Assembly (NCBI RefSeq): GCF_016820585.1
Contig: NZ_JADHDX010000003.1
Location: 1-64,000, forward strand
DNA: 64,000 nt
Direction of reading: 5' to 3'
Origin: Arthrobacter beigongshangensis
Lineage (GTDB): Bacteria > Bacillota > Bacilli > Bacillales_A > Planococcaceae
The notes under the pieces were generated by a model, which saw only the letters and a program-made list of their open reading frames with translations, did no database searches and was not told where the DNA came from. Numbering within the stretch: position 1 is the stretch's first letter; each line of letters begins with the position of its first letter. A program made the translations under genes and the position numbers. This document shows positions 1 to 64,000 of the stretch, in pieces.

Positions 1-61
1 GTGGTAGAGCAATCGGCTGTTAACCGATCGGTCGTAGGTTCGAGTCCTACCTGCGGAGCCA
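1..61 (+). tRNA. tRNA-Asn (GTT), 5' end outside the window
   Basis: The anticodon loop reads ctGTTaa, giving anticodon GTT. The T arm carries the usual GGTTCGAGTCC and the 3' end ctgcgga-g-CCA with an encoded CCA. The 5' acceptor strand and most of the D arm lie before position 1, so the gene is partial only because of the window edge. It is the first visible member of a small tRNA cluster. Confidence 0.95.
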
Positions 62-68
62 TTTATAT

Positions 69-159
69 GGGGAAGTACTCAAGTGGCTCAAGAGGTGCCC
101 CTGCTAAGGGTATAGATCGCGTAAGCGGTGCGAGGGTTCGAATCCCTCCTTCTCCGCCA
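69..159 (+). tRNA. tRNA-Ser (GCT)
   Basis: A class II tRNA with a long variable arm (tatagatcgcgtaagcggt region). The anticodon GCT sits in cctGCTaagg, and the T loop reads GGTTCGAATCC. Acceptor strands GGGGAAG and CTTCTCC pair with one G-U, followed by G and an encoded CCA. It reads AGC/AGU serine codons. Confidence 0.95.
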
Positions 160-166
160 TATATTT

Positions 167-238
167 GGCCCCTTGGTCAAGCGGTTAAGACACCGCCCTT
201 TCACGGCGGTAACACGGGTTCGAATCCCGTAGGGGTCA
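167..238 (+). tRNA. tRNA-Glu (TTC)
   Basis: Acceptor strands GGCCCCT and AGGGGTC pair (one G-U), the anticodon loop is ctTTCac, and the T arm reads GGGTTCGAATCCC. No CCA is encoded after the discriminator A (the DNA continues ata), so CCA must be added post-transcriptionally, unlike the other two tRNAs here. Confidence 0.95.
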
Positions 239-242
239 TAAG

Positions 243-289
243 AAAAAGCGGCTTTACTAGTTCATTATGAACTAGTAAAGCCGCTTTTT
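243..289 (+). terminator. Terminator of the tRNA cluster
   Basis: A very long perfect hairpin (arms of about 22 bp around TTA, including gcggctttactag / ctagtaaagccgc) ends in TTTTT and lies 4 nt after tRNA-Glu. It closes the tRNA operon. Confidence 0.93.
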
Positions 290-407
290 AAATATTTTTT
301 GAGAATACTATAAAGATAAAAATATTGAATTAGATAAGTGAACTGAGTGTAGGCGATTTATCAGCAGTAGCTGAAGTGTAGTTGAAGAAAAGCACTGACC
401 CTATATA

Positions 408-445
408 AGTAAGACCACAAGTCTAGAATGACTTGTGGTCTTACG
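408..445 (-). terminator. Terminator downstream of the yteA-like gene
   Basis: Inverted repeat GTAAGACCACAAGT / ACTTGTGGTCTTAC with an 8-nt loop, directly after the leftward gene's stop codon. The T-run is weak, so this may work with poor efficiency. Confidence 0.7.
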
Positions 446-448
446 TTA

Positions 449-1186
449 CTATCTATTATCTTCGGTATAACCGTCACTTTCAAGATAAGGTATGTCGCCA
501 ATGGAAGACTCGATTCCTTCATTATCCAGTTCGGCCTCGTATTGTTCGGATGCATCAGATCTAACGAAACCGCGTGATTGTCCGCTTATGTCTGTGCCTG
601 TGAACTCCTCAATCACTTCCGCTGCTCCGTCTTCGATATCATTGTCGTATAATGTGTTATAGCTATCATGGTCGCCCGTGAAGTCAGAAGGGGTTTCCGA
701 GGTACCAAACTTTGCGATTTCTTGGAAGCTGTCTTCGCCATCGCGAGCTGCACCGTGCCTTCTATTGGCAAACGAATTCGAATTGGCCATAATCAGGATA
801 TCTGCTTCAACAGGTGGATCATTGGGTACTTCTCGATCAGTAGCATGATCGATGCAATGAGTTGTGTAAGGGACAGCCTCAAGCCGTTCAAATGGAATAT
901 CTTTTTTACATACTTCACACTCCCCATATGAGCCTACTTCCATCGCTTCTAAGGCGTCTTCCACTTTTTCTAACTCAGAGTTCGCGTGTACGTTTAAAGC
1001 CATGTCTTTTTCGCGTTCAAACAGTTCTGTGCCCATATCTCCAGGATGGTTATCGTATGTCGACAGTTCTCCAACAGCATCTTGTGCACTTTCTTTACTA
1101 TCGGTTTCTTCAGCTGTTTCGGCCAAATGCTCCTTCATTTCCAGTAACTCTTTTTTTAGCGTTGCTAGCTGTTTTTCATTCAGCAC
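449..1186 (-). CDS. yteA: DksA/TraR-type zinc-finger protein, YteA family
   Basis: The 245-residue product has a helical N-terminal half and, near residues 90-115, a zinc-finger core with the pattern C-x2-C ... C-x2-H (ECEVCKKDI, then THCIDHA). This is the layout of the DksA/TraR proteins called YteA in bacilli, linked by annotation to sporulation. DksA proteins act on RNA polymerase through its secondary channel, but whether YteA does so is unproven. The start is GTG behind an AAAGGA site. The C-terminal half is acidic and low in complexity. It lies just downstream of menA on the same strand, as in related genomes, but a terminator separates the two. Confidence 0.85.
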   Translation of the reverse strand: MLNEKQLATLKKELLEMKEHLAETAEETDSKESAQDAVGELSTYDNHPGDMGTELFEREKDMALNVHANSELEKVEDALEAMEVGSYGECEVCKKDIPFERLEAVPYTTHCIDHATDREVPNDPPVEADILIMANSNSFANRRHGAARDGEDSFQEIAKFGTSETPSDFTGDHDSYNTLYDNDIEDGAAEVIEEFTGTDISGQSRGFVRSDASEQYEAELDNEGIESSIGDIPYLESDGYTEDNR

Positions 1187-1247
1187 GTTTTGTCACGTCC
1201 TTTTTGGTAATACCTACAGTATGTGCAAAATTTATTGAATTGATTAA

Positions 1248-1291
1248 TAAAAAGCCTGAAACACCAAATAGAATTGATGTTTCAGGCTTTT
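1248..1291 (-). terminator. Terminator downstream of menA
   Basis: Inverted repeat AAAAGCCTGAAACA ... TGTTTCAGGCTTTT between menA and the yteA-like gene. It has T-runs on both strands, so it can stop leftward menA transcription. Confidence 0.85.
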
Positions 1292-1294
1292 GAG

Positions 1295-2206
1295 TTATAA
1301 AATATATCCGATAAGTATGCTGATGCCGAGCAATAGAGCAAATAGTGTGTTTGTCACAGCCGTATTTTTCATGGCAGGCATGACTTCAAGTGGTTGCGTA
1401 TATTTTCGAAAGACGCTTATTGCTGTTGCAGGCTTTCGTATGCTTAGGAGTATAAGAAGTGCCCACGGTGTAAGATGACCGAAGAGAATGAGTGCAATAA
1501 TCCAGCCATAAGATATGATGAAAAAGAACATTAAGATTGTGATGGCGTTGGGTCGGCCAACAAGGATAGCGAGTGTTTTCCTACCACCTTCAGTATCCCC
1601 TACAATATCACGAATGTTGTTCGCCATCATGATACCGCCGACAAGTAGCATACTTGGAATTGAAAGTAGCACTGCTTCAGCTGTGACGGTTCCCGTTTGG
1701 ATATAAAAAGCAATGAGGATGAGCAACATGCCCATCACAATACCCGATACCAGCTCTCCAAAAGGTGTATAGGCAATTGGATAGGGCCCACCGGTATAAA
1801 AATAACCAATCATCATGGACAAAACACCAACAACTGCGAGTAGCCATGATGTCTCCATACAAATATAGATACCAATGAGAACGGAAATTCCATATAGTAG
1901 GAAGGCGAGATTTAATACAGTTTTTGGTTTGATACCATTGCGGACGATTGTGCCCCCGATACCGATGGAATGCTCTGTATCAAGACCACGTTTGAAATCA
2001 TAGTATTCGTTGAACATATTTGTTGCCATTTGGATGAAAATACTGGCAATTAACATAGCGAAGAATAAAGGAAAATGGATGTTGTCGCCAGGTAACGCAA
2101 TCATGGTACCAAGAAATACAGGAGCGAACGCTGCTGTTAGGGTATGTGGACGTGTCAGTTGCCACCAAATACGCCATCCTGTATCTGCTTTAATTGTCTG
2201 TTGCAA
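1295..2206 (-). CDS. menA: 1,4-dihydroxy-2-naphthoate polyprenyltransferase (MenA)
   Basis: An integral-membrane UbiA-superfamily prenyltransferase that attaches the polyprenyl tail to 1,4-dihydroxy-2-naphthoate, giving demethylmenaquinone. The first Asp-rich motif NMFNEYYDFKRGLD and a second region NNIRDIVGDTEGGRKT mark the diphosphate-binding site, and about eight or nine hydrophobic segments follow one another. The 303-residue length is normal. I chose the TTG at 2206 because a GGGAGAG site lies 7 nt upstream; the longer frame to 2242 has no such site. It runs divergently from menF, across a 160-bp intergenic region. Confidence 0.93.
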   Translation of the reverse strand: MQQTIKADTGWRIWWQLTRPHTLTAAFAPVFLGTMIALPGDNIHFPLFFAMLIASIFIQMATNMFNEYYDFKRGLDTEHSIGIGGTIVRNGIKPKTVLNLAFLLYGISVLIGIYICMETSWLLAVVGVLSMMIGYFYTGGPYPIAYTPFGELVSGIVMGMLLILIAFYIQTGTVTAEAVLLSIPSMLLVGGIMMANNIRDIVGDTEGGRKTLAILVGRPNAITILMFFFIISYGWIIALILFGHLTPWALLILLSIRKPATAISVFRKYTQPLEVMPAMKNTAVTNTLFALLLGISILIGYIL

Positions 2207-2368
2207 AATTTTTCTCTCCCTATCATTTTGTACTATAACCATTGTACTCTAAATTCGACAAAGTGGACATGCTGCCTGCTTATTATGTGCTGTAATGTCG
2301 AAAATTCGGTATGATAGAATAAAGGTATTAGTATATAACGAGTTGAATGAATGTACGGAGGGAAAATG

Positions 2369-3754
2369 ATGAACCGGAAGTTGACTGCTACGCGCAAAAG
2401 CCAAGTGAAAATTGACAATCATGCAGTACGATTTTTTACGGAAACCATTGATGCGGGGCGAATTTCACCACTTGCATTTTTTGAAGCGGGGGATTCCTGC
2501 TATATAGAGAAACGTTTTTATTGGCAAAATGGAGATAAAACGATGACGCTCGTCGGAATAGGCCATGCGACTGTACTAACGAGTGATAGTGCCGAGGAAC
2601 GCTTTCAACATATTTCGATGGCCTGGAATCGTTTGCGGGCTGCGCTTATTAAAGAAGAAAAGGATATGGATCCTGTGTTGTTTGGAGGTTTCTCCTATGA
2701 TCCAAAAAGTATTAAGGAGACGGAGTGGGAAGCATTTCCGTCTGCTTATTTCGTAGTCCCTTCTTTCCAATTGACCATTAAAAACGGGAAGACGACGATT
2801 TCCATCAATCTAGTGACGGAAAGCAGTGAGGCGGCAGAGGAGTTCGATCGATTGCGAGATGAACGGGATCGCTTAATTCATATTGCGCAAGTGGAGGATT
2901 TTAATCTGTTAGCAAAGCCGGAAGTTGCATCTATTGAGGAAATTGCGAAAGATAACTACATGCAGGCTGTTGCAGATGTGACGGATAAAATCAAAAAAGG
3001 AATTGCTGAAAAAGTTGTTATCGCACGCTCGGTACAGCTTAATTTTGCTGAAGAAGTACCAGCTGTCACTGCATTACACCATATTTCAAATGAACAGCAG
3101 GAAAGTTATCATTTCGGTCTACAAAAAGAGGGGCAACTGTTTTTCGGTGCTACACCAGAGCGTTTGATTGAAATATCGAATGGACGGGCGTACTCGGCCT
3201 GTGTTGCGGGATCTATTAAACGTGGCAAGTCTGCAGCGGAGGACCGGGAATTTGGTGAAGAATTGCTCGAGGATCATAAAAATCGGGAAGAGCATCAATA
3301 TGTTGTCAATATGATTTCGCAAGTATTTCAGGCTTTTTGTACAAATATTGCGATGCCTAAAGCACCAAAACTTATGAAAATTCGTGATATCCAGCATTTA
3401 TTTACCCCGATTGAGGGGACAGTGGAGCAAGGAACTGACATTTTTAGTTTGGTTCAAGCCCTTCATCCGACACCTGCGCTTGGTGGAGTTCCGACAAACA
3501 TATCGATGGACATCATTCGATCTGTGGAAAATATGGATCGGGGATATTATGCTGCGCCGATTGGCTGGACGGATACGGCAGGCAACGGTGAATTCGCAGT
3601 GGCAATCCGTTCCGCTTTACTGGACGGTAATCGTGCGTATTTATACGCTGGTGGTGGAATTGTTGCCGATTCTGAGCCGGATAAAGAATATGATGAAACA
3701 TGGGTTAAATTTAGACCGGTTATGCGGGCGCTTGGAGGAAAATTGAATGGATAA
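2369..3754 (+). CDS. menF: Isochorismate synthase (MenF)
   Basis: Converts chorismate to isochorismate, the committed entry into menaquinone synthesis. The C-terminal chorismate-binding domain is complete: FFGATPERLIEI, ACVAGSIKRG, the helix around DHKNREEHQYVVNMI, and GGVPTNISMD...DRGYYAAPIGW with its metal and substrate-binding acidic residues. The 461-residue length fits the family. GGAGGG at 2357-2362 places the start at the second of two adjacent ATG codons. It is first in the rightward men operon, and its stop overlaps the menD start by 8 bp. Confidence 0.95.
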   Translation: MNRKLTATRKSQVKIDNHAVRFFTETIDAGRISPLAFFEAGDSCYIEKRFYWQNGDKTMTLVGIGHATVLTSDSAEERFQHISMAWNRLRAALIKEEKDMDPVLFGGFSYDPKSIKETEWEAFPSAYFVVPSFQLTIKNGKTTISINLVTESSEAAEEFDRLRDERDRLIHIAQVEDFNLLAKPEVASIEEIAKDNYMQAVADVTDKIKKGIAEKVVIARSVQLNFAEEVPAVTALHHISNEQQESYHFGLQKEGQLFFGATPERLIEISNGRAYSACVAGSIKRGKSAAEDREFGEELLEDHKNREEHQYVVNMISQVFQAFCTNIAMPKAPKLMKIRDIQHLFTPIEGTVEQGTDIFSLVQALHPTPALGGVPTNISMDIIRSVENMDRGYYAAPIGWTDTAGNGEFAVAIRSALLDGNRAYLYAGGGIVADSEPDKEYDETWVKFRPVMRALGGKLNG

Positions 3755-5459
3755 CCGTAGTGTACTGACGGATTATGTACGGCGAATGACAGGTGCGCTG
3801 ATGAATGCAGGTGTGAAAGCAGCGGTCGTTAGTCCGGGTTCCCGTTCAACGCCACTTGCCTATGCACTTGCTTCGACAGACAATCTAGATGTTTATATGC
3901 AAGTTGACGAACGTTCGGCAGCCTATTTTGCACTTGGCTTGGCGAAGGCATCTGGACAACCGGTCGTATTACTTTGTACATCAGGTACGGCTGCATCAAA
4001 CTATCATCCAGCCATTACAGAAGCTTATTATGCGCGCGTTCCACTCGTCGTTATAACAGCGGACCGTCCGCATGAATTAAGAGAAGTGGGAGCACCGCAG
4101 GCGATAGATCAGATTCGCATGTACGGTGAGCATGTAAAGTACAGTGTGGATATGCCTTTGCCAGAAGATAATTCGGACATTCATGATTTTATTGATCGGC
4201 ATATTAGCAGGGCTTTGTCAGTTGCGACAGTAGCGCCTTCTGGACCGGTTCACTTGAATGTACCATTCCGGGAACCACTGTTGATCGATTTCGATCGAGC
4301 AACGCCGATCTCGACGTTTAGTCAGCGTATCACTGGGAGCACTGCTTTAGATCCAGCTACAGTGCAACTCATAATGGACATGCTTGCGAAATCGGACAGG
4401 GGGCTTATTGTCGCAGGTGAACTACCAATTGGTGTGGATAAACAAGCGTTTTGGCAATTTGCCAGTGCGTTACAATGGCCTGTGTTGTGCGATCCGTTAT
4501 CCAATCTACGTTCAGAGATACCCGAGCAGTGTGTAGCACTATGTATCGATCATTATGATGCTCTATTGAAAAGTACTGTTTTTAGCGATAAAGTTACTCC
4601 AGATACCGTTATTCGATTTGGCGCACAGTCGGTGTCCAAGCCGCTAGCGCTCTATTTAAAAAAAGTAAGACCTTCGATCGTTATTGCTGTGGATGAATCA
4701 CCAGAATTCCGGGATTCACTCGGTATTGTTACACATCATGTTCAAACAACACCGGAAGCGGTTTTCCAAATTATTGTGAGTAAACGAAAGACAGCTTATT
4801 CGGAGTTATGGGCTACAGCGAATGAACTAGCATCTGATGTGACGAGTCGTTATAAGGGAGTCACTGGTGATGAAGGGATCTTTGCAAAAATGCTAATTGA
4901 GCATTTGCCAACGGGGAGCGATTTGGTCAGCGGTAGCAGTATGCCGATTCGCGATATGGATACATTTTTCAGAGCAACAACGAAAGATGTTACTATTTTC
5001 GCTAACCGGGGAACGAATGGTATTGATGGAGTAGTGTCAACAGCGTTTGGAATTCAGACCGCACGCAAGCGACCGACATGGTTATATATAGGTGATTTGT
5101 CGTTTTTGCATGATGTCAATGGTTTGATTGTCAGTCGTTTTCATGACACGGACTTGACGATTGTCATTATGAATAACGATGGCGGTGGAATTTTCTCTTA
5201 TCTTTCACAAGCTGGGGTTACGAATCACTTTGAAGAATTATTTGGTACGCCGACTGGTTTAACATTCAACCATATTGCAGCGATGTATGATGCACAATAT
5301 GCCGCTGTCAAGTCTGTCGAAGAGTTTGAAGCAGAGCTTTTGCGTGTCAAAGACAAGTCTGTACGCATTATCGAAGTGTTTGCGGATCGCCAAGTGAATG
5401 TGCAAGCGCATCGTAATCTGTGGGCACAAATTACAGAGAGGCTTGAACGTGATGTCTGA
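3747..5459 (+). CDS. menD: SEPHCHC synthase (MenD)
   Basis: A thiamine diphosphate enzyme that condenses 2-oxoglutarate-derived succinic semialdehyde with isochorismate. The N-terminal pyrimidine-binding domain shows SPGSRSTPLAYAL and the catalytic Glu region (QVDERSAAYFALGLAKASG); the C-terminal domain has the cofactor motif GDLSFLHDVNGL ... MNNDGGGIFSYL. The 570-residue length is typical. It is translationally coupled to menF (8-bp overlap) and to menH (8-bp overlap), so the three proteins are probably made in balanced amounts. Confidence 0.97.
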   Translation: MDNRSVLTDYVRRMTGALMNAGVKAAVVSPGSRSTPLAYALASTDNLDVYMQVDERSAAYFALGLAKASGQPVVLLCTSGTAASNYHPAITEAYYARVPLVVITADRPHELREVGAPQAIDQIRMYGEHVKYSVDMPLPEDNSDIHDFIDRHISRALSVATVAPSGPVHLNVPFREPLLIDFDRATPISTFSQRITGSTALDPATVQLIMDMLAKSDRGLIVAGELPIGVDKQAFWQFASALQWPVLCDPLSNLRSEIPEQCVALCIDHYDALLKSTVFSDKVTPDTVIRFGAQSVSKPLALYLKKVRPSIVIAVDESPEFRDSLGIVTHHVQTTPEAVFQIIVSKRKTAYSELWATANELASDVTSRYKGVTGDEGIFAKMLIEHLPTGSDLVSGSSMPIRDMDTFFRATTKDVTIFANRGTNGIDGVVSTAFGIQTARKRPTWLYIGDLSFLHDVNGLIVSRFHDTDLTIVIMNNDGGGIFSYLSQAGVTNHFEELFGTPTGLTFNHIAAMYDAQYAAVKSVEEFEAELLRVKDKSVRIIEVFADRQVNVQAHRNLWAQITERLERDV

Positions 5460-6273
5460 TAGAGTCGTGAACGTTCGGGGAATAGACATCCATGTCGTCA
5501 TGCAAGGCGAAGACAGCTTGCCGACGATTGTCCTATTGCATGGCTTTACGGGGAGTACGACCACCTGGCAGGAAGTCACCGAGCTGTTTAAAGGGAAATT
5601 TCGTACAGTCGCGATTGATTTAACAGGTCATGGGAAAACGGCGGCACCAAAAGAGATTGCTCGTTATGCGATGGAACAGCAAGTAGAAGATCTTGAAGCG
5701 CTTTTTGACATACTGTCGCTCAATCTATTCACGTTGGTTGGCTACTCCATGGGAGGTCGCGTTGCACTTGCATATGCGGTTCAATATCCAAGACGAGTAT
5801 CATCACTTATCCTTGAAAGTTCTTCACCAGGGCTCAAAACAGTTGAAGAGCGGACAGAGCGTGAGGTGGCAGATAATCGTTTGGCAGATAGAATCTTAGA
5901 GGACGGCTTACCGGCATTTGTGGATTTTTGGGAGAGTATTGCGTTGTTTGATTCACAACGAGTGTTGTCAGAGGAAAAGAAGTGGTCAATTAGAGAAGAG
6001 CGACTTAACCAGCGTGAAATGGGTCTTGCAAACAGTTTAAGAGGGATTGGAACAGGCAGTCAACCGTCGTATTGGCAGCAACTCCATACGCTCAATTTCG
6101 CCATTATGCTCATAACGGGAGAACTCGACACAAAGTTCGTAAATATTGCCCGGGAAATGATTTGCAAATTCCCGAATGCACGCAATGAAACAGTTGCAAA
6201 TGTTGGACATGCAATACATGTGGAAAATCCCGCTGTATTTGCTACAATGGTAGAGAAGCATATTTTAATTTGA
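5452..6273 (+). CDS. menH: SHCHC synthase (MenH), alpha/beta hydrolase
   Basis: Eliminates pyruvate from SEPHCHC in the menaquinone pathway. The alpha/beta-hydrolase features are clear: an oxyanion region LLHGFTGSTTTW, nucleophile elbow GYSMGGRVAL, a late Asp (ITGELDTKF) and the C-terminal His in VGHAIHVENP. The start at 5452 gives 273 residues and an 8-bp overlap with menD; the longer frame from 5398 would lie inside menD and has no added homology. Its TGA stop (6271-6273) lies within the left arm of the first hairpin of intergenic repeat copy A. Confidence 0.93.
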   Translation: MSDRVVNVRGIDIHVVMQGEDSLPTIVLLHGFTGSTTTWQEVTELFKGKFRTVAIDLTGHGKTAAPKEIARYAMEQQVEDLEALFDILSLNLFTLVGYSMGGRVALAYAVQYPRRVSSLILESSSPGLKTVEERTEREVADNRLADRILEDGLPAFVDFWESIALFDSQRVLSEEKKWSIREERLNQREMGLANSLRGIGTGSQPSYWQQLHTLNFAIMLITGELDTKFVNIAREMICKFPNARNETVANVGHAIHVENPAVFATMVEKHILI

Positions 6274-6345
6274 ATCAGCAAAGCGGTTCCACCGATTCAA
6301 CCTAAAAGCCTCCGACGGATGTCACAAATTTCGACGAGGCGAAAT
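6270..6345. repeat. Three-hairpin intergenic repeat, copy A (short form) between menH and menB
   Basis: Hairpin 1 is TTGAATC (6270-6276) with GATTCAA (6294-6300) and an inner CGGT/ACCG. It is followed by the family signature GCCTCCGACGGATGTCAC (6308-6325), which here runs straight into tcgacGAGGC. The long second hairpin seen in copies B to E is missing. The menH stop codon is part of hairpin 1. Confidence 0.75.
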
Positions 6346-6374
6346 GGATAGCTTTAAAATCGAGGAGGGTCTAT

Positions 6375-7193
6375 ATGACACGTCAATGGGAAACACTTCG
6401 TACATACGAAGATATCAAATACGAAAAGTATAGTGGTATCGCAAAAATAACAATTAACCGTCCGGAAGTGCGCAACGCATTCCGTCCAAAAACCGTAATG
6501 GAACTAATCGATGCATTTTCGCGCGCACGTGATGACGCGAGCATTGGTGTGATTGTTTTAACAGGTGAAGGCGAGAAAGCATTCTGTTCAGGTGGCGATC
6601 AATCTGTACGTGGTCACGGTGGCTATGTGGGCGATGACGAAATTCCACGTTTGAACGTACTTGACCTACAACGTTTAATCCGTGTGATTCCGAAGCCAGT
6701 TGTGGCAATGGTTGCTGGTTATGCAATTGGTGGCGGACACGTTCTACACGTCGTTTGTGACTTGACGATTGCGGCAGATAATGCGCGATTTGGACAAACT
6801 GGACCAAAAGTAGGTTCTTTCGATGCCGGTTACGGTTCAGGCTACTTGGCACGTATTATCGGTCATAAGAAAGCACGTGAAATTTGGTTCTTATGCCGTC
6901 AATACGACGCACAGGAAGCGCTTGATATGGGACTTGTCAACACGGTTGTACCATATGCGCAACTGGAAGACGAAACCGTTCAATGGTGTGAGGAAATGCT
7001 TACAATGAGTCCGACTGCACTTCGTTTTGTTAAAGCAGCAATGAATGCAGATACGGATGGTCTTGCAGGCTTGCAACAAATGGCGGGTGACGCTACACTA
7101 TTGTATTACACAACGGATGAAGCGAAAGAAGGCCGCGACGCGTTTAAAGAAAAACGTCAACCGGACTTCGGTCAATTCCCACGTTTTCCTTAA
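6375..7193 (+). CDS. menB: 1,4-dihydroxy-2-naphthoyl-CoA synthase (MenB)
   Basis: A crotonase-fold enzyme that cyclises o-succinylbenzoyl-CoA. The crotonase signature is visible as [15 protein letters not shown] and [20 protein letters not shown], and the MenB-specific C-terminal block [22 protein letters not shown] and [18 protein letters not shown] is intact. The 272-residue length is exactly that of bacterial MenB. A GAGGAGG site precedes the ATG. A gap of about 100 bp, filled mostly by repeat copy A, separates it from menH, and a strong terminator follows. Confidence 0.97.
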
Positions 7194-7206
7194 TAAACGA
7201 CACAAT

Positions 7207-7240
7207 AAAAAGCCGCCTAATTCATCGGGCGGCTTTTTTT
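7207..7240 (+). terminator. Terminator between menB and menE
   Basis: AAAAAGCCGCC / GGCGGCTTTTTTT hairpin with a short loop. It sits only about 23 bp before menE, so menE is either expressed by read-through or has a promoter of its own close by. Confidence 0.9.
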
Positions 7241-7262
7241 CTGACTGAACGGAGGATGAAAA

Positions 7263-8702
7263 ATGATTCCAAATTGGCTTATGCAGCGAGCGTATTTGAC
7301 GCCGGACAAAACAGCGTTATCCTTTGAGGACGAAACCTGGACATTTATCGAATTACAAGAGAGATCAATGCAACTTGCACGGAAACTGACAGCCAACGGT
7401 TTAACGGAAGGGCAGCGCATTGCATTACTTGGTCGATCCAATGCAGACATGGTATTCATCATCCACGCTTGTATGCTAGTTGGACTTGAAATAGTCATGT
7501 TAAATAGCCGACTGAAAACTAAAGAAATGGAGTGGCAACTGGAGGATTCAGGTGCTAGCGTAGTAATTGTTGCAGATGAAATGAGTGAAGCAGTCACTGA
7601 CTTGGCTGTCCCTCAACTTCCGTATTCGACAATAGAACGGAGTGCAGAACAGCGGTTTGACGTTCAAGAACTCTGGACAGCAGACCGAACGATTACGATT
7701 ATGTATACATCTGGCACGACAGGCTTCCCGAAAGGTGTCCGTCAAACTGCGGGGAACCATGTTTCCAGTGCGCTGTCCTCCGTTCTTAATCTTGGTCTAC
7801 ACGACAATGATGTGTGGCTTTGCGCGATGCCGTTATTCCATATTAGTGGGTTTTCAATTCTAGTTCGATCAGTTCTTTACGGAATGGAAGTCAGATTGTA
7901 CGAGAAATTTGATGCCTGTCGAGCGGCGCAAGAAATTCGGGATGGTTCAGTGACGAGGATGTCTGCTGTGTCACTCATGTTGGGCAGAGTCCTTCAGGAA
8001 TTTGAAAAGGACAATGCAATGGCTCATCCTTCCTTCCAAACAATACTTGCAGGGGGCGGATCGTTGCCAGTAAATTATTTAGAACGAGCGGCTCAGCGCA
8101 ACATTCCCATTTCTCAAACATATGGCATGACGGAAACGAGTTCACAGACGGCGACGCTGGCGGCAGGCGATGCGATACGTAAGATGGGTTCCGCAGGTAA
8201 ACCGTTGTTTTTTAATCAAATCAAGATAAAGGGTGCGGCAAATGCTCGGGATAAAGGGGAGGTACTGGTACGTGGCCCACATGTGACGCCAGGATATATC
8301 GGTCGGTTTGCAGATACCAATCCGCTGGAAGATGGCTGGCTACCTACGGGGGATATTGGTTATTTTGATGAAGAAGGCTATTTGTATATTGTCGATCGAC
8401 GGTCTGATTTAATTATTTCAGGCGGTGAGAATATCTATCCTGCGGAAATTGAAAATGTCCTCGTGGCACATCCAAATGTTAGTGAAGTGGGCGTATGTGG
8501 ACAAGAGCATTCTGAGTGGGGAAGTGTGCCAGTAGCATTTGTTGTAGCAACGGAAGATGTCACGGTGGAAGAATTGCTATTGTTTTGTGAGGAGCGATTA
8601 GCACATTATAAAGTACCGAAAGCGTTTCGCTTTGTCGAAAAACTACCGCGTAATGCATCGAATAAGTTGTTACGGCGGGAATTGAAGGAATGGTTGGACT
8701 GA
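7263..8702 (+). CDS. menE: o-Succinylbenzoate-CoA ligase (MenE)
   Basis: An acyl-adenylate-forming enzyme that activates o-succinylbenzoate with ATP and CoA. The AMP-binding motifs occur in order: P-loop YTSGTTGFPKGVRQT (about residues 142-156), AGGGSLPVNYLERA, YGMTETSSQTATL, GWLPTGDIGYFDEEG, the hinge DRRSDLIISGGENIYP, and a catalytic Lys in NASNKLLRREL. The 479-residue length is normal. GGAGG lies just upstream of the ATG. In B. subtilis menC follows; here a repeat array and a convergent zinc-binding lipoprotein gene follow instead. Confidence 0.95.
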   Translation: MIPNWLMQRAYLTPDKTALSFEDETWTFIELQERSMQLARKLTANGLTEGQRIALLGRSNADMVFIIHACMLVGLEIVMLNSRLKTKEMEWQLEDSGASVVIVADEMSEAVTDLAVPQLPYSTIERSAEQRFDVQELWTADRTITIMYTSGTTGFPKGVRQTAGNHVSSALSSVLNLGLHDNDVWLCAMPLFHISGFSILVRSVLYGMEVRLYEKFDACRAAQEIRDGSVTRMSAVSLMLGRVLQEFEKDNAMAHPSFQTILAGGGSLPVNYLERAAQRNIPISQTYGMTETSSQTATLAAGDAIRKMGSAGKPLFFNQIKIKGAANARDKGEVLVRGPHVTPGYIGRFADTNPLEDGWLPTGDIGYFDEEGYLYIVDRRSDLIISGGENIYPAEIENVLVAHPNVSEVGVCGQEHSEWGSVPVAFVVATEDVTVEELLLFCEERLAHYKVPKAFRFVEKLPRNASNKLLRRELKEWLD

Positions 8703-8718
8703 ATATGAGTATTTTTGA

Positions 8719-8865
8719 GCAGTAAGAGAAACTGTTAGAATTGTCTTGGCAAAACTCTAAACTGTCATGGCAAATTGTGAAACTGTAAGGACAACTGCCA
8801 AAACTGTAATGGTAGATCGTCAAACTGTAAGTACAACTACCCGAACTGTCATGGCAATAGCTAAG
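8719..8865 (+). repeat. 21-bp-phased tandem array 1 (seven units)
   Basis: Seven units begin at 8719, 8740, 8761, 8782, 8803, 8824 and 8845, exactly 21 bp apart. The core is ACTGTMAKGGCAA-like (ACTGTCATGGCAA, ACTGTAAGGACAA, ACTGTAATGGTAG, ACTGTAAGTACAA, ACTGTCATGGCAA), followed by an 8-bp variable part. The array starts 17 bp after menE and ends before the hairpin shared with the convergent lipoprotein gene. No convincing reading frame uses it. The same motif and period occur at 29944-30330. Confidence 0.85.
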
Positions 8866-8877
8866 TTAATCCAAATT

Positions 8878-8929
8878 AAAAGACTGTGCTGCATACCGGA
8901 AGTCATCCCAATATGTAGCACAGTTTTTA
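8878..8929 (-). terminator. Terminator of the zinc-binding lipoprotein gene (bidirectional)
   Basis: Inverted repeat around ACTGTGCT / AGCACAGT with a loop of about 25 nt and T-runs on both sides, between the convergent menE and znuA-like genes. Confidence 0.75.
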
Positions 8930-8934
8930 TTGTA

Positions 8935-9948
8935 TTATTCGCCGCTCAATGCTTGCCTCAACGTTTCAATATTCCGTTCCATCAAGGAGAAATAGTCTTC
9001 GTTATGCTTCACATCATCGTCTGTCAACACGCCAAGATTATGCAGTGTAAGTGCTTCGGCTCCAATTTCCTTGCGTATAACCTCTGTTGGTTTGGATGAA
9101 ACATTTTGTTCAAATAAGATATAGCGTACATTTTGTTCTTTGGCCAGTCCAACAAGCGTTGCCAATTGTTTTTGCGAAGGCTCACTTTGTGAGTTCAAGC
9201 CTGCAATGGCGACTTGCTCAAGGCCGTAGGGCTCAGCAATGTAACCGAATGCCGCATGGGAGACAAAGAATGTTTTAGAGGGTGCATTGGTTGCCATTTC
9301 TTTGAATTTGCCATCGAGATTGACTAAATCACTTTGCAACTGCTCGAAGTTTTTCTCGAACTCAGATGCCATTTCAGGTGCTTCTTCAACTAAAGAGTTT
9401 TTGATGGAAGCCGCGAGTTCGACACTCAGTTTTGGAGAAATCCAAACATGGGGATCAAGTTGGCCGTGATTGTGTCCCTCTTCATCATGACTTTCCTCTT
9501 CAGGGTCATGTCCTTCTTCATCATGGACCTCCTCTTCAGAATCATGTCCCTCTTCATCATGACCTTCTTCAAGCATTCCTTCAGAAATACCCTCTGCGGT
9601 CGCAATCATTTTGACATGTTCATTTTTTAATGTCTTTTCTGCATTTTCTACAAAACCCTCTAAACCGAAGCCGATATAGAAGAATAAATCGGAATCCGCG
9701 AGTGCGATCATATCTTTTTGGGTAGGATCAAAGGTATGTTCATCAGCTCCAGGTGGGTAGATGGATTTGACATCAACGTGCTCGCCGCCGATTCGTTCTG
9801 TAAAGTATTGCAAGGGGTAGACAGTTGTATAAACAGCAAGTTTTTCGCTGTCGTTTGTCAGTTGTTCTGTATCCGCACCTTTATTGCCACAAGCAGCAAG
9901 TAGCAGTATTGTCAGTAATGAAATGACGACAATCATTTTTTTGTTCAT
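8935..9948 (-). CDS. Zinc ABC transporter substrate-binding lipoprotein (ZnuA/AdcA type)
   Basis: An extracellular, lipid-anchored metal-binding protein of the cluster A-I family. The signal peptide ends in the lipobox LLAAC (Cys20). Family blocks follow: VYPLQYFTERIGGEHVDV, YPPGADEHTFDPTQ with the first metal His, LDPHVWISPKL, FVSHAAFGYIAEPYGL and FEQNVSSKP. Residues 128-161 form a His/Asp/Glu-rich loop with a repeated 12-residue unit (EEGHDSEEEVHD type), typical of zinc rather than manganese binders. The gene stands alone with no permease or ATPase next to it, so its transporter partners must be encoded elsewhere. A Zur-like operator lies just upstream. Confidence 0.9.
   Translation of the reverse strand: MNKKMIVVISLLTILLLAACGNKGADTEQLTNDSEKLAVYTTVYPLQYFTERIGGEHVDVKSIYPPGADEHTFDPTQKDMIALADSDLFFYIGFGLEGFVENAEKTLKNEHVKMIATAEGISEGMLEEGHDEEGHDSEEEVHDEEGHDPEEESHDEEGHNHGQLDPHVWISPKLSVELAASIKNSLVEEAPEMASEFEKNFEQLQSDLVNLDGKFKEMATNAPSKTFFVSHAAFGYIAEPYGLEQVAIAGLNSQSEPSQKQLATLVGLAKEQNVRYILFEQNVSSKPTEVIRKEIGAEALTLHNLGVLTDDDVKHNEDYFSLMERNIETLRQALSGE
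9463..9570 (-). repeat. 36-bp tandem repeat coding the His-rich loop
   Basis: The stretch coding residues 127-162 of the zinc-binding protein contains a repeated 36-bp unit, translated as EEGHDSEEEVHD then EEGHDPEEESHD, followed by a partial third unit. In-frame repeats like this can change copy number by slippage without breaking the gene. Confidence 0.8.
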
Positions 9949-9970
9949 AAGAAAATCTCCTTCATTCAGT

Positions 9971-9992
9971 TAATAGTAATCATTACGATTTA
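9971..9992 (-). promoter_or_regulatory. Zur-type operator
   Basis: Read leftward, the site is TAAATCGTAATGATTACTATTA, close to the bacillus Zur box (AAATCGTAATnATTACGATTT). It lies 23 bp upstream of the start codon of the zinc-binding lipoprotein gene, with an AAGGAG ribosome binding site between. Repression by Zur in zinc-replete cells is inferred. Confidence 0.8.
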
Positions 9993-10052
9993 GGTAACTC
10001 GCTTTATTATCATACAAGAGAGTTGTTCATTTGGCAACTGGAAAGAGAACTT

Positions 10053-10243
10053 TATTTTCATTCAGCAGAAGACTCCACCACTATAGGTGGCGAGGTGAAT
10101 GCGATTTTGTTTCCCTGTTCAGTGGGTGTCCAAACGCCTGCTGAATGAAAATAGAGCCTCCGGCGGATGTCACAGATTTTGAAAGGAGTTAATTGCGCAA
10201 GCGCAATTCAAAATCTGGACGCAATCACGCCGAGGCGCGATTG
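10053..10243. repeat. Three-hairpin intergenic repeat, copy B (full length)
   Basis: Hairpin 1 is a perfect 16-bp pair, TATTTTCATTCAGCAG (10053-10068) with its complement at 10138-10153. The signature GCCTCCGGCGGATGTCA starts at 10156. Hairpin 2 pairs CAGATTTTGAA (10173-10183) with 10207-10217 and has an inner AATTGCGC/GCGCAATT. Hairpin 3 pairs CAATCACGCC (10222-10231) with GGCGCGATTG (10234-10243) with one mismatch. It fills most of the 341-bp gap between yidD and the zinc-binding lipoprotein gene. No other gene is visible in that gap. Confidence 0.9.
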
Positions 10244-10289
10244 ATTTTTGGGCAAAGAAAAACGGCCGGCAATGATGCCGAACCGCGCT

Positions 10290-10526
10290 CTACTTTTCCA
10301 CCGATTCTTTCTCCGGAACAGGGTCAAATCCACCTGCATGAAAAGGATGACATTTTGAAATGCGACGAACCGCTAGCCACGAACCCTTCAGCGCCCCATG
10401 TTTGTCGATGGCTTCAATCCCGTAATGTGAGCAGGTAGGATAGAAGCGGCATGATGGTGGTGTTAACGGTGAAATAGCTTTTTGATAAAATTTGATGATG
10501 CCCATTAAAATTGTTTTCAAGTTCAT
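10290..10526 (-). CDS. yidD: Membrane protein insertion efficiency factor, YidD family
   Basis: A small 78-residue protein with the full family pattern: an N-terminal amphipathic helix ([15 protein letters not shown]), the signature [15 protein letters not shown] with both conserved Cys residues, then [29 protein letters not shown]. YidD is thought to help YidC-dependent insertion at the inner face of the membrane, probably by attaching through its amphipathic helix. It runs divergently from dps. Confidence 0.95.
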
Positions 10527-10611
10527 AACTCCCTATTCATGCTGTTATGTTTATTCTACTGGCTTAAGAGGTAAATTAACAGAGAGATGAATTATAAGGA
10601 GAGGTTTTGTT

Positions 10612-11061
10612 ATGTCGAAAGAACTTATTCAGGAATTGAATATCCAAGTATCTTCATGGTCGGTGATGTATGCCAAATTGCATAATTATCATTGGTACGT
10701 CAAAGGCAATCAGTTTTTCACGCTGCATACAAAATTTGAGGAGTTATATAACGAGGCGACGCTGCATATGGACGAAATCGCTGAGCGGATTTTGACATTG
10801 GGCGGCGATCCTGTCGCTACGCTGAAAGAACATTTGGAGCAGTCTGTCGTGAAAGAAGCAACAGGGAAAGAGACCGCAGATGATATGGTAAAAAATATTG
10901 CGAATGATTTCGGGGAGATTATGAAATCACTGAAAAAAGGTATGGAATTTGCCGGACAAGATGGCGACGACATGACAGAGGATATATTGAATGCAACATA
11001 CCAAAGTATCGAGAAACATCAATGGATGCTGAATGCATTCCTTGGTGAGGGTAATAAATAA
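10612..11061 (+). CDS. dps: Dps-family ferritin-like DNA-protection protein
   Basis: A four-helix-bundle miniferritin that oxidises and stores iron and protects DNA during starvation or peroxide stress. The dodecamer ferroxidase motif is clear: HNYHWYVKG-x3-FTLHTKFEELY ... DEIAERILTLGGDPVATL. The 149-residue length is normal. GGAGAGG precedes the ATG. A stretch GTTTAT-N15-GGTAAA about 60 bp upstream resembles a sigma-B promoter, but too loosely to annotate. Confidence 0.93.
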   Translation: MSKELIQELNIQVSSWSVMYAKLHNYHWYVKGNQFFTLHTKFEELYNEATLHMDEIAERILTLGGDPVATLKEHLEQSVVKEATGKETADDMVKNIANDFGEIMKSLKKGMEFAGQDGDDMTEDILNATYQSIEKHQWMLNAFLGEGNK

Positions 11062-11124
11062 TCGACTACCCTTAAAAATATGCCTAATTTGCCGATATTA
11101 AGTTTGTGAAGGGAGTGATGGCAA

Positions 11125-11307
11125 ATGGAAATGAATTCAATTATGGCGAGCCAACTTAGAAGTTTGCAATCGCTTGTACAAATGAGTGTTTTGAACAAAG
11201 CACTATCAATGGAGACGAGCGCGGTGACGGAAATGCTGGAGGTTTTACCTGATCAACCTGCAGCGGCTCATCCAACTAAAGGCACTGTAATTGACGTTAC
11301 AGCGTAA
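11125..11307 (+). CDS. YjfB-like small protein (putative motility-linked family)
   Basis: A 60-residue protein similar in plan to the YjfB family: a short helical N-terminus (MASQLRSLQSLVQMSVLNKALSME) followed by a flexible Pro/Ala tail ending in VIDVTA. GGGAGTGATGG precedes the ATG. YjfB proteins are called putative motility proteins in some databases, but the role is not established. It lies between dps and a strong terminator. Confidence 0.65.
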   Translation: MEMNSIMASQLRSLQSLVQMSVLNKALSMETSAVTEMLEVLPDQPAAAHPTKGTVIDVTA

Positions 11308-11314
11308 ATCTCTA

Positions 11315-11353
11315 AAAAACATGCATCTCCATTTATTGGAGATGCATGTTTTT
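11315..11353 (+). terminator. Terminator after the yjfB-like gene
   Basis: Perfect hairpin AACATGCATCTCC / GGAGATGCATGTT around ATTTATT, ending in TTTTT. Confidence 0.93.
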
Positions 11354-11394
11354 GTGTGAGGAGGCCATCTTAAAAATAAAAAGGATGGATTTGC

Positions 11395-11703
11395 ATGGAG
11401 AAATATAAAATGTACGTATCAATCGTTCATCAGCAAGTGTACCATCATCCGGATGATTCACCGTGGGAATATGAAGTCCATGTCACTGAAGAATATGTTC
11501 CGGTATTCCATCGATTGTTCCATCAGATGGACCGGTTAGAAATTCGTAACTTTCTTAGGGCGCATTTACCTTATATCCCGTACCACTATGATCAAGATAA
11601 CCGCGATATTGATTTGCGGACGATGAAGGTGTATGCGCTGATTCATGAGTTTACGGATGACAAGTCGAAACGATTTATTGAGAAGCTACCGTATTTTCGT
11701 TAA
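11395..11703 (+). CDS. Conserved hypothetical protein, 102 residues
   Basis: I do not recognise the family. The protein is rich in His, Tyr and Asp (HQQVYHHPDDSPWEYEVHV, HLPYIPYHYDQDNRDIDL) with no signal peptide or membrane segment, so it is probably cytosolic. The ATG at 11395 lies about 7 nt after AAGGATGG. It stands 25 bp before the Nudix gene on the same strand and may be co-transcribed with it. Confidence 0.7.
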   Translation: MEKYKMYVSIVHQQVYHHPDDSPWEYEVHVTEEYVPVFHRLFHQMDRLEIRNFLRAHLPYIPYHYDQDNRDIDLRTMKVYALIHEFTDDKSKRFIEKLPYFR

Positions 11704-11728
11704 ACTATAACGAAAGGACGTGATGGCA

Positions 11729-12190
11729 ATGTTGACATATAATGATGTGAACGGTGGACGTGTGGAGCTGACATTCGGGGACAATCACCTCGGCATGGAG
11801 GCTCGACATGTACTTGTTGTACTAAAATATAGTGAAAAATGGTTATTAACACGACATTCGATTCGGGGTATTGAATTTCCGGGCGGCAAGGCGGAAGACG
11901 GAGAGTCTATCGAGGAGGCTGCCATTCGTGAAACGATAGAAGAAACGGGTGTGACGATTACGGATCTTATCAAGGTAGCCGAATATGTTGTGCATAGTGA
12001 TAGTACATTTTGCAAGGCTGTATTTACGGGAAAAGTTACATATATTGATGAACAACCGACACTTCATGAAACGGAAGGTGCGATATGGCTGTCCAGTGAT
12101 GAATTGGATCGATGTGAGGAATTGAGTTTTCATATGAAGGGTACGGGAATGGACATCATAAGAGAGCGAGTAGAAGAGCATGAATCGTGA
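11729..12190 (+). CDS. ytkD: Nudix hydrolase, YtkD-like nucleoside triphosphatase
   Basis: The full Nudix box is present (G-x5-E-x7-R-E-x-x-E-E-x-G: [20 protein letters not shown] followed by ETG), and the flanking sequence ([17 protein letters not shown]) resembles YtkD of B. subtilis, which cleaves 8-oxo-dGTP and related nucleotides and is linked to mutation avoidance. The length is 153 residues. Three candidate starts exist; the ATG at 11729 has an AAAGGA site at the best distance. Its end overlaps the next gene by 11 bp. Confidence 0.85.
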
Positions 12191-12971
12191 TGGTATTATT
12201 GTTCATCGGCGTCCTTATCCTTCGCCAAACCCTCATGTACTGCTTGAGGAAATTACGTATTGGTCGGATGGCTTGCGAGTGAAGGGGCTGATGGCGGAGC
12301 CAATTGCCGACGGGAATTATGAAGGTATTCTCTATTTGAGGGGCGGCATGCAACATGTGGGCATGGTTCGTCCAGCGCGTATTGCCCAGTTCGCGTCGCA
12401 GGGCTTTGTGGTCTTTGCACCTTATTATCGCGGTAATCGTGGTGGCGAGGGACGCGACGAGTTTGCAGGTGCTGATCGACACGACGCGGTGAATGCGGTC
12501 GATGTACTAAAGCAACACCAAAAGATGAACCGGGAAAAAGTTCACTTATTTGCCTTTTCACGCGGTGGTATCATGGCTTTGTGGACCGCTATTTTACGCG
12601 AAGACATTGCATCTATCGTTACGTGGGCGGGCGTGTCTGATGTCGTTTTTACATATAAGGAACGCAAAGACATGCGGCGTATGATGAAGCGAGTGATTGG
12701 TGGAACACCAAACAATATGCCGGATGAATACCGAGAGCGCACTGCATTGCTCCGTGTTCATGACATTGAAGCACCCACCCTTATCATTCATGGGATGCTC
12801 GATACCAATGTATCCTTTCAACAGGCTATATTGCTTGAAGATGCCCTTCGACAACATGACAAAGCCTACGAAACCTGGTACTTTTCGGAGTATACGCATT
12901 TTATCCCACCTGCGATGAATGCACAGCTAGTTCGTGATTTATGTTTATGGATGAGGAGGCAGGGGACATGA
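12180..12971 (+). CDS. ytmA: S9-type alpha/beta hydrolase, YtmA-like
   Basis: A 263-residue prolyl-oligopeptidase-like serine hydrolase. The nucleophile elbow is AFSRGG (Ser near residue 127), the acid is the Asp in HGMLDTNVS, and the His is in YTHFIPP near the C-terminus. An oxyanion region [10 protein letters not shown] precedes. The substrate is unknown. The gene overlaps the Nudix gene by 11 bp and the next gene by 4 bp (ATGA), so the three form one translation-coupled unit. Confidence 0.8.
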
Positions 12972-13417
12972 AAAAGCATGTTTATATTGGGCCGCAAACG
13001 ATTAGTACGAAGGAGAAGTCAGGTTTCCCACAAGATATTTCATTTTGGCAGCCACTGTGGGCAAAGTTCTCAAGGCAAGCTTCAACGATGGATATTCATT
13101 GTTGGGCAGTAGAAAGCGAAGCTCGAGTGCAGTTAGGTACGCGAATGAAGGAAGTTGGACAAGTTCAAGGAACAAAGACAATTGCATTTCAAGCAGAACT
13201 TACTGAAGAAATAATTGACTGGATGTCTACAGAGTCGTTTGACAAGCATGGTGGACTAAAATGGTTTTCGATTTTCCTTTATGATTCATTTGGGGAATTA
13301 GTGTTAATAGTAGGACACTATGGTGGTGAAGTAGTTTTTTATTTACAACAGAAAGCGGAAATTGATGAGGTAAAGTCCTTTTTTGAAGGAGATTTCACTA
13401 TACATGTATATGACTAA
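12968..13417 (+). CDS. Conserved hypothetical protein, 149 residues
   Basis: No family recognised. The product has an N-terminal segment [19 protein letters not shown] and a mixed alpha/beta composition with no membrane segment. The ATG at 12968 is preceded by AGGAGG at 8 nt and overlaps the ytmA stop by 4 bp. The reading frame extends upstream to 12941, but that part lies inside ytmA. It is last in the ytkD-ytmA unit. Confidence 0.75.
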   Translation: MKKHVYIGPQTISTKEKSGFPQDISFWQPLWAKFSRQASTMDIHCWAVESEARVQLGTRMKEVGQVQGTKTIAFQAELTEEIIDWMSTESFDKHGGLKWFSIFLYDSFGELVLIVGHYGGEVVFYLQQKAEIDEVKSFFEGDFTIHVYD

Positions 13418-13422
13418 AAATA

Positions 13423-13464
13423 AAAACAGGGTAGCACATGTAGTATGTGTTACCCTGTTTAAAC
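13423..13464. terminator. Bidirectional terminator between convergent genes
   Basis: AAACAGGGTA-g-CACAT / ATGTG-t-TACCCTGTTT hairpin between the end of the ytkD-ytmA unit and the end of pckA. It serves both directions. Confidence 0.88.
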
Positions 13465-13466
13465 TA

Positions 13467-15059
13467 TTAAGCAATAGGTCCGCCCTTAAGAGAAATGTCT
13501 TCAGAAACTGTACCGAATTTCTTAAAGTTTTTACGGAATAAATCCGCCAATTCATTTGCTTTTACATCATAAGCAGTGCCGTCAGTCCATGCATTACGTG
13601 GGTTCAAGACCTCTGCTGGAACCCCTTCGATAGCGTTTGGCATTTCAAGACCGAATATATCGTTTGTCGTTGTGTCAACATCGTTCAATTGCCCTGCAAG
13701 TGCAGCACATACCATTGCGCGTGTGTGTTTCAGATCCATACGTTTTCCGACGCCGTATACGCCACCAGTCCAGCCTGTGTTGACAAGGAATACTTGTGCA
13801 CCATGCTCGTCGATTTTCTTACCAAGCATTTCTGCGTAAACCGTTGCAGGGAGCGGTAAGAAGGGCGAGCCGAAGCATGTCGAGAAGGTAGCTTCAGGTG
13901 ACGTAATGCCACGCTCCGTTCCCGCAAGCTTCGATGTGAAACCGCTTAGGAAGTGGTACATGGCCTGTTCTTTTGTCAATTTCGAAATCGGAGGCAACAC
14001 GCCAAATGCGTCTGCAGTTAAGAAAACAATTGTTTTCGGATGACCTGCAACAGAAGGATCGACGATGTTATCGATTGCTTGAATTGGGTATGCCGCCCGT
14101 GTGTTTTCAGTTAATGAACCATCATTATAATCAGGAATACGTGTGTCTGGATCGACAACAACGTTTTCTAAAACGGAACCGAAACGAATGGCGCCAAAGA
14201 TTTCAGGTTCTTTTTCTTGTGATAAATTAATGCATTTTGCATAACATCCGCCTTCCATATTGAATACACCATTGTCAGACCAGCCATGCTCATCATCACC
14301 GATTAGTTTGCGGTCTGCAGATGCGGAAAGCGTTGTTTTCCCTGTGCCAGACAGCCCAAAGAACAAGGCGACATCTCCATCTTGACCAACGTTAGCTGAA
14401 CAGTGCATAGGGAGTATATCGTTTTCTGGAAGCAGGTGGTTCATAATAGAAAAGATTGATTTTTTCATTTCACCAGCGTATTCAGTTCCACCAATTAAGA
14501 CGATTCGTTTTTCCATTGAAACAATGATGAATGTCTCTGAATTCGTCCCATCAACTGCAGGGTCTGCTTTAAAGGTAGGAGCAGAAAGAATCGTGAATTG
14601 CGCCTCATGATTGTTCAATTCCTCTTTTGTTGGACGAATGAATAGGTTATGAACGAACAGATTATGCCATGCAAACTCATTGACGACTTGAATAGCTAGG
14701 CGTGAGGCCGGGTCAGCACCTGCAAATCCTTTGAAAACGAATAGCTCATCATTGACTTTTAAGTGGTTAATGACTTTATTATATAGTGAATCAAAAATTT
14801 CAGAAGAAATCGGGCGGTTTACGTTGCCCCAATCAATTTTGTCTTTTGTAGATGCTTCTTCAACGATGTATTTATCTTTAGGGGAGCGACCCGTATACTT
14901 GCCAGTTTGTGCCGTGATCGCGCCATCGGCAGTTAATTGCGCTTCTCCACGTGCTGTTGCCTTTTCAACAAGCTGTGGAACAGAAAGCTGAATTTTTACA
15001 TTTTTACCTGAAAGAAGATCTTTAAGCTTGTCGCTCATTTTCGCTGATATCATAGTCAT
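13467..15059 (-). CDS. pckA: Phosphoenolpyruvate carboxykinase (ATP)
   Basis: The gluconeogenic enzyme that turns oxaloacetate and ATP into PEP. Visible motifs are the substrate site YTGRSPKDK, the PEPCK-specific region [15 protein letters not shown], the P-loop [12 protein letters not shown], the metal site [22 protein letters not shown] and the adenine region around [12 protein letters not shown]. The 530-residue length is normal. AAGGATGG precedes the ATG. It runs divergently from metK, as in B. subtilis, and repeat copy C sits in the shared upstream region. Confidence 0.97.
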
Positions 15060-15161
15060 CTACCATCCTTTTGATATAGACCCATGCAGTGGGTGACATC
15101 TTATTTTTAATTAGTATAACACATTAAGAATAATAGTCTATACTAATTCAAACTGCAACTA

Positions 15162-15293
15162 ATTAACTTGATTCAGCAGAAGAACCCCTGCTGAATCAAG
15201 TTAATGCCTCCGGCGGATGCCACAGATTTTTTAAAGGAATTTCTCGAGCAAGCTCGAGAAAAATCTGGGCGCAAATACGTTTGCAACGTATTT
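15162..15293. repeat. Three-hairpin intergenic repeat, copy C, between pckA and the metK promoter
   Basis: Hairpin 1 pairs ATTAACTTGATTCAGCAG (15162-15179) perfectly over 18 bp with 15188-15205. GCCTCCGGCGGATGCCA follows at 15206. Hairpin 2 pairs CAGATTTTT (15223-15231) with 15259-15267 and has an inner TTCTCGAGC/GCTCGAGAA unlike the other copies. Hairpin 3 is AAATACGT/ACGTATTT (15273-15293), also with a different sequence but the same position. It ends 22 bp before the metK -35 box. Confidence 0.88.
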
Positions 15294-15315
15294 ATATGCA
15301 AAACATCAAAATTAA

Positions 15316-15344
15316 TTGACAAAAATCGATAATTTACGTAGTAT
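15316..15344 (+). promoter_or_regulatory. Promoter of the SAM riboswitch-metK transcript
   Basis: TTGACA (15316-15321), a 17-bp spacer and TAGTAT (15339-15344) place the transcription start a few bases before the riboswitch. Confidence 0.75.
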
Positions 15345-15360
15345 GGATAGTTGAACGGAT

Positions 15361-15499
15361 ACTCTTATCCCGAGCTGGTGGAGGGGTCAGGCCCTATGAA
15401 ACCCGGCAACCTGCAAAGACCATGTTGTCTACGCGAAGGTGCCAAACCTGTAGCAAGGTATTTATCTGGGTACAGATAAATATTTTGGATGATAAGAGT
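15361..15499 (+). ncRNA. SAM-I (S-box) riboswitch aptamer
   Basis: P1 is ACTCTTATC (15361-15369) with GATAAGAGT (15491-15499). Between them are the S-box hallmarks: CCGAGCTGGTGGAGGG, GGCCCTATGAAACCCGGCAACC and AAGGTGCCAAACCTG. By established S-box knowledge, S-adenosylmethionine binding favours the downstream terminator, so metK is shut off when its product is abundant. Confidence 0.97.
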
Positions 15500-15520
15500 G
15501 AAAGGTGCTTTAGAAATCAT

Positions 15521-15562
15521 GCCCTTCACTCATGTAGTTAATACGTGAGTGAAGGGCTTTTA
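15521..15562 (+). terminator. SAM riboswitch expression-platform terminator
   Basis: GCCCTTCACTC / GTGAGTGAAGGGC followed by TTTTAT. The T-run forms part of the left arm of repeat copy D (TTTATCTTTGTT, 15558-15569). Confidence 0.9.
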
Positions 15563-15693
15563 TCTTTGTTCAGCAGGCATACAATACTTGTTAAACAAAG
15601 ATAAAGCCTCCGGCGGATGTCACAAATTTTGAAGGGAGTTAATTGCGCGAGCGCAATTCAAAATTTGGACGCAATTACGCCGAGGCGTAATTG
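15558..15693. repeat. Three-hairpin intergenic repeat, copy D, inside the metK leader
   Basis: Hairpin 1 pairs TTTATCTTTGTT (15558-15569) with AACAAAGATAAA (15594-15605). GCCTCCGGCGGATGTCA starts at 15606. Hairpin 2 pairs CAAATTTTGAA (15623-15633) with 15657-15667 and has an inner AATTGCGC/GCGCAATT. Hairpin 3 is the perfect 10-bp CAATTACGCC/GGCGTAATTG (15672-15693). The copy lies between the riboswitch terminator and the metK start codon, so it is transcribed in every metK message. Confidence 0.9.
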
Positions 15694-15826
15694 ATTATAT
15701 GATATCGCCCTTTATCCTCGTGTATAGAGCTCGCAATGGCTTGCAGTTCCTTTCCCTATAGGAATGGGACTCTACATGGGACATATGAGTACCGTATCAA
15801 TCTCGTAGGATATAGGAGGAACTAAC
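15694..15826 (+). other. Remainder of the metK 5' leader
   Basis: About 130 bp between repeat copy D and metK. It holds a weak hairpin (TCCCtataGGAATGGGA region) and the metK ribosome binding site TAGGAGG at 15809-15815. I see no reading frame or known RNA here. Confidence 0.5.
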
Positions 15827-17023
15827 ATGACAAATCGTCGACTATTTACATCAGAATCAGTAACAGAAGGACATCCGGACAAAATGTGTGACCAAATTTC
15901 GGATGCTATTTTAGATGCGATTTTACTAGAAGATCCAAATGCGCGTGTCGCATGTGAAACAACGATTACGACTGGGCTTGTCCTAGTGGCAGGAGAAATT
16001 ACGACGACGACTTACGTAGATATTCCAAAAGTTGTTCGTGAAACAGTAAAAGAAATTGGCTATACACGTGCGAAATATGGTTTTGATTGGGAAACATCAG
16101 CAGTTTTGACTGCAATCGACGAACAATCAGCTGACATTGCTGCGGGCGTTGACCAAGCACTAGAAGCACGCGAAGGTTCTATGACGGAAGATGAACTTGA
16201 AGCAATCGGTGCAGGTGACCAAGGTTTGATGTTCGGTTATGCTTGCAATGAAACACCAGAATTGATGCCACTTCCAATTAGCCTTGCGCACAAACTTTCA
16301 CGTCGTCTTGCACAAGTACGTAAAGAAGAGACGCTAGATTACTTACGCCCTGACGGGAAAACGCAAGTGACAGTTGAGTATGATGAACAGAATAATCCAG
16401 TTCGAATCGATACAATCGTCATTTCAACACAACATCATCCGGAAGTGACGCTTGAGCAAATTCAGCATGACATAAAAGAAGTTGTCATTGACGCTGTAGT
16501 ACCAGTTGAATTGATTGACGACAATACGAAATACTTCATTAACCCAACGGGACGTTTTGTTATTGGTGGACCACAAGGAGATGCGGGTCTAACAGGTCGT
16601 AAAATCATCGTGGACACATACGGTGGCTATGCACGTCATGGTGGCGGTGCATTCTCTGGGAAAGATGCAACAAAAGTGGACCGTTCCGCTTCTTATGCGG
16701 CTCGTTATGTGGCGAAAAACATCGTGGCCGCGGGACTTGCAGATCGTTGTGAAGTCCAACTTGCCTATGCAATTGGTGTAGCGCAACCTGTATCGATTTC
16801 GATTGATACATTTGGAACAGGCACAGTAGCAGAAAGCAAATTGGTGGAGCTTGTACGTGGATTATTCGATCTTCGTCCAGCCGGCATCATCAAAATGCTT
16901 GACCTACGTCGTCCAATTTATAAACAAACAGCTGCTTACGGTCACTTCGGCCGTACAGACATCGAATTACCATGGGAGCAAACAGACAGAGCTGCTGCTT
17001 TGAAAGAACAAGCGGGACAGTAA
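15827..17023 (+). CDS. metK: S-adenosylmethionine synthetase
   Basis: Makes SAM from methionine and ATP. Signatures include [17 protein letters not shown] at the N-terminus, [12 protein letters not shown], the P-loop-like [17 protein letters not shown], and DIELPWE near the C-terminus. The 398-residue length is typical. AGGAGG lies 11 nt before the ATG. Upstream control is by the SAM-I riboswitch. In B. subtilis asnB follows; here a fragment of an unrelated gene follows. Confidence 0.98.
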
Positions 17024-17029
17024 TTGTAA

Positions 17030-17080
17030 AGAAAAAAGGCACAGTGAGTGGGGGTGATTCCACTTGCTGTGCTTTTTTCG
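17030..17080 (+). terminator. metK terminator
   Basis: AAAAAGGCACAG ... CTGTGCTTTTTT with an inner AGTGG/CCACT pair, directly after the metK stop. Confidence 0.85.
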
Positions 17081-17412
17081 ATAAGCAGATTTGTAAAAGG
17101 ATAATAGGTGATTCAGAGGAAATAGCAAAAATCACTATTTTGAACGGAAATACAGGAGGATTTAAGGAAATCACAGATGCAGCTGAGATTAAAGAAATAA
17201 TTTCGGACTTTGAAAATGTTGATTTTAAGATTTCGGGAGTAGCATTTGGTAGAATGGGTGCTGGATTTAGAGTGAAATTTTACGATAAGAAAGATAAGTT
17301 AATTTCAAAAACTATAGTAAATAGCGAAGATACTTTAAGAGATAATTTCTTTTTTTATAAACGATTAACAGGGGAAATTAATGTGAACAGGTTAAGGGAA
17401 CTTGCGGAATGA
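17081..17412 (+). pseudogene. 5'-truncated gene remnant, hypothetical
   Basis: An open frame coding about 110 residues (ITILNGNTGGFKEITDAAEI ... ENVDFKISGVAFGRMGAGF ... RVKFYDKKDKLISKTIV) looks like a real small alpha/beta domain with strongly coding composition. The frame, however, runs backward without a plausible start or ribosome binding site into the metK terminator. Such domains normally follow a signal peptide in Firmicutes, and that part is absent. I read it as the 3' remnant of a deleted gene. If a GTG inside the terminator (17047) is used, it could still be expressed. Confidence 0.55.
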
Positions 17413-17724
17413 TTAGAGTCATTTATTACTGTTAGAAAAATAATGTTTGTACTGTTGATAAAACCGATGGATAGACATGTCGCAATCTTTATAAACGTTT
17501 TTCGTACGAGGACTTACCTATAAGTACAAAAATTGCGTTGAAGTCGCTGGGCACTAGGAATACCTTTCACATACGATAGATAGACTCGCTGTCAAGATTG
17601 AATAATACACGATATATTCGACCTGCTGTGATTTTTTATAGGCAGGGATAAAATGAAACTATTCCGAGAATATTTCGTATAGTAAGTATAACCTTGTCGA
17701 AAGACAATAAGGGGGCAGTCTACT
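17413..17724. other. Gene-free stretch
   Basis: AT-rich, with no convincing reading frame, repeat copy or strong hairpin. A promoter for the following membrane protein presumably lies in its last 100 bases, but I cannot place it. Confidence 0.5.
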
Positions 17725-18051
17725 GTGGATAAAATCATACGTGCTGTTTTGACTTTAATGGTAGCTATGGTTTTTGCTTCAATACTATTTACTACAACAG
17801 ATAGTAAAATTATTATAAGTATTGGTATTTTCCTTGGCGTTTTCATTTCCACATTTGTCTTTTACTATAAAAAAACAAAGCTGACTACATTAAATAGTAT
17901 AGGTTGGATTTTTGTTATTGTATTAGGATTAGGCTATGTCTATTATCCAGAACAATTTTCAAGTGTTACAAGTAGTTTAGGTGGTTTGATTTGTATCGTT
18001 ATTGGTATGTCACTAATCATGTATAAACCTAAGACTATATCTGAATTATGA
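17725..18051 (+). CDS. Small membrane protein, 108 residues
   Basis: No family recognised. The protein is almost entirely hydrophobic, with four likely transmembrane segments (residues about 5-22, 27-45, 56-73 and 82-99) separated by short charged loops such as YYKKTKLTT. The GTG start follows an AAGGGGG site at about 10 nt. It has the look of a small accessory membrane protein; no function can be assigned. Confidence 0.65.
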   Translation: MDKIIRAVLTLMVAMVFASILFTTTDSKIIISIGIFLGVFISTFVFYYKKTKLTTLNSIGWIFVIVLGLGYVYYPEQFSSVTSSLGGLICIVIGMSLIMYKPKTISEL

Positions 18052-18092
18052 GTTGGCCACAGAAAGAGAGCTTAAAATAAGAAGGTGATTTA

Positions 18093-18191
18093 ATGACGAG
18101 TATTGGCTTACTTGGGTTAATTTTATTACTAGGTGTCGTGGTATTCATTGTGCTAATAGCTCTAGTCGTTTTATTATTCATCAAAAAGTAA
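18093..18191 (+). CDS. Single-span membrane peptide, 32 residues
   Basis: A very short frame, MTSIGLLGLILLLGVVVFIV followed by LIALVVLLFIKK, is one long hydrophobic helix with a positively charged tail. GAAGGTGATTTA precedes the ATG at a good distance, and a terminator follows immediately. This supports a real gene despite its size. It may be co-transcribed with the preceding membrane protein gene 41 bp upstream. Confidence 0.6.
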   Translation: MTSIGLLGLILLLGVVVFIVLIALVVLLFIKK

Positions 18192-18218
18192 GAGCCATCC
18201 AATAGGACGGCTCTTTTG
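18189..18218. terminator. Bidirectional terminator
   Basis: AAGAGCCaTCC / GGAcGGCTCTTTT hairpin between the small membrane peptide gene and the convergent ytoA. Confidence 0.8.
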
Positions 18219-18731
18219 TCATTTCTGTAACCCTTTGTAATACTGACCTTTTTCAGCGTACTCGCGAACAATGCGTTCCATATCTTTACGATCTTCATCG
18301 TTTAGTTCGCGCACAACTTTGACAGGTGAACCGAACGCTAGTGAATTTGCAGGAATTTTCTTGCCGGGTGGAACTAAGCTGCCCGCCCCGATGAATGCAC
18401 CTTCGCCGATTTCCGCTCCGTCTAAAACAATAGAACCCATGCCGATCAATGCACCTTTTTTGACAGTGCAGCTATGTAGCGCTACTTGGTGACCAATGGT
18501 GACTTCATCTTCTAGAATGAGTGGGAATTGTGGACTTTGATGAAGGCAGCATAGATCTTGAATGTTGACCTTGCGTCCGATAATTGTGGGTGAGACGTCA
18601 CCGCGAATGACCGTATTGAACCAAATGGTCGATTCTGGACCAATTGTGACATCTCCTGTGATTGTTGTATAATCTGCGATGAAAACGGATGGATCGATTA
18701 CGGGTGTTTTATCATGAAATGGGTAAATCAT
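18219..18731 (-). CDS. ytoA: Gamma-carbonic-anhydrase-like hexapeptide protein, YtoA family
   Basis: A left-handed beta-helix protein built from hexapeptide repeats (FIADYTTITGDVTIG, NIQDLCCLHQSPQ, VTIGHQVALHSCTVKKGALIGMGS). The metal ligands of the gamma-class fold (His in LHQSP, GHQVALHSC) are present. Whether it hydrates CO2 or acts on another substrate cannot be told from sequence. The 170-residue length is typical. AGAGGAG lies 6 nt before the ATG. Confidence 0.9.
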   Translation of the reverse strand: MIYPFHDKTPVIDPSVFIADYTTITGDVTIGPESTIWFNTVIRGDVSPTIIGRKVNIQDLCCLHQSPQFPLILEDEVTIGHQVALHSCTVKKGALIGMGSIVLDGAEIGEGAFIGAGSLVPPGKKIPANSLAFGSPVKVVRELNDEDRKDMERIVREYAEKGQYYKGLQK

Positions 18732-18784
18732 AGTGTTCTCCTCTTTTCTCTCTATCGTGTATAATTATCTTAACAAACATTATG

Positions 18785-18920
18785 TTTATCTTCATTCATC
18801 AGGTTTTCAAATGCCTGATGAATGAAGATAAAGCCTCCGGCGGATGTCACAAATTTTGAAAGGAGTTAATTGTGCCTTGCATAATTCAAAATTTGGACGT
18901 AATTACGCCAAGGCGTAATT
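18785..18920. repeat. Three-hairpin intergenic repeat, copy E, between ytoA and ytpA
   Basis: Hairpin 1 pairs TTTATCTTCATTCATCAGG (18785-18803) perfectly over 19 bp with 18814-18832. GCCTCCGGCGGATGTCA starts at 18833. Hairpin 2 pairs CAAATTTTGAA (18850-18860) with 18885-18895; its tip is degenerate (tgtgccttgcata). Hairpin 3 is AATTACGCC/GGCGTAATT (18901-18920). The copy ends 13 bp before the ytpA ribosome binding site. Confidence 0.9.
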
Positions 18921-18947
18921 TATTGAATAGATAAGGGGCTGATGTCC

Positions 18948-19733
18948 ATGTGGAAATGGGAGGCGGAGGGGCAGCCGAAAGCTGTCGTAGCCATTGTCCA
19001 TAATGCGTATGAACATCATAGTCGGTACGCATGGCTTATACAAAAATTTAGAAGTGCTGGTTTTCATGTTGTGACAGGCGATTTGCCTGGGCATGGGGCT
19101 GAAGGGAAAAGGATTCATGATGAGTCCTTTGATGCTTATGTCACTTATGTGAAGAAGTTAGTGGAAGTTGGGTTGGATGATAGTTTGCCTTTATTCGTCA
19201 TGGGGCATGGACTTGGTGCTACGATTGTGATGCGCATGATTCAAGCAAAGAAAATTGAGTGTGCTGGATTTATATTCAGTTCTCCTTGGTTAGCGCTTAA
19301 GCATCAGCCACCGAAGTTTTCGACGGTGTTGTCAAAATTGACTTCATCTATGAAGATTAATCATGACATTAGCATTGAATTGTTGACGCGTAACTATGAT
19401 CTATATGTAGAGGCTCATCAGGATCGACACTATAACTCCGTTGCGAGAGCTAGCTGGTATAAAGATTTGCAAACCTTCATGAAAGTTGTGGCACAGTATG
19501 AGGGGACGATTCATAATGTGCCGATACTTGTCCATATCGCCGGGAGCGATAAAATAGCTGATTCTTTACAGGCGAAGAAGTGGTTGATCCACCAAAATCT
19601 TTCCGAGTTTCAATATAAAGAATGGAAGCATCTCTATCATGATGTATTTCAGGAGCCTGAACGCGAGGAAGTCTATCTCTATACAGAGGCATTTATGAAT
19701 AATGTGTTGAGATCACTTGGCTATATCGTCTAG
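18948..19733 (+). CDS. ytpA: YtpA-like lysophospholipase homologue lacking the nucleophile serine
   Basis: An alpha/beta hydrolase of the monoglyceride-lipase/lysophospholipase group. In B. subtilis, YtpA is linked to making the phospholipid antibiotic bacilysocin. The second ATG (18948) is chosen because AAGGGG lies 9 nt upstream and the protein then begins MWKWEAEG, as expected for YtpA. The acid (GSDKIAD) and His (KHLYHDVF) are conserved, but the nucleophile elbow reads VMGHGLGA, with Gly where the family has Ser (GHSxG). The oxyanion region is also altered (VHNAYEHH, normally VHG). It may be catalytically dead or work differently. Confidence 0.82.
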   Translation: MWKWEAEGQPKAVVAIVHNAYEHHSRYAWLIQKFRSAGFHVVTGDLPGHGAEGKRIHDESFDAYVTYVKKLVEVGLDDSLPLFVMGHGLGATIVMRMIQAKKIECAGFIFSSPWLALKHQPPKFSTVLSKLTSSMKINHDISIELLTRNYDLYVEAHQDRHYNSVARASWYKDLQTFMKVVAQYEGTIHNVPILVHIAGSDKIADSLQAKKWLIHQNLSEFQYKEWKHLYHDVFQEPEREEVYLYTEAFMNNVLRSLGYIV

Positions 19734-19783
19734 GAAACGCCGAGGCAAGGCTTTTTTATTGATTAAATTAAGGAGTGTTTCAT

Positions 19784-20374
19784 TTGACGACAATTGGATT
19801 TGTGCGACATGGTGTCACAGCTTGGAATAAAGAAGGACGAGCACAGGGGAGTTCAGATATTCCTCTTGATGAAGAAGGAATTGAAATGGCGGAGCATGTG
19901 GCGAAAAGAATTGCCGAGGAGCAATGGGATATCATTTATACGAGTCCATTAATCCGTGCGAAAAAGACGGCGGAAATTATTGCGAAGAGCAAGCCCGCTA
20001 TTAAATTGTTGGAAGACAACCGACTGCGTGAATTCGGAGGCGGCCAAATTGAAGGAACGACAGAAGTGGAACGGCTCGAAAAATGGGGTTCAACATGGAG
20101 AGAGATGGAGCTAGGTGTTGAACCGAACGAGGATATTATTTCAAGAGGGATGGCATTTGTTGAAGATATGAAAGCAAATCATGCGGGCCAGCGTGTGCTC
20201 GTTGTTAGTCACGGAGGATTCATCAAACGATTGATGGGTGCACTTGTGCCAGATGAGGATCTTGGAGATAAGGTAGATAATACATCGCTCACGGTTGTTG
20301 AGCTGAGTGATGAAGAGAATATATGCAGCTTGTATAATTGTACAAAGCATTTGGATCTAACGAATAGAGTTTGA
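19784..20374 (+). CDS. Histidine phosphatase family protein (phosphoglycerate-mutase-like)
   Basis: The RHG motif FVRHGVTAWN at the N-terminus carries the phospho-accepting His. The conserved Arg in YTSPLIRAKKTAEI and the second His in VVSHGGFIKRL complete the active site. Such proteins are broad-range phosphatases as often as true mutases, so the substrate is open. The TTG at 19784 lies 8 nt after AAGGAG; the frame upstream of it has no ribosome binding site. Length 196 residues. Confidence 0.87.
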   Translation: MTTIGFVRHGVTAWNKEGRAQGSSDIPLDEEGIEMAEHVAKRIAEEQWDIIYTSPLIRAKKTAEIIAKSKPAIKLLEDNRLREFGGGQIEGTTEVERLEKWGSTWREMELGVEPNEDIISRGMAFVEDMKANHAGQRVLVVSHGGFIKRLMGALVPDEDLGDKVDNTSLTVVELSDEENICSLYNCTKHLDLTNRV

Positions 20375-20524
20375 TGTACAAAAGAGCGCCAGCTATTGGC
20401 GTTTTTATTTTGCCGTAAACACTGAAATAACTTTTTTGTTAGAAAATTAGCTACCTTCTACTAGACTTATAGACTATAATGAGGGAAATCATGTCGAATG
20501 GTGTAGAAAGAGGAGGGTATAACA

Positions 20525-22525
20525 ATGAAATCTATTAAAACCAAAATTATTGTAAGCCTGTTTTTATTGTTTTTTGTTATTCTGACAGTGATAAATTTTG
20601 TTGTTAATAATCAAATGCAACAACAAACAGAACGGTTATTGCTGGCACAAAGTGAAGTGGCCGTCAAAGAGATGGGACACAGCATTGAAAACTTCATGCT
20701 GCAATACGAAAAGGCTTTATATTTACTGACGACCAATCCAGCAGTTACAGAATTTATAGAGACGCAGTATGGGAAAGAGGATGAAGTTGTACTCACTCGT
20801 GCTATCGAAACAGCATTTGCGGATTATATAGAACAATTGCCCGCAACCGATTTACTCTATTTTGGTTTTGCTAATAAATATACAAAGTTTGTTCCGCATC
20901 TTGAAATTCCTGATTTCGACCCGACGTCAAGAGTTTGGTATACAGAGGCGAGTGCGCAACCGGATAAGGTCGTTTGGTCTGATCCGTATGTCGATGCGGC
21001 ATCTGGTGGCTATGTTATTACTGCGTCTAAAGCGATGCACCGCAACAATTCACTTGTTGGCGTAATTGGTGTGGATATTAGTTTAGAAAACATTACGGAT
21101 AGTGTTTCTCAAAGTGATTTTGGATTTGAGGGGTACCCATTTTTATTCGACAGAAGCAATGGAGCGATTGTTCACCCGTTGCTTGTCCCTGAGGCTGAGG
21201 AAATGGCGGATTTGTCGCATTTGACGGCGACATTTAGTGATGGGGAATCAGCGGGGATTGAACGTTATACAGAAAATGGAGAAAAGATGATTGGCGTTTT
21301 CAATGAAATTTCACATCTTGGCTGGACAGTGGGTGCAGCATTCAAAGAAGATGCAATTATTGGCTCTGTCAGTCAGACACGTAATTTAATTAGTATTATT
21401 TTTGTTCTTGCAGAAGTATTAATTATTACAATTCTTTGGTTTATAATCTCTAAAATGATGCGTCCGCTTGGCATCATTCGTACTGCGATGGATGAGGTTG
21501 CGGAGGGTAATTTGAATGCTTATGCGGAAGTAAAGTCGAAGGATGAGTTTGGTCAGCTGGCTGACAATTTTAATGCGATGATATCCAAAGTACGGACAAT
21601 TATTACAGTTGTGAACGAATCTGTTGAGGAAGTTCGTCTGTCGGCAGAAGGATTAAGTGCATCTGCAGAGGAGACAAATGCAGTGAGTGAACAGATGGCT
21701 GGGGCTATTGACGATATTGCGTCAGGGGCTTCGAAATCTGCTCATGATACAGAAGATGTTACACAAACAGTCGACCTTTTAGGTGAGCAAATCATGGGAA
21801 TCCATGAAAAAGCCGGGGTGATGACGGGTATTGCGACGGAGGCAGAGGAAATCAATAAAGAAGGACATACCCAAGTCAATCAATTAGGGGCATCGTTCGA
21901 TGGCTGGAAGTCGAATTTACAAACAATGGCGGATGCTGTAGGCGAATTGGAAACAAAGGTAGGTGCCATTGGTACTGTGATGGAGACGATTACCGAAATT
22001 TCAGCACAGACAAATTTGCTGGCGCTGAATGCGAGTATCGAAGCTGCGCGTGCTGGTGAACATGGTAAAGGTTTTGCAGTCGTTGCGGATGAAGTGCGGA
22101 AGCTTGCTGAACAGTCTACGCGTGCAACGGAAGAAGTGAAATTGACTGTTCAGGAGTTACAAAATGGTTCTCGCCAAGTATCGAGTCAAATGAGGGAAAC
22201 AGGTGAAACCTTCCATGAGCAGGAGAAAGTCGTCCAAGATACACAACAGACATTTGGCGAAATTTCCGGGCTGATGAATAAACTCGAACAATCGATTAGT
22301 AGTGTGTATGAAGAAGTGAATCGCGTTGTTGCACATAAAGAAACAGTGATGCAAACGATTGAAACAATGGCGGCGACAGCTGAAGAAACAGCGGCGGCAA
22401 GTGAAGAAATCAGTGCATCGACAGACGAACAATTACGTGCTATTCGCGAAGTGGCACAAGCTGCAGACACATTATCAGGGCTCAGTGATAATTTGCATAC
22501 AGCAATTAGTCAGTTCAAATTATAA
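20525..22525 (+). CDS. Methyl-accepting chemotaxis protein with extracellular Cache domain
   Basis: A 666-residue transmembrane chemoreceptor. Membrane helix 1 is at residues 8-27. An extracellular double-Cache domain follows ([20 protein letters not shown] and [20 protein letters not shown]), which usually binds amino acids or other small ligands. Helix 2 is near 285-307 and the HAMP domain near 308-362. The cytoplasmic signalling tip [20 protein letters not shown] then [21 protein letters not shown] contacts CheA and CheW. AGGAGG precedes the ATG. The gene stands alone, with a terminator after it. Confidence 0.95.
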
Positions 22526-22531
22526 AATTAA

Positions 22532-22571
22532 CAAGGAGTTGCCTTCGAAAATTGGAGGCAACTTTCTTATT
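22532..22571 (+). terminator. Terminator after the chemoreceptor gene
   Basis: AAGGAGTTGCCTT / GAGGCAACTTTCTTATTTT hairpin 7 bp after the stop codon. Confidence 0.75.
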
Positions 22572-22669
22572 TTGGGAAACATTTTCAGATTAGCAGGAGT
22601 CATATGGATAGACATAGAATATAATGTGTATGGAAAAATTGTATATATGCAGTGAACGGAGGAAAACAA

Positions 22670-23197
22670 TTGAAGGAAAAAAGCAAGCGTGAACTGATTT
22701 CATGGATACAATCGCTAGCTGTAGCGGTTATTATTGCCATTGTCATTCGCCAATTTCTATTTACCCCGGTAATTGTATCGGGACAATCCATGGAACCAAC
22801 GTTTGAAAATGCAAATAAAATCGTCATTTCAAAAATTCATAAAATCAATCGTTTTGACATGATTGTTTTCCACGCGCCTAACTCTGAAGAAGATTTTATT
22901 AAAAGAGTTATTGGACTGCCAGGGGATGTCGTTGTCATGAAGGATGACAAGCTGTCTATTAATGGCGTGGAATATGAGGAAGATTATATTCAAGCGAATA
23001 AAGAGAAGGTATTCGAAGGACAGAAGCTAACACAAGATTTTATAGTTGAAGTGCCAGAAGGTCATTTATATGTCCTGGGGGATAATAGAAGGCATAGCAC
23101 AGATAGTCGGGAGCTTGGTGTGATTGATGAGAAGTCTGTCGTTGGTGCTGTGACATTTAAGTTTTATCCGCTACGCGATATTGGGATACCGAAATGA
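22670..23197 (+). CDS. Type I signal peptidase
   Basis: A membrane-bound Ser/Lys protease that removes signal peptides from secreted proteins. One N-terminal membrane segment (LAVAVIIAIVIRQFLF) is followed by the Ser box SGQSMEPTF, the Lys box FIKRVIGLPGD and the late motif VLGDNRRHSTDSRELG. The 175-residue length is that of the short Bacillus Sip type. I chose the TTG at 22670, 7 nt after GGAGG. The next gene starts within its stop codon region (ATGA). Confidence 0.93.
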   Translation: MKEKSKRELISWIQSLAVAVIIAIVIRQFLFTPVIVSGQSMEPTFENANKIVISKIHKINRFDMIVFHAPNSEEDFIKRVIGLPGDVVVMKDDKLSINGVEYEEDYIQANKEKVFEGQKLTQDFIVEVPEGHLYVLGDNRRHSTDSRELGVIDEKSVVGAVTFKFYPLRDIGIPK

Positions 23198-23754
23198 TGG
23201 AAAAACGTTCTTTACTAATTGGTATTGATGGTCTTGGTGGGTCTGGGAAAACGACATATGCGCTGAATTTACAACGCCAGCTGAAAGACGCAATTGTGAT
23301 TCATTTGGATGATTTTATTCATACGCGCGATGTTCGGTATAATAAGCAGTTTGAAGAATGGTATTGCTATTATTATGTGCAATGGCGCTATGATTATTTG
23401 ATTGAAAAACTGTTAGAGCCATTACATAGTGGATTGGCTGTACATGACACCATTGAGTTATACGATAAACCAGAGGATAGTTATCGCAAGCAGACATTTG
23501 ATATTCCGATTGGCACAACGGTAATTGTTGAAGGGATTTTTCTGCAACGTCCTGAGTTAAGGGCGTACTTCGATAAGGTCATTTATCTTGAAACAGAGCA
23601 AGAGACGAGAATGGCGCGCGCTCTAGACAGGGATGGTTATATTGGAAGTAGCGAGGATATTATTCGTCATTATGAACAACGATATTTTCCAGCAGAGGAT
23701 ATGTATGTGAAGCAATGCAATCCGCTAGTATTGGCGGATGCAGTGGAGAAGTGA
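23194..23754 (+). CDS. P-loop kinase, uridine-kinase-like
   Basis: The Walker A motif GIDGLGGSGKTTYA lies at the very N-terminus and LDDFIHTRD follows as in uridine/pantothenate-type kinases. VIVEGIFLQRPEL supplies the Walker B-like strand and RDGY is a possible lid Arg. The substrate is unknown: it is shorter than standard Udk and belongs to the small kinases often called uridine kinase-like. It starts inside the signal peptidase stop codon (ATGA overlap), so it is translationally coupled. Confidence 0.75.
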   Translation: MMEKRSLLIGIDGLGGSGKTTYALNLQRQLKDAIVIHLDDFIHTRDVRYNKQFEEWYCYYYVQWRYDYLIEKLLEPLHSGLAVHDTIELYDKPEDSYRKQTFDIPIGTTVIVEGIFLQRPELRAYFDKVIYLETEQETRMARALDRDGYIGSSEDIIRHYEQRYFPAEDMYVKQCNPLVLADAVEK

Positions 23755-23767
23755 AGGGGAGAGCATT

Positions 23768-24313
23768 GTGACATTTCCAACGTTAACGACGTCACGACTT
23801 CGTTTGACCGAAGTACAAGTGGAGCATGCACCTGCAATTTTTGAGGTATTATCAAATCCCGAAGTGGTGAGGTATTATGGGATGGATCCATTCCAGGAGC
23901 TGGCACAGGCCGAAAATATTGTACAGCATTTTAAAAACAATTTTGATACAAAAAGAGGCATGCGCTGGGCAATTATCAATAATCAATCCAATCGATTTAT
24001 TGGCACAATCGGATTGAATAATTTGGCTTTGGGAATGAAAAAGGCTGAAGTTGGTTTTGAAATTCATCCTGATTTCTGGAGAAGTGGCATAACGTCTGAA
24101 GCGTTGCAAGCAGTTTTGGACTATGCATTTGAGGAATTAGATCTTCATCGAATGGGAGCTGTCACATTTCCAGCAAATGATGCATCTATTGGACTTTTGA
24201 AGAAACAAGGATTTTTGGAAGAAGGAAAGTTGCGAAGTTATCTGTTTCAGAATGGACAATCCCATGATGCTTTGGTGTTTTCTTTGTTACGTGGGGAATG
24301 GAATATAAACTAG
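23768..24313 (+). CDS. GNAT acetyltransferase, RimJ/RimL-like
   Basis: A 181-residue acetyltransferase. The N-terminus TSRLRLTEVQVEHAPAIFEV is typical of the RimJ/RimL branch, which acetylates protein N-termini or small amines. Acetyl-CoA binding is marked by EVGFEIHPDFWRSGITSEAL and NDASIGLLKKQGFLEEG. The GTG at 23768 is preceded by AAGGGGA at 7 nt. It is third in the signal peptidase-kinase-acetyltransferase run and is closed by a terminator. Confidence 0.85.
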   Translation: MTFPTLTTSRLRLTEVQVEHAPAIFEVLSNPEVVRYYGMDPFQELAQAENIVQHFKNNFDTKRGMRWAIINNQSNRFIGTIGLNNLALGMKKAEVGFEIHPDFWRSGITSEALQAVLDYAFEELDLHRMGAVTFPANDASIGLLKKQGFLEEGKLRSYLFQNGQSHDALVFSLLRGEWNIN

Positions 24314-24315
24314 TC

Positions 24316-24352
24316 AAGCACCTCCACAAGCGTCAATGTGGAGGTTTTTTTA
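24316..24352 (+). terminator. Terminator after the acetyltransferase gene
   Basis: GCACCTCCAC / GTGGAGGTTTTTTT hairpin directly after the stop. Confidence 0.88.
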
Positions 24353-24474
24353 TGCTTGAAATTGCCATGGCGGTGATAGAGGGACCAGAGTCGGTGATAA
24401 ACTACTTGTCTAACTCTACAAATACGCGTTCGTATGGTAAATTAAGAGCAGTGCAATGTAGAAGGAGTTACAAA

Positions 24475-26625
24475 ATGATGACCGATTTTTTTGAGCGAAA
24501 AAAGCAACAATTGAATATAGAGTTGAATGATGTACAAAAACAGGCGGTGCTGCAAACGGAAGGACCGTTGCTGTTGTTGGCATGCCCTGGTTCAGGGAAA
24601 ACCACTACCATGATTATGCGCATTGGTTATTTAATTGAGGAGAAGCATGTGGATCCAAAGCGCATTAAGGCTATCACGTTTAGCCGGGCGTCTGCGCGTG
24701 ATATGACGGAGCGTTTCAGTCGATTTTTTCCTGATTGTGAGCCTATTGATTTTTCGACTATTCATAGTTTGGCATTTACGATTGCACGTAGTCATTTGAC
24801 GACTAGTGGTACGACGTTTGACTTGATTGAAGGTGGGGGCAAAGGGCGTCAGTCAGTGAATAAGGCTTTTTTATTGAGAGGAATTTATAAAGAAGTGCTG
24901 AAAGAGGATTGTACGGATGATGAGCTGGCGTCTCTTTCAACATTTATTAGTTCTATCAAAAACAGCATGATTCCGCTTGAACAATGGGAGGATTTAAAAG
25001 GACCTGTCGACAAGTCGGGTCGTATGGCACGTAAGTATGAGCAATACAAATCGCGTACTCCAGGGCATCTGATGCTGGATTTTGACGATATGCTGACGAT
25101 TGCAGAGCAAGGGCTACGACAAGATGAGCAGTTAGGTGAACGCTTTCGTAATCTCTATGACTATTTATTGACAGATGAAAGCCAGGATACATCGCTTGTG
25201 CAACATAAGATTGTGGAACATTTGGTGGCGCATCATGGCAATCTTTGCGTTGTCGCGGATGATGATCAGTCCATTTATACATGGCGTGGGGCGGAACCGG
25301 ATTATTTGTTGGAATTTAAGAAAGTTTATCCAGATGCACAAGTATTGATGATGGAACGCAATTATCGTTCCTCCAAAGAAATTGTTGAACTCACTTCGAA
25401 GTTCATCAAACGAAACAAGAAGCGTTATCCGAAGGACATGCATACGGAAAATGAGGCGAAGGAGCCCATTTATATTCGACGGCTGGATGATCCGAAACGA
25501 CAGCTAGAATATGTGACGTATGAATTGCTGGGGGAAAGCAATTTGAATGAGGTCGCTATTCTATTTCGTAATAACTCCTCGTCGACGATGTATGTCAATG
25601 AATTGCACCGCCGCGGTATCCCATTTTATATGAAAGATGCGGATGATAAATTTTTTTCCCACTGGATTGTTGAAGATATATTGAACTTTATGCGACTGAG
25701 TTTTAATACGGAACGCAAAGATGTTTTTGCAAAAATTGTGATGAAAATGAATCTATTTATTTCCCGAAGTATGCTAACGATATTCGAAAATACTATGACA
25801 ACTGGGAATGTTTTTGATGCTTTTATTCAATCGGTTGATTTGAAGGACAGCCAAGTGAAGAAGCTGATGGATTATAAAAAGGGCTATGCTGTTATTCCGG
25901 ATATGCGGCCAGAGCGTGTCATTCAGCTCATTCGCAATGACTTGGGCTATGAGGCGGCTTTGAAAAGTAGGGCAGAGAAATTTGGTTTTCGAATTGATTA
26001 TTTGTTGGGCATTCTTGATACACTTGAGGGAATTGCTTCTCAATTGAGGACGATGGTGGACTTTGCAGAACGCTTGAAGGAGCTTGAGCAAGCTGTTCAA
26101 CAGGCGAAGTTTGAACCTGCGGAAAACGCAGTGACATTATCGACGTTTCACAGTGCAAAAGGACTCGAATTCAGGCGTGTTTTCATGATAGATTTAGTAA
26201 AAGGGATTATTCCTTCTGAGGAAGATGAGAGTGCTGTGGCGATGTTGGAGGAAGCACGCCGACTCTTCTATGTAGGCATGACACGTGCGAAGGACCGTTT
26301 AGAGTTACTGTCTTACAGTCAGGACGAAGGGAAAACGAGAGAGGATTCAAGGTTTTTGAATGAAGTGCGGGGGCTGCTTTTGAAGCCGGGCAAGACCGAG
26401 ACATCTGCACCAGTTTCGAAGACATCGATTCCTATAAATCCTGAAGGCATTAACAACAGGGATGAACTAGTTGTTGGATCTACGGTCAAGCATCGTGTGT
26501 TTGGACTAGGTGAAATTGTTGTGCATGATGGTAATGAAGTTCATATACAATTTGGAGATACGGAAAAATGTCTTGATTTGGAAACGGTACTATCCCTTCG
26601 ATTACTTGAAAAGGTGGCGCTATGA
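24475..26625 (+). CDS. UvrD/PcrA-family ATP-dependent DNA helicase
   Basis: A superfamily 1A helicase of 716 residues with all motifs: Q motif LNDVQKQAVL, motif I ACPGSGKTTTMIMR, motif II DESQDTSLVQHK, motif III ADDDQSIYTWRGA, motif IV ERNYRSSKE, motif V TFHSAKGLEFRRVF and motif VI RRLFYVGMTRAKDRLELL. The C-terminus carries the Tudor-like tail of PcrA relatives (VGSTVKHRVFGLGEIVVHDG). It is shorter and more divergent than PcrA itself and may match the YjcD type. AAGGAG lies 7 nt before the ATG at 24475. Its end overlaps the first fluoride-channel gene by 4 bp. Confidence 0.9.
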   Translation: MMTDFFERKKQQLNIELNDVQKQAVLQTEGPLLLLACPGSGKTTTMIMRIGYLIEEKHVDPKRIKAITFSRASARDMTERFSRFFPDCEPIDFSTIHSLAFTIARSHLTTSGTTFDLIEGGGKGRQSVNKAFLLRGIYKEVLKEDCTDDELASLSTFISSIKNSMIPLEQWEDLKGPVDKSGRMARKYEQYKSRTPGHLMLDFDDMLTIAEQGLRQDEQLGERFRNLYDYLLTDESQDTSLVQHKIVEHLVAHHGNLCVVADDDQSIYTWRGAEPDYLLEFKKVYPDAQVLMMERNYRSSKEIVELTSKFIKRNKKRYPKDMHTENEAKEPIYIRRLDDPKRQLEYVTYELLGESNLNEVAILFRNNSSSTMYVNELHRRGIPFYMKDADDKFFSHWIVEDILNFMRLSFNTERKDVFAKIVMKMNLFISRSMLTIFENTMTTGNVFDAFIQSVDLKDSQVKKLMDYKKGYAVIPDMRPERVIQLIRNDLGYEAALKSRAEKFGFRIDYLLGILDTLEGIASQLRTMVDFAERLKELEQAVQQAKFEPAENAVTLSTFHSAKGLEFRRVFMIDLVKGIIPSEEDESAVAMLEEARRLFYVGMTRAKDRLELLSYSQDEGKTREDSRFLNEVRGLLLKPGKTETSAPVSKTSIPINPEGINNRDELVVGSTVKHRVFGLGEIVVHDGNEVHIQFGDTEKCLDLETVLSLRLLEKVAL

Positions 26626-26999
26626 GGCATATCCTTTGGGTTGGGCTGGCAGGATCTTTAGGCGCAATCGCGCGAGTAGTGCTGGGGGAGCTTATCCACA
26701 GTGAATCAGGATTTCCGACAGCGACATTTATCATTAATCTTGTAGGGACTTTTGTGTTGTGCTTTATTGTCGCGGGGGCTTTGCGGAAGCTGAATGTCAA
26801 TCAATCGTTATACGATGCCGTGACAACAGGATTTTTGGGTGCATTCACAACGTTTTCAGCTGTGAGCATGGAGACCGTATTACTGGTAGAAAGTGGCCAA
26901 CTTGCTATGGCTATATTGTATGTTACTCTCAGTATTATCGGTGGACTTGCGGCTGGTACACTCGGCTTTTATTTCGGTGCAAGGAAGGTGCAGAAATGA
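26622..26999 (+). CDS. crcB: Fluoride channel subunit FluC/CrcB, first copy
   Basis: A 125-residue, four-helix membrane protein exporting fluoride. Family marks are LAGSLGAIARVVLGE, the helix with the conserved Asn and GT (FPTATFIINLVGTFVL) and the F-box region GFLGAFTTFSAVSMETV. The usual GN-x-x-GT begins here without the leading Gly-Asn. It overlaps the helicase by 4 bp and the second copy by 4 bp. Paired copies are common in Gram-positives and probably form one dual-topology channel. Confidence 0.92.
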   Translation: MRHILWVGLAGSLGAIARVVLGELIHSESGFPTATFIINLVGTFVLCFIVAGALRKLNVNQSLYDAVTTGFLGAFTTFSAVSMETVLLVESGQLAMAILYVTLSIIGGLAAGTLGFYFGARKVQK

Positions 27000-27352
27000 C
27001 TTTTCTTGATGTAGTTTTGGTTGGCATCGGTGGATTTTTAGGTGCTGTAATCCGTTATGTGACGACGAAAAAGATGAATCATACTGTCGGCATTCCTGTT
27101 GGGACATTGGTTGTCAATTGGTTCGGTGCGTTATTGATTGGACTCGTCTTTGGGCTGGAATTATCAAGCGGTTTGACGCTGTTGCTGGCATCAGGTTTTG
27201 CGGGTGCACTCACGACATTTTCCACATTACATAAAGAGCTGATTGAGCTGTGGAGAAATGGTAAGAAGAGATATGCTGTCTGTTATTTGTTGTTGACCTA
27301 TGGCGGTGGGCTGATACTCGCAGCAATCGGTTATGCAATCGGTAGTATTTAA
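26996..27352 (+). CDS. crcB: Fluoride channel subunit FluC/CrcB, second copy
   Basis: A 118-residue partner of the preceding subunit, with GGFLGAVIRYVTTKK, IPVGTLVVNWFGALLIG and GFAGALTTFSTLHKE. The different charge distribution at its ends suits the opposite membrane orientation expected of a heterodimeric pair. The ATG is in an ATGA overlap with the first copy. No fluoride riboswitch is visible upstream; expression seems tied to the helicase promoter. Confidence 0.92.
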   Translation: MTFLDVVLVGIGGFLGAVIRYVTTKKMNHTVGIPVGTLVVNWFGALLIGLVFGLELSSGLTLLLASGFAGALTTFSTLHKELIELWRNGKKRYAVCYLLLTYGGGLILAAIGYAIGSI

Positions 27353-27360
27353 CAGGGGAA

Positions 27361-27408
27361 ATGAAGTTCAATTCAAAATCTGGACGCAATCACGCCGAGG
27401 CTTGATTG
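27361..27408. repeat. Three-hairpin intergenic repeat, copy F (3' part only)
   Basis: Only the right arm of hairpin 2 (TTCAAAATCTG) and hairpin 3 (CAATCACGCC/GGCTTGATTG, one mismatch) remain, joined to GAAATGAAGTTCAATTC, which also occurs in copy G. Hairpin 1 and the GCCTCCGGCGG signature are absent. Confidence 0.8.
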
Positions 27409-27429
27409 ATTTAAAAAAGGATGAATAAA

Positions 27430-28011
27430 ATGGCGAAAAAAGCTAAGAAAAATAATCTGCTAAAATCAGTGGCATTGGTAATAGTCATTGCGATTGTAGC
27501 TATCTATTTCCCGGAATTATTTACAGAAGAGGAAGAGACGCCAAGTCGATCTGGTTTAATTCCAGTGGAACTTGTAAAAACGATTGACGGCGATACGATT
27601 AAAATTAAGTACGAGGGCAAGGAGCAAAATGTTCGTTATTTACTTATCGACACACCTGAAACGAATCATGCACAGCTTGGCAAGCAACCTTTTGGTCAGC
27701 AAGCAAAAGAGCGAAATACGGAGCTGATGAATAGTGGTAAGCTCGAAATTGAATTTGATATCGGTGAACGAGTCGATAAATATGGAAGATTACTAGCGTA
27801 TATTTATATAGACGGCGTGAGTATTCAAGAGAAGCTGTTGGAGGAAGGATTGGCGCGCGTCGGTTATGTCTATCCACCAAACACGCGTCATCTCGATGCC
27901 TTTGAAAAAGCACAGGAACGGGCGAAAAAAGCGGGCATTGGCATTTGGACGCTGGAGGATTATGTGACGGAGCGTGGCTTTGATAGTCAGACGTATCCGG
28001 AGGGGAAATAG
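27430..28011 (+). CDS. Thermonuclease-family (SNase) protein, membrane-anchored or secreted
   Basis: An N-terminal hydrophobic segment (LLKSVALVIVIAIVAIYF) is followed by a staphylococcal-nuclease domain: VKTIDGDTIKIKYEG, VRYLLIDTPETNH, FGQQAKERN, the catalytic region ERVDKYGRLLAYIYIDG and EEGLARVGYVYPP. The conserved Asp, Arg and Glu of the active site are present. The ATG at 27430 is preferred because AAAGGA would overlap the ATG at 27421. It cleaves DNA or RNA outside the membrane in a calcium-dependent way, by family knowledge. Confidence 0.92.
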   Translation: MAKKAKKNNLLKSVALVIVIAIVAIYFPELFTEEEETPSRSGLIPVELVKTIDGDTIKIKYEGKEQNVRYLLIDTPETNHAQLGKQPFGQQAKERNTELMNSGKLEIEFDIGERVDKYGRLLAYIYIDGVSIQEKLLEEGLARVGYVYPPNTRHLDAFEKAQERAKKAGIGIWTLEDYVTERGFDSQTYPEGK

Positions 28012-28066
28012 AAATTGGCGCCACTTTTTTATTAAAAAGTTCATGTTTTCAGACTGAATAAAAAAC

Positions 28067-28094
28067 TTGACTTCTTGAATGAGCATGGTAAGAT
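28067..28094 (+). promoter_or_regulatory. Promoter of the T-box leader
   Basis: TTGACT (28067-28072), a 16-bp spacer and TAAGAT (28089-28094). Transcription would start near 28101, which puts the cloverleaf-like domain and the T-box in one leader. Confidence 0.65.
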
Positions 28095-28119
28095 TCAAAT
28101 TAATTAGCTTTTACGTGCC

Positions 28120-28200
28120 GGCAGGATGCAGGTATGCAGTTGGGAAGGATTGAACTACATCCTTCCTTGTTGCGACAGGACGTCGCGCAGTTAGACTGCC
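28120..28200 (+). ncRNA. Cloverleaf-like structured domain at the 5' end of the T-box leader
   Basis: A closing stem GGCAG (28120-28124) with CTGCC (28196-28200) encloses three hairpins: TGCA-ggta-TGCA (28127-28138), GGAAGGAT/ATCCTTCC (28143-28166) and GCGAC-aggac-GTCGC (28172-28186). This lies upstream of Stem I of the T-box and is not part of the usual T-box architecture. Its third arm shares 13 identical bases (ACAGGACGTCGCG) with repeat copy G. Confidence 0.55.
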
Positions 28201-28216
28201 TTCCAAAAAATCATAT

Positions 28217-28427
28217 TTATCATGAGAGATGGTACAGTAGTTTGATTGTGAGCAGCAACAAGAGACTGAATGGCAGGTGTGAATTCAGGCAGCAATCATA
28301 ACGAAGTACGCCATCCGTTTTTCTCAAACTGACATGAAGTGGATGACCGATCTAGAATTGGTCCATCAATTAGGGTGGTAACGCGGAGAACTCCTTCGTC
28401 CCTTTCCAAGGGATGGTAGGGGTTTTT
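28217..28427 (+). ncRNA. T-box leader, probable tyrosine specificity
   Basis: The T-box sequence AGGGTGGTAACGCG is at 28372-28385, followed by a terminator (TCCCTT/AAGGGA, then GGGGTTTTTT, to 28427). Stem I runs from GATGG near 28228 to CCATC at 28311-28315. An AGUA/GAA loop-E pair precedes the probable specifier UAC (28307-28309, Tyr), which is followed by a purine as required. By T-box knowledge, uncharged tRNA stabilises the antiterminator and turns the transporter gene on. A Val reading (GUA) one base earlier fits less well. Confidence 0.85.
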
Positions 28428-28472
28428 TGTATTCATAAATTATTTTCAATCGCTGAGGGGGATCTCATTATT

Positions 28473-29864
28473 ATGTTTCGAATAAAGGCAGTTATTTCGC
28501 CTACTTTTATAGAATCGATTACACTTGTCGCAGCAATTGTAACGATGATCAGTGTTAGTCTTGTTAAATTTGATGCGGTTCCGCATTTACCAATTTTGTT
28601 TTCAATTTTGTTATTAATTTGTTATGGTCTCATTAAAAAAGTTTCATATCGTAGGATAGAGAGCGGTCTAGTTGAAGGTGCCGGGGCTGGTATGAGTGCT
28701 GTTTTCCTGTTTTTCTTCATCGGCATGCTCGTGAGTAGTTGGATTATGGCTGGGACAATTCCGACGCTGATTTATGCAGGTTTTAATTTGATTACACCTT
28801 CCTTTTTCTTTGCCATTGTTTTTGTGGTAACGGCGGTTGTTGGGATTTCAATCGGTAGTTCGTTAACAACGGTGGCGACTGTAGGTGTTGCATTTATTGG
28901 AATGGCAACTGTGCTTGATTTGTCGCTAGCAATAACAGCTGGAGCCATTGTATCAGGTGCGTTTTTTGGAGATAAAATGTCGCCGTTGTCGGATACAACT
29001 AATCTGGCATCTTCGATTGTCGGTGTTGATTTATTTGAACATATTCGTAATATGGGTTGGACGACGGTTCCTGCATTTGTCTTGTCACTGATATTCTTCG
29101 GCATTTTGTCACCCAGTGTGACATTGGATGAAGTTGATAAGATTGACTTGTTCAAGGAGGGATTGTTAGCAACAGAAATGATTCATTGGTACACGATTGT
29201 GCCACTTGTTTTGCTATTCGTGTTAACGATTCTGAAAGTACCTGCACTACTGACATTGGCGCTAAGCTCCGCAAGTGCGGTTGCGATTTCTTATTTTCAT
29301 CATAGCTTTAGCGCTTCGGAAGTGTTTAGTATTTTATTCAATGGGTTTAAGTCAACGACTGGCATTGAAGAGATTGATGCATTGCTGACACGTGGTGGAA
29401 TGGAAAGTATGATGTTTACAATCGGCTTGGTGTTGCTGGCACTTAGTATGGGGGGCTTGCTATTTACACTCGGCATTGTGCAATGTTTATTGTCAACGAT
29501 TGAGGGGTTGCTGAAGAAAGTATCCTCGGTCATCGCGGCATCTGCGTTAACGGCTATTAGTATTAATGTGCTGGTAGGCGAGCAATACTTGTCAATATTA
29601 TTGACCGGACAAGCCTTTCAGGCACAGTATGAGAAAGTAGGACTGGCTGGGAAAAACTTGAGTCGGGTGATGGAAGATGCGGGGACGGTTGTGAATCCGT
29701 TGGTGCCGTGGAGCGTTTGTGGAATCTTTATTACGGGTATGCTAGGCGTCTCAACGGTCGAATATTTGCCGTTTGCATTCTTTTGCTTGCTGTCACCTGT
29801 TTTAACAGTGTTGTTCGGATTTTTAGGAAAAACCTTGACGTATACGGATAGAAAATTGTCTTGA
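28473..29864 (+). CDS. NhaC-family Na+/H+ antiporter-type transporter, probable tyrosine uptake
   Basis: A 463-residue membrane protein with about 11-12 hydrophobic helices. NhaC-type signatures include GAGAGMSAVFLFFFIGMLVS, GAFFGDKMSPLSDTTNLASS and EDAGTVVNPLVPWSVCGIF. NhaC relatives move sodium or protons with organic substrates. Those under Tyr T-boxes (YheL-like) have been proposed to be tyrosine transporters, and the T-box here supports that reading. The ATG follows GAGGGGG at about 11 nt. A strong terminator closes the unit. Confidence 0.85.
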   Translation: MFRIKAVISPTFIESITLVAAIVTMISVSLVKFDAVPHLPILFSILLLICYGLIKKVSYRRIESGLVEGAGAGMSAVFLFFFIGMLVSSWIMAGTIPTLIYAGFNLITPSFFFAIVFVVTAVVGISIGSSLTTVATVGVAFIGMATVLDLSLAITAGAIVSGAFFGDKMSPLSDTTNLASSIVGVDLFEHIRNMGWTTVPAFVLSLIFFGILSPSVTLDEVDKIDLFKEGLLATEMIHWYTIVPLVLLFVLTILKVPALLTLALSSASAVAISYFHHSFSASEVFSILFNGFKSTTGIEEIDALLTRGGMESMMFTIGLVLLALSMGGLLFTLGIVQCLLSTIEGLLKKVSSVIAASALTAISINVLVGEQYLSILLTGQAFQAQYEKVGLAGKNLSRVMEDAGTVVNPLVPWSVCGIFITGMLGVSTVEYLPFAFFCLLSPVLTVLFGFLGKTLTYTDRKLS

Positions 29865-29877
29865 TATTGAAAAAGAA

Positions 29878-29920
29878 GAAGCTTCTCCGTCAGTTAGATT
29901 TGATGGAGAAGCTTTTTAAG
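29878..29920 (+). terminator. Terminator after the NhaC-type gene
   Basis: AAGCTTCTCC / GGAGAAGCTTTTT hairpin shortly after the stop. Confidence 0.88.
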
Positions 29921-29943
29921 TAGGTTGCGCTAACAGATTCAGC

Positions 29944-30330
29944 TTACCCTTACAGTTTTCCGACTTACTCCAATAGTTCGAGGTTTTACTCTTAGAGTTC
30001 CCGAGGTTACTCTTACAGTGTCGTCCTACTCTTATAGTTTCGGAGTTTACTCTGACAGTTCTAGAATTTACTCTGACAGTTCGGCAGTTTACTCTGACAG
30101 TATCAACTTACTCTTATAGTTTCACGAGTTACTCTTACAGTTCTCCATTTTCCTCTTAGAGTTCCCGAGTTTACTCTTACAGTTAAGCGGATAGCCATTA
30201 GAGTTAGCCAAATTGCCTTGCCGGTTTGTCGTTACCCTTAAAGTTAAGCAGATAGCCATTAGAGTTTCCAAAATTGCCCTGACAGTTCCGCATCTCACCC
30301 TGCTAGTTCACCGATTTCGCCATTCTGTCT
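29944..30330 (-). repeat. 21-bp-phased tandem array 2 (about 18-19 units)
   Basis: Units of 19-21 bp, mostly 21, repeat the core TTACTCTTACAGTT with a 7-bp variable part (for example at 29944 and 30171). On the minus strand the core reads AACTGTAAGAGTAA, matching array 1. Distal units drift to TAGCCATTAGAGTT and TTGCCCTGACAGTT; the latter is CTGTCAGGGCAA in reverse, almost the array 1 unit CTGTCATGGCAA. It fills the 470-bp gap between the convergent NhaC-type and isoprenylcysteine methyltransferase-like genes. No credible gene lies in it. Confidence 0.88.
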
Positions 30331-30333
30331 CAC

Positions 30334-30864
30334 TCACTTCAGCGAAAATGAATCACGATAATTCGTCGCATCCTTTAACGCCTTTTCCTCCACTGGAATA
30401 CGAACCGACAACATCCAGACATTCAGTAATGAAAATAAAACGGCTGTAAAATACGCGCCAAACAATAGTGGTAGGACGAGTAATTCAATGGTGACAATCA
30501 TATAATTTGGATGCCGCACCCAGCGATAGGGACCTCGACGCACTACATCAGCACCCGGCAATATAATAATTTTCGTATTCCAAAAATTTCCGAGTGACAG
30601 CAGACACCAGATTCTTGCTGCTTGGGCCAACAAAAATACCCCGAGTAACACAATCCAAATAGGGGAGAGAGCTCGCTCAAAAATCACAACCTCTAACAGG
30701 AAGGAGATAAAAAATGCAATATGCATCACAACCATAATCGGATAATGAGAGGCACCAATTTCGAATGCCCCTTGACTAAGCATCCACTTTTCATTGCGTT
30801 TCGCGATAAGAAGTTCAGTTAGTCGCTGCAAGACGACAATCGAAATGACAATCAAAAACGGCAT
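30334..30864 (-). CDS. Isoprenylcysteine methyltransferase-family membrane protein (BpsB/YpbQ type)
   Basis: A 176-residue membrane methyltransferase of the ICMT superfamily. About five hydrophobic segments precede the SAM-binding end GPYRWVRHPNYMIV. In B. subtilis the equivalent gene next to a type III polyketide synthase O-methylates alkylpyrones; the same pairing here (12-bp gap) makes that the likely role. GAGGTGG lies 7 nt before the ATG. Confidence 0.88.
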   Translation of the reverse strand: MPFLIVISIVVLQRLTELLIAKRNEKWMLSQGAFEIGASHYPIMVVMHIAFFISFLLEVVIFERALSPIWIVLLGVFLLAQAARIWCLLSLGNFWNTKIIILPGADVVRRGPYRWVRHPNYMIVTIELLVLPLLFGAYFTAVLFSLLNVWMLSVRIPVEEKALKDATNYRDSFSLK

Positions 30865-30876
30865 CCTCGAACCACC

Positions 30877-31956
30877 TCATTCCCACCTCAATAATAGCAA
30901 TTCGCCACAAAATCCTGGTCCGAGTGCGGCCATTAGTCCATAGTCACCAACAACAGTCTCTTGTTCCATGAATTGTTCCAATACGTATAGGATGGTTGGG
31001 GAAGACATATTTCCATTTTCACGTAAGACCTGTCGAGAAATCACCGTTTTAGTTGAATCAAACGCCAATGCTTGCTCATACGCCTCGAGTACTTTTTTAC
31101 CGCCAGGGTGTGCGATGAAGTGCGTGATATCTTCCTTCGTTAAGCCCTGATTTTCAAGAAATTCATGTACAAATGGCCCGAGCCAATGCGTAATAATCGC
31201 GGGAATACTTTTCGAAAAGACAACGTACAGGCCGTTATTTTTCACATCCCAGCCCATGACGTTCTCAGAGTCCGGCAACAGTTTTGAAGCATTGGCAATA
31301 ACAGTTGGCATTGCTTTTTTCACCTTCACCAAAGAACGATCTCCGACAATCAATGCACACGCAACACCATCAGAAAATAAAGAAACTCCAACTAAATTGC
31401 TCTTCGAATAGTCATCTTTTTGAAAGGTTAAGCTACATAATTCAACGGATAGCACGAGGACATTTGCATCTGGAAAAGCGAGGCAATATTCATGGGCTCT
31501 GCTTATTCCGGCAGCTCCGCCCGCACAACCAAGCCCCCAAATAGGAATCCGCTTCGTATCATTCCGAAAAGCGAGTCGGTTCATAATGCGTGCCTCAATA
31601 CTGGGCGTTGCTATCCCACTACTTGAAATAAAGAAAATAGCATCAATCATAGACGGTTCAATTGAAACATTTAGCATCCCATCGCCTTGAAGACAAGACT
31701 TCACTGCTTGTACGCCAAAGTCAACAGCATGTTGAATATACAACTGATTGCGCTCTTCAAAATCATGTGAGCTCCCATACCATTCCAGCGGCATGCAGAC
31801 ATTACGTGTCTCTATATCTCCATTTTGAAAAACCTTTAATAATCGTTCAATATCCTGGTATTTTTCACTGAAAAGGGAGCGAGTTAATTCAGTTGCTTGC
31901 TCCTGATGGACTCGATGGGGTGGTTTGACTGTACTAACTGACAGGATTTTAGGCAT
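30877..31956 (-). CDS. Type III polyketide synthase (BpsA-like alkylpyrone synthase)
   Basis: A chalcone-synthase-fold enzyme that extends fatty acyl-CoA with malonyl-CoA to alkylpyrones or alkylresorcinols. The catalytic triad is visible: Cys in IWGLGCAGGAAG, His in FIAHPGGKKVLE, Asn in RENGNMSSPT. The 359-residue protein starting MPKILSVSTVKPP is chosen because GGAGG lies 6 nt before the ATG at 31956; the longer frame adds a Cys/Arg-rich stretch without homology. It forms an operon with the downstream methyltransferase. Confidence 0.92.
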   Translation of the reverse strand: MPKILSVSTVKPPHRVHQEQATELTRSLFSEKYQDIERLLKVFQNGDIETRNVCMPLEWYGSSHDFEERNQLYIQHAVDFGVQAVKSCLQGDGMLNVSIEPSMIDAIFFISSSGIATPSIEARIMNRLAFRNDTKRIPIWGLGCAGGAAGISRAHEYCLAFPDANVLVLSVELCSLTFQKDDYSKSNLVGVSLFSDGVACALIVGDRSLVKVKKAMPTVIANASKLLPDSENVMGWDVKNNGLYVVFSKSIPAIITHWLGPFVHEFLENQGLTKEDITHFIAHPGGKKVLEAYEQALAFDSTKTVISRQVLRENGNMSSPTILYVLEQFMEQETVVGDYGLMAALGPGFCGELLLLRWE

Positions 31957-32027
31957 GCGTATCCTCCATATTCTTTGTCGTAAAGAACAGCTACACATCA
32001 AGGTACGCATAACTTGTACAAAAGATG

Positions 32028-32062
32028 ACAAAAGGCATTCCAGAAAGTCCTGAAATGCCTTT
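32028..32062 (-). terminator. gapN terminator
   Basis: Inverted repeat AAAGGCATTcCAGAAAG / TCCTGaAATGCCTTT just after the leftward stop of gapN. Confidence 0.75.
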
Positions 32063-32074
32063 GCTTGAAAATAC

Positions 32075-33529
32075 TTATAAAGTTAGATTTAGGACCGTCA
32101 CTTTCTCGCGTGTCATGGATTCAATACTTTTGCGAATCCCTTGAGCACCCATGCCAGATCCTTTAGTACCGATAAACGGGAAATGGTCTGGGCCGCGCTC
32201 TGTTCGACCATTGATTTGGACAGCACCCGCCTCAATTTGATTGGCAATCGCAAATGCTTTGTCGATATCTTTAGTAAAAATACTAGCTTGTAAGCCAAAT
32301 TCCGATGCATTGGCCAAAGCAATTACTTGCTCATCAGAAGTTACGCGAATGATTGGCAATGCTGGACCAAATGGCTCTTCCCATGCTAGGCGCATCTCTT
32401 CCGTAACATGATCCAACAGCGTCGGTTGAATTAAATTCCGTTCCCGCTTATTACCCGTTACAACAACCGCACCTTTGTCAACCGCGTCATCAATCAAACC
32501 TTGCACGAAGTTAGCCGATTTATCATCAATCAACGGAACGATTGTACTGCCGTTTTCTGGAGAACCGACGACTAATTGTTCAATTTCTCCTTTTAGCAGA
32601 ACGACGAGCTCATCCGCAACACTTTCATGTACAAGTACGCGTTTAATGGCTGTGCAACGCTGACCTGAGTAAGAAAATGCGCCGCTAATAATTTGTTTAG
32701 CTGCTTCTTGTAAATCAGCATCCTGCCGCACAATACCTGGATCTTTGCCGCCGAGTTCAAGAACAAGTGGAACCATAGCCGACTTTTTAGCTAGATGGAG
32801 ACCCGTGTCAGTACCACCTGTAAAGGAAATCATATTGATCCCTTTATGTTCGACTAAGTAGTCACCAATGACTGAACCTTTCCCTGTCACTAAGTTGACA
32901 AGCCCTTTTGGAAAACCGGACTGATGGAGCGCTTCAATCATTTTCGTTCCACTGAGAGCACCTTGTGTAGCAGGTTTAAAAATAACTGCATTTCCTGCGA
33001 TCAACGCTGGTGCAAGCTTTGAGGCCGCTAAGTTCACTGGGTAATTGAAGGGAGAAATGGCTAACACAACGCCGAGTGGAACACGTTCGACAATGGCCAC
33101 CTTAGACTTAGAGCCACCTGGAAAGCTATCACCTCTCATACTTTCTCCATGCATATGAAGTGCTTCTTCCACAGTATAGCGAATAAAATCTGCTGTTCGT
33201 GTCACTTCACTTTTAGCATCCTTTAAGCTTTTTCCAACTTCTTGCATAATAACAGTTGCAATCTCGTCTTGATTGGCCAATAAACTATCTGCCCATTTGT
33301 ATAAATGGCTAGCACGTTGTTGAAGAGTGGTTTGTGCCCATTCCTTTTGTGCAGCTTGCGCAAAGCCAATCGCCTCGTCAACCTCTTGTTGTGTAATAGC
33401 TTGCACATTGCCGATAGGCTCATACAGATAAGGTGATGTAATCTCAATTGTTTGACCCGACTTACTTTTTTTCCATTCCCCGTTTATATAAAGCTCACTG
33501 GCTAGTAGCGTCGACGTAGTTGTTGTCAT
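32075..33529 (-). CDS. gapN: NADP-dependent non-phosphorylating glyceraldehyde-3-phosphate dehydrogenase
   Basis: An aldehyde dehydrogenase of 484 residues that oxidises glyceraldehyde-3-phosphate straight to 3-phosphoglycerate, giving NADPH. The Asn in SPFNYPVN, the Glu in LELGGKDPGIV and the catalytic Cys in SGQRCTAIKRV are present. QINGRTERGPDHFPF is typical of GapN rather than of general aldehyde dehydrogenases. GGGGG precedes the ATG. A cre-like site lies about 200 bp upstream. Confidence 0.92.
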   Translation of the reverse strand: MTTTTSTLLASELYINGEWKKSKSGQTIEITSPYLYEPIGNVQAITQQEVDEAIGFAQAAQKEWAQTTLQQRASHLYKWADSLLANQDEIATVIMQEVGKSLKDAKSEVTRTADFIRYTVEEALHMHGESMRGDSFPGGSKSKVAIVERVPLGVVLAISPFNYPVNLAASKLAPALIAGNAVIFKPATQGALSGTKMIEALHQSGFPKGLVNLVTGKGSVIGDYLVEHKGINMISFTGGTDTGLHLAKKSAMVPLVLELGGKDPGIVRQDADLQEAAKQIISGAFSYSGQRCTAIKRVLVHESVADELVVLLKGEIEQLVVGSPENGSTIVPLIDDKSANFVQGLIDDAVDKGAVVVTGNKRERNLIQPTLLDHVTEEMRLAWEEPFGPALPIIRVTSDEQVIALANASEFGLQASIFTKDIDKAFAIANQIEAGAVQINGRTERGPDHFPFIGTKGSGMGAQGIRKSIESMTREKVTVLNLTL

Positions 33530-33733
33530 AGATAATTCCCCCTTTTTAATAGTTGGAGCCTAACAGAATGAATAGTATTCGTGGGACTTATTCTGTCCCT
33601 ATAGTCTGCGATGAGTCCCATTATGATCAAAAAAAATCGCTGCATTCTGTTGATTTCATATTCTAGCACGCTTTATTTATTTTGACAACAAATATTTAGA
33701 TAGTTTGTTCAATTCTATATATTCCGTTTAATT

Positions 33734-33747
33734 TGAGAGCGCTTCCA
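33734..33747. promoter_or_regulatory. cre-like catabolite-response site upstream of gapN
   Basis: TGAGAGCGCTTCCA differs at two positions from the symmetric consensus TGAAAGCGCTTTCA. It lies in a 340-bp gap that otherwise holds only the gapN upstream region and a neighbouring terminator. CcpA control is inferred. The distance of about 205 bp to the start codon is long unless the promoter is also far upstream. Confidence 0.5.
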
Positions 33748-33825
33748 TTGGGAGTGTAATGCGCATCAGTGTGAATGATTATTTTTTTGAAATATCTAAC
33801 ATTTTATGCTGTGATAGACAAAAAA

Positions 33826-33858
33826 CATCGAAGGATTTAAAATCCCACGATGTTATTG
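33826..33858 (-). terminator. Terminator after the yqxD-like gene
   Basis: ACATCG-aa-GGATTT / AATCC-ca-CGATGT hairpin followed, on the leftward strand, by a run of T. Confidence 0.7.
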
Positions 33859-33870
33859 TTAGTCACTTTT

Positions 33871-34314
33871 CTATTGGGTGAGTTGTGTACATAACTGCTT
33901 CAAGCTTTCTTCAAACTTCAAATCACTTTCTTTGGAACGCTTTTTAGGACCGCGGAGTCGTCCGCCAGCCATCCTTACTTTTTGTGCTGTATGACGAGCA
34001 TATAGTAGCTGGTCAATATTATCATTGGTATATAACCGCCCGTTTTGATCAATCGGGTGCCCTTTTTTTGCAAGAACCATCGCCGCTAAACCGTAATCCT
34101 GTGTCACGACAATATCATCTTTTTGTACACGATTGACAAGTACAAAATCGACAGCGTCTGCTCCTTTTGAAACGATAATCGTTTCTGCACCCTCCCGATG
34201 CATTTCATGTGCTGTATCGCAAATGAGGATACAACGAAAACCGAAGTGCCCAGCGATTTTGATTGTTTCATTGACCACTGGACATGCATCCGCATCAATA
34301 AGAATTGTCGCCAT
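33871..34314 (-). CDS. yqxD: UPF0178 (DUF188) family protein, YqxD/YaiI type
   Basis: A 147-residue PIN-like-fold protein with the family motifs ILIDADACPVV, VSKGADAVDFVLVN, DIVVTQDYGLAAMVLAKKG and GGRLRGPKKR. The clustered Asp residues suggest a metal-dependent nuclease-like site, but the activity is not established. AAGGGGGG lies 6-8 nt before the ATG at 34314; a TTG one codon earlier is less likely. Confidence 0.93.
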   Translation of the reverse strand: MATILIDADACPVVNETIKIAGHFGFRCILICDTAHEMHREGAETIIVSKGADAVDFVLVNRVQKDDIVVTQDYGLAAMVLAKKGHPIDQNGRLYTNDNIDQLLYARHTAQKVRMAGGRLRGPKKRSKESDLKFEESLKQLCTQLTQ

Positions 34315-34364
34315 CAAGCAACCCCCCTTTATACTTTTTATGTTAGGCGAAGACAGCCTAGAAC

Positions 34365-35672
34365 TTATTCAGCAGGCAATGTCAATTCCAACGTTGATGT
34401 TGCTACTATTTTTGCCACCTGTAGCAGGCGATCCTTACTCAATTTATCGATCGTATCTTCAGGAAGATGGTACCATTCCTCTAATGGAGAATAAACAAAC
34501 AAAGCTGCGTCGATTCCTGCATCATGGAACGGTACATGATCACTTCTGTCGCCAAAATCAGTCAAAAGAGCATCCCCATTTAATGCCTCGTAAGCTTGAC
34601 TGGCAGGAGCAGTGACAGCATTATCCATCCCATCAACCGTTTGAATTGCCAGTTCTCCTGCATCGGCACTTCCAACCATATCTAGGTTGAACATCGCAAC
34701 GGAGCGCTTGATTTCATCCTCGGTCATGGCACTAACATACTTTTTCGAGCCGTATAAGCCTTCTTCTTCAGCACCAAAAAACAGGAGGCGAAGCTCTTTC
34801 GTTGTTGTAACATCTTTAAACATGCGTGCTAATTCGAGGACAACAGATGTGCCACTGGCATTGTCACTCGCACCTGGGGCTAGATCGACTGAATCGTAAT
34901 GTGCCCCAATGATGACAATATCAGCGGGGGTATCTTGTTCCGCTGTAGGCTGCTTTGTAGCCGTTACATTTTGGGATTCAGCTTGCTCTACTCGGGCACC
35001 TTCGATGGTTACGGTCGCTTTGCTGTTCATATTTTGTGTCAGGCGATTATAGTCATCGTGTGATATGGCGAGTGCTGGAATATAATCCTCAGAATGCTTG
35101 CCAAGTGTCCAGTTGTCTATGGAATACTCTTCAGGAAAGTGAATTAGAATCGCAATAGCACCTGCTCTAGATGCGTGTAATACGAGGTCATAGAAGTAAG
35201 TGCTTTCGACAGTAACAACTGCAATTTTCCCCTTCGCATCGATCTTATTATAATCCTGTTCCAATCCATACCCCGCGCTAATTAATTCTCCAGTGACGGT
35301 CCCTGAAATGGAATATTGGAAGGGAGCGGGCGAGAAGGTACCATTGAAACCAGCTACTTTCAAACCTATTTTCTCTGGCATGACATAGCGTTCGAAAGTA
35401 AAGGGTTGTATGTTAACTTCATAGCCGTAATTTTCCAACTGATCAGTTAGAAAAGAAGCAGCTCGTTTTTCTGATTCTGTTCCTGCAACACGTGGCTCCT
35501 TAGTGAGTTCTTCTACAGTAGCATAGATCTTATCCACATCTAGTTGATTGACGAAATCGTTTTTGATATCAGCCAATCCCGGCCCATCAACAACCTGGTT
35601 TTTTGGTGCACAAGCCGTCACCAGTATTGAAAGTACAAATAGGCATGACAATAGTAACCTTTTGCGAAGCAC
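34365..35672 (-). CDS. M28-family zinc aminopeptidase, lipoprotein
   Basis: The signal peptide ends at the lipobox LVTAC (Cys21), so the protein is anchored outside the cell membrane. A PA (protease-associated) insert spans roughly residues 120-215. The M28 catalytic domain follows with metal ligands in GAHYDSVDLAPGASDNASGT, FFGAEEEGLYGSKKYV and NLDMVG, and a late His in DRSDHVPFHDAG. It resembles YwaD of B. subtilis. GGAGGG precedes the GTG start. The function is release of N-terminal amino acids from external peptides. Confidence 0.92.
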   Translation of the reverse strand: MLRKRLLLSCLFVLSILVTACAPKNQVVDGPGLADIKNDFVNQLDVDKIYATVEELTKEPRVAGTESEKRAASFLTDQLENYGYEVNIQPFTFERYVMPEKIGLKVAGFNGTFSPAPFQYSISGTVTGELISAGYGLEQDYNKIDAKGKIAVVTVESTYFYDLVLHASRAGAIAILIHFPEEYSIDNWTLGKHSEDYIPALAISHDDYNRLTQNMNSKATVTIEGARVEQAESQNVTATKQPTAEQDTPADIVIIGAHYDSVDLAPGASDNASGTSVVLELARMFKDVTTTKELRLLFFGAEEEGLYGSKKYVSAMTEDEIKRSVAMFNLDMVGSADAGELAIQTVDGMDNAVTAPASQAYEALNGDALLTDFGDRSDHVPFHDAGIDAALFVYSPLEEWYHLPEDTIDKLSKDRLLQVAKIVATSTLELTLPAE

Positions 35673-35783
35673 AGAATCCCTCCATTCGATATATGGGAAT
35701 TATATCATAACAGTGTCTGGTTTTATGACAAACAGTGAAGGGTATAGTGTAAACAAATCATTTCTTGGAGAGGAGCATGTTAG

Positions 35784-36020
35784 ATGTTTGAGAAACCGGA
35801 GGATGTTCGGATGACACGGAAGGAAATGGAGGAATACGGACGTAAAATTGATGCGAGAAATGTTGCGCATGAGCATGTTGAGGTACTGGAGGAAGAGCCT
35901 ATTCAGGCGGTCAATCAAGCACCGCCACCGATGACTGAGGAAGAGGTGAAAAAGCGGGTTGGAGAACAGAACTATGCCAACGTACAGAAAGGAGAAACGA
36001 TGTCTTCGATTAATAGTTGA
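35784..36020 (+). CDS. Small acidic hypothetical protein, 78 residues
   Basis: No family recognised. The protein is charged, Pro-rich in the middle (NQAPPPMTEEEVKKRVG), predicted soluble and partly disordered. GAGAGGAG lies 8 nt before the ATG. It runs divergently from the M28 gene and precedes the DinB gene by 69 bp. Confidence 0.65.
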   Translation: MFEKPEDVRMTRKEMEEYGRKIDARNVAHEHVEVLEEEPIQAVNQAPPPMTEEEVKKRVGEQNYANVQKGETMSSINS

Positions 36021-36089
36021 AGGAAGGGGAAATCCTTGAAGTCGTCGAAGTAAGTAATGCAGGGAATTAAGGATATGGGGGATGTCGTT

Positions 36090-36593
36090 TTGTTCAAAAC
36101 CATTGAAGAATTTTTCGGAAACTGGGGTCATGAAAGCGGCTCAACACAGAAAGTTTTAGATTTACTTACGAATTCGTCACTGACACAGGAAGTATCGCCA
36201 CAGGATCGGACACTTGGGCGAATTGCTTGGCATGTTGTGACAACGCTTGACGAAATGGTATCACGTACTGGACTTCAGTTTGAGGCGGCAAGCCATGTGG
36301 CACCAGTTCCAACAACTGCTACTGAAATTGCAGATGCATACCGCTCATCAAGTGCCGCAATGGTTGCAGCTATGAAAGAGCATTGGACCGATGCAACATT
36401 GAATGACATGAAAGATATGTACGGAGAGCAATGGTCAGTTGCGACTATTCTCGAAATATTAGTCGCACATCAAACGCATCACCGTGGCCAAATGACTGTA
36501 CTTATGCGACAAGCAGGATTACGCGTACCTGGTATTTACGGCCCGTCGCGTGAAGAATGGGCGGAGTTTGGTGGGGAAGCACCCGTGGTTTAA
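36090..36593 (+). CDS. DinB-family four-helix protein
   Basis: A 167-residue DinB/YfiT-like protein. The three His ligands of a metal site are seen in RIAWHVVTTLDEM and LVAHQTHHRGQMTVLMRQAG. DinB relatives are often thiol-dependent transferases or detoxification enzymes; the substrate here is unknown. I place the start at TTG 36090 (MFKTIEEFF), 7 nt after GGGGGA; the upstream ATG codons lack a spaced ribosome binding site. Confidence 0.85.
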   Translation: MFKTIEEFFGNWGHESGSTQKVLDLLTNSSLTQEVSPQDRTLGRIAWHVVTTLDEMVSRTGLQFEAASHVAPVPTTATEIADAYRSSSAAMVAAMKEHWTDATLNDMKDMYGEQWSVATILEILVAHQTHHRGQMTVLMRQAGLRVPGIYGPSREEWAEFGGEAPVV

Positions 36594-36602
36594 TCATAAA
36601 AC

Positions 36603-36647
36603 ATGGCAGTACGTTAATTGGGTTACCGATTAACGTACTGCCTTTTA
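36603..36647. terminator. Bidirectional terminator
   Basis: GGCAGTACGTTAAT / ATTAACGTACTGCC hairpin with TTTT, between the DinB gene and the convergent DUF4097 gene. Confidence 0.88.
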
Positions 36648-36664
36648 ATTTGAAAACATACAAA

Positions 36665-37693
36665 TCAGCTAACTGTAATCCGCCCATTATCCGACTTCAA
36701 TCGAATTGTATGTTCACCGGCCCCAATAACTGTCCGAGAATTATGCTCACCCAATACATCGATTTTCCCGTGACCTGTTTTCGCATGGATGGAAACATTC
36801 GTAGCTACTTCTTTTGATTGGATAACGATGCTACCATTATCGGTCCGTAAATCGATATTACGGTCAAGATTATCCGTTTGCAGTGTGATCCGCCCATTGT
36901 CAGTCGTACCTACAATGGAGCCTGTGACATGCTCCATTTCGATGCGCCCGTTATCGGACTCAACACCAATACTTTCGGCATCGACATGACGCATTTCGAT
37001 CCGTCCATTATCCGTTTTCATCCGCATATGGTCCGCTTGAACTTTATCCATCTCAATGCGCCCATTATCCGTTTCAGCAATTAACGTCGTTGAGGCAATT
37101 TCACGCAACTGAATCCGACCGTTATCCGTGTTGGCATCCATCTTTTTAGCAAGTAACTTCTCAGCATCAATCCGTCCATTATCCGTCTTCATGGCAAATG
37201 ATTGGTAGAGCTTCTTGGGAATAAACACGTTAAGTGTCACCGCCTTTACATTAAAATTGAATAAGAATAACCAGCGGCTGATACTTTTTAGCCGGATAAA
37301 CAACGTATCATTTACAACTTCCGCAGACAGCTTTAATTTGTCATTGGAACCAATTAGCTCAACTGTTGTCACGGAATTATGGGAAGGTCTTACGACAAGG
37401 GCGCCGTGTTGGACATTAATATTAACATTGGTAAATCGATCTTCTTGAATCGTAATGACTTCATTGGACGATGCAATGTCTATTTTATTTTCATTGAATG
37501 AATAGGATCCAAGTAACTCTTCAGCGATATTTGCCGGAGACCCAAGAGAGGCTGCAATGTCACTCTCTGATTTGCCATCCTCTCGTCCGTCGGTGAAATA
37601 TTCCCGAATATCTTGAAGTATATCGTTGCGCTCCTCGGCAGGTAGTCGTTTCAAAGCCGCTTCTAGTTCACTTATAAATTGATTTTCAGTCAT
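36665..37693 (-). CDS. DUF1700 (HAAS)-DUF4097 protein with 19-residue repeats
   Basis: The N-terminal ~70 residues form a HAAS/DUF1700 domain (FISELEAALKRLPAEERNDI ... SLGSPANIAEELL). The rest is a DUF4097-type beta-solenoid in which DNGRI recurs about every 19 residues. Seven DNGRI or DNGSI units run in series, a GHGKI unit follows, and DNGRI appears again at the extreme C-terminus. There is no clear membrane helix. Its start overlaps the padR stop, so the pair is coupled; PadR-HAAS-DUF4097 cassettes are widespread but of unknown role, perhaps envelope-stress sensing. Confidence 0.85.
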   Translation of the reverse strand: MTENQFISELEAALKRLPAEERNDILQDIREYFTDGREDGKSESDIAASLGSPANIAEELLGSYSFNENKIDIASSNEVITIQEDRFTNVNINVQHGALVVRPSHNSVTTVELIGSNDKLKLSAEVVNDTLFIRLKSISRWLFLFNFNVKAVTLNVFIPKKLYQSFAMKTDNGRIDAEKLLAKKMDANTDNGRIQLREIASTTLIAETDNGRIEMDKVQADHMRMKTDNGRIEMRHVDAESIGVESDNGRIEMEHVTGSIVGTTDNGRITLQTDNLDRNIDLRTDNGSIVIQSKEVATNVSIHAKTGHGKIDVLGEHNSRTVIGAGEHTIRLKSDNGRITVS

Positions 37694-38009
37694 TTGTTAC
37701 ACCCTCCTCGATTAATGTATTAACGCCATCCGTGAAATTTTTCCACTCCGCTAACTGTTCGTGCAAATACGTACGACCAGCATCGGTCAGTTTGTAATAT
37801 TTACGAGGAGGACCTTCCGTCGATTCCTGCAAATACGTCGTAAAATAGCCTTCCTTCGTTAATCGCCGAAGCAGGGGATAAACTGAGCCTTCAGAAATGG
37901 CAATCTGATCGGAAATCTTCTGCACAAGCTCGTATCCGTAGCGATCTTGCTTATCCAACAGAACAAGCACACATAAATTCAACACACCTTTTTTAAATTG
38001 CACGTTCAT
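37686..38009 (-). CDS. PadR-family transcriptional regulator
   Basis: A 107-residue winged-helix repressor: FKKGVLNLCVLVLLDKQDRYGYELVQKI, then SEGSVYPLLRRLTKEGYF (recognition helix), the wing ESTEGPPRKYYKLTDAG and a C-terminal dimerisation helix. The ATG at 38009 is chosen for its AAGGAG site; upstream codons add no domain. It overlaps the DUF1700-DUF4097 gene by 8 bp and probably represses the pair itself. Confidence 0.93.
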   Translation of the reverse strand: MNVQFKKGVLNLCVLVLLDKQDRYGYELVQKISDQIAISEGSVYPLLRRLTKEGYFTTYLQESTEGPPRKYYKLTDAGRTYLHEQLAEWKNFTDGVNTLIEEGVTND

Positions 38010-38219
38010 TTTACTCTCACTCCTTTCACTAGTGGTTAATGAATAGTACTGCCTCATGTAAAGTACTTACTAACAACAATATATCATATGGTATTATTCA
38101 TTGCAAGGTACTGAAGTGACAAAATCTGAACTAATAAAAAAAGGTTGGAAGTCAGTATGTGTGCTATTATTAGGGAAAAGCTAGTGTGGGAAGACAACAA
38201 TTTTATAGGAGGTTTTCAG

Positions 38220-38705
38220 ATGAATAATAATGATATATTAATTCGATTAAGATATGCGTTTGATATAAAAGATGCAAGTATGGTAGAGATTTTTGAACTG
38301 GGCGGTATGGAAGTAACAAAAGAAGAAGTGCAAATGATGCTGAAAAAATCAGATGAGGATGAAGTGGGGATGGCATGCAGTAATGGTATGCTGGACTCAT
38401 TTTTAAATGGTTTTATTATTTTTAAACGCGGCAAGCAAGCACCAAAGCCTGGACAAGCTGAAAAGCCAGCGGTAGCTATAAAAAGTAATGAAAATGTAAA
38501 TAATATCGTTTTAAAGAAAGTGAAAATTGCACTGGCTTTAACGAGTGAGGACATCCTTGCAATCTTAGAAGAGGCAGGTATCACCATTACAAAAGGCGAA
38601 TTGGGCGCTGTGCTACGAAAAGAAGGGCACAAGAATTATAAAGAGTGTGGGGACCGCTATGTTAGGAATTTCTTAAAAGGATTAGCTTTGAAATATCGGG
38701 ATTAA
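38220..38705 (+). CDS. DUF1456 (YehS-like) family protein
   Basis: Two copies of the DUF1456 module lie in 161 residues: DILIRLRYAFDIKDASMVEI ... MLKKSDEDE and VLKKVKIALALTSEDILAIL ... LRKEGHKNYKECGDRYVRNFLKGL. The function of the family is unknown. AGGAGG lies 7 nt before the ATG at 38220, so the longer frame from 38145 is not used. Confidence 0.9.
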   Translation: MNNNDILIRLRYAFDIKDASMVEIFELGGMEVTKEEVQMMLKKSDEDEVGMACSNGMLDSFLNGFIIFKRGKQAPKPGQAEKPAVAIKSNENVNNIVLKKVKIALALTSEDILAILEEAGITITKGELGAVLRKEGHKNYKECGDRYVRNFLKGLALKYRD

Positions 38706-38715
38706 GACCTGTATA

Positions 38716-38763
38716 AAAACCTCCTCCAATTAGTAATCGATTTTACTAATCGGAGGAGGTTTT
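38716..38763. terminator. Bidirectional terminator
   Basis: AAAACCTCCTCC-a-ATTAGTA / TACTAAT-c-GGAGGAGGTTTT hairpin between convergent genes; the right arm overlaps the end of the alkD-like gene. Confidence 0.92.
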
Positions 38764-39436
38764 ATACAAGATGTTTTAAAGCCTCTCGCTTACTAAGCGG
38801 CTTTAACGAATGCTCCCCTACAAAATCTTTCACCATATCTGGATTGGTTTTGGCATACTCTCGCAGCGCCCAACCAATCGCTTTCTGGATGAAAAACTCC
38901 TTTGAATCAGTATGTTGCTTAATAATCGTAAATAACAGCTCCGTATCTGTCAGCTGCTTGAATTTTAATTGATGAAGAATCGCCGAACGGTTTATCCACA
39001 TATTATCTGACTGTGACCATTTCAGCATGACTTTATCACCGTAGGCGCGATCCATTTTCACGAGTTGTCCTACAAAATGAGGTGCAATGGAGTCTACACT
39101 ATCCCACCATGACTTTGTTTCAATCAACCGTTGTAAAGCGGGGAAATCATCCGGCGTTAGTTGTTTTTTCATTTTTTCTATTAGTGCAATTGCTGCATAC
39201 TGATATTCGCGCTCCGGCAAGTTATACAATTTCCACACTTCATCAAAAAGTTGCTCGGGCTCAGGCAATGTATATTCGACGAAATGTTCTTTTAATAATT
39301 CCTTGCGAAGCGGGCTTTTGATGCCGAGAAAAGGGAAGTGCCCTTTCATATACGCCCCCATTGGCCCGGCCAATTCCTCATTGCGATTTGCTTCAAATTT
39401 CTCGATGATACCTTGGTGATTCCATGTTTTTTTCAA
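38762..39436 (-). CDS. AlkD-type DNA alkylation repair protein
   Basis: A 224-residue all-helical HEAT-like repeat protein of the AlkD DNA glycosylase family. Typical blocks are PFLGIKSPLRKELLKE, EYQYAAIALIEKM, TKSWWDSVDSIAPHFVG (the WD residues sit in the active cleft), MWINRSAILHQL and FFIQKAIGWALREYAKTNP. It removes positively charged alkylated bases, by family knowledge. The TTG start lies 8 nt after GGGAGG. Confidence 0.93.
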   Translation of the reverse strand: MKKTWNHQGIIEKFEANRNEELAGPMGAYMKGHFPFLGIKSPLRKELLKEHFVEYTLPEPEQLFDEVWKLYNLPEREYQYAAIALIEKMKKQLTPDDFPALQRLIETKSWWDSVDSIAPHFVGQLVKMDRAYGDKVMLKWSQSDNMWINRSAILHQLKFKQLTDTELLFTIIKQHTDSKEFFIQKAIGWALREYAKTNPDMVKDFVGEHSLKPLSKREALKHLV

Positions 39437-39592
39437 TATAGTAGCCTCCCAGAAGGTCTTGAATATAGAAAGTGTATCATGAAAGCTAATAGCTTCCGGA
39501 TAATTAAAAATGTTTTATTATTCAGAACGGGACACTTTACTTATTGAGAACAGACGTTTTATAATGAGGGAAAAGAAAAGGCGGTTATTATA

Positions 39593-40456
39593 TTGGCGAT
39601 GCTTGTTAAAGAACAACGTGAGGCTTACACTGGCGAACTTCTCGACTTGCGCAATGATTACGTCTTCAAATCTTTTTTCGGTGATAAACGGAATAAAAAT
39701 TTATTATTGAAGTTCTTAAATGCGGTTTTAGATGTCGATATTCATGCAATTAAATTGACGGACCCCCATATCGAACGCAATCATCCAACAGACAAGAAGT
39801 CAATAATGGATGTACGTGTTCAAACAGCAAGTGGTGATCAAATCAACATTGAAATGCAAATGGCTGGTCATCGCGCATTTCCAGAACGCATGTACATGTA
39901 TATGGCGAAAATGTATGTTAGTCAAGATGAAGCAGGAAAGAAATACAGTGATTATAGAAGGGCTGTTCAAATTATTATTACGAATTTCGAACTATTGGAA
40001 GAGGATGATTTTCATAATGTCTATAAAATCACGAATCAAAAATCAGGTTCAATCTTCACAACTCATTATGAAACCCATGTACTTGAGTTGCCAAAGTTAA
40101 TAAAAGAAGATATAAAAGAAACAACCGAACTTGAAAAATGGCTGTTATTTTTGAAGAGTGATCAGCAAATAAAGGAGGCATTGGCGATGGAGAGTCCAAC
40201 AATGAAGGAAGCGTTTGAGGAAATCGAAAGGCTGAGCCAAAACCCTGAAACACGCAGATTTGCAGCATTCAGAGAGCAGGAATTGAAAGATATCTTAGAG
40301 CGAGAAGAAGAGGCGAGGGAGCAGGGGATGGAACAAGAAAAACAAGAAACAGTAATTAGAATGTACAGTGATGGTATGTCTGTAGAGAGTATTACAAAAT
40401 ATGTGAATTTATCAAGGGATAAGGTTATAGAAATTATCAAGTTAATGGAACAATAA
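39593..40456 (+). CDS. Rpn-family recombination-promoting nuclease (PD-(D/E)XK transposase-like)
   Basis: A 287-residue protein of the Rpn/PDDEXK_2 group. DLRNDYVFKSFFGDKRNKNL at the N-terminus and the nuclease core IMDVRVQTASGDQINIEMQM (Asp ... Glu-x-Gln) are intact. The C-terminal part is charged and coiled (REEEAREQGMEQEKQE) and ends in a helix-turn-helix-like segment (YSDGMSVESITKYVNLSRDKV). E. coli RpnA is a DNA endonuclease that stimulates recombination. The TTG lies 8 nt after AAAGGCGG. It stands alone, with no terminal repeats, so it is not an intact transposon. Confidence 0.9.
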   Translation: MAMLVKEQREAYTGELLDLRNDYVFKSFFGDKRNKNLLLKFLNAVLDVDIHAIKLTDPHIERNHPTDKKSIMDVRVQTASGDQINIEMQMAGHRAFPERMYMYMAKMYVSQDEAGKKYSDYRRAVQIIITNFELLEEDDFHNVYKITNQKSGSIFTTHYETHVLELPKLIKEDIKETTELEKWLLFLKSDQQIKEALAMESPTMKEAFEEIERLSQNPETRRFAAFREQELKDILEREEEAREQGMEQEKQETVIRMYSDGMSVESITKYVNLSRDKVIEIIKLMEQ

Positions 40457-40486
40457 ATTAGGCATCAATTTGAAGTGGAATGTTGC

Positions 40487-40534
40487 AAAAAAGCAGTACA
40501 TTAGTCGAAAGTGGACTAAATGTACTGCTTTTTT
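40487..40534 (+). terminator. Terminator after the Rpn gene
   Basis: AAAAAGCAGTACATTAGTC / GACTAAaTGTACTGCTTTTTT hairpin. Confidence 0.92.
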
Positions 40535-40684
40535 GTGTCAGGTACTCAAAAAACGCATTAGTTTAAACTCCATGATTGAATGAGACTGGCATTATGTATT
40601 CATAGAATTGATAAACAAATTTGAAACTTTAAAGCCTTAGCAACGTAGAATTAGATGAGGAATTTCAAAGAAGGTGTGGTAAAA

Positions 40685-42358
40685 GTGGGGAAAATCATAC
40701 TTATGGTTGTATTCATGGCAATAGTTTTGATTTCTTATCATTTAGTAACGAAAAATAACAAGAAACTCAAAAAGTTGCGAAAAGAATGGGAGACGGGGAA
40801 TTTTCAGATACTCGATGAGCCTATCCAATCGGTTTCATCTTACTGGTCAAATAAGAAAAACAGCCAATCGAACTATGATGGCATCGATCAGTTAACATGG
40901 GATGACTTAGCGATGGATGAAGTTTTCGAAAAACTCAATTATACGCAATCCTCTGTAGGGGCAGAGTACTTATTTAATCAGCTGCGAGATATCAATCCAT
41001 CTCTCGTACAGGCGCAAAACAATGAGGAATTATATAGCTTACTGGCAAGCAACCAAGAAGTAAGGGAAGAGCTTCTTCTTGTACTGTCAGGTCTAGGCAA
41101 GCGCAATTATACAAATTCGTCATCATCTTTCTTTGAAGAGCAAAGTGAAAAAATTAAACATGCAGCTATTTATTTCCTGCTTGCTCTATTGCCAATCCTA
41201 TCGATTTTCCTGCTAATTTATAGTTTGAAGTATGGTGTTATAATTTTATTCGGCTCGTTCCTAGTAAACACCATCATTTATTATCGCAATAAATCGATGT
41301 TAGCAAATGATTTATTATCAGTGTCCTATGTAGCGGCAATCATCAAGGTGGCCAAAAGCTTAGGGTCCGTCAAACATAAGGAATTCACACCATATGCAAA
41401 TGAATTCAAAGAAAAGGTACGACCTCTTAAAAAAATATTAACGTTGACAAATATCCTTGCATTTGGAAAAGATAGCGTTGGAGAATTCGATTTTTTATTT
41501 GAGTACATACGTATCCTGTTTTTATTAGATTTTATTTCCTATAATAAGATCATCAAAACAGTAGCGAATCATAAAGAGGAATACCGTCAAATATGGGAGT
41601 GTATTGGTGAACTTGACGCGGCAATTGCTGTCGCGTTTTATCGTAAATCATTGGATACCTATTGCACACCTATTTATTGTGATGAAGAAGAAATTTCATT
41701 CGAAAAAATGGCACACCCACTAATCGATAAACCCGTTACAAACACATCTATTCTCGGTAAAAGCACACTGATCACGGGCTCTAACGCTTCTGGAAAGTCC
41801 ACGTACATTAAAGCAGTCGCTATTAATGCGATTTTGGCACAAACCATTAATACCGCGTTGGCGCAAAAGTGGACGATGAAACAGAGTTATATCGTGACAT
41901 CTATGGCCATTCAGGACAATGTGCTAGATGGTGACAGCTATTTTATCGCAGAAATTAAATCGCTGAAACGAATTACGCAGTTAATTGAAGAAGGAAAGCC
42001 ATGTCTTTCCTTTATTGATGAGATATTGAAAGGAACGAACACAATTGAGCGGATTGCTGCATCAGCAGCGATGATGGAATGGCTTTCTATGAATGAAGGG
42101 ATGAATGTGATTGCGTCTCATGATATTGAATTGACCGATATTGCGAAACAGAGCTATTCAAATTATCATTTCAGGGAATCAATTGAAGACGGTGAAATCC
42201 GGTTTGATTATACGATTCATCCAGGGCCTTCAACAACAAGGAATGCGATTGGGCTTCTTGAAATACTTGGCTATCCGACAAGCATAACGGAAACAGCGAA
42301 TGGGTTAGCGAGACATTTTACGAAACGGCGTGAGTGGGAAGAGATTAGGCGGGTATAA
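40685..42358 (+). CDS. Membrane-embedded MutS-like ATPase
   Basis: The C-terminal ~200 residues are a MutS ATPase: Walker A ITGSNASGKSTYIKAVA, signature region DGDSYFIAEIKSLKRI, Walker B PCLSFIDEILKGTNT, then NVIASHDIELTDIA. The N-terminal mismatch-binding domain is missing. Instead there is one membrane helix at residues 3-20 and a pair near 160-205 (HAAIYFLLALLPILSIFLLI, then YGVIILFGSFLVNTIIYY). Annotation pipelines call such proteins mismatch repair, but the membrane segments argue against a role in canonical repair. The GTG at 40685 follows AAGGTG at 8 nt. Confidence 0.85.
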   Translation: MGKIILMVVFMAIVLISYHLVTKNNKKLKKLRKEWETGNFQILDEPIQSVSSYWSNKKNSQSNYDGIDQLTWDDLAMDEVFEKLNYTQSSVGAEYLFNQLRDINPSLVQAQNNEELYSLLASNQEVREELLLVLSGLGKRNYTNSSSSFFEEQSEKIKHAAIYFLLALLPILSIFLLIYSLKYGVIILFGSFLVNTIIYYRNKSMLANDLLSVSYVAAIIKVAKSLGSVKHKEFTPYANEFKEKVRPLKKILTLTNILAFGKDSVGEFDFLFEYIRILFLLDFISYNKIIKTVANHKEEYRQIWECIGELDAAIAVAFYRKSLDTYCTPIYCDEEEISFEKMAHPLIDKPVTNTSILGKSTLITGSNASGKSTYIKAVAINAILAQTINTALAQKWTMKQSYIVTSMAIQDNVLDGDSYFIAEIKSLKRITQLIEEGKPCLSFIDEILKGTNTIERIAASAAMMEWLSMNEGMNVIASHDIELTDIAKQSYSNYHFRESIEDGEIRFDYTIHPGPSTTRNAIGLLEILGYPTSITETANGLARHFTKRREWEEIRRV

Positions 42359-42409
42359 AAAGTGAATAAACAAATCGTACTATAGATTCAAATAAAGATT
42401 CCTATCAAC

Positions 42410-42500
42410 AACGCTTGGCGCTAGGGGATGCCTCCCGTGATTAGCCAGACAGAAGATCACTGTCAGTCTAATCACTTCGGCTACCCCTGTTAGGCGCCTT
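42410..42500. repeat. Long imperfect inverted repeat
   Basis: A nested palindrome of about 90 bp: outer GGCGC-TA ... GGGG with CCCC ... TA-GGCGCC, middle GTGATTAG with CTAATCAC (perfect 8 bp), inner CAGACAG with CTGTCAG (6 of 7). No T-run follows, so it is not a simple terminator. Only one copy is in the window. Confidence 0.65.
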
Positions 42501-42568
42501 CGCTGGAGATTAGGATAAGATCATAAGTTCAACTTATATAATAATTATTGGAGGAAGGAGTGATTCAA

Positions 42569-42724
42569 ATGGATAGTAGCTATTTCGTTGGGTGGGGAAC
42601 ACTCGCATTAATTAATGCAGGACTAGCGCAAGGTAAAAATAGAAGTGGCTTTAACTGGTTTCTACTTTCTTTGATATTAGGACCTTTTGCAACGTTCTGT
42701 CTCCTTCTTGTAAGCAAAAGATAA
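42569..42724 (+). CDS. Small hydrophobic protein, 51 residues
   Basis: The short frame MDSSYFVGWGTLALINAGLA ... FNWFLLSLILGPFATFCLLL ... SKR has two hydrophobic segments and a basic end. GGAGGAAGGAG lies about 8 nt before the ATG. It matches the plan of small membrane proteins found in many Bacillales; no function is known to me. It stands between the inverted repeat and pepA. Confidence 0.65.
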   Translation: MDSSYFVGWGTLALINAGLAQGKNRSGFNWFLLSLILGPFATFCLLLVSKR

Positions 42725-42795
42725 TTCACTTTACTGGTTTACATTATGGTAAACTATTTCTGAAGTCGAAATAAAAACGCCAAGGGGGAAATCAT

Positions 42796-44175
42796 TTGTC
42801 TACTCAAGTAAAAATCATCTTTGCAAACGATCCAATCGTTACAAATAACGAGACAGTGAAGCAATTTGTTGCGAATCAAACACCGGGACATAGCTCTGTT
42901 TTAATTAAGGAAACGCATTATATCGTTGTGAAAGAATGCGCAGATGCGACACTTGAGAAAGTTCGTGCAACAGCAGGGAATATCGCCCGCGATGTCAGTG
43001 CACAAAAAGTTGACAAGGCAGTTATCGAAGATGGAATTTTAACGGCTGCGTTTGCTAATTTAGATAAAGGTGCTGTCATCACAGCGTTTGTGGAAGGTTG
43101 GCAGCTTGGTGCTTACCAGTTTGTTACATATAAATCGAATGTCACAGCTTTCCAAACTGTGCTTCAGGTAACAGGAAATGAAGTGCAAGCATTTGTGGAT
43201 GCGGGGCAAATTCGTGCGGAAGCAACTTCTTTTTCACGTGATTTGATGAATGAACTATCCAATGTATTAAATCCAGAAACATTCCCAGAAGTATTGAAGA
43301 GCAACTTTGAAGGCACTGGTGTTGAAGTGAATGTGCTGGATAAAGATAAGCTCGTACAAATGGAAATGAACGGTGTTTTAACAGTTGGACGGGGTAGTAT
43401 GTACAAGCCTGCTTTCGTTGAGCTTGTCTACAAAGGAGATACATCGAAGCCACTTGTTGCGCTTGTTGGAAAAGGCGTGACATTTGATACAGGCGGGATC
43501 AGTTTGAAGAGTGGTAAGGATTTGAGTGACATGCGTATGGATATGGGCGGTGCTGCTGCGGTTGCTGGAGCTTTTGACTTACTGGCGAAATCGAAAGCGG
43601 CCGTGAACGTCGTTGCACTCATTCCAATGGTGGAAAATAACATCGATCGTACATCCGTCCTACCAGGTGAAGTCATTACGTATAAAAACGGTTTGACTGT
43701 CCAAGTTGGTAATACGGACGCAGAGGGCCGTCTCATTTTAGCGGATGCACTTATTCGCGCAGGTGAGTGGAAAGCAGAGTATATCGTCAATATCGCCACA
43801 CTAACTGGTGCAATCTGTAATGCGCTCGGTCTAGAATTGGCGGGCGTCTTTGGGGATGAACAACTTTCAGCAGATATGAAGAAAATCGGTGATTTCAACG
43901 GAGACTTCATCTGGCCAATGCCACTAGTTGAGGCTTACGACAAATCACTAGATAGCGATTATGCAGATATGAACAACATCAGTTCATTATCAGAGGCTGG
44001 TTCTATTACAGCCGCATTATTCCTTCGTCGCTTCGTTCCAAAAGACAGCAAATGGTTACATGTTGACATGGCCGGACCGATGGAAAAAAGCAGTGCAGCG
44101 GGCTACTACGCCAAATCTGCAACAGGCTATGGTGCACGTTTGCTAGCTGACTTTACAACATATGTTTCTAAGTAA
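42796..44175 (+). CDS. Leucyl aminopeptidase, M17 family
   Basis: A 459-residue cytosolic aminopeptidase of the PepA type with two metal ions. The C-terminal catalytic domain has VGKGVTFDTGGISLKSG (metal and Lys), DMRMDMGGAAAVAGAF and the signature NTDAEGRLILADAL. The N-terminal domain is shorter and more divergent than in E. coli PepA. The TTG start follows AAGGGGG at 7 nt. A terminator closes the gene. Confidence 0.93.
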   Translation: MSTQVKIIFANDPIVTNNETVKQFVANQTPGHSSVLIKETHYIVVKECADATLEKVRATAGNIARDVSAQKVDKAVIEDGILTAAFANLDKGAVITAFVEGWQLGAYQFVTYKSNVTAFQTVLQVTGNEVQAFVDAGQIRAEATSFSRDLMNELSNVLNPETFPEVLKSNFEGTGVEVNVLDKDKLVQMEMNGVLTVGRGSMYKPAFVELVYKGDTSKPLVALVGKGVTFDTGGISLKSGKDLSDMRMDMGGAAAVAGAFDLLAKSKAAVNVVALIPMVENNIDRTSVLPGEVITYKNGLTVQVGNTDAEGRLILADALIRAGEWKAEYIVNIATLTGAICNALGLELAGVFGDEQLSADMKKIGDFNGDFIWPMPLVEAYDKSLDSDYADMNNISSLSEAGSITAALFLRRFVPKDSKWLHVDMAGPMEKSSAAGYYAKSATGYGARLLADFTTYVSK

Positions 44176-44177
44176 TA

Positions 44178-44213
44178 ACGGGGTACTCAGTATAAAAACT
44201 GGGTACCTTTTTT
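44178..44213 (+). terminator. Terminator after the aminopeptidase gene
   Basis: GGGGTACTCAGT / ACTGGGTACC hairpin followed by TTTTTT. Confidence 0.88.
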
Positions 44214-44381
44214 ATATTCAGTGTGTAAGTATTCGGATAACCGTTTATTCGGGACCTTTCTCATTTCAAAAGTAAGAAAAGAGTGGTATTCTTAATATAG
44301 TCGGAAACTCCTATATAAATCGCTATGCATTAACGGGTTATAAGGGGACAATAAAAACATATTTTAAATGAGGTAATATAT

Positions 44382-45932
44382 ATGGTTAGAACATTACGAT
44401 TCTGGATCATGCTTTTGATATCATTCGCGATGATTGGTATACTCAGTATCACATTATTTTCTGGGTATTTTGTAGCAAAGGAAAACGTAATAAATAATAC
44501 ATTAGAGATCAATAAAGTCTATTCGATGAAATTGGCACGGCTCACGGAAGAGGTATTTAATGGGATGCGGAGCAATCTACAAGTTAAAGCCTCTGATATT
44601 GCTGCTAACATAAATGATGTAGAAGAACTATCGGAGAAACTGAGCGACTTAATAACAAGCAGTAAAAATTTTAATTCGCTCTCGGTTGTAGGGAGAGATG
44701 GTGTGGTACTTGCAACCTCGCCGGAATTAGGGATAATTGGAATGAAACTAGATACTGTAGGACCACGAGAAGCACTCCATGAAAGAAAACCCCTTATCTC
44801 TGTACCTTATAAAGCCTCAACGGGGAGGCTGCTCATTTTAGTCTCCACTCCACTATGGAATGAAAAAAATGAATACCTTGGCTTTTTGGCTGGAACAATT
44901 TATTTACAGGAGGATAATATCATCCAAGATATTCTCGACGAACATTTTTCGGAGGATGGTTCTTATGTTTGGGTAGTTGATAATCAAGGGATGTTGATCT
45001 ATCATCCGAACATTGAACGAATTGGCAAATCAGTCGCACAAAATGAAGTTGCACAAAAAACAATGAAGCATGAGAGTGGAGTGCAAAAAGTTACAAACTC
45101 AGAAGGTAATGAATTTCTAGCTGGCTACACATTCATTAAGTCGAGCAAATGGGGAGTTGTTTCACAGACACCTTACGCGGTAAGTACCGCACCATTGGCA
45201 GGAATGGTTAACAAAATGTTACTGTATGCCTTGCCATTTGTTTTATTCTTATTCTTTTTGACCATTATTTTAACTAAAAAATTATCATCTCCGTTGCGTA
45301 AACTGGCAATGTATTCAGTAGAACTGAAAGAAAAAGGCGGTTTAAGTGAAGAAATCGACATTCCAACATGGTATTTCGAGGCAAAGCAACTGACTGAGAC
45401 TATCCATGAGTATGCCAAAAAACAGGAGCAGACAGTTAAGGATTTCAAGGAACGCTCCTATACGGATCCGCTTACCGGCCTGAAGAATCGTAGATATGGA
45501 GAAGAAATGCTAGCCAAATGGGCCACGACAAAGAAAGAGTTTTCTATGATAATGATTGATATCGACCATTTTAAAAGAGTCAATGACACGTATGGCCATC
45601 ATATTGGAGACGAAGTTCTAAAATTCCTTGCTGGAAAAATGAATGAGGTCGTTCGGGACGACGATGTCTGTGTCAGATTGGGTGGGGAAGAATTCATTAT
45701 TTTACTCGCTAAAACAGACATTCAAGAAGCAATGATCGTTGCGGAAAGGTTACGAATCAATGTCTCTTCGGCGTTATGTCCAACGAATGAGTATTTGGCG
45801 ATTTCATCAGGGGTTGCCACTTACGCAGACTTTAATGAATCAATAGAAGACTTATTCAACAGAGTAGATGTGGCTTTATATCGAGCTAAAACAGAAGGTA
45901 GAAATCGGGTCGTTCAATCGGAGAATGCTTAA
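44382..45932 (+). CDS. Membrane diguanylate cyclase with Cache sensor
   Basis: A 516-residue protein that makes cyclic di-GMP. Membrane helix 1 is at residues 8-30, an extracellular Cache-type sensor follows (SPELGIIGMKLDTVGPREAL, DGSYVWVVDNQGMLIYHPN), helix 2 is near 275-297, and the C-terminal GGDEF domain begins at YTDPLTGLKNRR. The active site is intact (GGEEF), and RDDD five residues before it is a complete inhibitory I-site (RxxD). No EAL domain is present. It stands alone. Confidence 0.94.
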   Translation: MVRTLRFWIMLLISFAMIGILSITLFSGYFVAKENVINNTLEINKVYSMKLARLTEEVFNGMRSNLQVKASDIAANINDVEELSEKLSDLITSSKNFNSLSVVGRDGVVLATSPELGIIGMKLDTVGPREALHERKPLISVPYKASTGRLLILVSTPLWNEKNEYLGFLAGTIYLQEDNIIQDILDEHFSEDGSYVWVVDNQGMLIYHPNIERIGKSVAQNEVAQKTMKHESGVQKVTNSEGNEFLAGYTFIKSSKWGVVSQTPYAVSTAPLAGMVNKMLLYALPFVLFLFFLTIILTKKLSSPLRKLAMYSVELKEKGGLSEEIDIPTWYFEAKQLTETIHEYAKKQEQTVKDFKERSYTDPLTGLKNRRYGEEMLAKWATTKKEFSMIMIDIDHFKRVNDTYGHHIGDEVLKFLAGKMNEVVRDDDVCVRLGGEEFIILLAKTDIQEAMIVAERLRINVSSALCPTNEYLAISSGVATYADFNESIEDLFNRVDVALYRAKTEGRNRVVQSENA

Positions 45933-45945
45933 TAAAATCATAAAA

Positions 45946-45979
45946 TAGGACCTCACTACTTTTCGTGAGGTCCTATTTT
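45946..45979 (+). terminator. Terminator after the diguanylate cyclase gene
   Basis: AATAGGACCTCAC / GTGAGGTCCTATTTT hairpin. Confidence 0.92.
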
Positions 45980-46035
45980 CGGTTATGTATGCTCTGCAAG
46001 GGTTTTCTGATTGATATAAGTAGAATATGTATGTA

Positions 46036-46086
46036 TAAAAAAACGCCTTCCACACAAAGAAATCCTATGTGGAAAGCGATTTTTTA
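46036..46086 (-). terminator. Terminator after the RNA-methyltransferase-like gene
   Basis: On the leftward strand, ATCGCTTTCCACA ... TGTGGAAGGCG followed by TTTTTTTAT. Confidence 0.85.
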
Positions 46087-47025
46087 TTCACAAATGAGTA
46101 TTTGTCTGGAAAACGTACCTTTTCTAGCGACACAACGATCAACGATACGAAACCCAGCTTCTTCAATCATATGGTCAATGGTGTCAATCGTGACAATGAT
46201 AACTTTCTTCGTGAAACCACGTGCTTCTTTAATAATTTCAAGCTGCTCATCAGCTGTAATATGGGTAAATAAATTATAGGGCATATCAATAATTGTTACA
46301 TCGTAGTTGTCAGTAACCTCGGCAATTGGCCCGACAGCTACATCGCCTGTCAATCCAAAATGGGCAATGTTTTTTCGCGAACCTAACACGACACGTCGGT
46401 TAATATCCCGACCGACGATGTTGATGCCCATCGATAATGCCTCCACCAATACCGTTCCAATTCCACAACAAGGGTCAATAGCTCGAACGCCTTTAGGATG
46501 CGGCACCGCAATATTGGCAACTGCCCTCGCAACGCGCGTGCTTAAAGCCGTCGAATACATATGGGGTTTTTGCTGGTGATGAAACCAGATGTTTTCGCTA
46601 ACCATCAGTTTGCCAAAATACCATTTGTCATCCAACGTGACGACGCCAAATACAGTGTCAGGTGAATCTAAATCAGGTTCACCGTTTATACATAAGCCTA
46701 TCTGGCGTTCGAGCTTACGTCGCTCTGCGTGCTCAATCTTACCCGTAGCACCCAATTCCGTTGTATTCAAGCAAACCACTTTAAATGTAGATTCGCCCAA
46801 ATCTACCTGTTCAACTTGTGTCGTAATCTGTTCAAAAAGATCTCCCACATAGAGAACTTCCAGCCGCTCGTTCATAAACGGACTGCGACTCGGATTAATC
46901 TCTATGGTACTTTTCAAAACGTTTGAAGGGGAATCGATGCCGAAAAATGCTCGCATTTCCATGCGACATAAATCATGCTCATCCCTATGTCGTATATAGG
47001 TGTAAATAAATTCCTTGTTCCTCAA
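46084..47025 (-). CDS. Trm11/TrmG10-like RNA methyltransferase
   Basis: A 313-residue SAM-dependent methyltransferase. The SAM motif AIDPCCGIGTVLVEAL, the acidic loop GRDINRRVV and the catalytic motif DMPYNLF (of the D/N-P-P-Y class that modifies base amino groups) are present. The organisation resembles tRNA guanine-N2 methyltransferases, but I see no clear THUMP domain, so RNA specificity is open. The TTG start follows AAGGATGGG. It is 14 bp from the next leftward gene, probably one operon. Confidence 0.8.
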   Translation of the reverse strand: MRNKEFIYTYIRHRDEHDLCRMEMRAFFGIDSPSNVLKSTIEINPSRSPFMNERLEVLYVGDLFEQITTQVEQVDLGESTFKVVCLNTTELGATGKIEHAERRKLERQIGLCINGEPDLDSPDTVFGVVTLDDKWYFGKLMVSENIWFHHQQKPHMYSTALSTRVARAVANIAVPHPKGVRAIDPCCGIGTVLVEALSMGINIVGRDINRRVVLGSRKNIAHFGLTGDVAVGPIAEVTDNYDVTIIDMPYNLFTHITADEQLEIIKEARGFTKKVIIVTIDTIDHMIEEAGFRIVDRCVARKGTFSRQILICE

Positions 47026-47039
47026 TCAATTCCCATCCT

Positions 47040-47621
47040 TCACTGCGCTGCCTCGATGACTTCCAGCATGTTGAAAACGAAACGATAAATCGTCATATAA
47101 ATATCTTCAAATGACTGTGCATCGTTAAAACCTTCTATATAATCTAAAGCGAAATTGACGTCCCATAGCCCGTCTTCACCAGAAAACATCACGCTGTATT
47201 TTGCGCCGTCCCCTTGCAAGTGGTTATCCAGATAGGCTTTAATATCAGCCCCGAATTTTTTTTGAAGTTTCAATCCGAATAATGCGGTATACGTTTCAAA
47301 AACCTCGTCGAATTCTAGCGCAACAGCATCGACGCGAATAACTTCAAAAATATTTGATTCTGCATAGACAAATTGGCTGTGGTGTTTCTTTAAATAGGAA
47401 ACAGTTTCGCTCAAAAAGCCACGTGCCTCTGTACCGACTAATTCCTCTGTCTCTTTATCACAGCGTTCAAGTACGTTTGCGTAAAATGTTTTCTCTGCCG
47501 CAGCTATACCTTTGGGAAGTAATTGATGCTTCTCGGCATAGTCTTTTTCAAAGTCGAATAACTCAATTTTGTTAGTACGTGTATTGTCTGTAATATATTG
47601 TTCCATCTGTTTTTTCAACAA
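47040..47621 (-). CDS. Conserved hypothetical protein, 193 residues
   Basis: A soluble protein, mostly helical with no catalytic motif I can name (LPKGIAAAEKTFYANVLERC, FSGEDGLWDVNFALDYIEGF). Related bacillus proteins are sometimes labelled branched-chain aminotransferase, but no PLP-binding Lys motif is visible, so I do not adopt that. AAGGAG precedes tandem TTG codons. It is upstream of the methyltransferase gene on the same strand. Confidence 0.75.
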   Translation of the reverse strand: MLKKQMEQYITDNTRTNKIELFDFEKDYAEKHQLLPKGIAAAEKTFYANVLERCDKETEELVGTEARGFLSETVSYLKKHHSQFVYAESNIFEVIRVDAVALEFDEVFETYTALFGLKLQKKFGADIKAYLDNHLQGDGAKYSVMFSGEDGLWDVNFALDYIEGFNDAQSFEDIYMTIYRFVFNMLEVIEAAQ

Positions 47622-47848
47622 TTCAAATCAGCTCCTTCTCTTGGAGAGGATTGTATTTTCCTCTTCGTATAGTATAACTTACATTGTGCCATTAGGCTTT
47701 TATTTCATTACACAAAAATGGATTGGTTTATACATAAGACTATCCTTATTTTATCGTTAAAGGTATTATTAAAAGGCTAGGGATTGCTAAATAACAAACG
47801 ACAACATGAGAAAAAATAAATAGTTAGATAAGATAGGTGGATGTAAGT

Positions 47849-48829
47849 ATGAAAAGAAGTGAAAGAAAAAAATCGAAACGTAAAGGACTGAGAAACTTTT
47901 TCTTGGTCACTGCAATAATTTTAGTAACAGGGATTATTTATTGGGTGTATCAATACAATAGTGGGCAGTCTCTTGCGGGTGAAGGGATTGATAAGGAAGC
48001 TAACACAGAATTCGAGCCATTTGAGGCGGAGGATCCACAATTCGGTGAGATTAATGTTCTGCTTTTAGGAAGTGATGCCCGAGGGAATGATGAAGATGCA
48101 CGTTCAGACTCCTTAATGATTGCCCATTATAATCAAACGACAAATGAAGTGAAGCTAGTTTCGGTTATGAGAGATACCTATGTCGAAATTCCAGAGTACG
48201 GCTATCAAAAAATAAATACTGCCTTTGCTTTAGGTGGTCCGGAGCTTGTGCGGAAAACAATTAAGCATAATTTTGACGTGGATGTTCACTATTACGCAAT
48301 GGTCGATTTCACAGGGTTTCCTAAAATTATTGACGTAGTGGCTCCGGATGGCATTGAAGTTGACATTCAAAAGACGATGTCTCATGGAATTGGAATGACA
48401 TTAAAGCCTGGGAAGCAAGTGTTACACGGCGAACAGCTACTCGGCTACGTGCGTTATCGCAATGATATTAAAAGTGATTATGGACGCGTAGAACGTCAGC
48501 AAGAAGTGTTGTCTAAAGTGAAAGACCAAGCGATTAGTGTGCATAGTTTGTTAAATTTGCCGAAAATATTAGGTGTTGTCAATCCTTATATTGATACGAA
48601 TGTTGATAATCGTACAATTCTTGCAATCGGTAAAGGGATGCTTACTGGAAAAAAACAAGGTATGGAAACAATGCGGATACCTGTCGAAAATTCATTTAAA
48701 GAGGAACGCCTAAATCGAGTAGGGGAAGTGCTTACTATCGATTTTGAGCAAAATAAGCAAGCGCTGCAAGAGTTTTTGTCAGCGAAAGCTGAAGTAAATG
48801 ATGATGAAGTGGATGAAGTAAATCCTTAA
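47849..48829 (+). CDS. LytR-CpsA-Psr (LCP) family cell-wall polymer transferase
   Basis: A 326-residue membrane-anchored protein that links teichoic acids or other polymers to peptidoglycan outside the cell. A single membrane helix (NFFLVTAIILVTGIIYWVYQ) follows a very basic N-terminus. The LCP domain has NVLLLGSDARGNDEDARSDS, the conserved Arg in VSVMRDTYVEIP, INTAFALGG and YVRYRNDIKSDYGRVERQQE. AGGTGG lies 8 nt before the ATG at 47849. The C-terminal tail is acidic. Confidence 0.93.
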   Translation: MKRSERKKSKRKGLRNFFLVTAIILVTGIIYWVYQYNSGQSLAGEGIDKEANTEFEPFEAEDPQFGEINVLLLGSDARGNDEDARSDSLMIAHYNQTTNEVKLVSVMRDTYVEIPEYGYQKINTAFALGGPELVRKTIKHNFDVDVHYYAMVDFTGFPKIIDVVAPDGIEVDIQKTMSHGIGMTLKPGKQVLHGEQLLGYVRYRNDIKSDYGRVERQQEVLSKVKDQAISVHSLLNLPKILGVVNPYIDTNVDNRTILAIGKGMLTGKKQGMETMRIPVENSFKEERLNRVGEVLTIDFEQNKQALQEFLSAKAEVNDDEVDEVNP

Positions 48830-48831
48830 TA

Positions 48832-48891
48832 AAAAATAGAGCTCTCCTAAAAAGTCATTGAACATGATTTTTTGGGATAGCTCTATTTTTA
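48832..48891 (+). terminator. Terminator after the LCP gene
   Basis: AAATAGAGCT-x-TCC ... GGGATAGCTCTATTTTT, with an inner AAAAAGTCAT/ATGATTTTTT pair. Confidence 0.82.
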
Positions 48892-49076
48892 TTCCACATC
48901 AAATGCACAATCACTAACACTTGGAATGAAAACAATTTGTGAATGATATATAGGTGGATTGAACTGTTGCTGTGGCCGCATTTTGCATGTCAGGCGAATG
49001 ACCTTCCTTGAATAAACTATCACGAATTAGGAAATAGTGAGCCTAATTAGACATGAGAAAAAAGAAGGTGAAAGAG

Positions 49077-50549
49077 ATGAGTTTTTGGGATAATAATAAT
49101 AAGAAAGTAACTAATTCTAGATCTGCACAGAATGACAATGTTCTTATTACGATTGACATGATCAAGAAAGAACTAGATGGAATTAACGACGCTGTATGTA
49201 AAGATATTCAAACCCCGGAAGAGCTTGTGACAATTATATATTTTAGTTCACTTATCGAAAAACTTACGCTGCATAGAACGGTTGTTCATCCCTTGTTAAC
49301 TAGAAATGAAGGCTTGGTAAAATTTGCTGATGTCCCCCCGAAAATCAATCTTGCAGACATTATATCTACCATCATTGAAGGAAATACGATTGTTTATTTT
49401 CATACTAAAAATCTTTTCGCAATTGTGAATACATATAGCCCACCTACGAGTTCAATTATTGGATCTGATACTGAATCGAGTGTCATTGGCCCGCAAGATG
49501 CTTTTACGGAATCGCTGCAAACAAACTTGTCATTAATAAAAAGACGGATTCAAAATTCGGGTTTGAAAAGTGAGAACTATATTGTAGGAACGGAAACAAA
49601 TACGAAAATCTCTGTCGTTTATATGGAGCATATTGTGAATATGGATAATTTGAATCGAGTATATACAAAAATAGCTGCCATAAAACATCCAGGATTCAAT
49701 GACATCTCCATTTTACAACAGCTAATGGATGACCATCCATTCTCCCCAATCCCGCAATATCTTGCGACGGTAAGACCCGACGCTGTTGCATCCTATTTAA
49801 TAGATGGTCGCATCGCAATATTTATGAATAATAGTCAGGCAGTCATGATTTGCCCCATTTCATTTTTTGAACTGTTTACTTCACCTGAGGATTCCTATAA
49901 TCGTTGGACGACGGCCTCGCTTCTTAGGATTCTTCGTTTTTTTGGGTTCTTTTTATCCGTCATATTAACACCTACTTATATCTCCGTGCTGACCCATCAT
50001 CCAGAAATGCTTCCTTTTAATGCATTATTAAACTTACAAGAATCCAGAGGTAGGGTGCCTTTTCCACCTATTCTGGAAGTCCTATTTATGGAGCTTGTAA
50101 TTGAAATACTAAGAGAGGCCGGTACACGAATGCCGACAAAGATTGGACAAACGATTGGTATTGTTGGCGGGATTGTTATTGGAACCGCCGCCGTTGAAGC
50201 AAGTCTGGTGAGTAATGTACTCATCGTTATCGTTGCAATTTCGGCTTTGCTTTCCTTTTTATCGCCCAATTTTATTATGAGTAACTCGAATCGTTCTATT
50301 CGCTATATTTTTATAGTAGCCGCTGGCATGTTCGGACTATATGGTCAGATGATTGCATTCGCATGGCTTTTTCATCATTTATTAACCTTAACTTCTTTAG
50401 GTACACCCTTTATGGCACCTGTTTTACCAAGAAAATGGTCTGACCTTCCTAACAGCGTCATCCGTGCCCCCTTCTTTTTTGATAAAGGAAAGTCGGGTAT
50501 TTCTAATGTACAAAGTAAAAAAGCACCTCCTGTAGAAAAGGAGGGGTAA
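49077..50549 (+). CDS. Spore germinant receptor subunit A (GerA family)
   Basis: A 490-residue GerAA-type protein in the inner spore membrane. The soluble N-terminal half contains FTESLQTNLSLIKRRIQNSG; four to five membrane helices follow, with the family block ESRGRVPFPPILEVLFMELV ... EILREAGTRMPTKIGQTIGIVGGIVIGTAAV described in all GerA A subunits. The ATG at 49077 follows AGAAGGTG, inside the longer frame from 49053. It is first in a three-gene ger operon; expression in the forespore is expected but I could not place a sigma-G promoter. Confidence 0.94.
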   Translation: MSFWDNNNKKVTNSRSAQNDNVLITIDMIKKELDGINDAVCKDIQTPEELVTIIYFSSLIEKLTLHRTVVHPLLTRNEGLVKFADVPPKINLADIISTIIEGNTIVYFHTKNLFAIVNTYSPPTSSIIGSDTESSVIGPQDAFTESLQTNLSLIKRRIQNSGLKSENYIVGTETNTKISVVYMEHIVNMDNLNRVYTKIAAIKHPGFNDISILQQLMDDHPFSPIPQYLATVRPDAVASYLIDGRIAIFMNNSQAVMICPISFFELFTSPEDSYNRWTTASLLRILRFFGFFLSVILTPTYISVLTHHPEMLPFNALLNLQESRGRVPFPPILEVLFMELVIEILREAGTRMPTKIGQTIGIVGGIVIGTAAVEASLVSNVLIVIVAISALLSFLSPNFIMSNSNRSIRYIFIVAAGMFGLYGQMIAFAWLFHHLLTLTSLGTPFMAPVLPRKWSDLPNSVIRAPFFFDKGKSGISNVQSKKAPPVEKEG

Positions 50550-50552
50550 GCA

Positions 50553-51632
50553 ATGGACAAAGACAAATTAAAAGTTTTGAATCATTACCATGTTGTATTT
50601 CTTATTCAGAATGTGATGGTGGGAACGACAGTCTTATCATTGCCGAATCGATTAAGTTCAATGGGGTATAGTCAGTGGTGGATGCCGCTATTGTTTGGCG
50701 TTATTGCAAACATTGTACTCATTCCGATGATATGGCTTGGTCTACAATATCGTGATGATAATTTATTTGTTATTCATGAAAAACTACTTGGTAAATGGCT
50801 TGGGAAAAGTATAAATGTTTTTCTACTCGTCTATTTCATCGTAGTGATAGCAGCGGTCTGTGCAAGTTATCTTCAATTAATACAAGTTGTAGCACTTATA
50901 GACAGAACAATCACAGGACCCTTGATTATATTTTTACTTATGCTCATTTACATTGTAAACGGCGGCATTAAATCAGTCGCGCGGTTTTGTATCATGGCTT
51001 TTTTTCTAACAATAGGAACTGTTTTTATTTTGAAATGGGGATTTGTTGAAGGGGAAATTAGTCATATGTTTCCTATTTTTAACTTCAATTCACAGGAGTT
51101 TTACACAGCAACTAAAAAAGGCTTAATGGCGGTCGGTGGTTTCGAATTAATATCGTTTTATTTTCCACATATCATCCATCAAAACAAAGCTTTGAGACAT
51201 GCATCACTTGGCATTTGGTTATGTGTCTTGTTCACCTTCCTCTTTACATTCATAAGTGTGATGTATTTTTCAGAGTGGCAACTTAGAGAACTATTGTATC
51301 CTGTTTTAAATTTGTTTAAAGAAGTTGAGTTATCTTTTCTGGAGCGAATCGACGTGCTAGGCATCACGTTATGGGTATTTCTTATTTTATCTACGACTGC
51401 TGCTTATTTATGGGTTGCAAAGAAAGGAGTAGATTCGATTCTTTCAAAATCGAAGAGTGCTCATATTTACATGATTGTGGTTGTTGTCTATCTAATCGTC
51501 CAAATTCCATTTATGCAAGAGTTTCAAAAGCTACTATTTGAACGTGTTTTTTACATCATGTATGCCATGTTTGTATGGCCAATCCTTTTGTGTACCATTC
51601 ACGTTATGAAACCAAAAAGAACGAGGGGTTAA
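50553..51632 (+). CDS. Spore germinant receptor subunit B (GerAB family)
   Basis: A 359-residue protein with about ten membrane helices of the APC-type amino-acid transporter fold, the subunit thought to bind the germinant. The N-terminus shows FLIQNVMVGTTVLSLPNRLS, and GGIKSVARFCIMAFFLTIGT and the central block around VGGFELISFYFP are as in GerAB. GGAGGGG precedes the ATG, 3 bp after the A subunit. Confidence 0.94.
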   Translation: MDKDKLKVLNHYHVVFLIQNVMVGTTVLSLPNRLSSMGYSQWWMPLLFGVIANIVLIPMIWLGLQYRDDNLFVIHEKLLGKWLGKSINVFLLVYFIVVIAAVCASYLQLIQVVALIDRTITGPLIIFLLMLIYIVNGGIKSVARFCIMAFFLTIGTVFILKWGFVEGEISHMFPIFNFNSQEFYTATKKGLMAVGGFELISFYFPHIIHQNKALRHASLGIWLCVLFTFLFTFISVMYFSEWQLRELLYPVLNLFKEVELSFLERIDVLGITLWVFLILSTTAAYLWVAKKGVDSILSKSKSAHIYMIVVVVYLIVQIPFMQEFQKLLFERVFYIMYAMFVWPILLCTIHVMKPKRTRG

Positions 51633-51633
51633 G

Positions 51634-52737
51634 ATGAAGAAAATCATTTTATTACTGTGCGTACTATCAACACTATATACAGTGGGATGCACGCGGGAAG
51701 GTCAGCGTTCTTCCGTGGAAGATTTAGCATTGGTAAGTAGTGTGGGTCTTGACTATGTGAATGAAAAAGAAATCAGGATGACTGTATCAATACCACAACC
51801 AAGAGGAGAATCTCCAGTACTTACAGAAGTCTATTCAGTCAACACAGAAATGATTCAAGAGGGGCTTGTCAATATATCATCTGAAGCTGATAAAATGATT
51901 ATTTTAAACCAGTTACGAACAATCTTATTCAATGAGGAGTTTGCAAAGAGTGGCAAAGTAACGAAAGTAATTGAACATTTTTATAGGGATTCAACGATCG
52001 GCAACAAAGTTCGTCTCGTCATTGTAAAAGATAAAGCGGAGGAAGTATTGAGGGCTGATTATCCAGAGAATGAACATATGGATGCTTATTTGAATGATTT
52101 ATTTCAACCCAAACTTCATAATTCTTTTAGTCCCTTTACTTCGATTAATGATTATATAAGCGATCAGGAAAGTCCGATTTATCATACGATGATTCCTTAC
52201 TTAGAAAAAAAGGAGAAATCACTTAAAATTATTGGTATCGCTTTATTTAATGATGAAAAAATGATTCAAACAATTTCGAATCAGGAATCGCTACTTATTC
52301 AGGCGTTGAAAGGACTTGAAAAACTTTCGCCTATCGCCATTAAATTTAAGGAAACTGAACAGGATCAACAACTTCTTGTCGAACAAATTGAAAACGTTTT
52401 AAAAGTGAAAAGCAATAAAAATATTGACTCTCCGAAATTAGATATATCCCTCAAATTAGAAGGAGTAATAGTTGAATATAAAGGGAAACGAGATTTAAGT
52501 AAAAATGAAGAAAATAAAAAGCTTGAAAAAGAAATTAATAAACATATTGCAAAAGAGATAGAAGACTTGCTAAAAAAACTTCAGGAATCGGAAGTTGACC
52601 CAGTTGGTTTTAGTGAGTATTTTAGAATGTATCACAAAGGAAAATGGACAGATGATTTAACAATGAAAGTGATTCGATCAGCAGAATATAAGGTGAATGT
52701 GAAATTTAAAATTCTTAACACAGGTACCTTGAAGTAA
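51634..52737 (+). CDS. Spore germinant receptor subunit C (GerAC family), lipoprotein
   Basis: A 367-residue lipoprotein with the signal peptide ending at TVGC (Cys19), anchoring it to the outer face of the spore inner membrane. The family plan follows: SSVEDLALVSSVGLDYV, then the C-terminal domain with LKLEGVIVEYKGKRDLSKNE and a long helix before DPVGFSEYFRMYHKGKW. It starts 1 bp after the B subunit stop. The full A-B-C set indicates a working receptor. Confidence 0.94.
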   Translation: MKKIILLLCVLSTLYTVGCTREGQRSSVEDLALVSSVGLDYVNEKEIRMTVSIPQPRGESPVLTEVYSVNTEMIQEGLVNISSEADKMIILNQLRTILFNEEFAKSGKVTKVIEHFYRDSTIGNKVRLVIVKDKAEEVLRADYPENEHMDAYLNDLFQPKLHNSFSPFTSINDYISDQESPIYHTMIPYLEKKEKSLKIIGIALFNDEKMIQTISNQESLLIQALKGLEKLSPIAIKFKETEQDQQLLVEQIENVLKVKSNKNIDSPKLDISLKLEGVIVEYKGKRDLSKNEENKKLEKEINKHIAKEIEDLLKKLQESEVDPVGFSEYFRMYHKGKWTDDLTMKVIRSAEYKVNVKFKILNTGTLK

Positions 52738-52738
52738 A

Positions 52739-52780
52739 TAAAAAAACTTGGAAAGAACAATGATTGTCCTTTCCAAGTAC
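52739..52780. terminator. Bidirectional terminator
   Basis: ACTTGGAAAG / CTTTCCAAGT hairpin with an inner ACAAtgaTTGT, T-rich toward the leftward strand; serves fabI and the ger operon. Confidence 0.85.
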
Positions 52781-52782
52781 GA

Positions 52783-53562
52783 TTATCCCATGATATTATA
52801 GCCAGCATCGACGTAAATAATTTCGCCAGTCACACCGCGAGACAGATTGCTTAAAACAGCAATCGTCATATCCGCGACCTCTTCCTGTGTAACATTACGT
52901 TTAAGAGGTGCTTTCTCCTCGATTTGAGTCAAAATTGTATTAAAGGAAGGTACTCCTTTTGCTGACAATGTTCGAATGGCTCCTGCCGATATTGCATTGA
53001 CACGAATATTTTCTTTTCCTAAATCATAGGCCAAGTATTTGACCGAGGATTCCAATGCTGCTTTCGCAACTCCCATCACGTTATAGCCATCCAATACACG
53101 TTCAGCGCCTAAATAGCTCATTGTGACAATTGAGCCACCCTCTGTCATAAATGGACGAGCTTGTTTTGCTGTCGCAATTAATGAATAAGCACTAGTATCC
53201 TGTGCAAATGCAAAACCACTTCTTGTCGTTTCTACAAAATCATTTTTCAAATCCTCAGCATGTGCAAAGGCGAGTGAATGTACAACTCCATGAATGGTAC
53301 CAACTTCTGCACCAATTTGTGAAAATGCTGCATGAATACTGTCGTCTTCATTGACATCGCATTGCACAATTAGTTTAGCGTCGTAGCCATCTGCACTGAT
53401 TAGTTTCTCCAATTTGACGAGCGAACGCTCTTTACGGTATGTGAAAATGACATTTGCACCGACAGTAAAGAGGGCTTTTGCAACTCCCCACGCAAGACTC
53501 CGTTCATTCGCAACACCCATGACAACTATATTTTTACCTTTTAATTTCAATAAATCTTCCAT
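52783..53562 (-). CDS. fabI: Enoyl-[acyl-carrier-protein] reductase (FabI)
   Basis: Reduces enoyl-ACP in the last step of each fatty-acid elongation round. This short-chain dehydrogenase-fold protein of 259 residues has the FabI-type nucleotide site GVANERSLAWGVAKAL and the active site SYLGAERVLDGYNVMGVAKA (Tyr-x6-Lys). The ATG at 53562 follows GGGGAGG; the longer frame reaches back through the promoter and even into argC and is not used. A FapR-type operator lies over the promoter. Confidence 0.96.
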   Translation of the reverse strand: MEDLLKLKGKNIVVMGVANERSLAWGVAKALFTVGANVIFTYRKERSLVKLEKLISADGYDAKLIVQCDVNEDDSIHAAFSQIGAEVGTIHGVVHSLAFAHAEDLKNDFVETTRSGFAFAQDTSAYSLIATAKQARPFMTEGGSIVTMSYLGAERVLDGYNVMGVAKAALESSVKYLAYDLGKENIRVNAISAGAIRTLSAKGVPSFNTILTQIEEKAPLKRNVTQEEVADMTIAVLSNLSRGVTGEIIYVDAGYNIMG

Positions 53563-53596
53563 AGTAACCTCCCCAATAAATAGCTGATACCTATTA

Positions 53597-53623
53597 TTAG
53601 TACCAGATGCTAATTGGATTATA
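53597..53623 (-). promoter_or_regulatory. fabI promoter -10 with FapR operator
   Basis: Leftward, the -10 box TATAAT (53623-53618) is followed by the inverted repeat TTAGCATCTGGTACTAA (53613-53597), a close match to the FapR operator of bacilli. It overlaps the expected transcription start. FapR senses malonyl-CoA and represses lipid genes. The -35 box is not clear. Confidence 0.8.
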
Positions 53624-53745
53624 ACATATTTATGAAGAAAATGTGAATGTCTGTTTTGGACCACATCCTTGTAAAGGAACTCAAAGGTAATGACTCTTGA
53701 AAACGTATACAATATTGAAATGTTTGCAATAAATAAAAATACAGT

Positions 53746-53774
53746 TGACTTTATAATTATGCATACATATAATA
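53746..53774 (+). promoter_or_regulatory. argC promoter with an ARG-box-like spacer
   Basis: TTGACT (53746-53751), a 17-bp spacer and TATAAT (53769-53774) make a near-consensus sigma-A promoter. The spacer contains ATAATTATGCATA, similar to half of an ArgR/AhrC ARG box (TGAATAATTATTCA), placed to block RNA polymerase when arginine is plentiful. The operator call is tentative. Confidence 0.75.
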
Positions 53775-53803
53775 AGTCTAACTTGTAATGAGGGGTGACT
53801 GTA

Positions 53804-54838
53804 ATGAAGGTAGGAATCATTGGTGCTTCGGGGTATGGTGGGCTTGAACTCATCCGGCTATTGCATAATCATCCCGAAATTGAACAACTTGACTTATTCA
53901 CGTCTTCGGAAGAAGGAACCGTGTTTTCGCATAAGTATTCACATCTTATGAATATAGTAGATCGGCCGCTTCAGAAAATAGAGCAGGAAAAACTAGTCCA
54001 ATTCGATGTTGTTTTTTCGAGTGCACCTGCTGGCGTGGCGAGTCACTTGTTGCCACCGTTAATTGGCAAAGGACCAAAACTGATTGACTTGTCCGGTGAT
54101 TTTAGATTAAAAGATGTAGCACAATATGAACAATGGTATAACAAGCAAGCTGCTCCACAGGAGGCCGTTGCGCAAAGTGTTTATGGTTTAACAGAATGGA
54201 ACCGTGATGCGATTCAGGAGTCGCAGTTAATCGCAAATCCGGGTTGTTATCCAACAGCTGTCTTGTTGTCATTACTGCCATTACTCAAAAATAATTTAAT
54301 TGATGCGAGTGGTTTGATCATCGATGCAAAAAGTGGTGTATCTGGTGCTGGAAACCAACCAAGTCAAATGACCCATTTTAGTGAAACGAATGAAAATACA
54401 GCAATCTATAAAATACATCAACATCAGCATATTCCTGAAATTGAACAAGCGTTTGGATTGTTTGCACAACAAGCACCACCGATTACATTTACAACGCATC
54501 TTGTACCGATGACACGGGGAATTTTGGCGACAAGTTATGCGCCAGTCCAGGATGGGGTCACAGAAGCACAGCTTGTCGAGTGCTTACAGCAAACTTATGC
54601 AAACCATCCATTTGTCCGTGTGTTACAAGAAACAACGAAATTTGGGACCAATCAAGTATACGGCTCCAATTATTGTGATCTGCACGTCAAAGTAGACCCA
54701 CGGACGAATCGAGCCACCATTGTTTCCGTTATCGATAATTTAGTAAAAGGGGCGGCGGGGCAAGCGATTCAAAATATGAATGTCCAATTGGGCTTTGAAG
54801 AAATGACTGGTTTGGCTTTTGTCCCGGCATTCATTTGA
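53804..54838 (+). CDS. argC: N-acetyl-gamma-glutamyl-phosphate reductase
   Basis: Third step of arginine synthesis, an NADPH-dependent reduction. The Rossmann motif VGIIGASGYGGLELIRLL and the catalytic Cys in ANPGCYPTAVLL are present, with the substrate region around HQHQHIPEIEQAF. Length 344 residues. The ATG at 53804 follows GAGGGGTG; the frame upstream is not needed. It is first of argC-argJ-argB-argD. Confidence 0.96.
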   Translation: MKVGIIGASGYGGLELIRLLHNHPEIEQLDLFTSSEEGTVFSHKYSHLMNIVDRPLQKIEQEKLVQFDVVFSSAPAGVASHLLPPLIGKGPKLIDLSGDFRLKDVAQYEQWYNKQAAPQEAVAQSVYGLTEWNRDAIQESQLIANPGCYPTAVLLSLLPLLKNNLIDASGLIIDAKSGVSGAGNQPSQMTHFSETNENTAIYKIHQHQHIPEIEQAFGLFAQQAPPITFTTHLVPMTRGILATSYAPVQDGVTEAQLVECLQQTYANHPFVRVLQETTKFGTNQVYGSNYCDLHVKVDPRTNRATIVSVIDNLVKGAAGQAIQNMNVQLGFEEMTGLAFVPAFI

Positions 54839-54874
54839 CCAACAAGGCGCATTTGATTTTAAAGGAGGAGTACT

Positions 54875-56107
54875 ATGACAACGACGACGACCTCCCCAAC
54901 TGTGAAGCGCATTTCGCGTAAAAATATCGTTTCACCAATTGGGTTTAAAGCGGCTGGCATTCATTGCGGCATTAAACATAAAAAGAATGATTTGGCTTTA
55001 CTCATTAGTGAGGTACCAGCGAGTGTCGCAGGAGTTTTTACAACAAATGCGATAAAGGCGGCACCGCTGCTAGTTACAAAAGAAGTGGTTCAGCAGGTCG
55101 GAAAGATGCAGGCGATTATTGTGAACTCTGGCAATGCCAATGCGTGTACAGGACAGCAAGGCATGAAGGATGCATTACTGATGCAGCAAACGACAGCAGA
55201 AAAGCTAGGTATTGCACCAGAATTAGTCGGTGTCGCATCAACAGGCGTTATCGGTGAAATGATGCAGATGGAGCCAATAGTCAAAGGCATTCACAAAATC
55301 CAACCGATTAGTGAGTTAGAAGGATCTATTCTTTTTTCTCAAGCGATATTGACGACAGATACTGTGACAAAAAATACAGCGTATAGCGCGATGATTGATG
55401 GCAAAGAAATCATTATGGCGGGAACAGCAAAAGGCTCGGGTATGATTGCACCGAATATGGCCACAATGTTGGGCTTTATCACAACAGATGCAAATATTGA
55501 ATCGGTCTACTTACAAGAAGCATTAAAACAAGTGACAGACAAAACGTTTAACTCCATTACGGTTGATGGCGATACATCGACTAACGATATGGTCGTCGTT
55601 ATGGCGAACGGGATGGCTGGGAATGAACCATTGACACCTGCGCATCCAGATTGGTCACTATTCGTGCAAACATTGCATGCCGTTTCACAAGACTTGGCGA
55701 AAATGATTGCTAAAGACGGGGAAGGTGCGACGAAGCTAATTGAAGTCGAAGTGATGGGAGCTATTACAGATGATGAAGCACGTATGATTGCAAAATCTGT
55801 GGTCGGTTCACCACTTGTCAAAACAGCGGTCTTTGGTTGTGATGCGAACTGGGGGCGCATTATTGCAGCGGTTGGCTACAGCGGAGCAACGCTGGATCCG
55901 AATGCCATTACGATTAAAATAGGTACAACTACGGTTGTTGAAAACGGCGAGCCTATCGTATTTTCAGAGCAGCAATTACTCGTTTATTTAAAACAGCCAG
56001 AAGTGAAGTTTACGGTCGAATTGCATCAAGGAAACGGTCAAGGAATTGCATGGGGGTGTGACTTAACATATGACTACGTTCAAATCAACGCAACCTATCG
56101 CTCATAA
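54875..56107 (+). CDS. argJ: Bifunctional ornithine acetyltransferase / N-acetylglutamate synthase
   Basis: Recycles the acetyl group from N-acetylornithine to glutamate, and can also acetylate glutamate with acetyl-CoA. The self-cleavage site is KGSGMIAPNMATMLGFITTD, where the Thr of the ATML motif becomes the nucleophile of the beta chain. AIIVNSGNANACTGQQG and DGDTSTNDMVVVMANG are further family marks. Length 410 residues. AAGGAGG precedes the ATG. Confidence 0.96.
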   Translation: MTTTTTSPTVKRISRKNIVSPIGFKAAGIHCGIKHKKNDLALLISEVPASVAGVFTTNAIKAAPLLVTKEVVQQVGKMQAIIVNSGNANACTGQQGMKDALLMQQTTAEKLGIAPELVGVASTGVIGEMMQMEPIVKGIHKIQPISELEGSILFSQAILTTDTVTKNTAYSAMIDGKEIIMAGTAKGSGMIAPNMATMLGFITTDANIESVYLQEALKQVTDKTFNSITVDGDTSTNDMVVVMANGMAGNEPLTPAHPDWSLFVQTLHAVSQDLAKMIAKDGEGATKLIEVEVMGAITDDEARMIAKSVVGSPLVKTAVFGCDANWGRIIAAVGYSGATLDPNAITIKIGTTTVVENGEPIVFSEQQLLVYLKQPEVKFTVELHQGNGQGIAWGCDLTYDYVQINATYRS

Positions 56108-56849
56108 GCGTATAGTGATCAAATTAGGTGGAAGTATGCTGGAGGGGTTAGACGATAGTTTTTTCACCAAGTTTAAACAGTTACAAAACGCAGGCAATGA
56201 TCTAATCATTGTGCATGGCGGAGGGATTGCCATCAATCAACAACTCGCAAAAAATGGTGTCACTTCGACTGTCGTAAGTGGGATTCGCGTAACATCGGAG
56301 GAAGCCGTGGATATTGTACAGTCCACATTGGTAGGGCAAGTGAATCCAGCTCTTGTTCACCAATTGAATAAGGGAGGCATCGATGCAATTGGCCTTAGTG
56401 GTTATGATGGCAATTTGCTGACGTGCACATTATTAGATGAAAAGCTGTATGGTTCGGTTGGCCATATCGAGCATGTCCGTGCTGACCTATTAGAAACGTT
56501 TCTTGCAGTAGGTATTGTTCCAGTGATTGCCTGTATAGGGGCAACTGGTGATGGTGCCCCATTGAATATTAATGCGGATACCGTCGCAAGTAAGATTGCA
56601 CTTGCCCTTAAAGCGGATAGCCTGCTTCTTGTCACGGACACGCCGGGCATTAAAATACAAGAAGAAGTCCAACGAGTTGTGACACCTTATAAGATTGCAC
56701 AATGGATTGGAACGGGGGAAATTTACGGCGGCATGTTACCGAAAGTGAAAGCCGCACTAGATAGTTTAAGTGCAGGTATTCCTACGGTGCAAATTGTTGG
56801 TCAGCAATTAGAAGGGACGTCCATTAAATCCGAGGGGGTTTTCGCTTGA
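56070..56849 (+). CDS. argB: Acetylglutamate kinase
   Basis: Phosphorylates N-acetylglutamate, the second step of the pathway. Amino-acid kinase fold motifs are IVIKLGGSMLEG, IIVHGGGIAINQQL, INADTVASKIALALKADSLL and TDTPGI. The 259-residue length is near the norm. The ATG at 56070 lies 38 bp inside argJ, with GGGGGTG about 12 nt upstream; a GTG at 56116 (start of VIKLGG) is possible but would trim the first strand. Confidence 0.94.
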   Translation: MTTFKSTQPIAHKRIVIKLGGSMLEGLDDSFFTKFKQLQNAGNDLIIVHGGGIAINQQLAKNGVTSTVVSGIRVTSEEAVDIVQSTLVGQVNPALVHQLNKGGIDAIGLSGYDGNLLTCTLLDEKLYGSVGHIEHVRADLLETFLAVGIVPVIACIGATGDGAPLNINADTVASKIALALKADSLLLVTDTPGIKIQEEVQRVVTPYKIAQWIGTGEIYGGMLPKVKAALDSLSAGIPTVQIVGQQLEGTSIKSEGVFA

Positions 56850-57997
56850 GTACATTATTTCAGAATTACGCACGACGTTCCGTTCATCTTGTGAAAGGGC
56901 AGGGAACTATTGTGACGGATGATAAAGGAAAAGATTACCTCGATTTCACAAGCGGAATCGCGGTTGTCAGTCTCGGTCATGCACATCCTGCAATCGTCAA
57001 GGCTCTCAAGCAACAAAGCGAAAAATTGTGGCATATCTCGAATTTATTTGCCAGTCCTGAGCAAGAACAGCTAGCGGCGTCAATTGTAAAGGATACACCG
57101 TTCGGTCAGGCTTTCTTTTGTAATAGTGGCGCTGAAGCGAATGAAGCGGCTATTAAATTAGCCCGTAAACATACACAGAAAAACGTCATTATTACATTCG
57201 AACAATCATTCCATGGTAGAACTTTCGGCGCTATGTCTGCGACTGGCCAAGAAAAAGTTCGTCAAGGATTTGGACCGCTATTAGAAACGTTCAGAACAAT
57301 AGCCTTCAATGATCTACAACAACTTGAAGCAGCCATTGACGATGATGTAGCAGCAATTATGCTGGAGGTCATACAAGGAGAGGGGGGCGTTCATCAACTC
57401 AATCCAGATGTTGCCCAAGCGATTACGGATATTTGTCAGGAGAAGGGTATTTTATTGATTATCGACGAAGTACAGACGGGTATTAGTCGAACGGGCACTC
57501 GTTATGCTTATGAGCAGACAAATCTCCAACCCGATATTATTACCCTTGCGAAGGGGCTAGGTGGGGGATTCCCGATAGGCGCCATGCTAGGAACGAAAGC
57601 TCTTGCCGACTCATTCGGGCCTGGCACGCACGGAACAACATTCGGTGGAAACCCACTCGCGGTAGCTGTAGCACAAGCGGTAATCAATGTCGTTTTTGAA
57701 GAAGAATTTCTGCAACAGGTAAAGAGTAAATCTGATTATTTAATCGACAAATTACAAGCTACGTTACCGCAAGACCAGTTTACAATTCGTGGTGAAGGCT
57801 TGTTGCTTGGGATTGTGTGCCAAGATGAGGTTGCGCCTTTCATCCAGCAAGCAGAAGTAGCGGGCTTGTTACTCGTGCAAGCAGGAACGCATGTCATTCG
57901 TTTGCTACCGCCATTAACCGTAACAACTGAAGAAATCGACAAGGCAATAGTCATTCTTGCAAATATTTTGCTTCCCGAAAAATCAGTGATTTCTTAA
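56846..57997 (+). CDS. argD: Acetylornithine aminotransferase
   Basis: A class III PLP aminotransferase. It has the PLP-contact region FFCNSGAEANEAAIKLARKH, ITFEQSFHGRTFGAMSATGQ, IIDEVQTGISRTG and the Schiff-base Lys in ITLAKGLGGGFPIGAML. Length 383 residues. The TTG start overlaps the argB stop by 4 bp. carA/carB and argF are not next to it, unlike in B. subtilis. Confidence 0.96.
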   Translation: MSTLFQNYARRSVHLVKGQGTIVTDDKGKDYLDFTSGIAVVSLGHAHPAIVKALKQQSEKLWHISNLFASPEQEQLAASIVKDTPFGQAFFCNSGAEANEAAIKLARKHTQKNVIITFEQSFHGRTFGAMSATGQEKVRQGFGPLLETFRTIAFNDLQQLEAAIDDDVAAIMLEVIQGEGGVHQLNPDVAQAITDICQEKGILLIIDEVQTGISRTGTRYAYEQTNLQPDIITLAKGLGGGFPIGAMLGTKALADSFGPGTHGTTFGGNPLAVAVAQAVINVVFEEEFLQQVKSKSDYLIDKLQATLPQDQFTIRGEGLLLGIVCQDEVAPFIQQAEVAGLLLVQAGTHVIRLLPPLTVTTEEIDKAIVILANILLPEKSVIS

Positions 57998-58061
57998 GCG
58001 GAATTTGAATTAAGGCGTTCAGTGAAACGCCATTCAATTGACCTCTGTCTGAAGGTTTGAA

Positions 58062-58100
58062 CAAACGGATCTGCCACTCATGGTAGATCCGTTTGTTTGT
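58062..58100 (+). terminator. Terminator after argD
   Basis: AAACGGATCTgCC / GGtAGATCCGTTTGTTTGT hairpin. Confidence 0.85.
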
Positions 58101-58212
58101 GTCAAAAATCAAGCCAATTCGACAATGAAAAATAGAAGACGAAAAAAAGTGTAACTTCTTCCAATATGCTCCGTCAAATACATTGAGTAACGAAAAGTGA
58201 GGAGAGAAAAAC

Positions 58213-59133
58213 ATGAAAAAGATCAGTACAATGGCATTAGCAGCACTATTAGCGGGTAGTACAGTAGGTAGCTATTCAGCACTTGCGCAGGAGGATATCA
58301 CACCTAGTATGGCTGAGCATGAGCAGCACGTACAAAACACAACCAATTATATGAAAGCGACGGGTACTATTCAAGAAATTGAAAAAGAGGCAGATGGCCA
58401 TCGTTTAACAATCGAAAATGAAGACAAAATGGTAACAATTTTACGCATCAACAATGAATCTCTTCTATTTGACGCAGGAACGACAAACGGTCTGAAGCAA
58501 GATGAGTTGCAAAAAGGTGCTATAGTTGAAGCTTACTATGATAAAAATAAACCGATGATCATGATTTATCCTGCAACAGTGACACCTGAAATCGTCATTG
58601 TTAAAAATGAAAAGAATTTTGGTGAAGTCAAAATTGGTCAGTTTGATAAAAACTTCCTAAGTCTTGACGGCAAATTAAAATTGAACATTGGCGAAGAAAC
58701 ACCACTTTTCAATCAGCAAGGAAAAGCAATTGAAATGAAAGAGTTACAAGGCAAAGAATTGATGGTCTTTTACTCAATTACAACAAAGAGTTTACCACCA
58801 CAAACTCCGCCGACTAAAGTGATTGCTTTGGATTATGTATCAGAAGAAACAACGGTTGTTCAAGAAATTATTATGAACGATCATTACATGAAAAATGGTG
58901 TCAAAATGATTCCACTTCGTAAAGTAGCTGAGCGATTAGGCTACCATGTTCAACACGAACCAAAAATTAATGGTGCAATTGTTACATTACAAAATAGTTC
59001 ATTTACGATTACACGTGGTGAAAAAATGTATGGTTATAATAAAAGCCTTCGTCAGTTTGAAGTGGCACCAGAACTCAAGGATATGAAAACATATGTCTCA
59101 GAAGATTTCCTTGAGCTATTGATCCAAAACTAA
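58213..59133 (+). CDS. Secreted protein with copper-amine-oxidase-like N-terminal domain
   Basis: A signal peptide (MALAALLAGSTVGSYSALA, cleavage after AQE or nearby) is followed by a ~170-residue beta-rich region and, from about residue 220, a copper-amine-oxidase-N-like domain (MNDHYMKNGVKMIPLRKVAE, LGYHVQHEPKINGAIVTLQN), a wall-associated module common in Firmicutes. No enzymatic site is seen. GAGGAGAG precedes the ATG. It probably works at the cell surface. Confidence 0.85.
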   Translation: MKKISTMALAALLAGSTVGSYSALAQEDITPSMAEHEQHVQNTTNYMKATGTIQEIEKEADGHRLTIENEDKMVTILRINNESLLFDAGTTNGLKQDELQKGAIVEAYYDKNKPMIMIYPATVTPEIVIVKNEKNFGEVKIGQFDKNFLSLDGKLKLNIGEETPLFNQQGKAIEMKELQGKELMVFYSITTKSLPPQTPPTKVIALDYVSEETTVVQEIIMNDHYMKNGVKMIPLRKVAERLGYHVQHEPKINGAIVTLQNSSFTITRGEKMYGYNKSLRQFEVAPELKDMKTYVSEDFLELLIQN

Positions 59134-59152
59134 CAACCAAAAAGCGTATGGC

Positions 59153-59210
59153 TAAGCTTGAAACGATGGGACTGTCTTGTAATGAGGCAGACGTTTCAAG
59201 CTTTTTTTGT
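59153..59210 (+). terminator. Terminator after the secreted-protein gene
   Basis: AGCTTGAAACG / CGTTTCAAGCTTTTTTT hairpin with a long loop that has an inner GTCT/AGAC pair. Confidence 0.85.
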
Positions 59211-59297
59211 TGTTCACACATGATTTTGCACCTAGCCTCTTTGCGATACATACAATAAAGCAATGGTCGATTTTCCTTGAAAAGGATGTGTTTAGAC

Positions 59298-59600
59298 GTG
59301 TATTCCAATAACTTTAAACGCAATAATAATTCAACGTACACGCTAAATGATCTTTTGAAGGGCAAGGATCTTGAAATTGTTGCTGCGACTCTTCTGCTAC
59401 TAGGTAAATTGAAAGTGGAGTCTGTCGAATTATTTAGGAATGAACCTGTTATAGCAGTATCTTTGTTAGGTGAATTTAAGAAAATAAATGGTCGAAAAGT
59501 GGATGAAATGGCCGAATTTCTAGAGAGAAATGGGGATATGACGATAGATGAGATATTTGAAGGGATTAAAAAGCGGATGAATAGGGAGGGGGGAAAGTAG
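59298..59600 (+). CDS. Hypothetical protein, 100 residues
   Basis: No family recognised. The N-terminus is Asn-rich (MYSNNFKRNNNSTYTLNDLL), followed by a hydrophobic helix that is probably buried rather than membrane-spanning (IVAATLLLLGKLKV) and a charged end. The GTG at 59298 follows AAAGGATG at about 9 nt. It ends 1 bp before the next small gene, so the two are probably coupled. Confidence 0.7.
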   Translation: MYSNNFKRNNNSTYTLNDLLKGKDLEIVAATLLLLGKLKVESVELFRNEPVIAVSLLGEFKKINGRKVDEMAEFLERNGDMTIDEIFEGIKKRMNREGGK

Positions 59601-59601
59601 T

Positions 59602-59730
59602 GTGGGCGACCTAACCGAATTTGATGGCGTAAAATTTCTCAATACAGTTATCTTAATCGTATTCCTATTACTGCTTGTTTTTGGCTCAACAAATATCAGC
59701 AAGCTGACGGAAGTAGAGGACATTGTTTAA
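59602..59730 (+). CDS. Single-span membrane peptide, 42 residues
   Basis: The product has a short acidic N-terminus (MGDLTEFDGVKFL), one membrane helix (TVILIVFLLLLVFG) and a short tail. A very strong GGGAGGGGGG site lies about 9 nt before the GTG, overlapping the end of the preceding gene. The tight spacing suggests the two products work together. Confidence 0.65.
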   Translation: MGDLTEFDGVKFLNTVILIVFLLLLVFGSTNISKLTEVEDIV

Positions 59731-59733
59731 TTC

Positions 59734-59765
59734 GAATCAGCAGGGGCTGGACTCCCTGCTGAATC
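59734..59765. repeat. Lone hairpin 1 of the intergenic repeat family
   Basis: GAATCAGCAGGG with CCCTGCTGAATC, one mismatch, has the same TTCAGCAG/CTGCTGAA core as hairpin 1 of copies B to D. No GCCTCCGGCGG or later hairpins follow. It lies 3 bp after the 42-residue gene. Confidence 0.65.
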
Positions 59766-59909
59766 TTTGTGTGGATATAGAGTAAAACCAAAGCTAGTAT
59801 CCCCTTGGTAATATACCTTTAGATAACATAATAAGGCTAAAAAATTTACTAGTGGTATATGTTGAATGAACTATCAAGGTGAAAGTTTTTTGCCCTTGAT
59901 GAATGTATA

Positions 59910-60410
59910 TCACATCTTAGCAAGAATCTTATTCACTGTATTTTGATTACGTGCAGTCGAGTGCATAGCTAACTTCTTTTCAAAAAAATTATTTGTGTAT
60001 TTTGTCTGATGGTAGTTTTTCGAAAGAGCAAGAATGATATTCTTCTTATCGATGACGACAAATTCATCATCGACTAGTTCATCTAGCAACGCTTGTTGCT
60101 CATCAGAAATGCCCTTTTCCAGAAACATAACGTATACTTGTTCCTTTGAAAAAACAGGGTGCTGCTGAATCTTCAGTAGCTCCTGTTTCGTTCGTACAAC
60201 AACAGGAATATCAAACCCGTATGTATCCCGTAAGTTTGTTTCAATGTGTGGAATGTTATAGGATATACCATCAAAAAGAACATTCCCTGTTTGAATATAA
60301 GTACGAACATTTTCATAGGCCATTTGCTCGAATAGGGATTTAAGTGATTGCATCTCTACTTTGTTTTTCTTCCCCAAATTAATGCCCCTAAGTAAAGCAA
60401 CTGATGTCAT
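59910..60410 (-). CDS. DUF1697 family protein
   Basis: A 166-residue soluble protein with the DUF1697 N-terminal motif VALLRGINLGKKNKVEMQSL and YIQTGNVLFDG. The function of the family is unknown. The ATG at 60410 follows TTGGAGTG at 6 nt, so the longer frame is not used. The C-terminal end (NNFFEKKLAMHSTARNQNTV) also fits the family. Confidence 0.92.
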   Translation of the reverse strand: MTSVALLRGINLGKKNKVEMQSLKSLFEQMAYENVRTYIQTGNVLFDGISYNIPHIETNLRDTYGFDIPVVVRTKQELLKIQQHPVFSKEQVYVMFLEKGISDEQQALLDELVDDEFVVIDKKNIILALSKNYHQTKYTNNFFEKKLAMHSTARNQNTVNKILAKM

Positions 60411-60522
60411 ATTATTCACTCCAAACACGGTTATTTAAATTTTCAAACCTTCTAATTGCCCCTTTATCCCCATTATAAGGTATTCTAGTAGTGTTGATCA
60501 TAATTTGAGGGGGAATTTTTTT

Positions 60523-61449
60523 ATGAAATATAACAAAATTAAACACACTGACCTAAACGTCTCTAATATTATTATGGGCAATATGCGTTTGCCACAGCTT
60601 ACCCTACCAGAAATTGAGCAGCTAATCCGAACAGCACTTGATGAGGGCATTAACTTCTTTGATCACGCAGATATTTATGGGCAAGGCCGCAGCGAAGAAT
60701 TGTTTGCCGAAGCGATCCAAATGAATTCAAGTATCCGTGAAAAAATGATTATCCAAAGTAAATGTGGCATTAAAGGCCAAGAAAACTACTTCGATTTTTC
60801 GAAAGGGCATATCCTTGACTCAGTCGATGGTATTTTAAAGCGTTTACAAACGGATTACCTGGATCTGTTATTACTACATCGACCTGATCCATTAATGGAG
60901 CCTGAAGAGGTGGCAGAAGCATTTGAAGTATTGCATAGTAGTGGAAAGGTAAAGTATTTCGGGGTATCCAATCATAATCCAGCACAGATTGAGCTTTTGC
61001 AAAAATATACGCCGCATAAATTAGTCGTCAATCAAGTTCAATTCAGTATCGCTCACACGCCAATCATTGACTCAGGGATTGCATTGAACATGAATACTGA
61101 CCAAGCCATCAATCGTGATAGTAGTGTGCTCGAATATTGCCGTTTGCATGATATACAGCTACAAGCGTGGTCACCATTCCAAAGTGGCTTCTTTGAAGGC
61201 CCATTTCTCGGCGATTTAGAGAAGTTTGCAGAGTTGAATAAAGTGATTGATGAAATTGCTGCTCATTACAATGTAACGAATACAGCAATTGCGACAGCTT
61301 GGATTACTCGTCATCCGGCTAACATCCAAGTCGTGTTAGGCACAACGAATCCACAGCGTTTAAAAGATGCATGTGCAGGTGCGGAAATTACGTTAACAAG
61401 AAAAGAATGGTATGACATTTATAAAGCTGCTGGGAATATGGTTCCTTGA
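60523..61449 (+). CDS. Aldo/keto reductase, YdhF-like
   Basis: A 308-residue NADPH-dependent oxidoreductase of (beta/alpha)8 fold. The catalytic set is Asp and Tyr in FFDHADIYGQG, Lys in IIQSKCGI and His in LLLHRPDPLM. The N-terminus SNIIMGNMRL and the layout match the YdhF branch. The substrate is unknown. GAGGGGG lies about 9 nt before the ATG. Confidence 0.92.
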   Translation: MKYNKIKHTDLNVSNIIMGNMRLPQLTLPEIEQLIRTALDEGINFFDHADIYGQGRSEELFAEAIQMNSSIREKMIIQSKCGIKGQENYFDFSKGHILDSVDGILKRLQTDYLDLLLLHRPDPLMEPEEVAEAFEVLHSSGKVKYFGVSNHNPAQIELLQKYTPHKLVVNQVQFSIAHTPIIDSGIALNMNTDQAINRDSSVLEYCRLHDIQLQAWSPFQSGFFEGPFLGDLEKFAELNKVIDEIAAHYNVTNTAIATAWITRHPANIQVVLGTTNPQRLKDACAGAEITLTRKEWYDIYKAAGNMVP

Positions 61450-61550
61450 TTATTTGATTGCATATTACACGGTAAAGAGAAAAATGAGTTGTTTCGGCAG
61501 CTCATTTTTTTATATACGTTCAATAAAATGCAATAAAAATGGAGGCTAGT

Positions 61551-62051
61551 ATGATAAAGATAAGAGAAATCACACCAAGTGATTCGGAAAAATTGGTACA
61601 ACTCATTGAGGAAGTAGAAAAGACTTCAGATTTTATGTTGTTTGAAGCGGGTGAAAGAAAAATATCGGGGGAACAGTTCCGGAAAAGGATTGAATCATTT
61701 GGTCAGGATGCATCAACTATTTTGGTGGCAGAGTGGCAAGGGAGATTAGTCGGTTATTTAATTGTAGTAGCAGGAAGTGCAAATAGGGCAAAACATTCCG
61801 CTTATCTGGTGATAGGCATTTCTGCCGAACATCGTGGACAAGGAATAGGAAGCCAATTATTTAAACAACTCAATGCTTGGGCAAAAGACCATCAACTTCA
61901 CCGCCTTGAACTGACTGTGATGGAAAGTAATGCAGCGGGGATTGCATTGTATCAGAAAAATGGTTTTGAAATCGAAGGTATTAAAAAAGATTCCTTATTC
62001 GTAAATGGACAATATGAGCATGAATATTATATGGCAAAGCTTATTGGTTAG
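61551..62051 (+). CDS. GNAT acetyltransferase
   Basis: A 166-residue N-acetyltransferase with the acetyl-CoA pyrophosphate loop VIGISAEHRGQGIGSQLFKQ and the late motif TVMESNAAGIALYQKNGFEI. It resembles the small-molecule/ribosomal-type acetyltransferases of bacilli; the acceptor cannot be told. ATGGAGG lies 5 nt before the ATG at 61551. It is followed 50 bp later by the HAD gene. Confidence 0.9.
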   Translation: MIKIREITPSDSEKLVQLIEEVEKTSDFMLFEAGERKISGEQFRKRIESFGQDASTILVAEWQGRLVGYLIVVAGSANRAKHSAYLVIGISAEHRGQGIGSQLFKQLNAWAKDHQLHRLELTVMESNAAGIALYQKNGFEIEGIKKDSLFVNGQYEHEYYMAKLIG

Positions 62052-62101
62052 TAGGATTGAATGGTATTATTTTTTTGAAGAAAAGAAAAGGTGAAATGAA
62101 A

Positions 62102-62617
62102 ATGAAGCGAATTGCAATTGTAATCACGCATTTTAGCGCGAGTTGTCTAGAATTATTCAATAAAGAATTTAACGAGAATTATACAATAGAAGACTTACAA
62201 GGGAAATTGTTAGTAGAGTTAGATGTTAGATTTGCAGACAGAGTAGATTATTATTTAGCAAATGAATCATTTTTTCTAGATCTACAAGTAATCAAAGATA
62301 GTCAAGATGTAATCCGAAAGTTAAGTGCTCACTATGATATTTATATCGTAACGGCGGCAATGGAATTTCCAGCATCTTTAGCTCCAAAATATCAATGGTT
62401 AAAACAGCATTTTAGTTTTTTGGATGACAAGAACTTCGTTTTTTGTGGAGATAAAAGTATTATTCATGCAGATTATTTAATTGATGATACGCCGAGTCAT
62501 TTAGACACATTTTCGGGACAGGGCATACTATTTACAGCACCGCATAATCGCGATCTAACGGGCTATACTCGCCTCGACAATTGGCAAGAGATTGCAGCTT
62601 ATTTTATGAAAATATAA
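62102..62617 (+). CDS. 5'(3')-deoxyribonucleotidase-like HAD protein with a broken motif I
   Basis: The 171-residue protein keeps most of the NT5C-type HAD fold: EFNENYTIEDLQGK, motif II in YIVTAAMEFPASLAPKYQWL, motif III Lys in VFCGDKSII and motif IV in ADYLIDDTP. Motif I, normally DMDEVxAD just after MKRIAI, reads VITHFSASC, so both catalytic Asp residues are lost. In the +1 frame the same DNA reads SRILARVV, reminiscent of DEVLADVV, which suggests two compensating frameshifts. It is probably inactive as a phosphatase. AAAGGTG lies 8 nt before the ATG at 62102. Confidence 0.75.
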   Translation: MKRIAIVITHFSASCLELFNKEFNENYTIEDLQGKLLVELDVRFADRVDYYLANESFFLDLQVIKDSQDVIRKLSAHYDIYIVTAAMEFPASLAPKYQWLKQHFSFLDDKNFVFCGDKSIIHADYLIDDTPSHLDTFSGQGILFTAPHNRDLTGYTRLDNWQEIAAYFMKI

Positions 62618-62644
62618 AAAACCACCCAAGTCGAGTGGTTTTTA
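62617..62644. terminator. Bidirectional terminator
   Basis: AAAAACCAC / GTGGTTTTT hairpin between the HAD gene and the convergent ferritin gene. Confidence 0.85.
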
Positions 62645-62651
62645 GCATGTC

Positions 62652-63161
62652 TTATTCGCCAGTTTCAGGAGAAAATTGACGTTGACCAAGTTCTTTTTCA
62701 TAAATGAATAATGCGTTTTTATCTTCACCGATACGTTTCAAATACTCGATATGTGTATCAAAGGATGCTTCTTCTTCGACTTGCTCGTCCAAGAACCATC
62801 TTAAAAATGAAATTGTCGCATGTTCTTTTTCTTCCCATGCAAGATCAGTAAGCTCGTAGAAGTTTTTAGTCACTGCTTTTTCCTGTAGCAATCCAGACTC
62901 GAATGTATCTAAAATTGAGCTGAAATCGATTTTAGGCTCAGATGTAGCCGAAAACTTTGCTTGTATGCCACGGTCATTTAAATAATTATAGATTTTCATG
63001 CCATGAAAGCGTTCTTCTTCTGCTTGTTGGAGATAATAATTGGCAAAGCCACTGTAGTTATTATGTTCACAATAGGCGGCCATCGCCATATAAGATTGAG
63101 CGGCGTCAAATTCATTATTCAATTGTTTGTTAAGTGCGTCTGCTAATCGTTGACTGATCAT
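62652..63161 (-). CDS. Ferritin (iron-storage protein)
   Basis: A 169-residue non-haem ferritin. The ferroxidase ligands are in [20 protein letters not shown] (Glu), [20 protein letters not shown] (Glu, Glu, His), and the C-terminal helices are complete. It stores iron as a 24-subunit shell. GGAGGAAG lies 6 nt before the ATG at 63161; the longer frame reaches through the ribosome binding site and is not used. Confidence 0.95.
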
Positions 63162-63284
63162 ATTATTCTTCCTCCATTTCATGGTGTATAACCTACTTTT
63201 ATTATAAGCGATAGGTCTATGACAATCACTTAATATGTTCATGATAGTTGTGCCTATTGCAAGTATGCAGATTTTTTCGGAAAG

Positions 63285-63609
63285 AATAACATTGAATATC
63301 TACCAGGGGGAAGTAGTCCAGAACTACGGAGCATGTTCGCACAATATAGAGATTTGCATCCAGAAGCTGAACTTACATATATGGGCACTACTCCTAGTTT
63401 ATTTATTCAAGAGCCAGATGTCGGTATTCCAGATGGGTATGATCCAAGGAAAATACCATGGTATATAGATGCAATGGCAAAAAAATCGATTTTATTATTT
63501 CCGATCCTTATATCTCCGCTAGTACAAATGAAATGGTTATGACTATTTCCCAGGCAATAAAAGATGGTTCAGGTGTAGTGGCAATAGATATTAACTTGAA
63601 CTTGATTTA
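63285..63609 (+). pseudogene. Relic of a Cache-domain sensor (probable chemoreceptor) gene
   Basis: Two frames together code part of a Cache domain: [20 protein letters not shown] ... DVGIPDGYDPRKIPWYIDAM, then after a one-base shift DFIISDPYISASTNEMVMTI ... GVVAIDINLNLI and a stop. The shift lies in a run of seven A at 63479-63485, where eight would restore the frame. The N-terminal membrane segment and everything beyond the Cache domain (HAMP, signalling domain) are missing. It resembles the sensor part of the intact chemoreceptor at 20525-22525. Confidence 0.8.
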
Positions 63610-63698
63610 GCAAATTCTTTTGTACTGAAAGCGAAGTGTCAGCTACAGAAGTCGCCCATTTTTCCTTAGTGGTGGAATGAATGCCAGAAAAGCATTTC

Positions 63699-63945
63699 AA
63701 TCAGAGGGAGTTCAAACTCCCTGCTGATTAAGGAGGAATGAAGTTCAATTCCTCCCTGTTAAGCCTCCGACGTACAGGACGTCGCGTTTTTGTTGGCCGG
63801 CGGATGTTAGGGATTTTGAGGAGAGTGGGAAAGGAAACTTAAGTTTGCGACGTTCTGCGGATGCCTTAATTTCTACAAAGTACGCAAAAATACGGCAAAT
63901 CGAACCCTTCTCTGTTCGATTCGCAATTACGCCGAGGCGCAATTG
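63699..63945. repeat. Three-hairpin intergenic repeat, copy G (rearranged, about 250 bp)
   Basis: Two hairpins of type 1 in a row (AATCAGaGGGAGTT/AACTCCC-tg-CTGATT at 63699-63729 and GGAGGAAT/ATTCCTCC at 63732-63755) precede GCCTCCGAC (63763). A hairpin CGACGT-acagg-ACGTCG follows, then CGGCGGATG again, AAACTTAAGTTT, AATCGAAC/GTTCGATT, and hairpin 3 CAATTACGCC/GGCGCAATTG (63924-63945). It looks like a copy with inserted or duplicated modules. The rest of the stretch to 64000 holds no gene I can see. Confidence 0.7.
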
Positions 63946-64000
63946 ATTTATTTGCAGGCACTAACCAATCAAGTGGAAATTAGTATATCAGCTGAATCTT

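Follow-up and report, generated by a model that had tools for sequence, protein, structure and literature searches.

The repeat found in the leader of metK in Arthrobacter beigongshangensis is a copy of a non-autonomous, modular mobile element of about 100-250 bases, a reading that is well supported by empty sites in related DNA and by the fixed ends of the insert. The enzyme that moves it would be a Y1 (HUH) transposase. The observation from which the analysis started, that the repeat can fold in two ways, is correct; only one of the two folds is maintained in the comparison of copies.

We refer to the whole analysed stretch of 64,000 nucleotides as the window; its features are collected in the table. 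By sequence inspection, the SAM riboswitch of metK is followed by its terminator hairpin, TTTTATC, the left-end hairpin H1 and then the block with hairpins H2 and H3 that we call copy B. In the closest relative (G064) the same site is empty and reads GGGCTTTTTATATG, where the analysed genome has GGGCTTTTAT, the element and TATATG. The H1 stem is present in nearly all copies, with a very variable sequence, while the outer and inner stems of H2 enclose an asymmetric, purine-rich loop. A small ORF starting from TTG after this loop was rejected on inspection, because copies with CGTATTTG no longer have its stop. The segment GCCTCCGGCG can also be read as a GCC-TCC-GGC mini-hairpin, and in some copies it is a point of module insertion.

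Table. Copy B, its surroundings in the metK leader and further copies of the element in the window.
Feature	Position	Strand	Basis or remark
Copy with longer H1 domain	10056..10245	+	Covariance model R1, 115.7 bits; site occupied in G064 too
Diverged copy	15167..15295	+	R1, 75 bits; site empty in G064
SAM riboswitch aptamer, 5' of metK	15362..15498	+	Rfam RF00162, 58.9 bits
Riboswitch terminator hairpin and U-tract, host site of copy B	15521..15563	+	Sequence inspection
TTTAT, 5' target flank of copy B, within the metK SAM-riboswitch terminator U-tract	15559..15563	+	Empty-site comparison
H1/P1 of copy B, left-end hairpin (arm-loop-arm)	15564..15600	+	Within inserted DNA by empty-site comparison
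ATAAA, internal 'guide' pairing with the TTTAT target flank	15601..15605	+	Target:guide statistics
Copy B block, 90 bases, with H2, H3 and terminus TTGAT	15606..15695	+	
GCCTCCGGCG, upstream strand of the alternative pairing	15606..15615	+	
H2: outer stem CAAATTTTG/CAAAATTTG, inner stem AATTGCGC/GCGCAATT	15623..15667	+	
H3, local hairpin CAATTACGCC/GGCGTAATTG, right end of the element	15672..15693	+	
CGCCGAGGC, downstream strand of the alternative pairing, within H3	15678..15686	+	
TTGAT, conserved 3' terminus of the element	15691..15695	+	
Copy D	18790..18923	+	R1, 101.7 bits
Shortened copy	27335..27410	+	Exact empty site GTATTTAA/TTAAAAAAGG in G064

Among the other copies of the window, the diverged one upstream of the riboswitch keeps H1, H2 and H3 with different sequence and has no partner for the alternative pairing (alternative probability 0.0 for 15206-15296); copy D carries, in G064, an extra hairpin within the GCCTCC-GGCG segment. 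A match to the core with one mismatch (GCCTCCGACGGATG, 6308-6321), unreported by the model, is a possible remnant. An Rfam search of the window returned the SAM riboswitch and tRNAs only, the repeat staying below the gathering threshold of any family.

The element is abundant. With a covariance model we count at least 138 copies in the analysed genome (E up to 0.01, at most 150 candidates scored), 131 in G014 and 115 in G064 (both at 1e-6); copies occur in 33 of the 61 genomes searched, all of one genus. The exact core is also present in Sporosarcina, Psychrobacillus, Lysinibacillus, Solibacillus, Metasolibacillus, Filibacter, Siminovitchia and two species named Bacillus. These names, together with the occurrence of copies across one genus, suggest that the analysed DNA comes from Sporosarcina or a genus very close to it. 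The 55 copies whose context could be tested are all intergenic by mechanical ORF calls, and 43 of them are co-oriented with the downstream gene. Co-orientation with replication is found for 100 of 147 copies in two genomes, a bias that fits lagging-strand insertion and is confounded by gene orientation. Plasmid and phage collections hold no match to the 90-nt consensus, and in the open-access literature we found the core sequence in no paper, nor any paper on such repeats in Planococcaceae.

Mobility is read most directly from empty sites. G064, with 93% identity over metK, served as the reference for comparing empty and filled sites. At about ten sites that are empty in one of the two genomes, the insert begins after a T-rich pentamer and ends in TTGAT, and apart from one or two ambiguous bases the target is not duplicated. 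Exact empty sites correspond to C23 27335, 171785 and 109202 and to G064 3059685; exact junctions (marked by slashes) include TTTAA/C..TTGAT/TTAAAA and TTTAT/..TTGAT/TATG. Where a left boundary falls in a T-run, its position is uncertain by one or two bases, and that of copy B at metK differs by two. The target 5' of the left end is mostly TTTAT, TTTAA or a register variant of these, and is seen in empty sites too. At the other end, 77 of 87 copies terminate in TTGAT: the flanking sequence diverges directly after it, and there the empty sites resume.

A pentamer immediately before GCCTCC is complementary to the target, even where the target is unusual (TTTC-, TCTAA). Over 87 copies, the five target:guide pairs comprise on average 4.6 Watson-Crick pairs, against 3.05 for shuffled guides and a maximum of 3.34 in 2000 shuffles, a match that might arise in part after insertion, through hairpin-templated repair or selection. 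As the guide is complementary to the target flank, target and guide together extend the left-end stem.

The metK leader is without an insert in most relatives; two other species (L168, L170) have independent-looking inserts at the same place, with empty sites in their neighbours. Three species thus carry different copies at one spot of the metK terminator (15559-15695 in the window), a possible insertion hotspot. Elsewhere (L007, C47, minus strand), a thiolase-like gene has an insertion at its 3' end: target and element supply the TAA stop codon, and the element stem reaches into the coding sequence.

We propose that the element most likely moves in single-stranded form, as IS200/IS605 elements do, the best explanation as a whole and one we hold with moderate confidence. 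It inserts on the 3' side of a T-rich pentamer, usually TTTAA or TTTAT, and does not duplicate its target; its internal guide is complementary to the target flank and so lengthens the left-end stem. A present or past Y1 (HUH) transposase would recognise the hairpins at the two ends. The alternative pairing would then persist mainly since both of its strands are conserved on other grounds, such as end recognition and module insertion.

Members of IS200/IS605 such as IS608 and ISDra2 share with the element hairpin ends and integration 3' of a short AT-rich target without duplication (PMC8612924), the target being chosen by complementarity to a guide (PMC8266576). The ISDra2 target motif, TTGAT, is moreover the element's 3' terminus. 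Unlike these insertion sequences, the element has no transposase gene; it uses TTTAA/TTTAT as a target and accepts modular insertions. The guide of IS608 lies 5' of the left hairpin, whereas that of the element lies 3' of it, and here target and guide extend the stem. In copies with a longer H1, the inner hairpin gives a weak, short match to end hairpins of IS605/IS1341-type loci in the genus (E = 1.7e-4 for L251 and 0.003 for L225; best reversed control 0.12), and the right end has no match to IS605 ends.

Compensatory changes in such a palindromic element could also stem from palindrome-perfecting DNA repair by template switching, with no RNA structure under selection. Hairpin-templated correction predicts just what is seen in the left-end stem, which is hypervariable yet nearly perfect; the conserved apex of H3, the fixed ends and the mobility are left unexplained by it. 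We consider repair unlikely as the explanation, and it is compatible with single-strand transposition rather than exclusive of it.

Turning to the folds, the sequences and coordinates given for them in the first-pass annotation are exact, and so is its claim of two mutually exclusive structures: CGCCGAGGC pairs with GCCTCCGGCG or takes part in H3, never both. The alternative pairing in copy B consists of nine Watson-Crick pairs with one bulged C. Mononucleotide shuffling of the upstream 60 nt reproduced a 9/9 match, with no more than a single bulge, once in 3000 trials, and a match of 8 or more 45 times in 3000. The complementarity is above chance for the sequence of copy B alone, with the caveat that all copies share one ancestor and that GGCG/CGCC is common to the H3 apex.

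Predicted energies of the alternative and local folds (RNA parameters) are -33.5 and -32.5 kcal/mol in copy B, -29.3 and -30.3 kcal/mol in copy D (18833), and -38.5 and -33.6 kcal/mol in the copy at 10156; the gaps of 1.0 kcal/mol in copies B and D are well inside the error of such predictions. Partition-function folding of 76 copies, the check proposed in the first-pass annotation, bears out the dual behaviour: with RNA parameters, the probability exceeds 0.5 for the alternative fold in 40 copies and for the local one in 35. With DNA parameters the balance shifts to the local hairpin, dominant in 45 copies, with the alternative dominant in 31. As modelled, both folds are real and nearly isoenergetic, and either can dominate across the copies.

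Such an exchange might act at the DNA level. The local hairpin pairs the TTG of TTGAT, and the alternative fold, in which the left part of the element opens the right-end hairpin, leaves TTGAT single-stranded; during single-strand transposition, the switch would thereby decide whether the right cleavage site is exposed, or would link the two ends. We view this proposal as rather doubtful.

Whether copies maintain both pairings can be read from their covariation. Alignment A1 holds 41 copies aligned by sequence alone; A3 holds 77 copies from the analysed genome and its closest relative, and its counts lean towards H3 because it was aligned to a model containing H3, though A1 agrees. A cross-species alignment (A2) was left out of the covariation test for the alternative pairing because its loci came from an exact match to the upstream strand. 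All these counts are inflated by the kinship of the copies, and repair can also yield covariation in palindromic DNA.

The two H2 stems are paired in 98.9% and 99.1% of cells, with compensatory change at 8 pairs (41 copies). H3 is paired in 93.6% and shows 33 two-sided changes in 77 copies, a count reached in 0 of 500 shuffles; in A1, too, its compensatory changes greatly exceed those of shuffles. For the alternative pairing, A3 contains 3 two-sided changes, which is the shuffle level, and A1 none above shuffles either; in 29 of 76 copies the central pair of its outer helix does not match. Of 108 copies, 7 have a replaced or interrupted upstream segment, four of these through a Bacillaceae-1-like module, and H3 stays. 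There are contrary signs: the H3 apex CGCC/GGCG is far more conserved than the H3 base, where most compensatory changes fall, and A7:T80 covary at three separate loci, a residual hint for the alternative pairing. Altogether, compensatory change maintains the local hairpin at the 3' end and does not maintain the alternative pairing.

These data bear on the suggestion that the overlapping pairings are either a regulatory RNA switch or a by-product of transposase ends. The comparison goes against the first part: 15 of 77 copies keep the local pairing and have lost the alternative, against 3 of the reverse kind (sign test p = 0.0075), the very pattern that the first-pass annotation had named as speaking against it. 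The second part gained from the empty sites and fixed ends. A cis-regulatory switch, in which a signal would drive the exchange of pairings in an mRNA leader and so alter expression of the downstream gene, draws on the near-equal energies in many copies, the complementarity beyond chance, the co-orientation with downstream genes, the place of copy B in the metK leader and the A7:T80 covariation. Set against it are the lack of overall covariation for the alternative pairing, the frequent mismatch of its central pair and the replaced upstream segments; moreover, no common class of downstream gene is seen, and terminator or start-site sequestration is tied to neither fold. We judge it improbable. 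Since covariation supports H3 only and the alternative is lost or replaced in copies, a ligand-style RNA switch is unsupported: at best there is weak support for a switch, and the element is probably not a ligand-sensing switch. Given the near-equal energies and A7:T80, the alternative fold may have some role.

The analysed genome contains no intact Y1 transposase gene and a single decayed one; its assembly is in 49 contigs, so a copy may have been missed. Y1 genes are absent from copy-rich G016 and G031, intact ones occur elsewhere in the genus, and covariance model R1 places no copies near Y1 genes. Within the 1.8 Mb of DNA searched, no long, autonomous form that encloses a gene was found. 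TnpB is loosely related to copy number and absent in copy-rich G027, G031 and G032. With no intact Y1 gene and the guide on the other side of the hairpin, we file the element as IS200/IS605-like, a working term, and claim no membership.

A domesticated RAYT (TnpA-REP) protein mobilising a REP/BIME-type repeat was the other Y1 candidate. Like REP/REPIN sequences, which are linked to a Y1 protein, the element is a high-copy intergenic palindrome; many genomes of the genus have a RAYT-like Y1 gene of ~200 aa in single copy, and the Y1 relic of the analysed genome is of this type. The element differs from REP/REPIN in being longer, three-part and without a recognised tetranucleotide signature of the GTAG type, and its copy number does not track the RAYT-like gene. 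Where this gene is intact, genomes mostly have 0-5 copies (exceptions: G009, G021, G027, G035), whereas G016, G031 and the analysed genome are copy-rich without one; no copy lies near RAYT-like genes. On these misfits the gene was rejected as mobiliser, and we assign the reading a low probability. At L041 (G000:C2:119393-119605), a decayed RAYT-like Y1 gene is found between direct copies of a CCGGTRCCAGTCAYTCA.. sequence.

Group II intron-type reverse transcriptases also combine target pairing, lack of duplication and a preference for terminator T-runs. Insertion of a structured RNA by such an enzyme would suit the terminator U-tract sites, the 5' flank pairing and the RNA-like structure, but it is very improbable, as many insertions lie away from terminators, the ends are not intron-like, and group II maturases, without a match in the analysed genome, G064, G016, G021, G028 and G031, were rejected as mobiliser for their absence from several copy-rich genomes.

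The element is also a host to other sequences. At least 18 of the 28 Rfam Bacillaceae-1 RNAs (RF01690) of the analysed genome are nested in copies: 12 fall within covariance-model matches, and at least six more were recognised on reading the DNA (L254, L255, L257, L262, L264, L266). The Rfam family, in this genome, is therefore partly a mobile-element module. Its 67-nt two-hairpin motif is an optional part of the element, sitting in H1, at the GCCTCC-GGCG segment or in H2; the family covers the module alone, and at the gathering threshold Rfam does not contain the host element. Copy B has no match to RF01690 at that threshold, the motif being an insert in other copies. The paper that introduced Bacillaceae-1 lists it only as very likely to be an RNA, found in Bacillaceae (PMC2864571).

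Two stand-alone Bacillaceae-1 RNAs, L258 (C1:139609-139675) and L259 (C12:314933-314999), have GGAGGTG ends that directly abut a possible start codon, and thus seem to supply a ribosome-binding site; one of the genes that follow looks like recO. Within H1, another small hairpin, TGTACTGAAAGCGAAGCGTCAGCTACA, occurs as an insert at differing places (L013, L026, L027, L040), and hairpins of the type AAGGAAGGATGCAGTTCAACCCTTCC are inserts in element loops (L255, L267, L101) that are also found elsewhere.

By description, the element resembles the bcr repeats of the Bacillus cereus group, intergenic sequences of Bacillaceae with a predicted RNA structure. Streptococcus pneumoniae BOX, likewise compared by description, is small, intergenic, non-autonomous, strongly folding and able to join riboswitch leaders; its modular growth parallels the Bacillaceae-1 inserts (PMC3049150). 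Unlike the element, BOX has target duplications and terminal inverted repeats.

The lesson for structured repeats is that two isoenergetic folds can mimic a switch while comparison backs one alone. For part of the orphan Bacillaceae-1 family the analysis gives a new reading, that of a plug-in module carried by a mobile element in these bacteria, which matters for the search of its function. With well over a hundred copies per genome and empty sites beside them, the element forms a natural series, from which the rules of single-strand transposition (target, guide and ends) are therefore readable in genomes.
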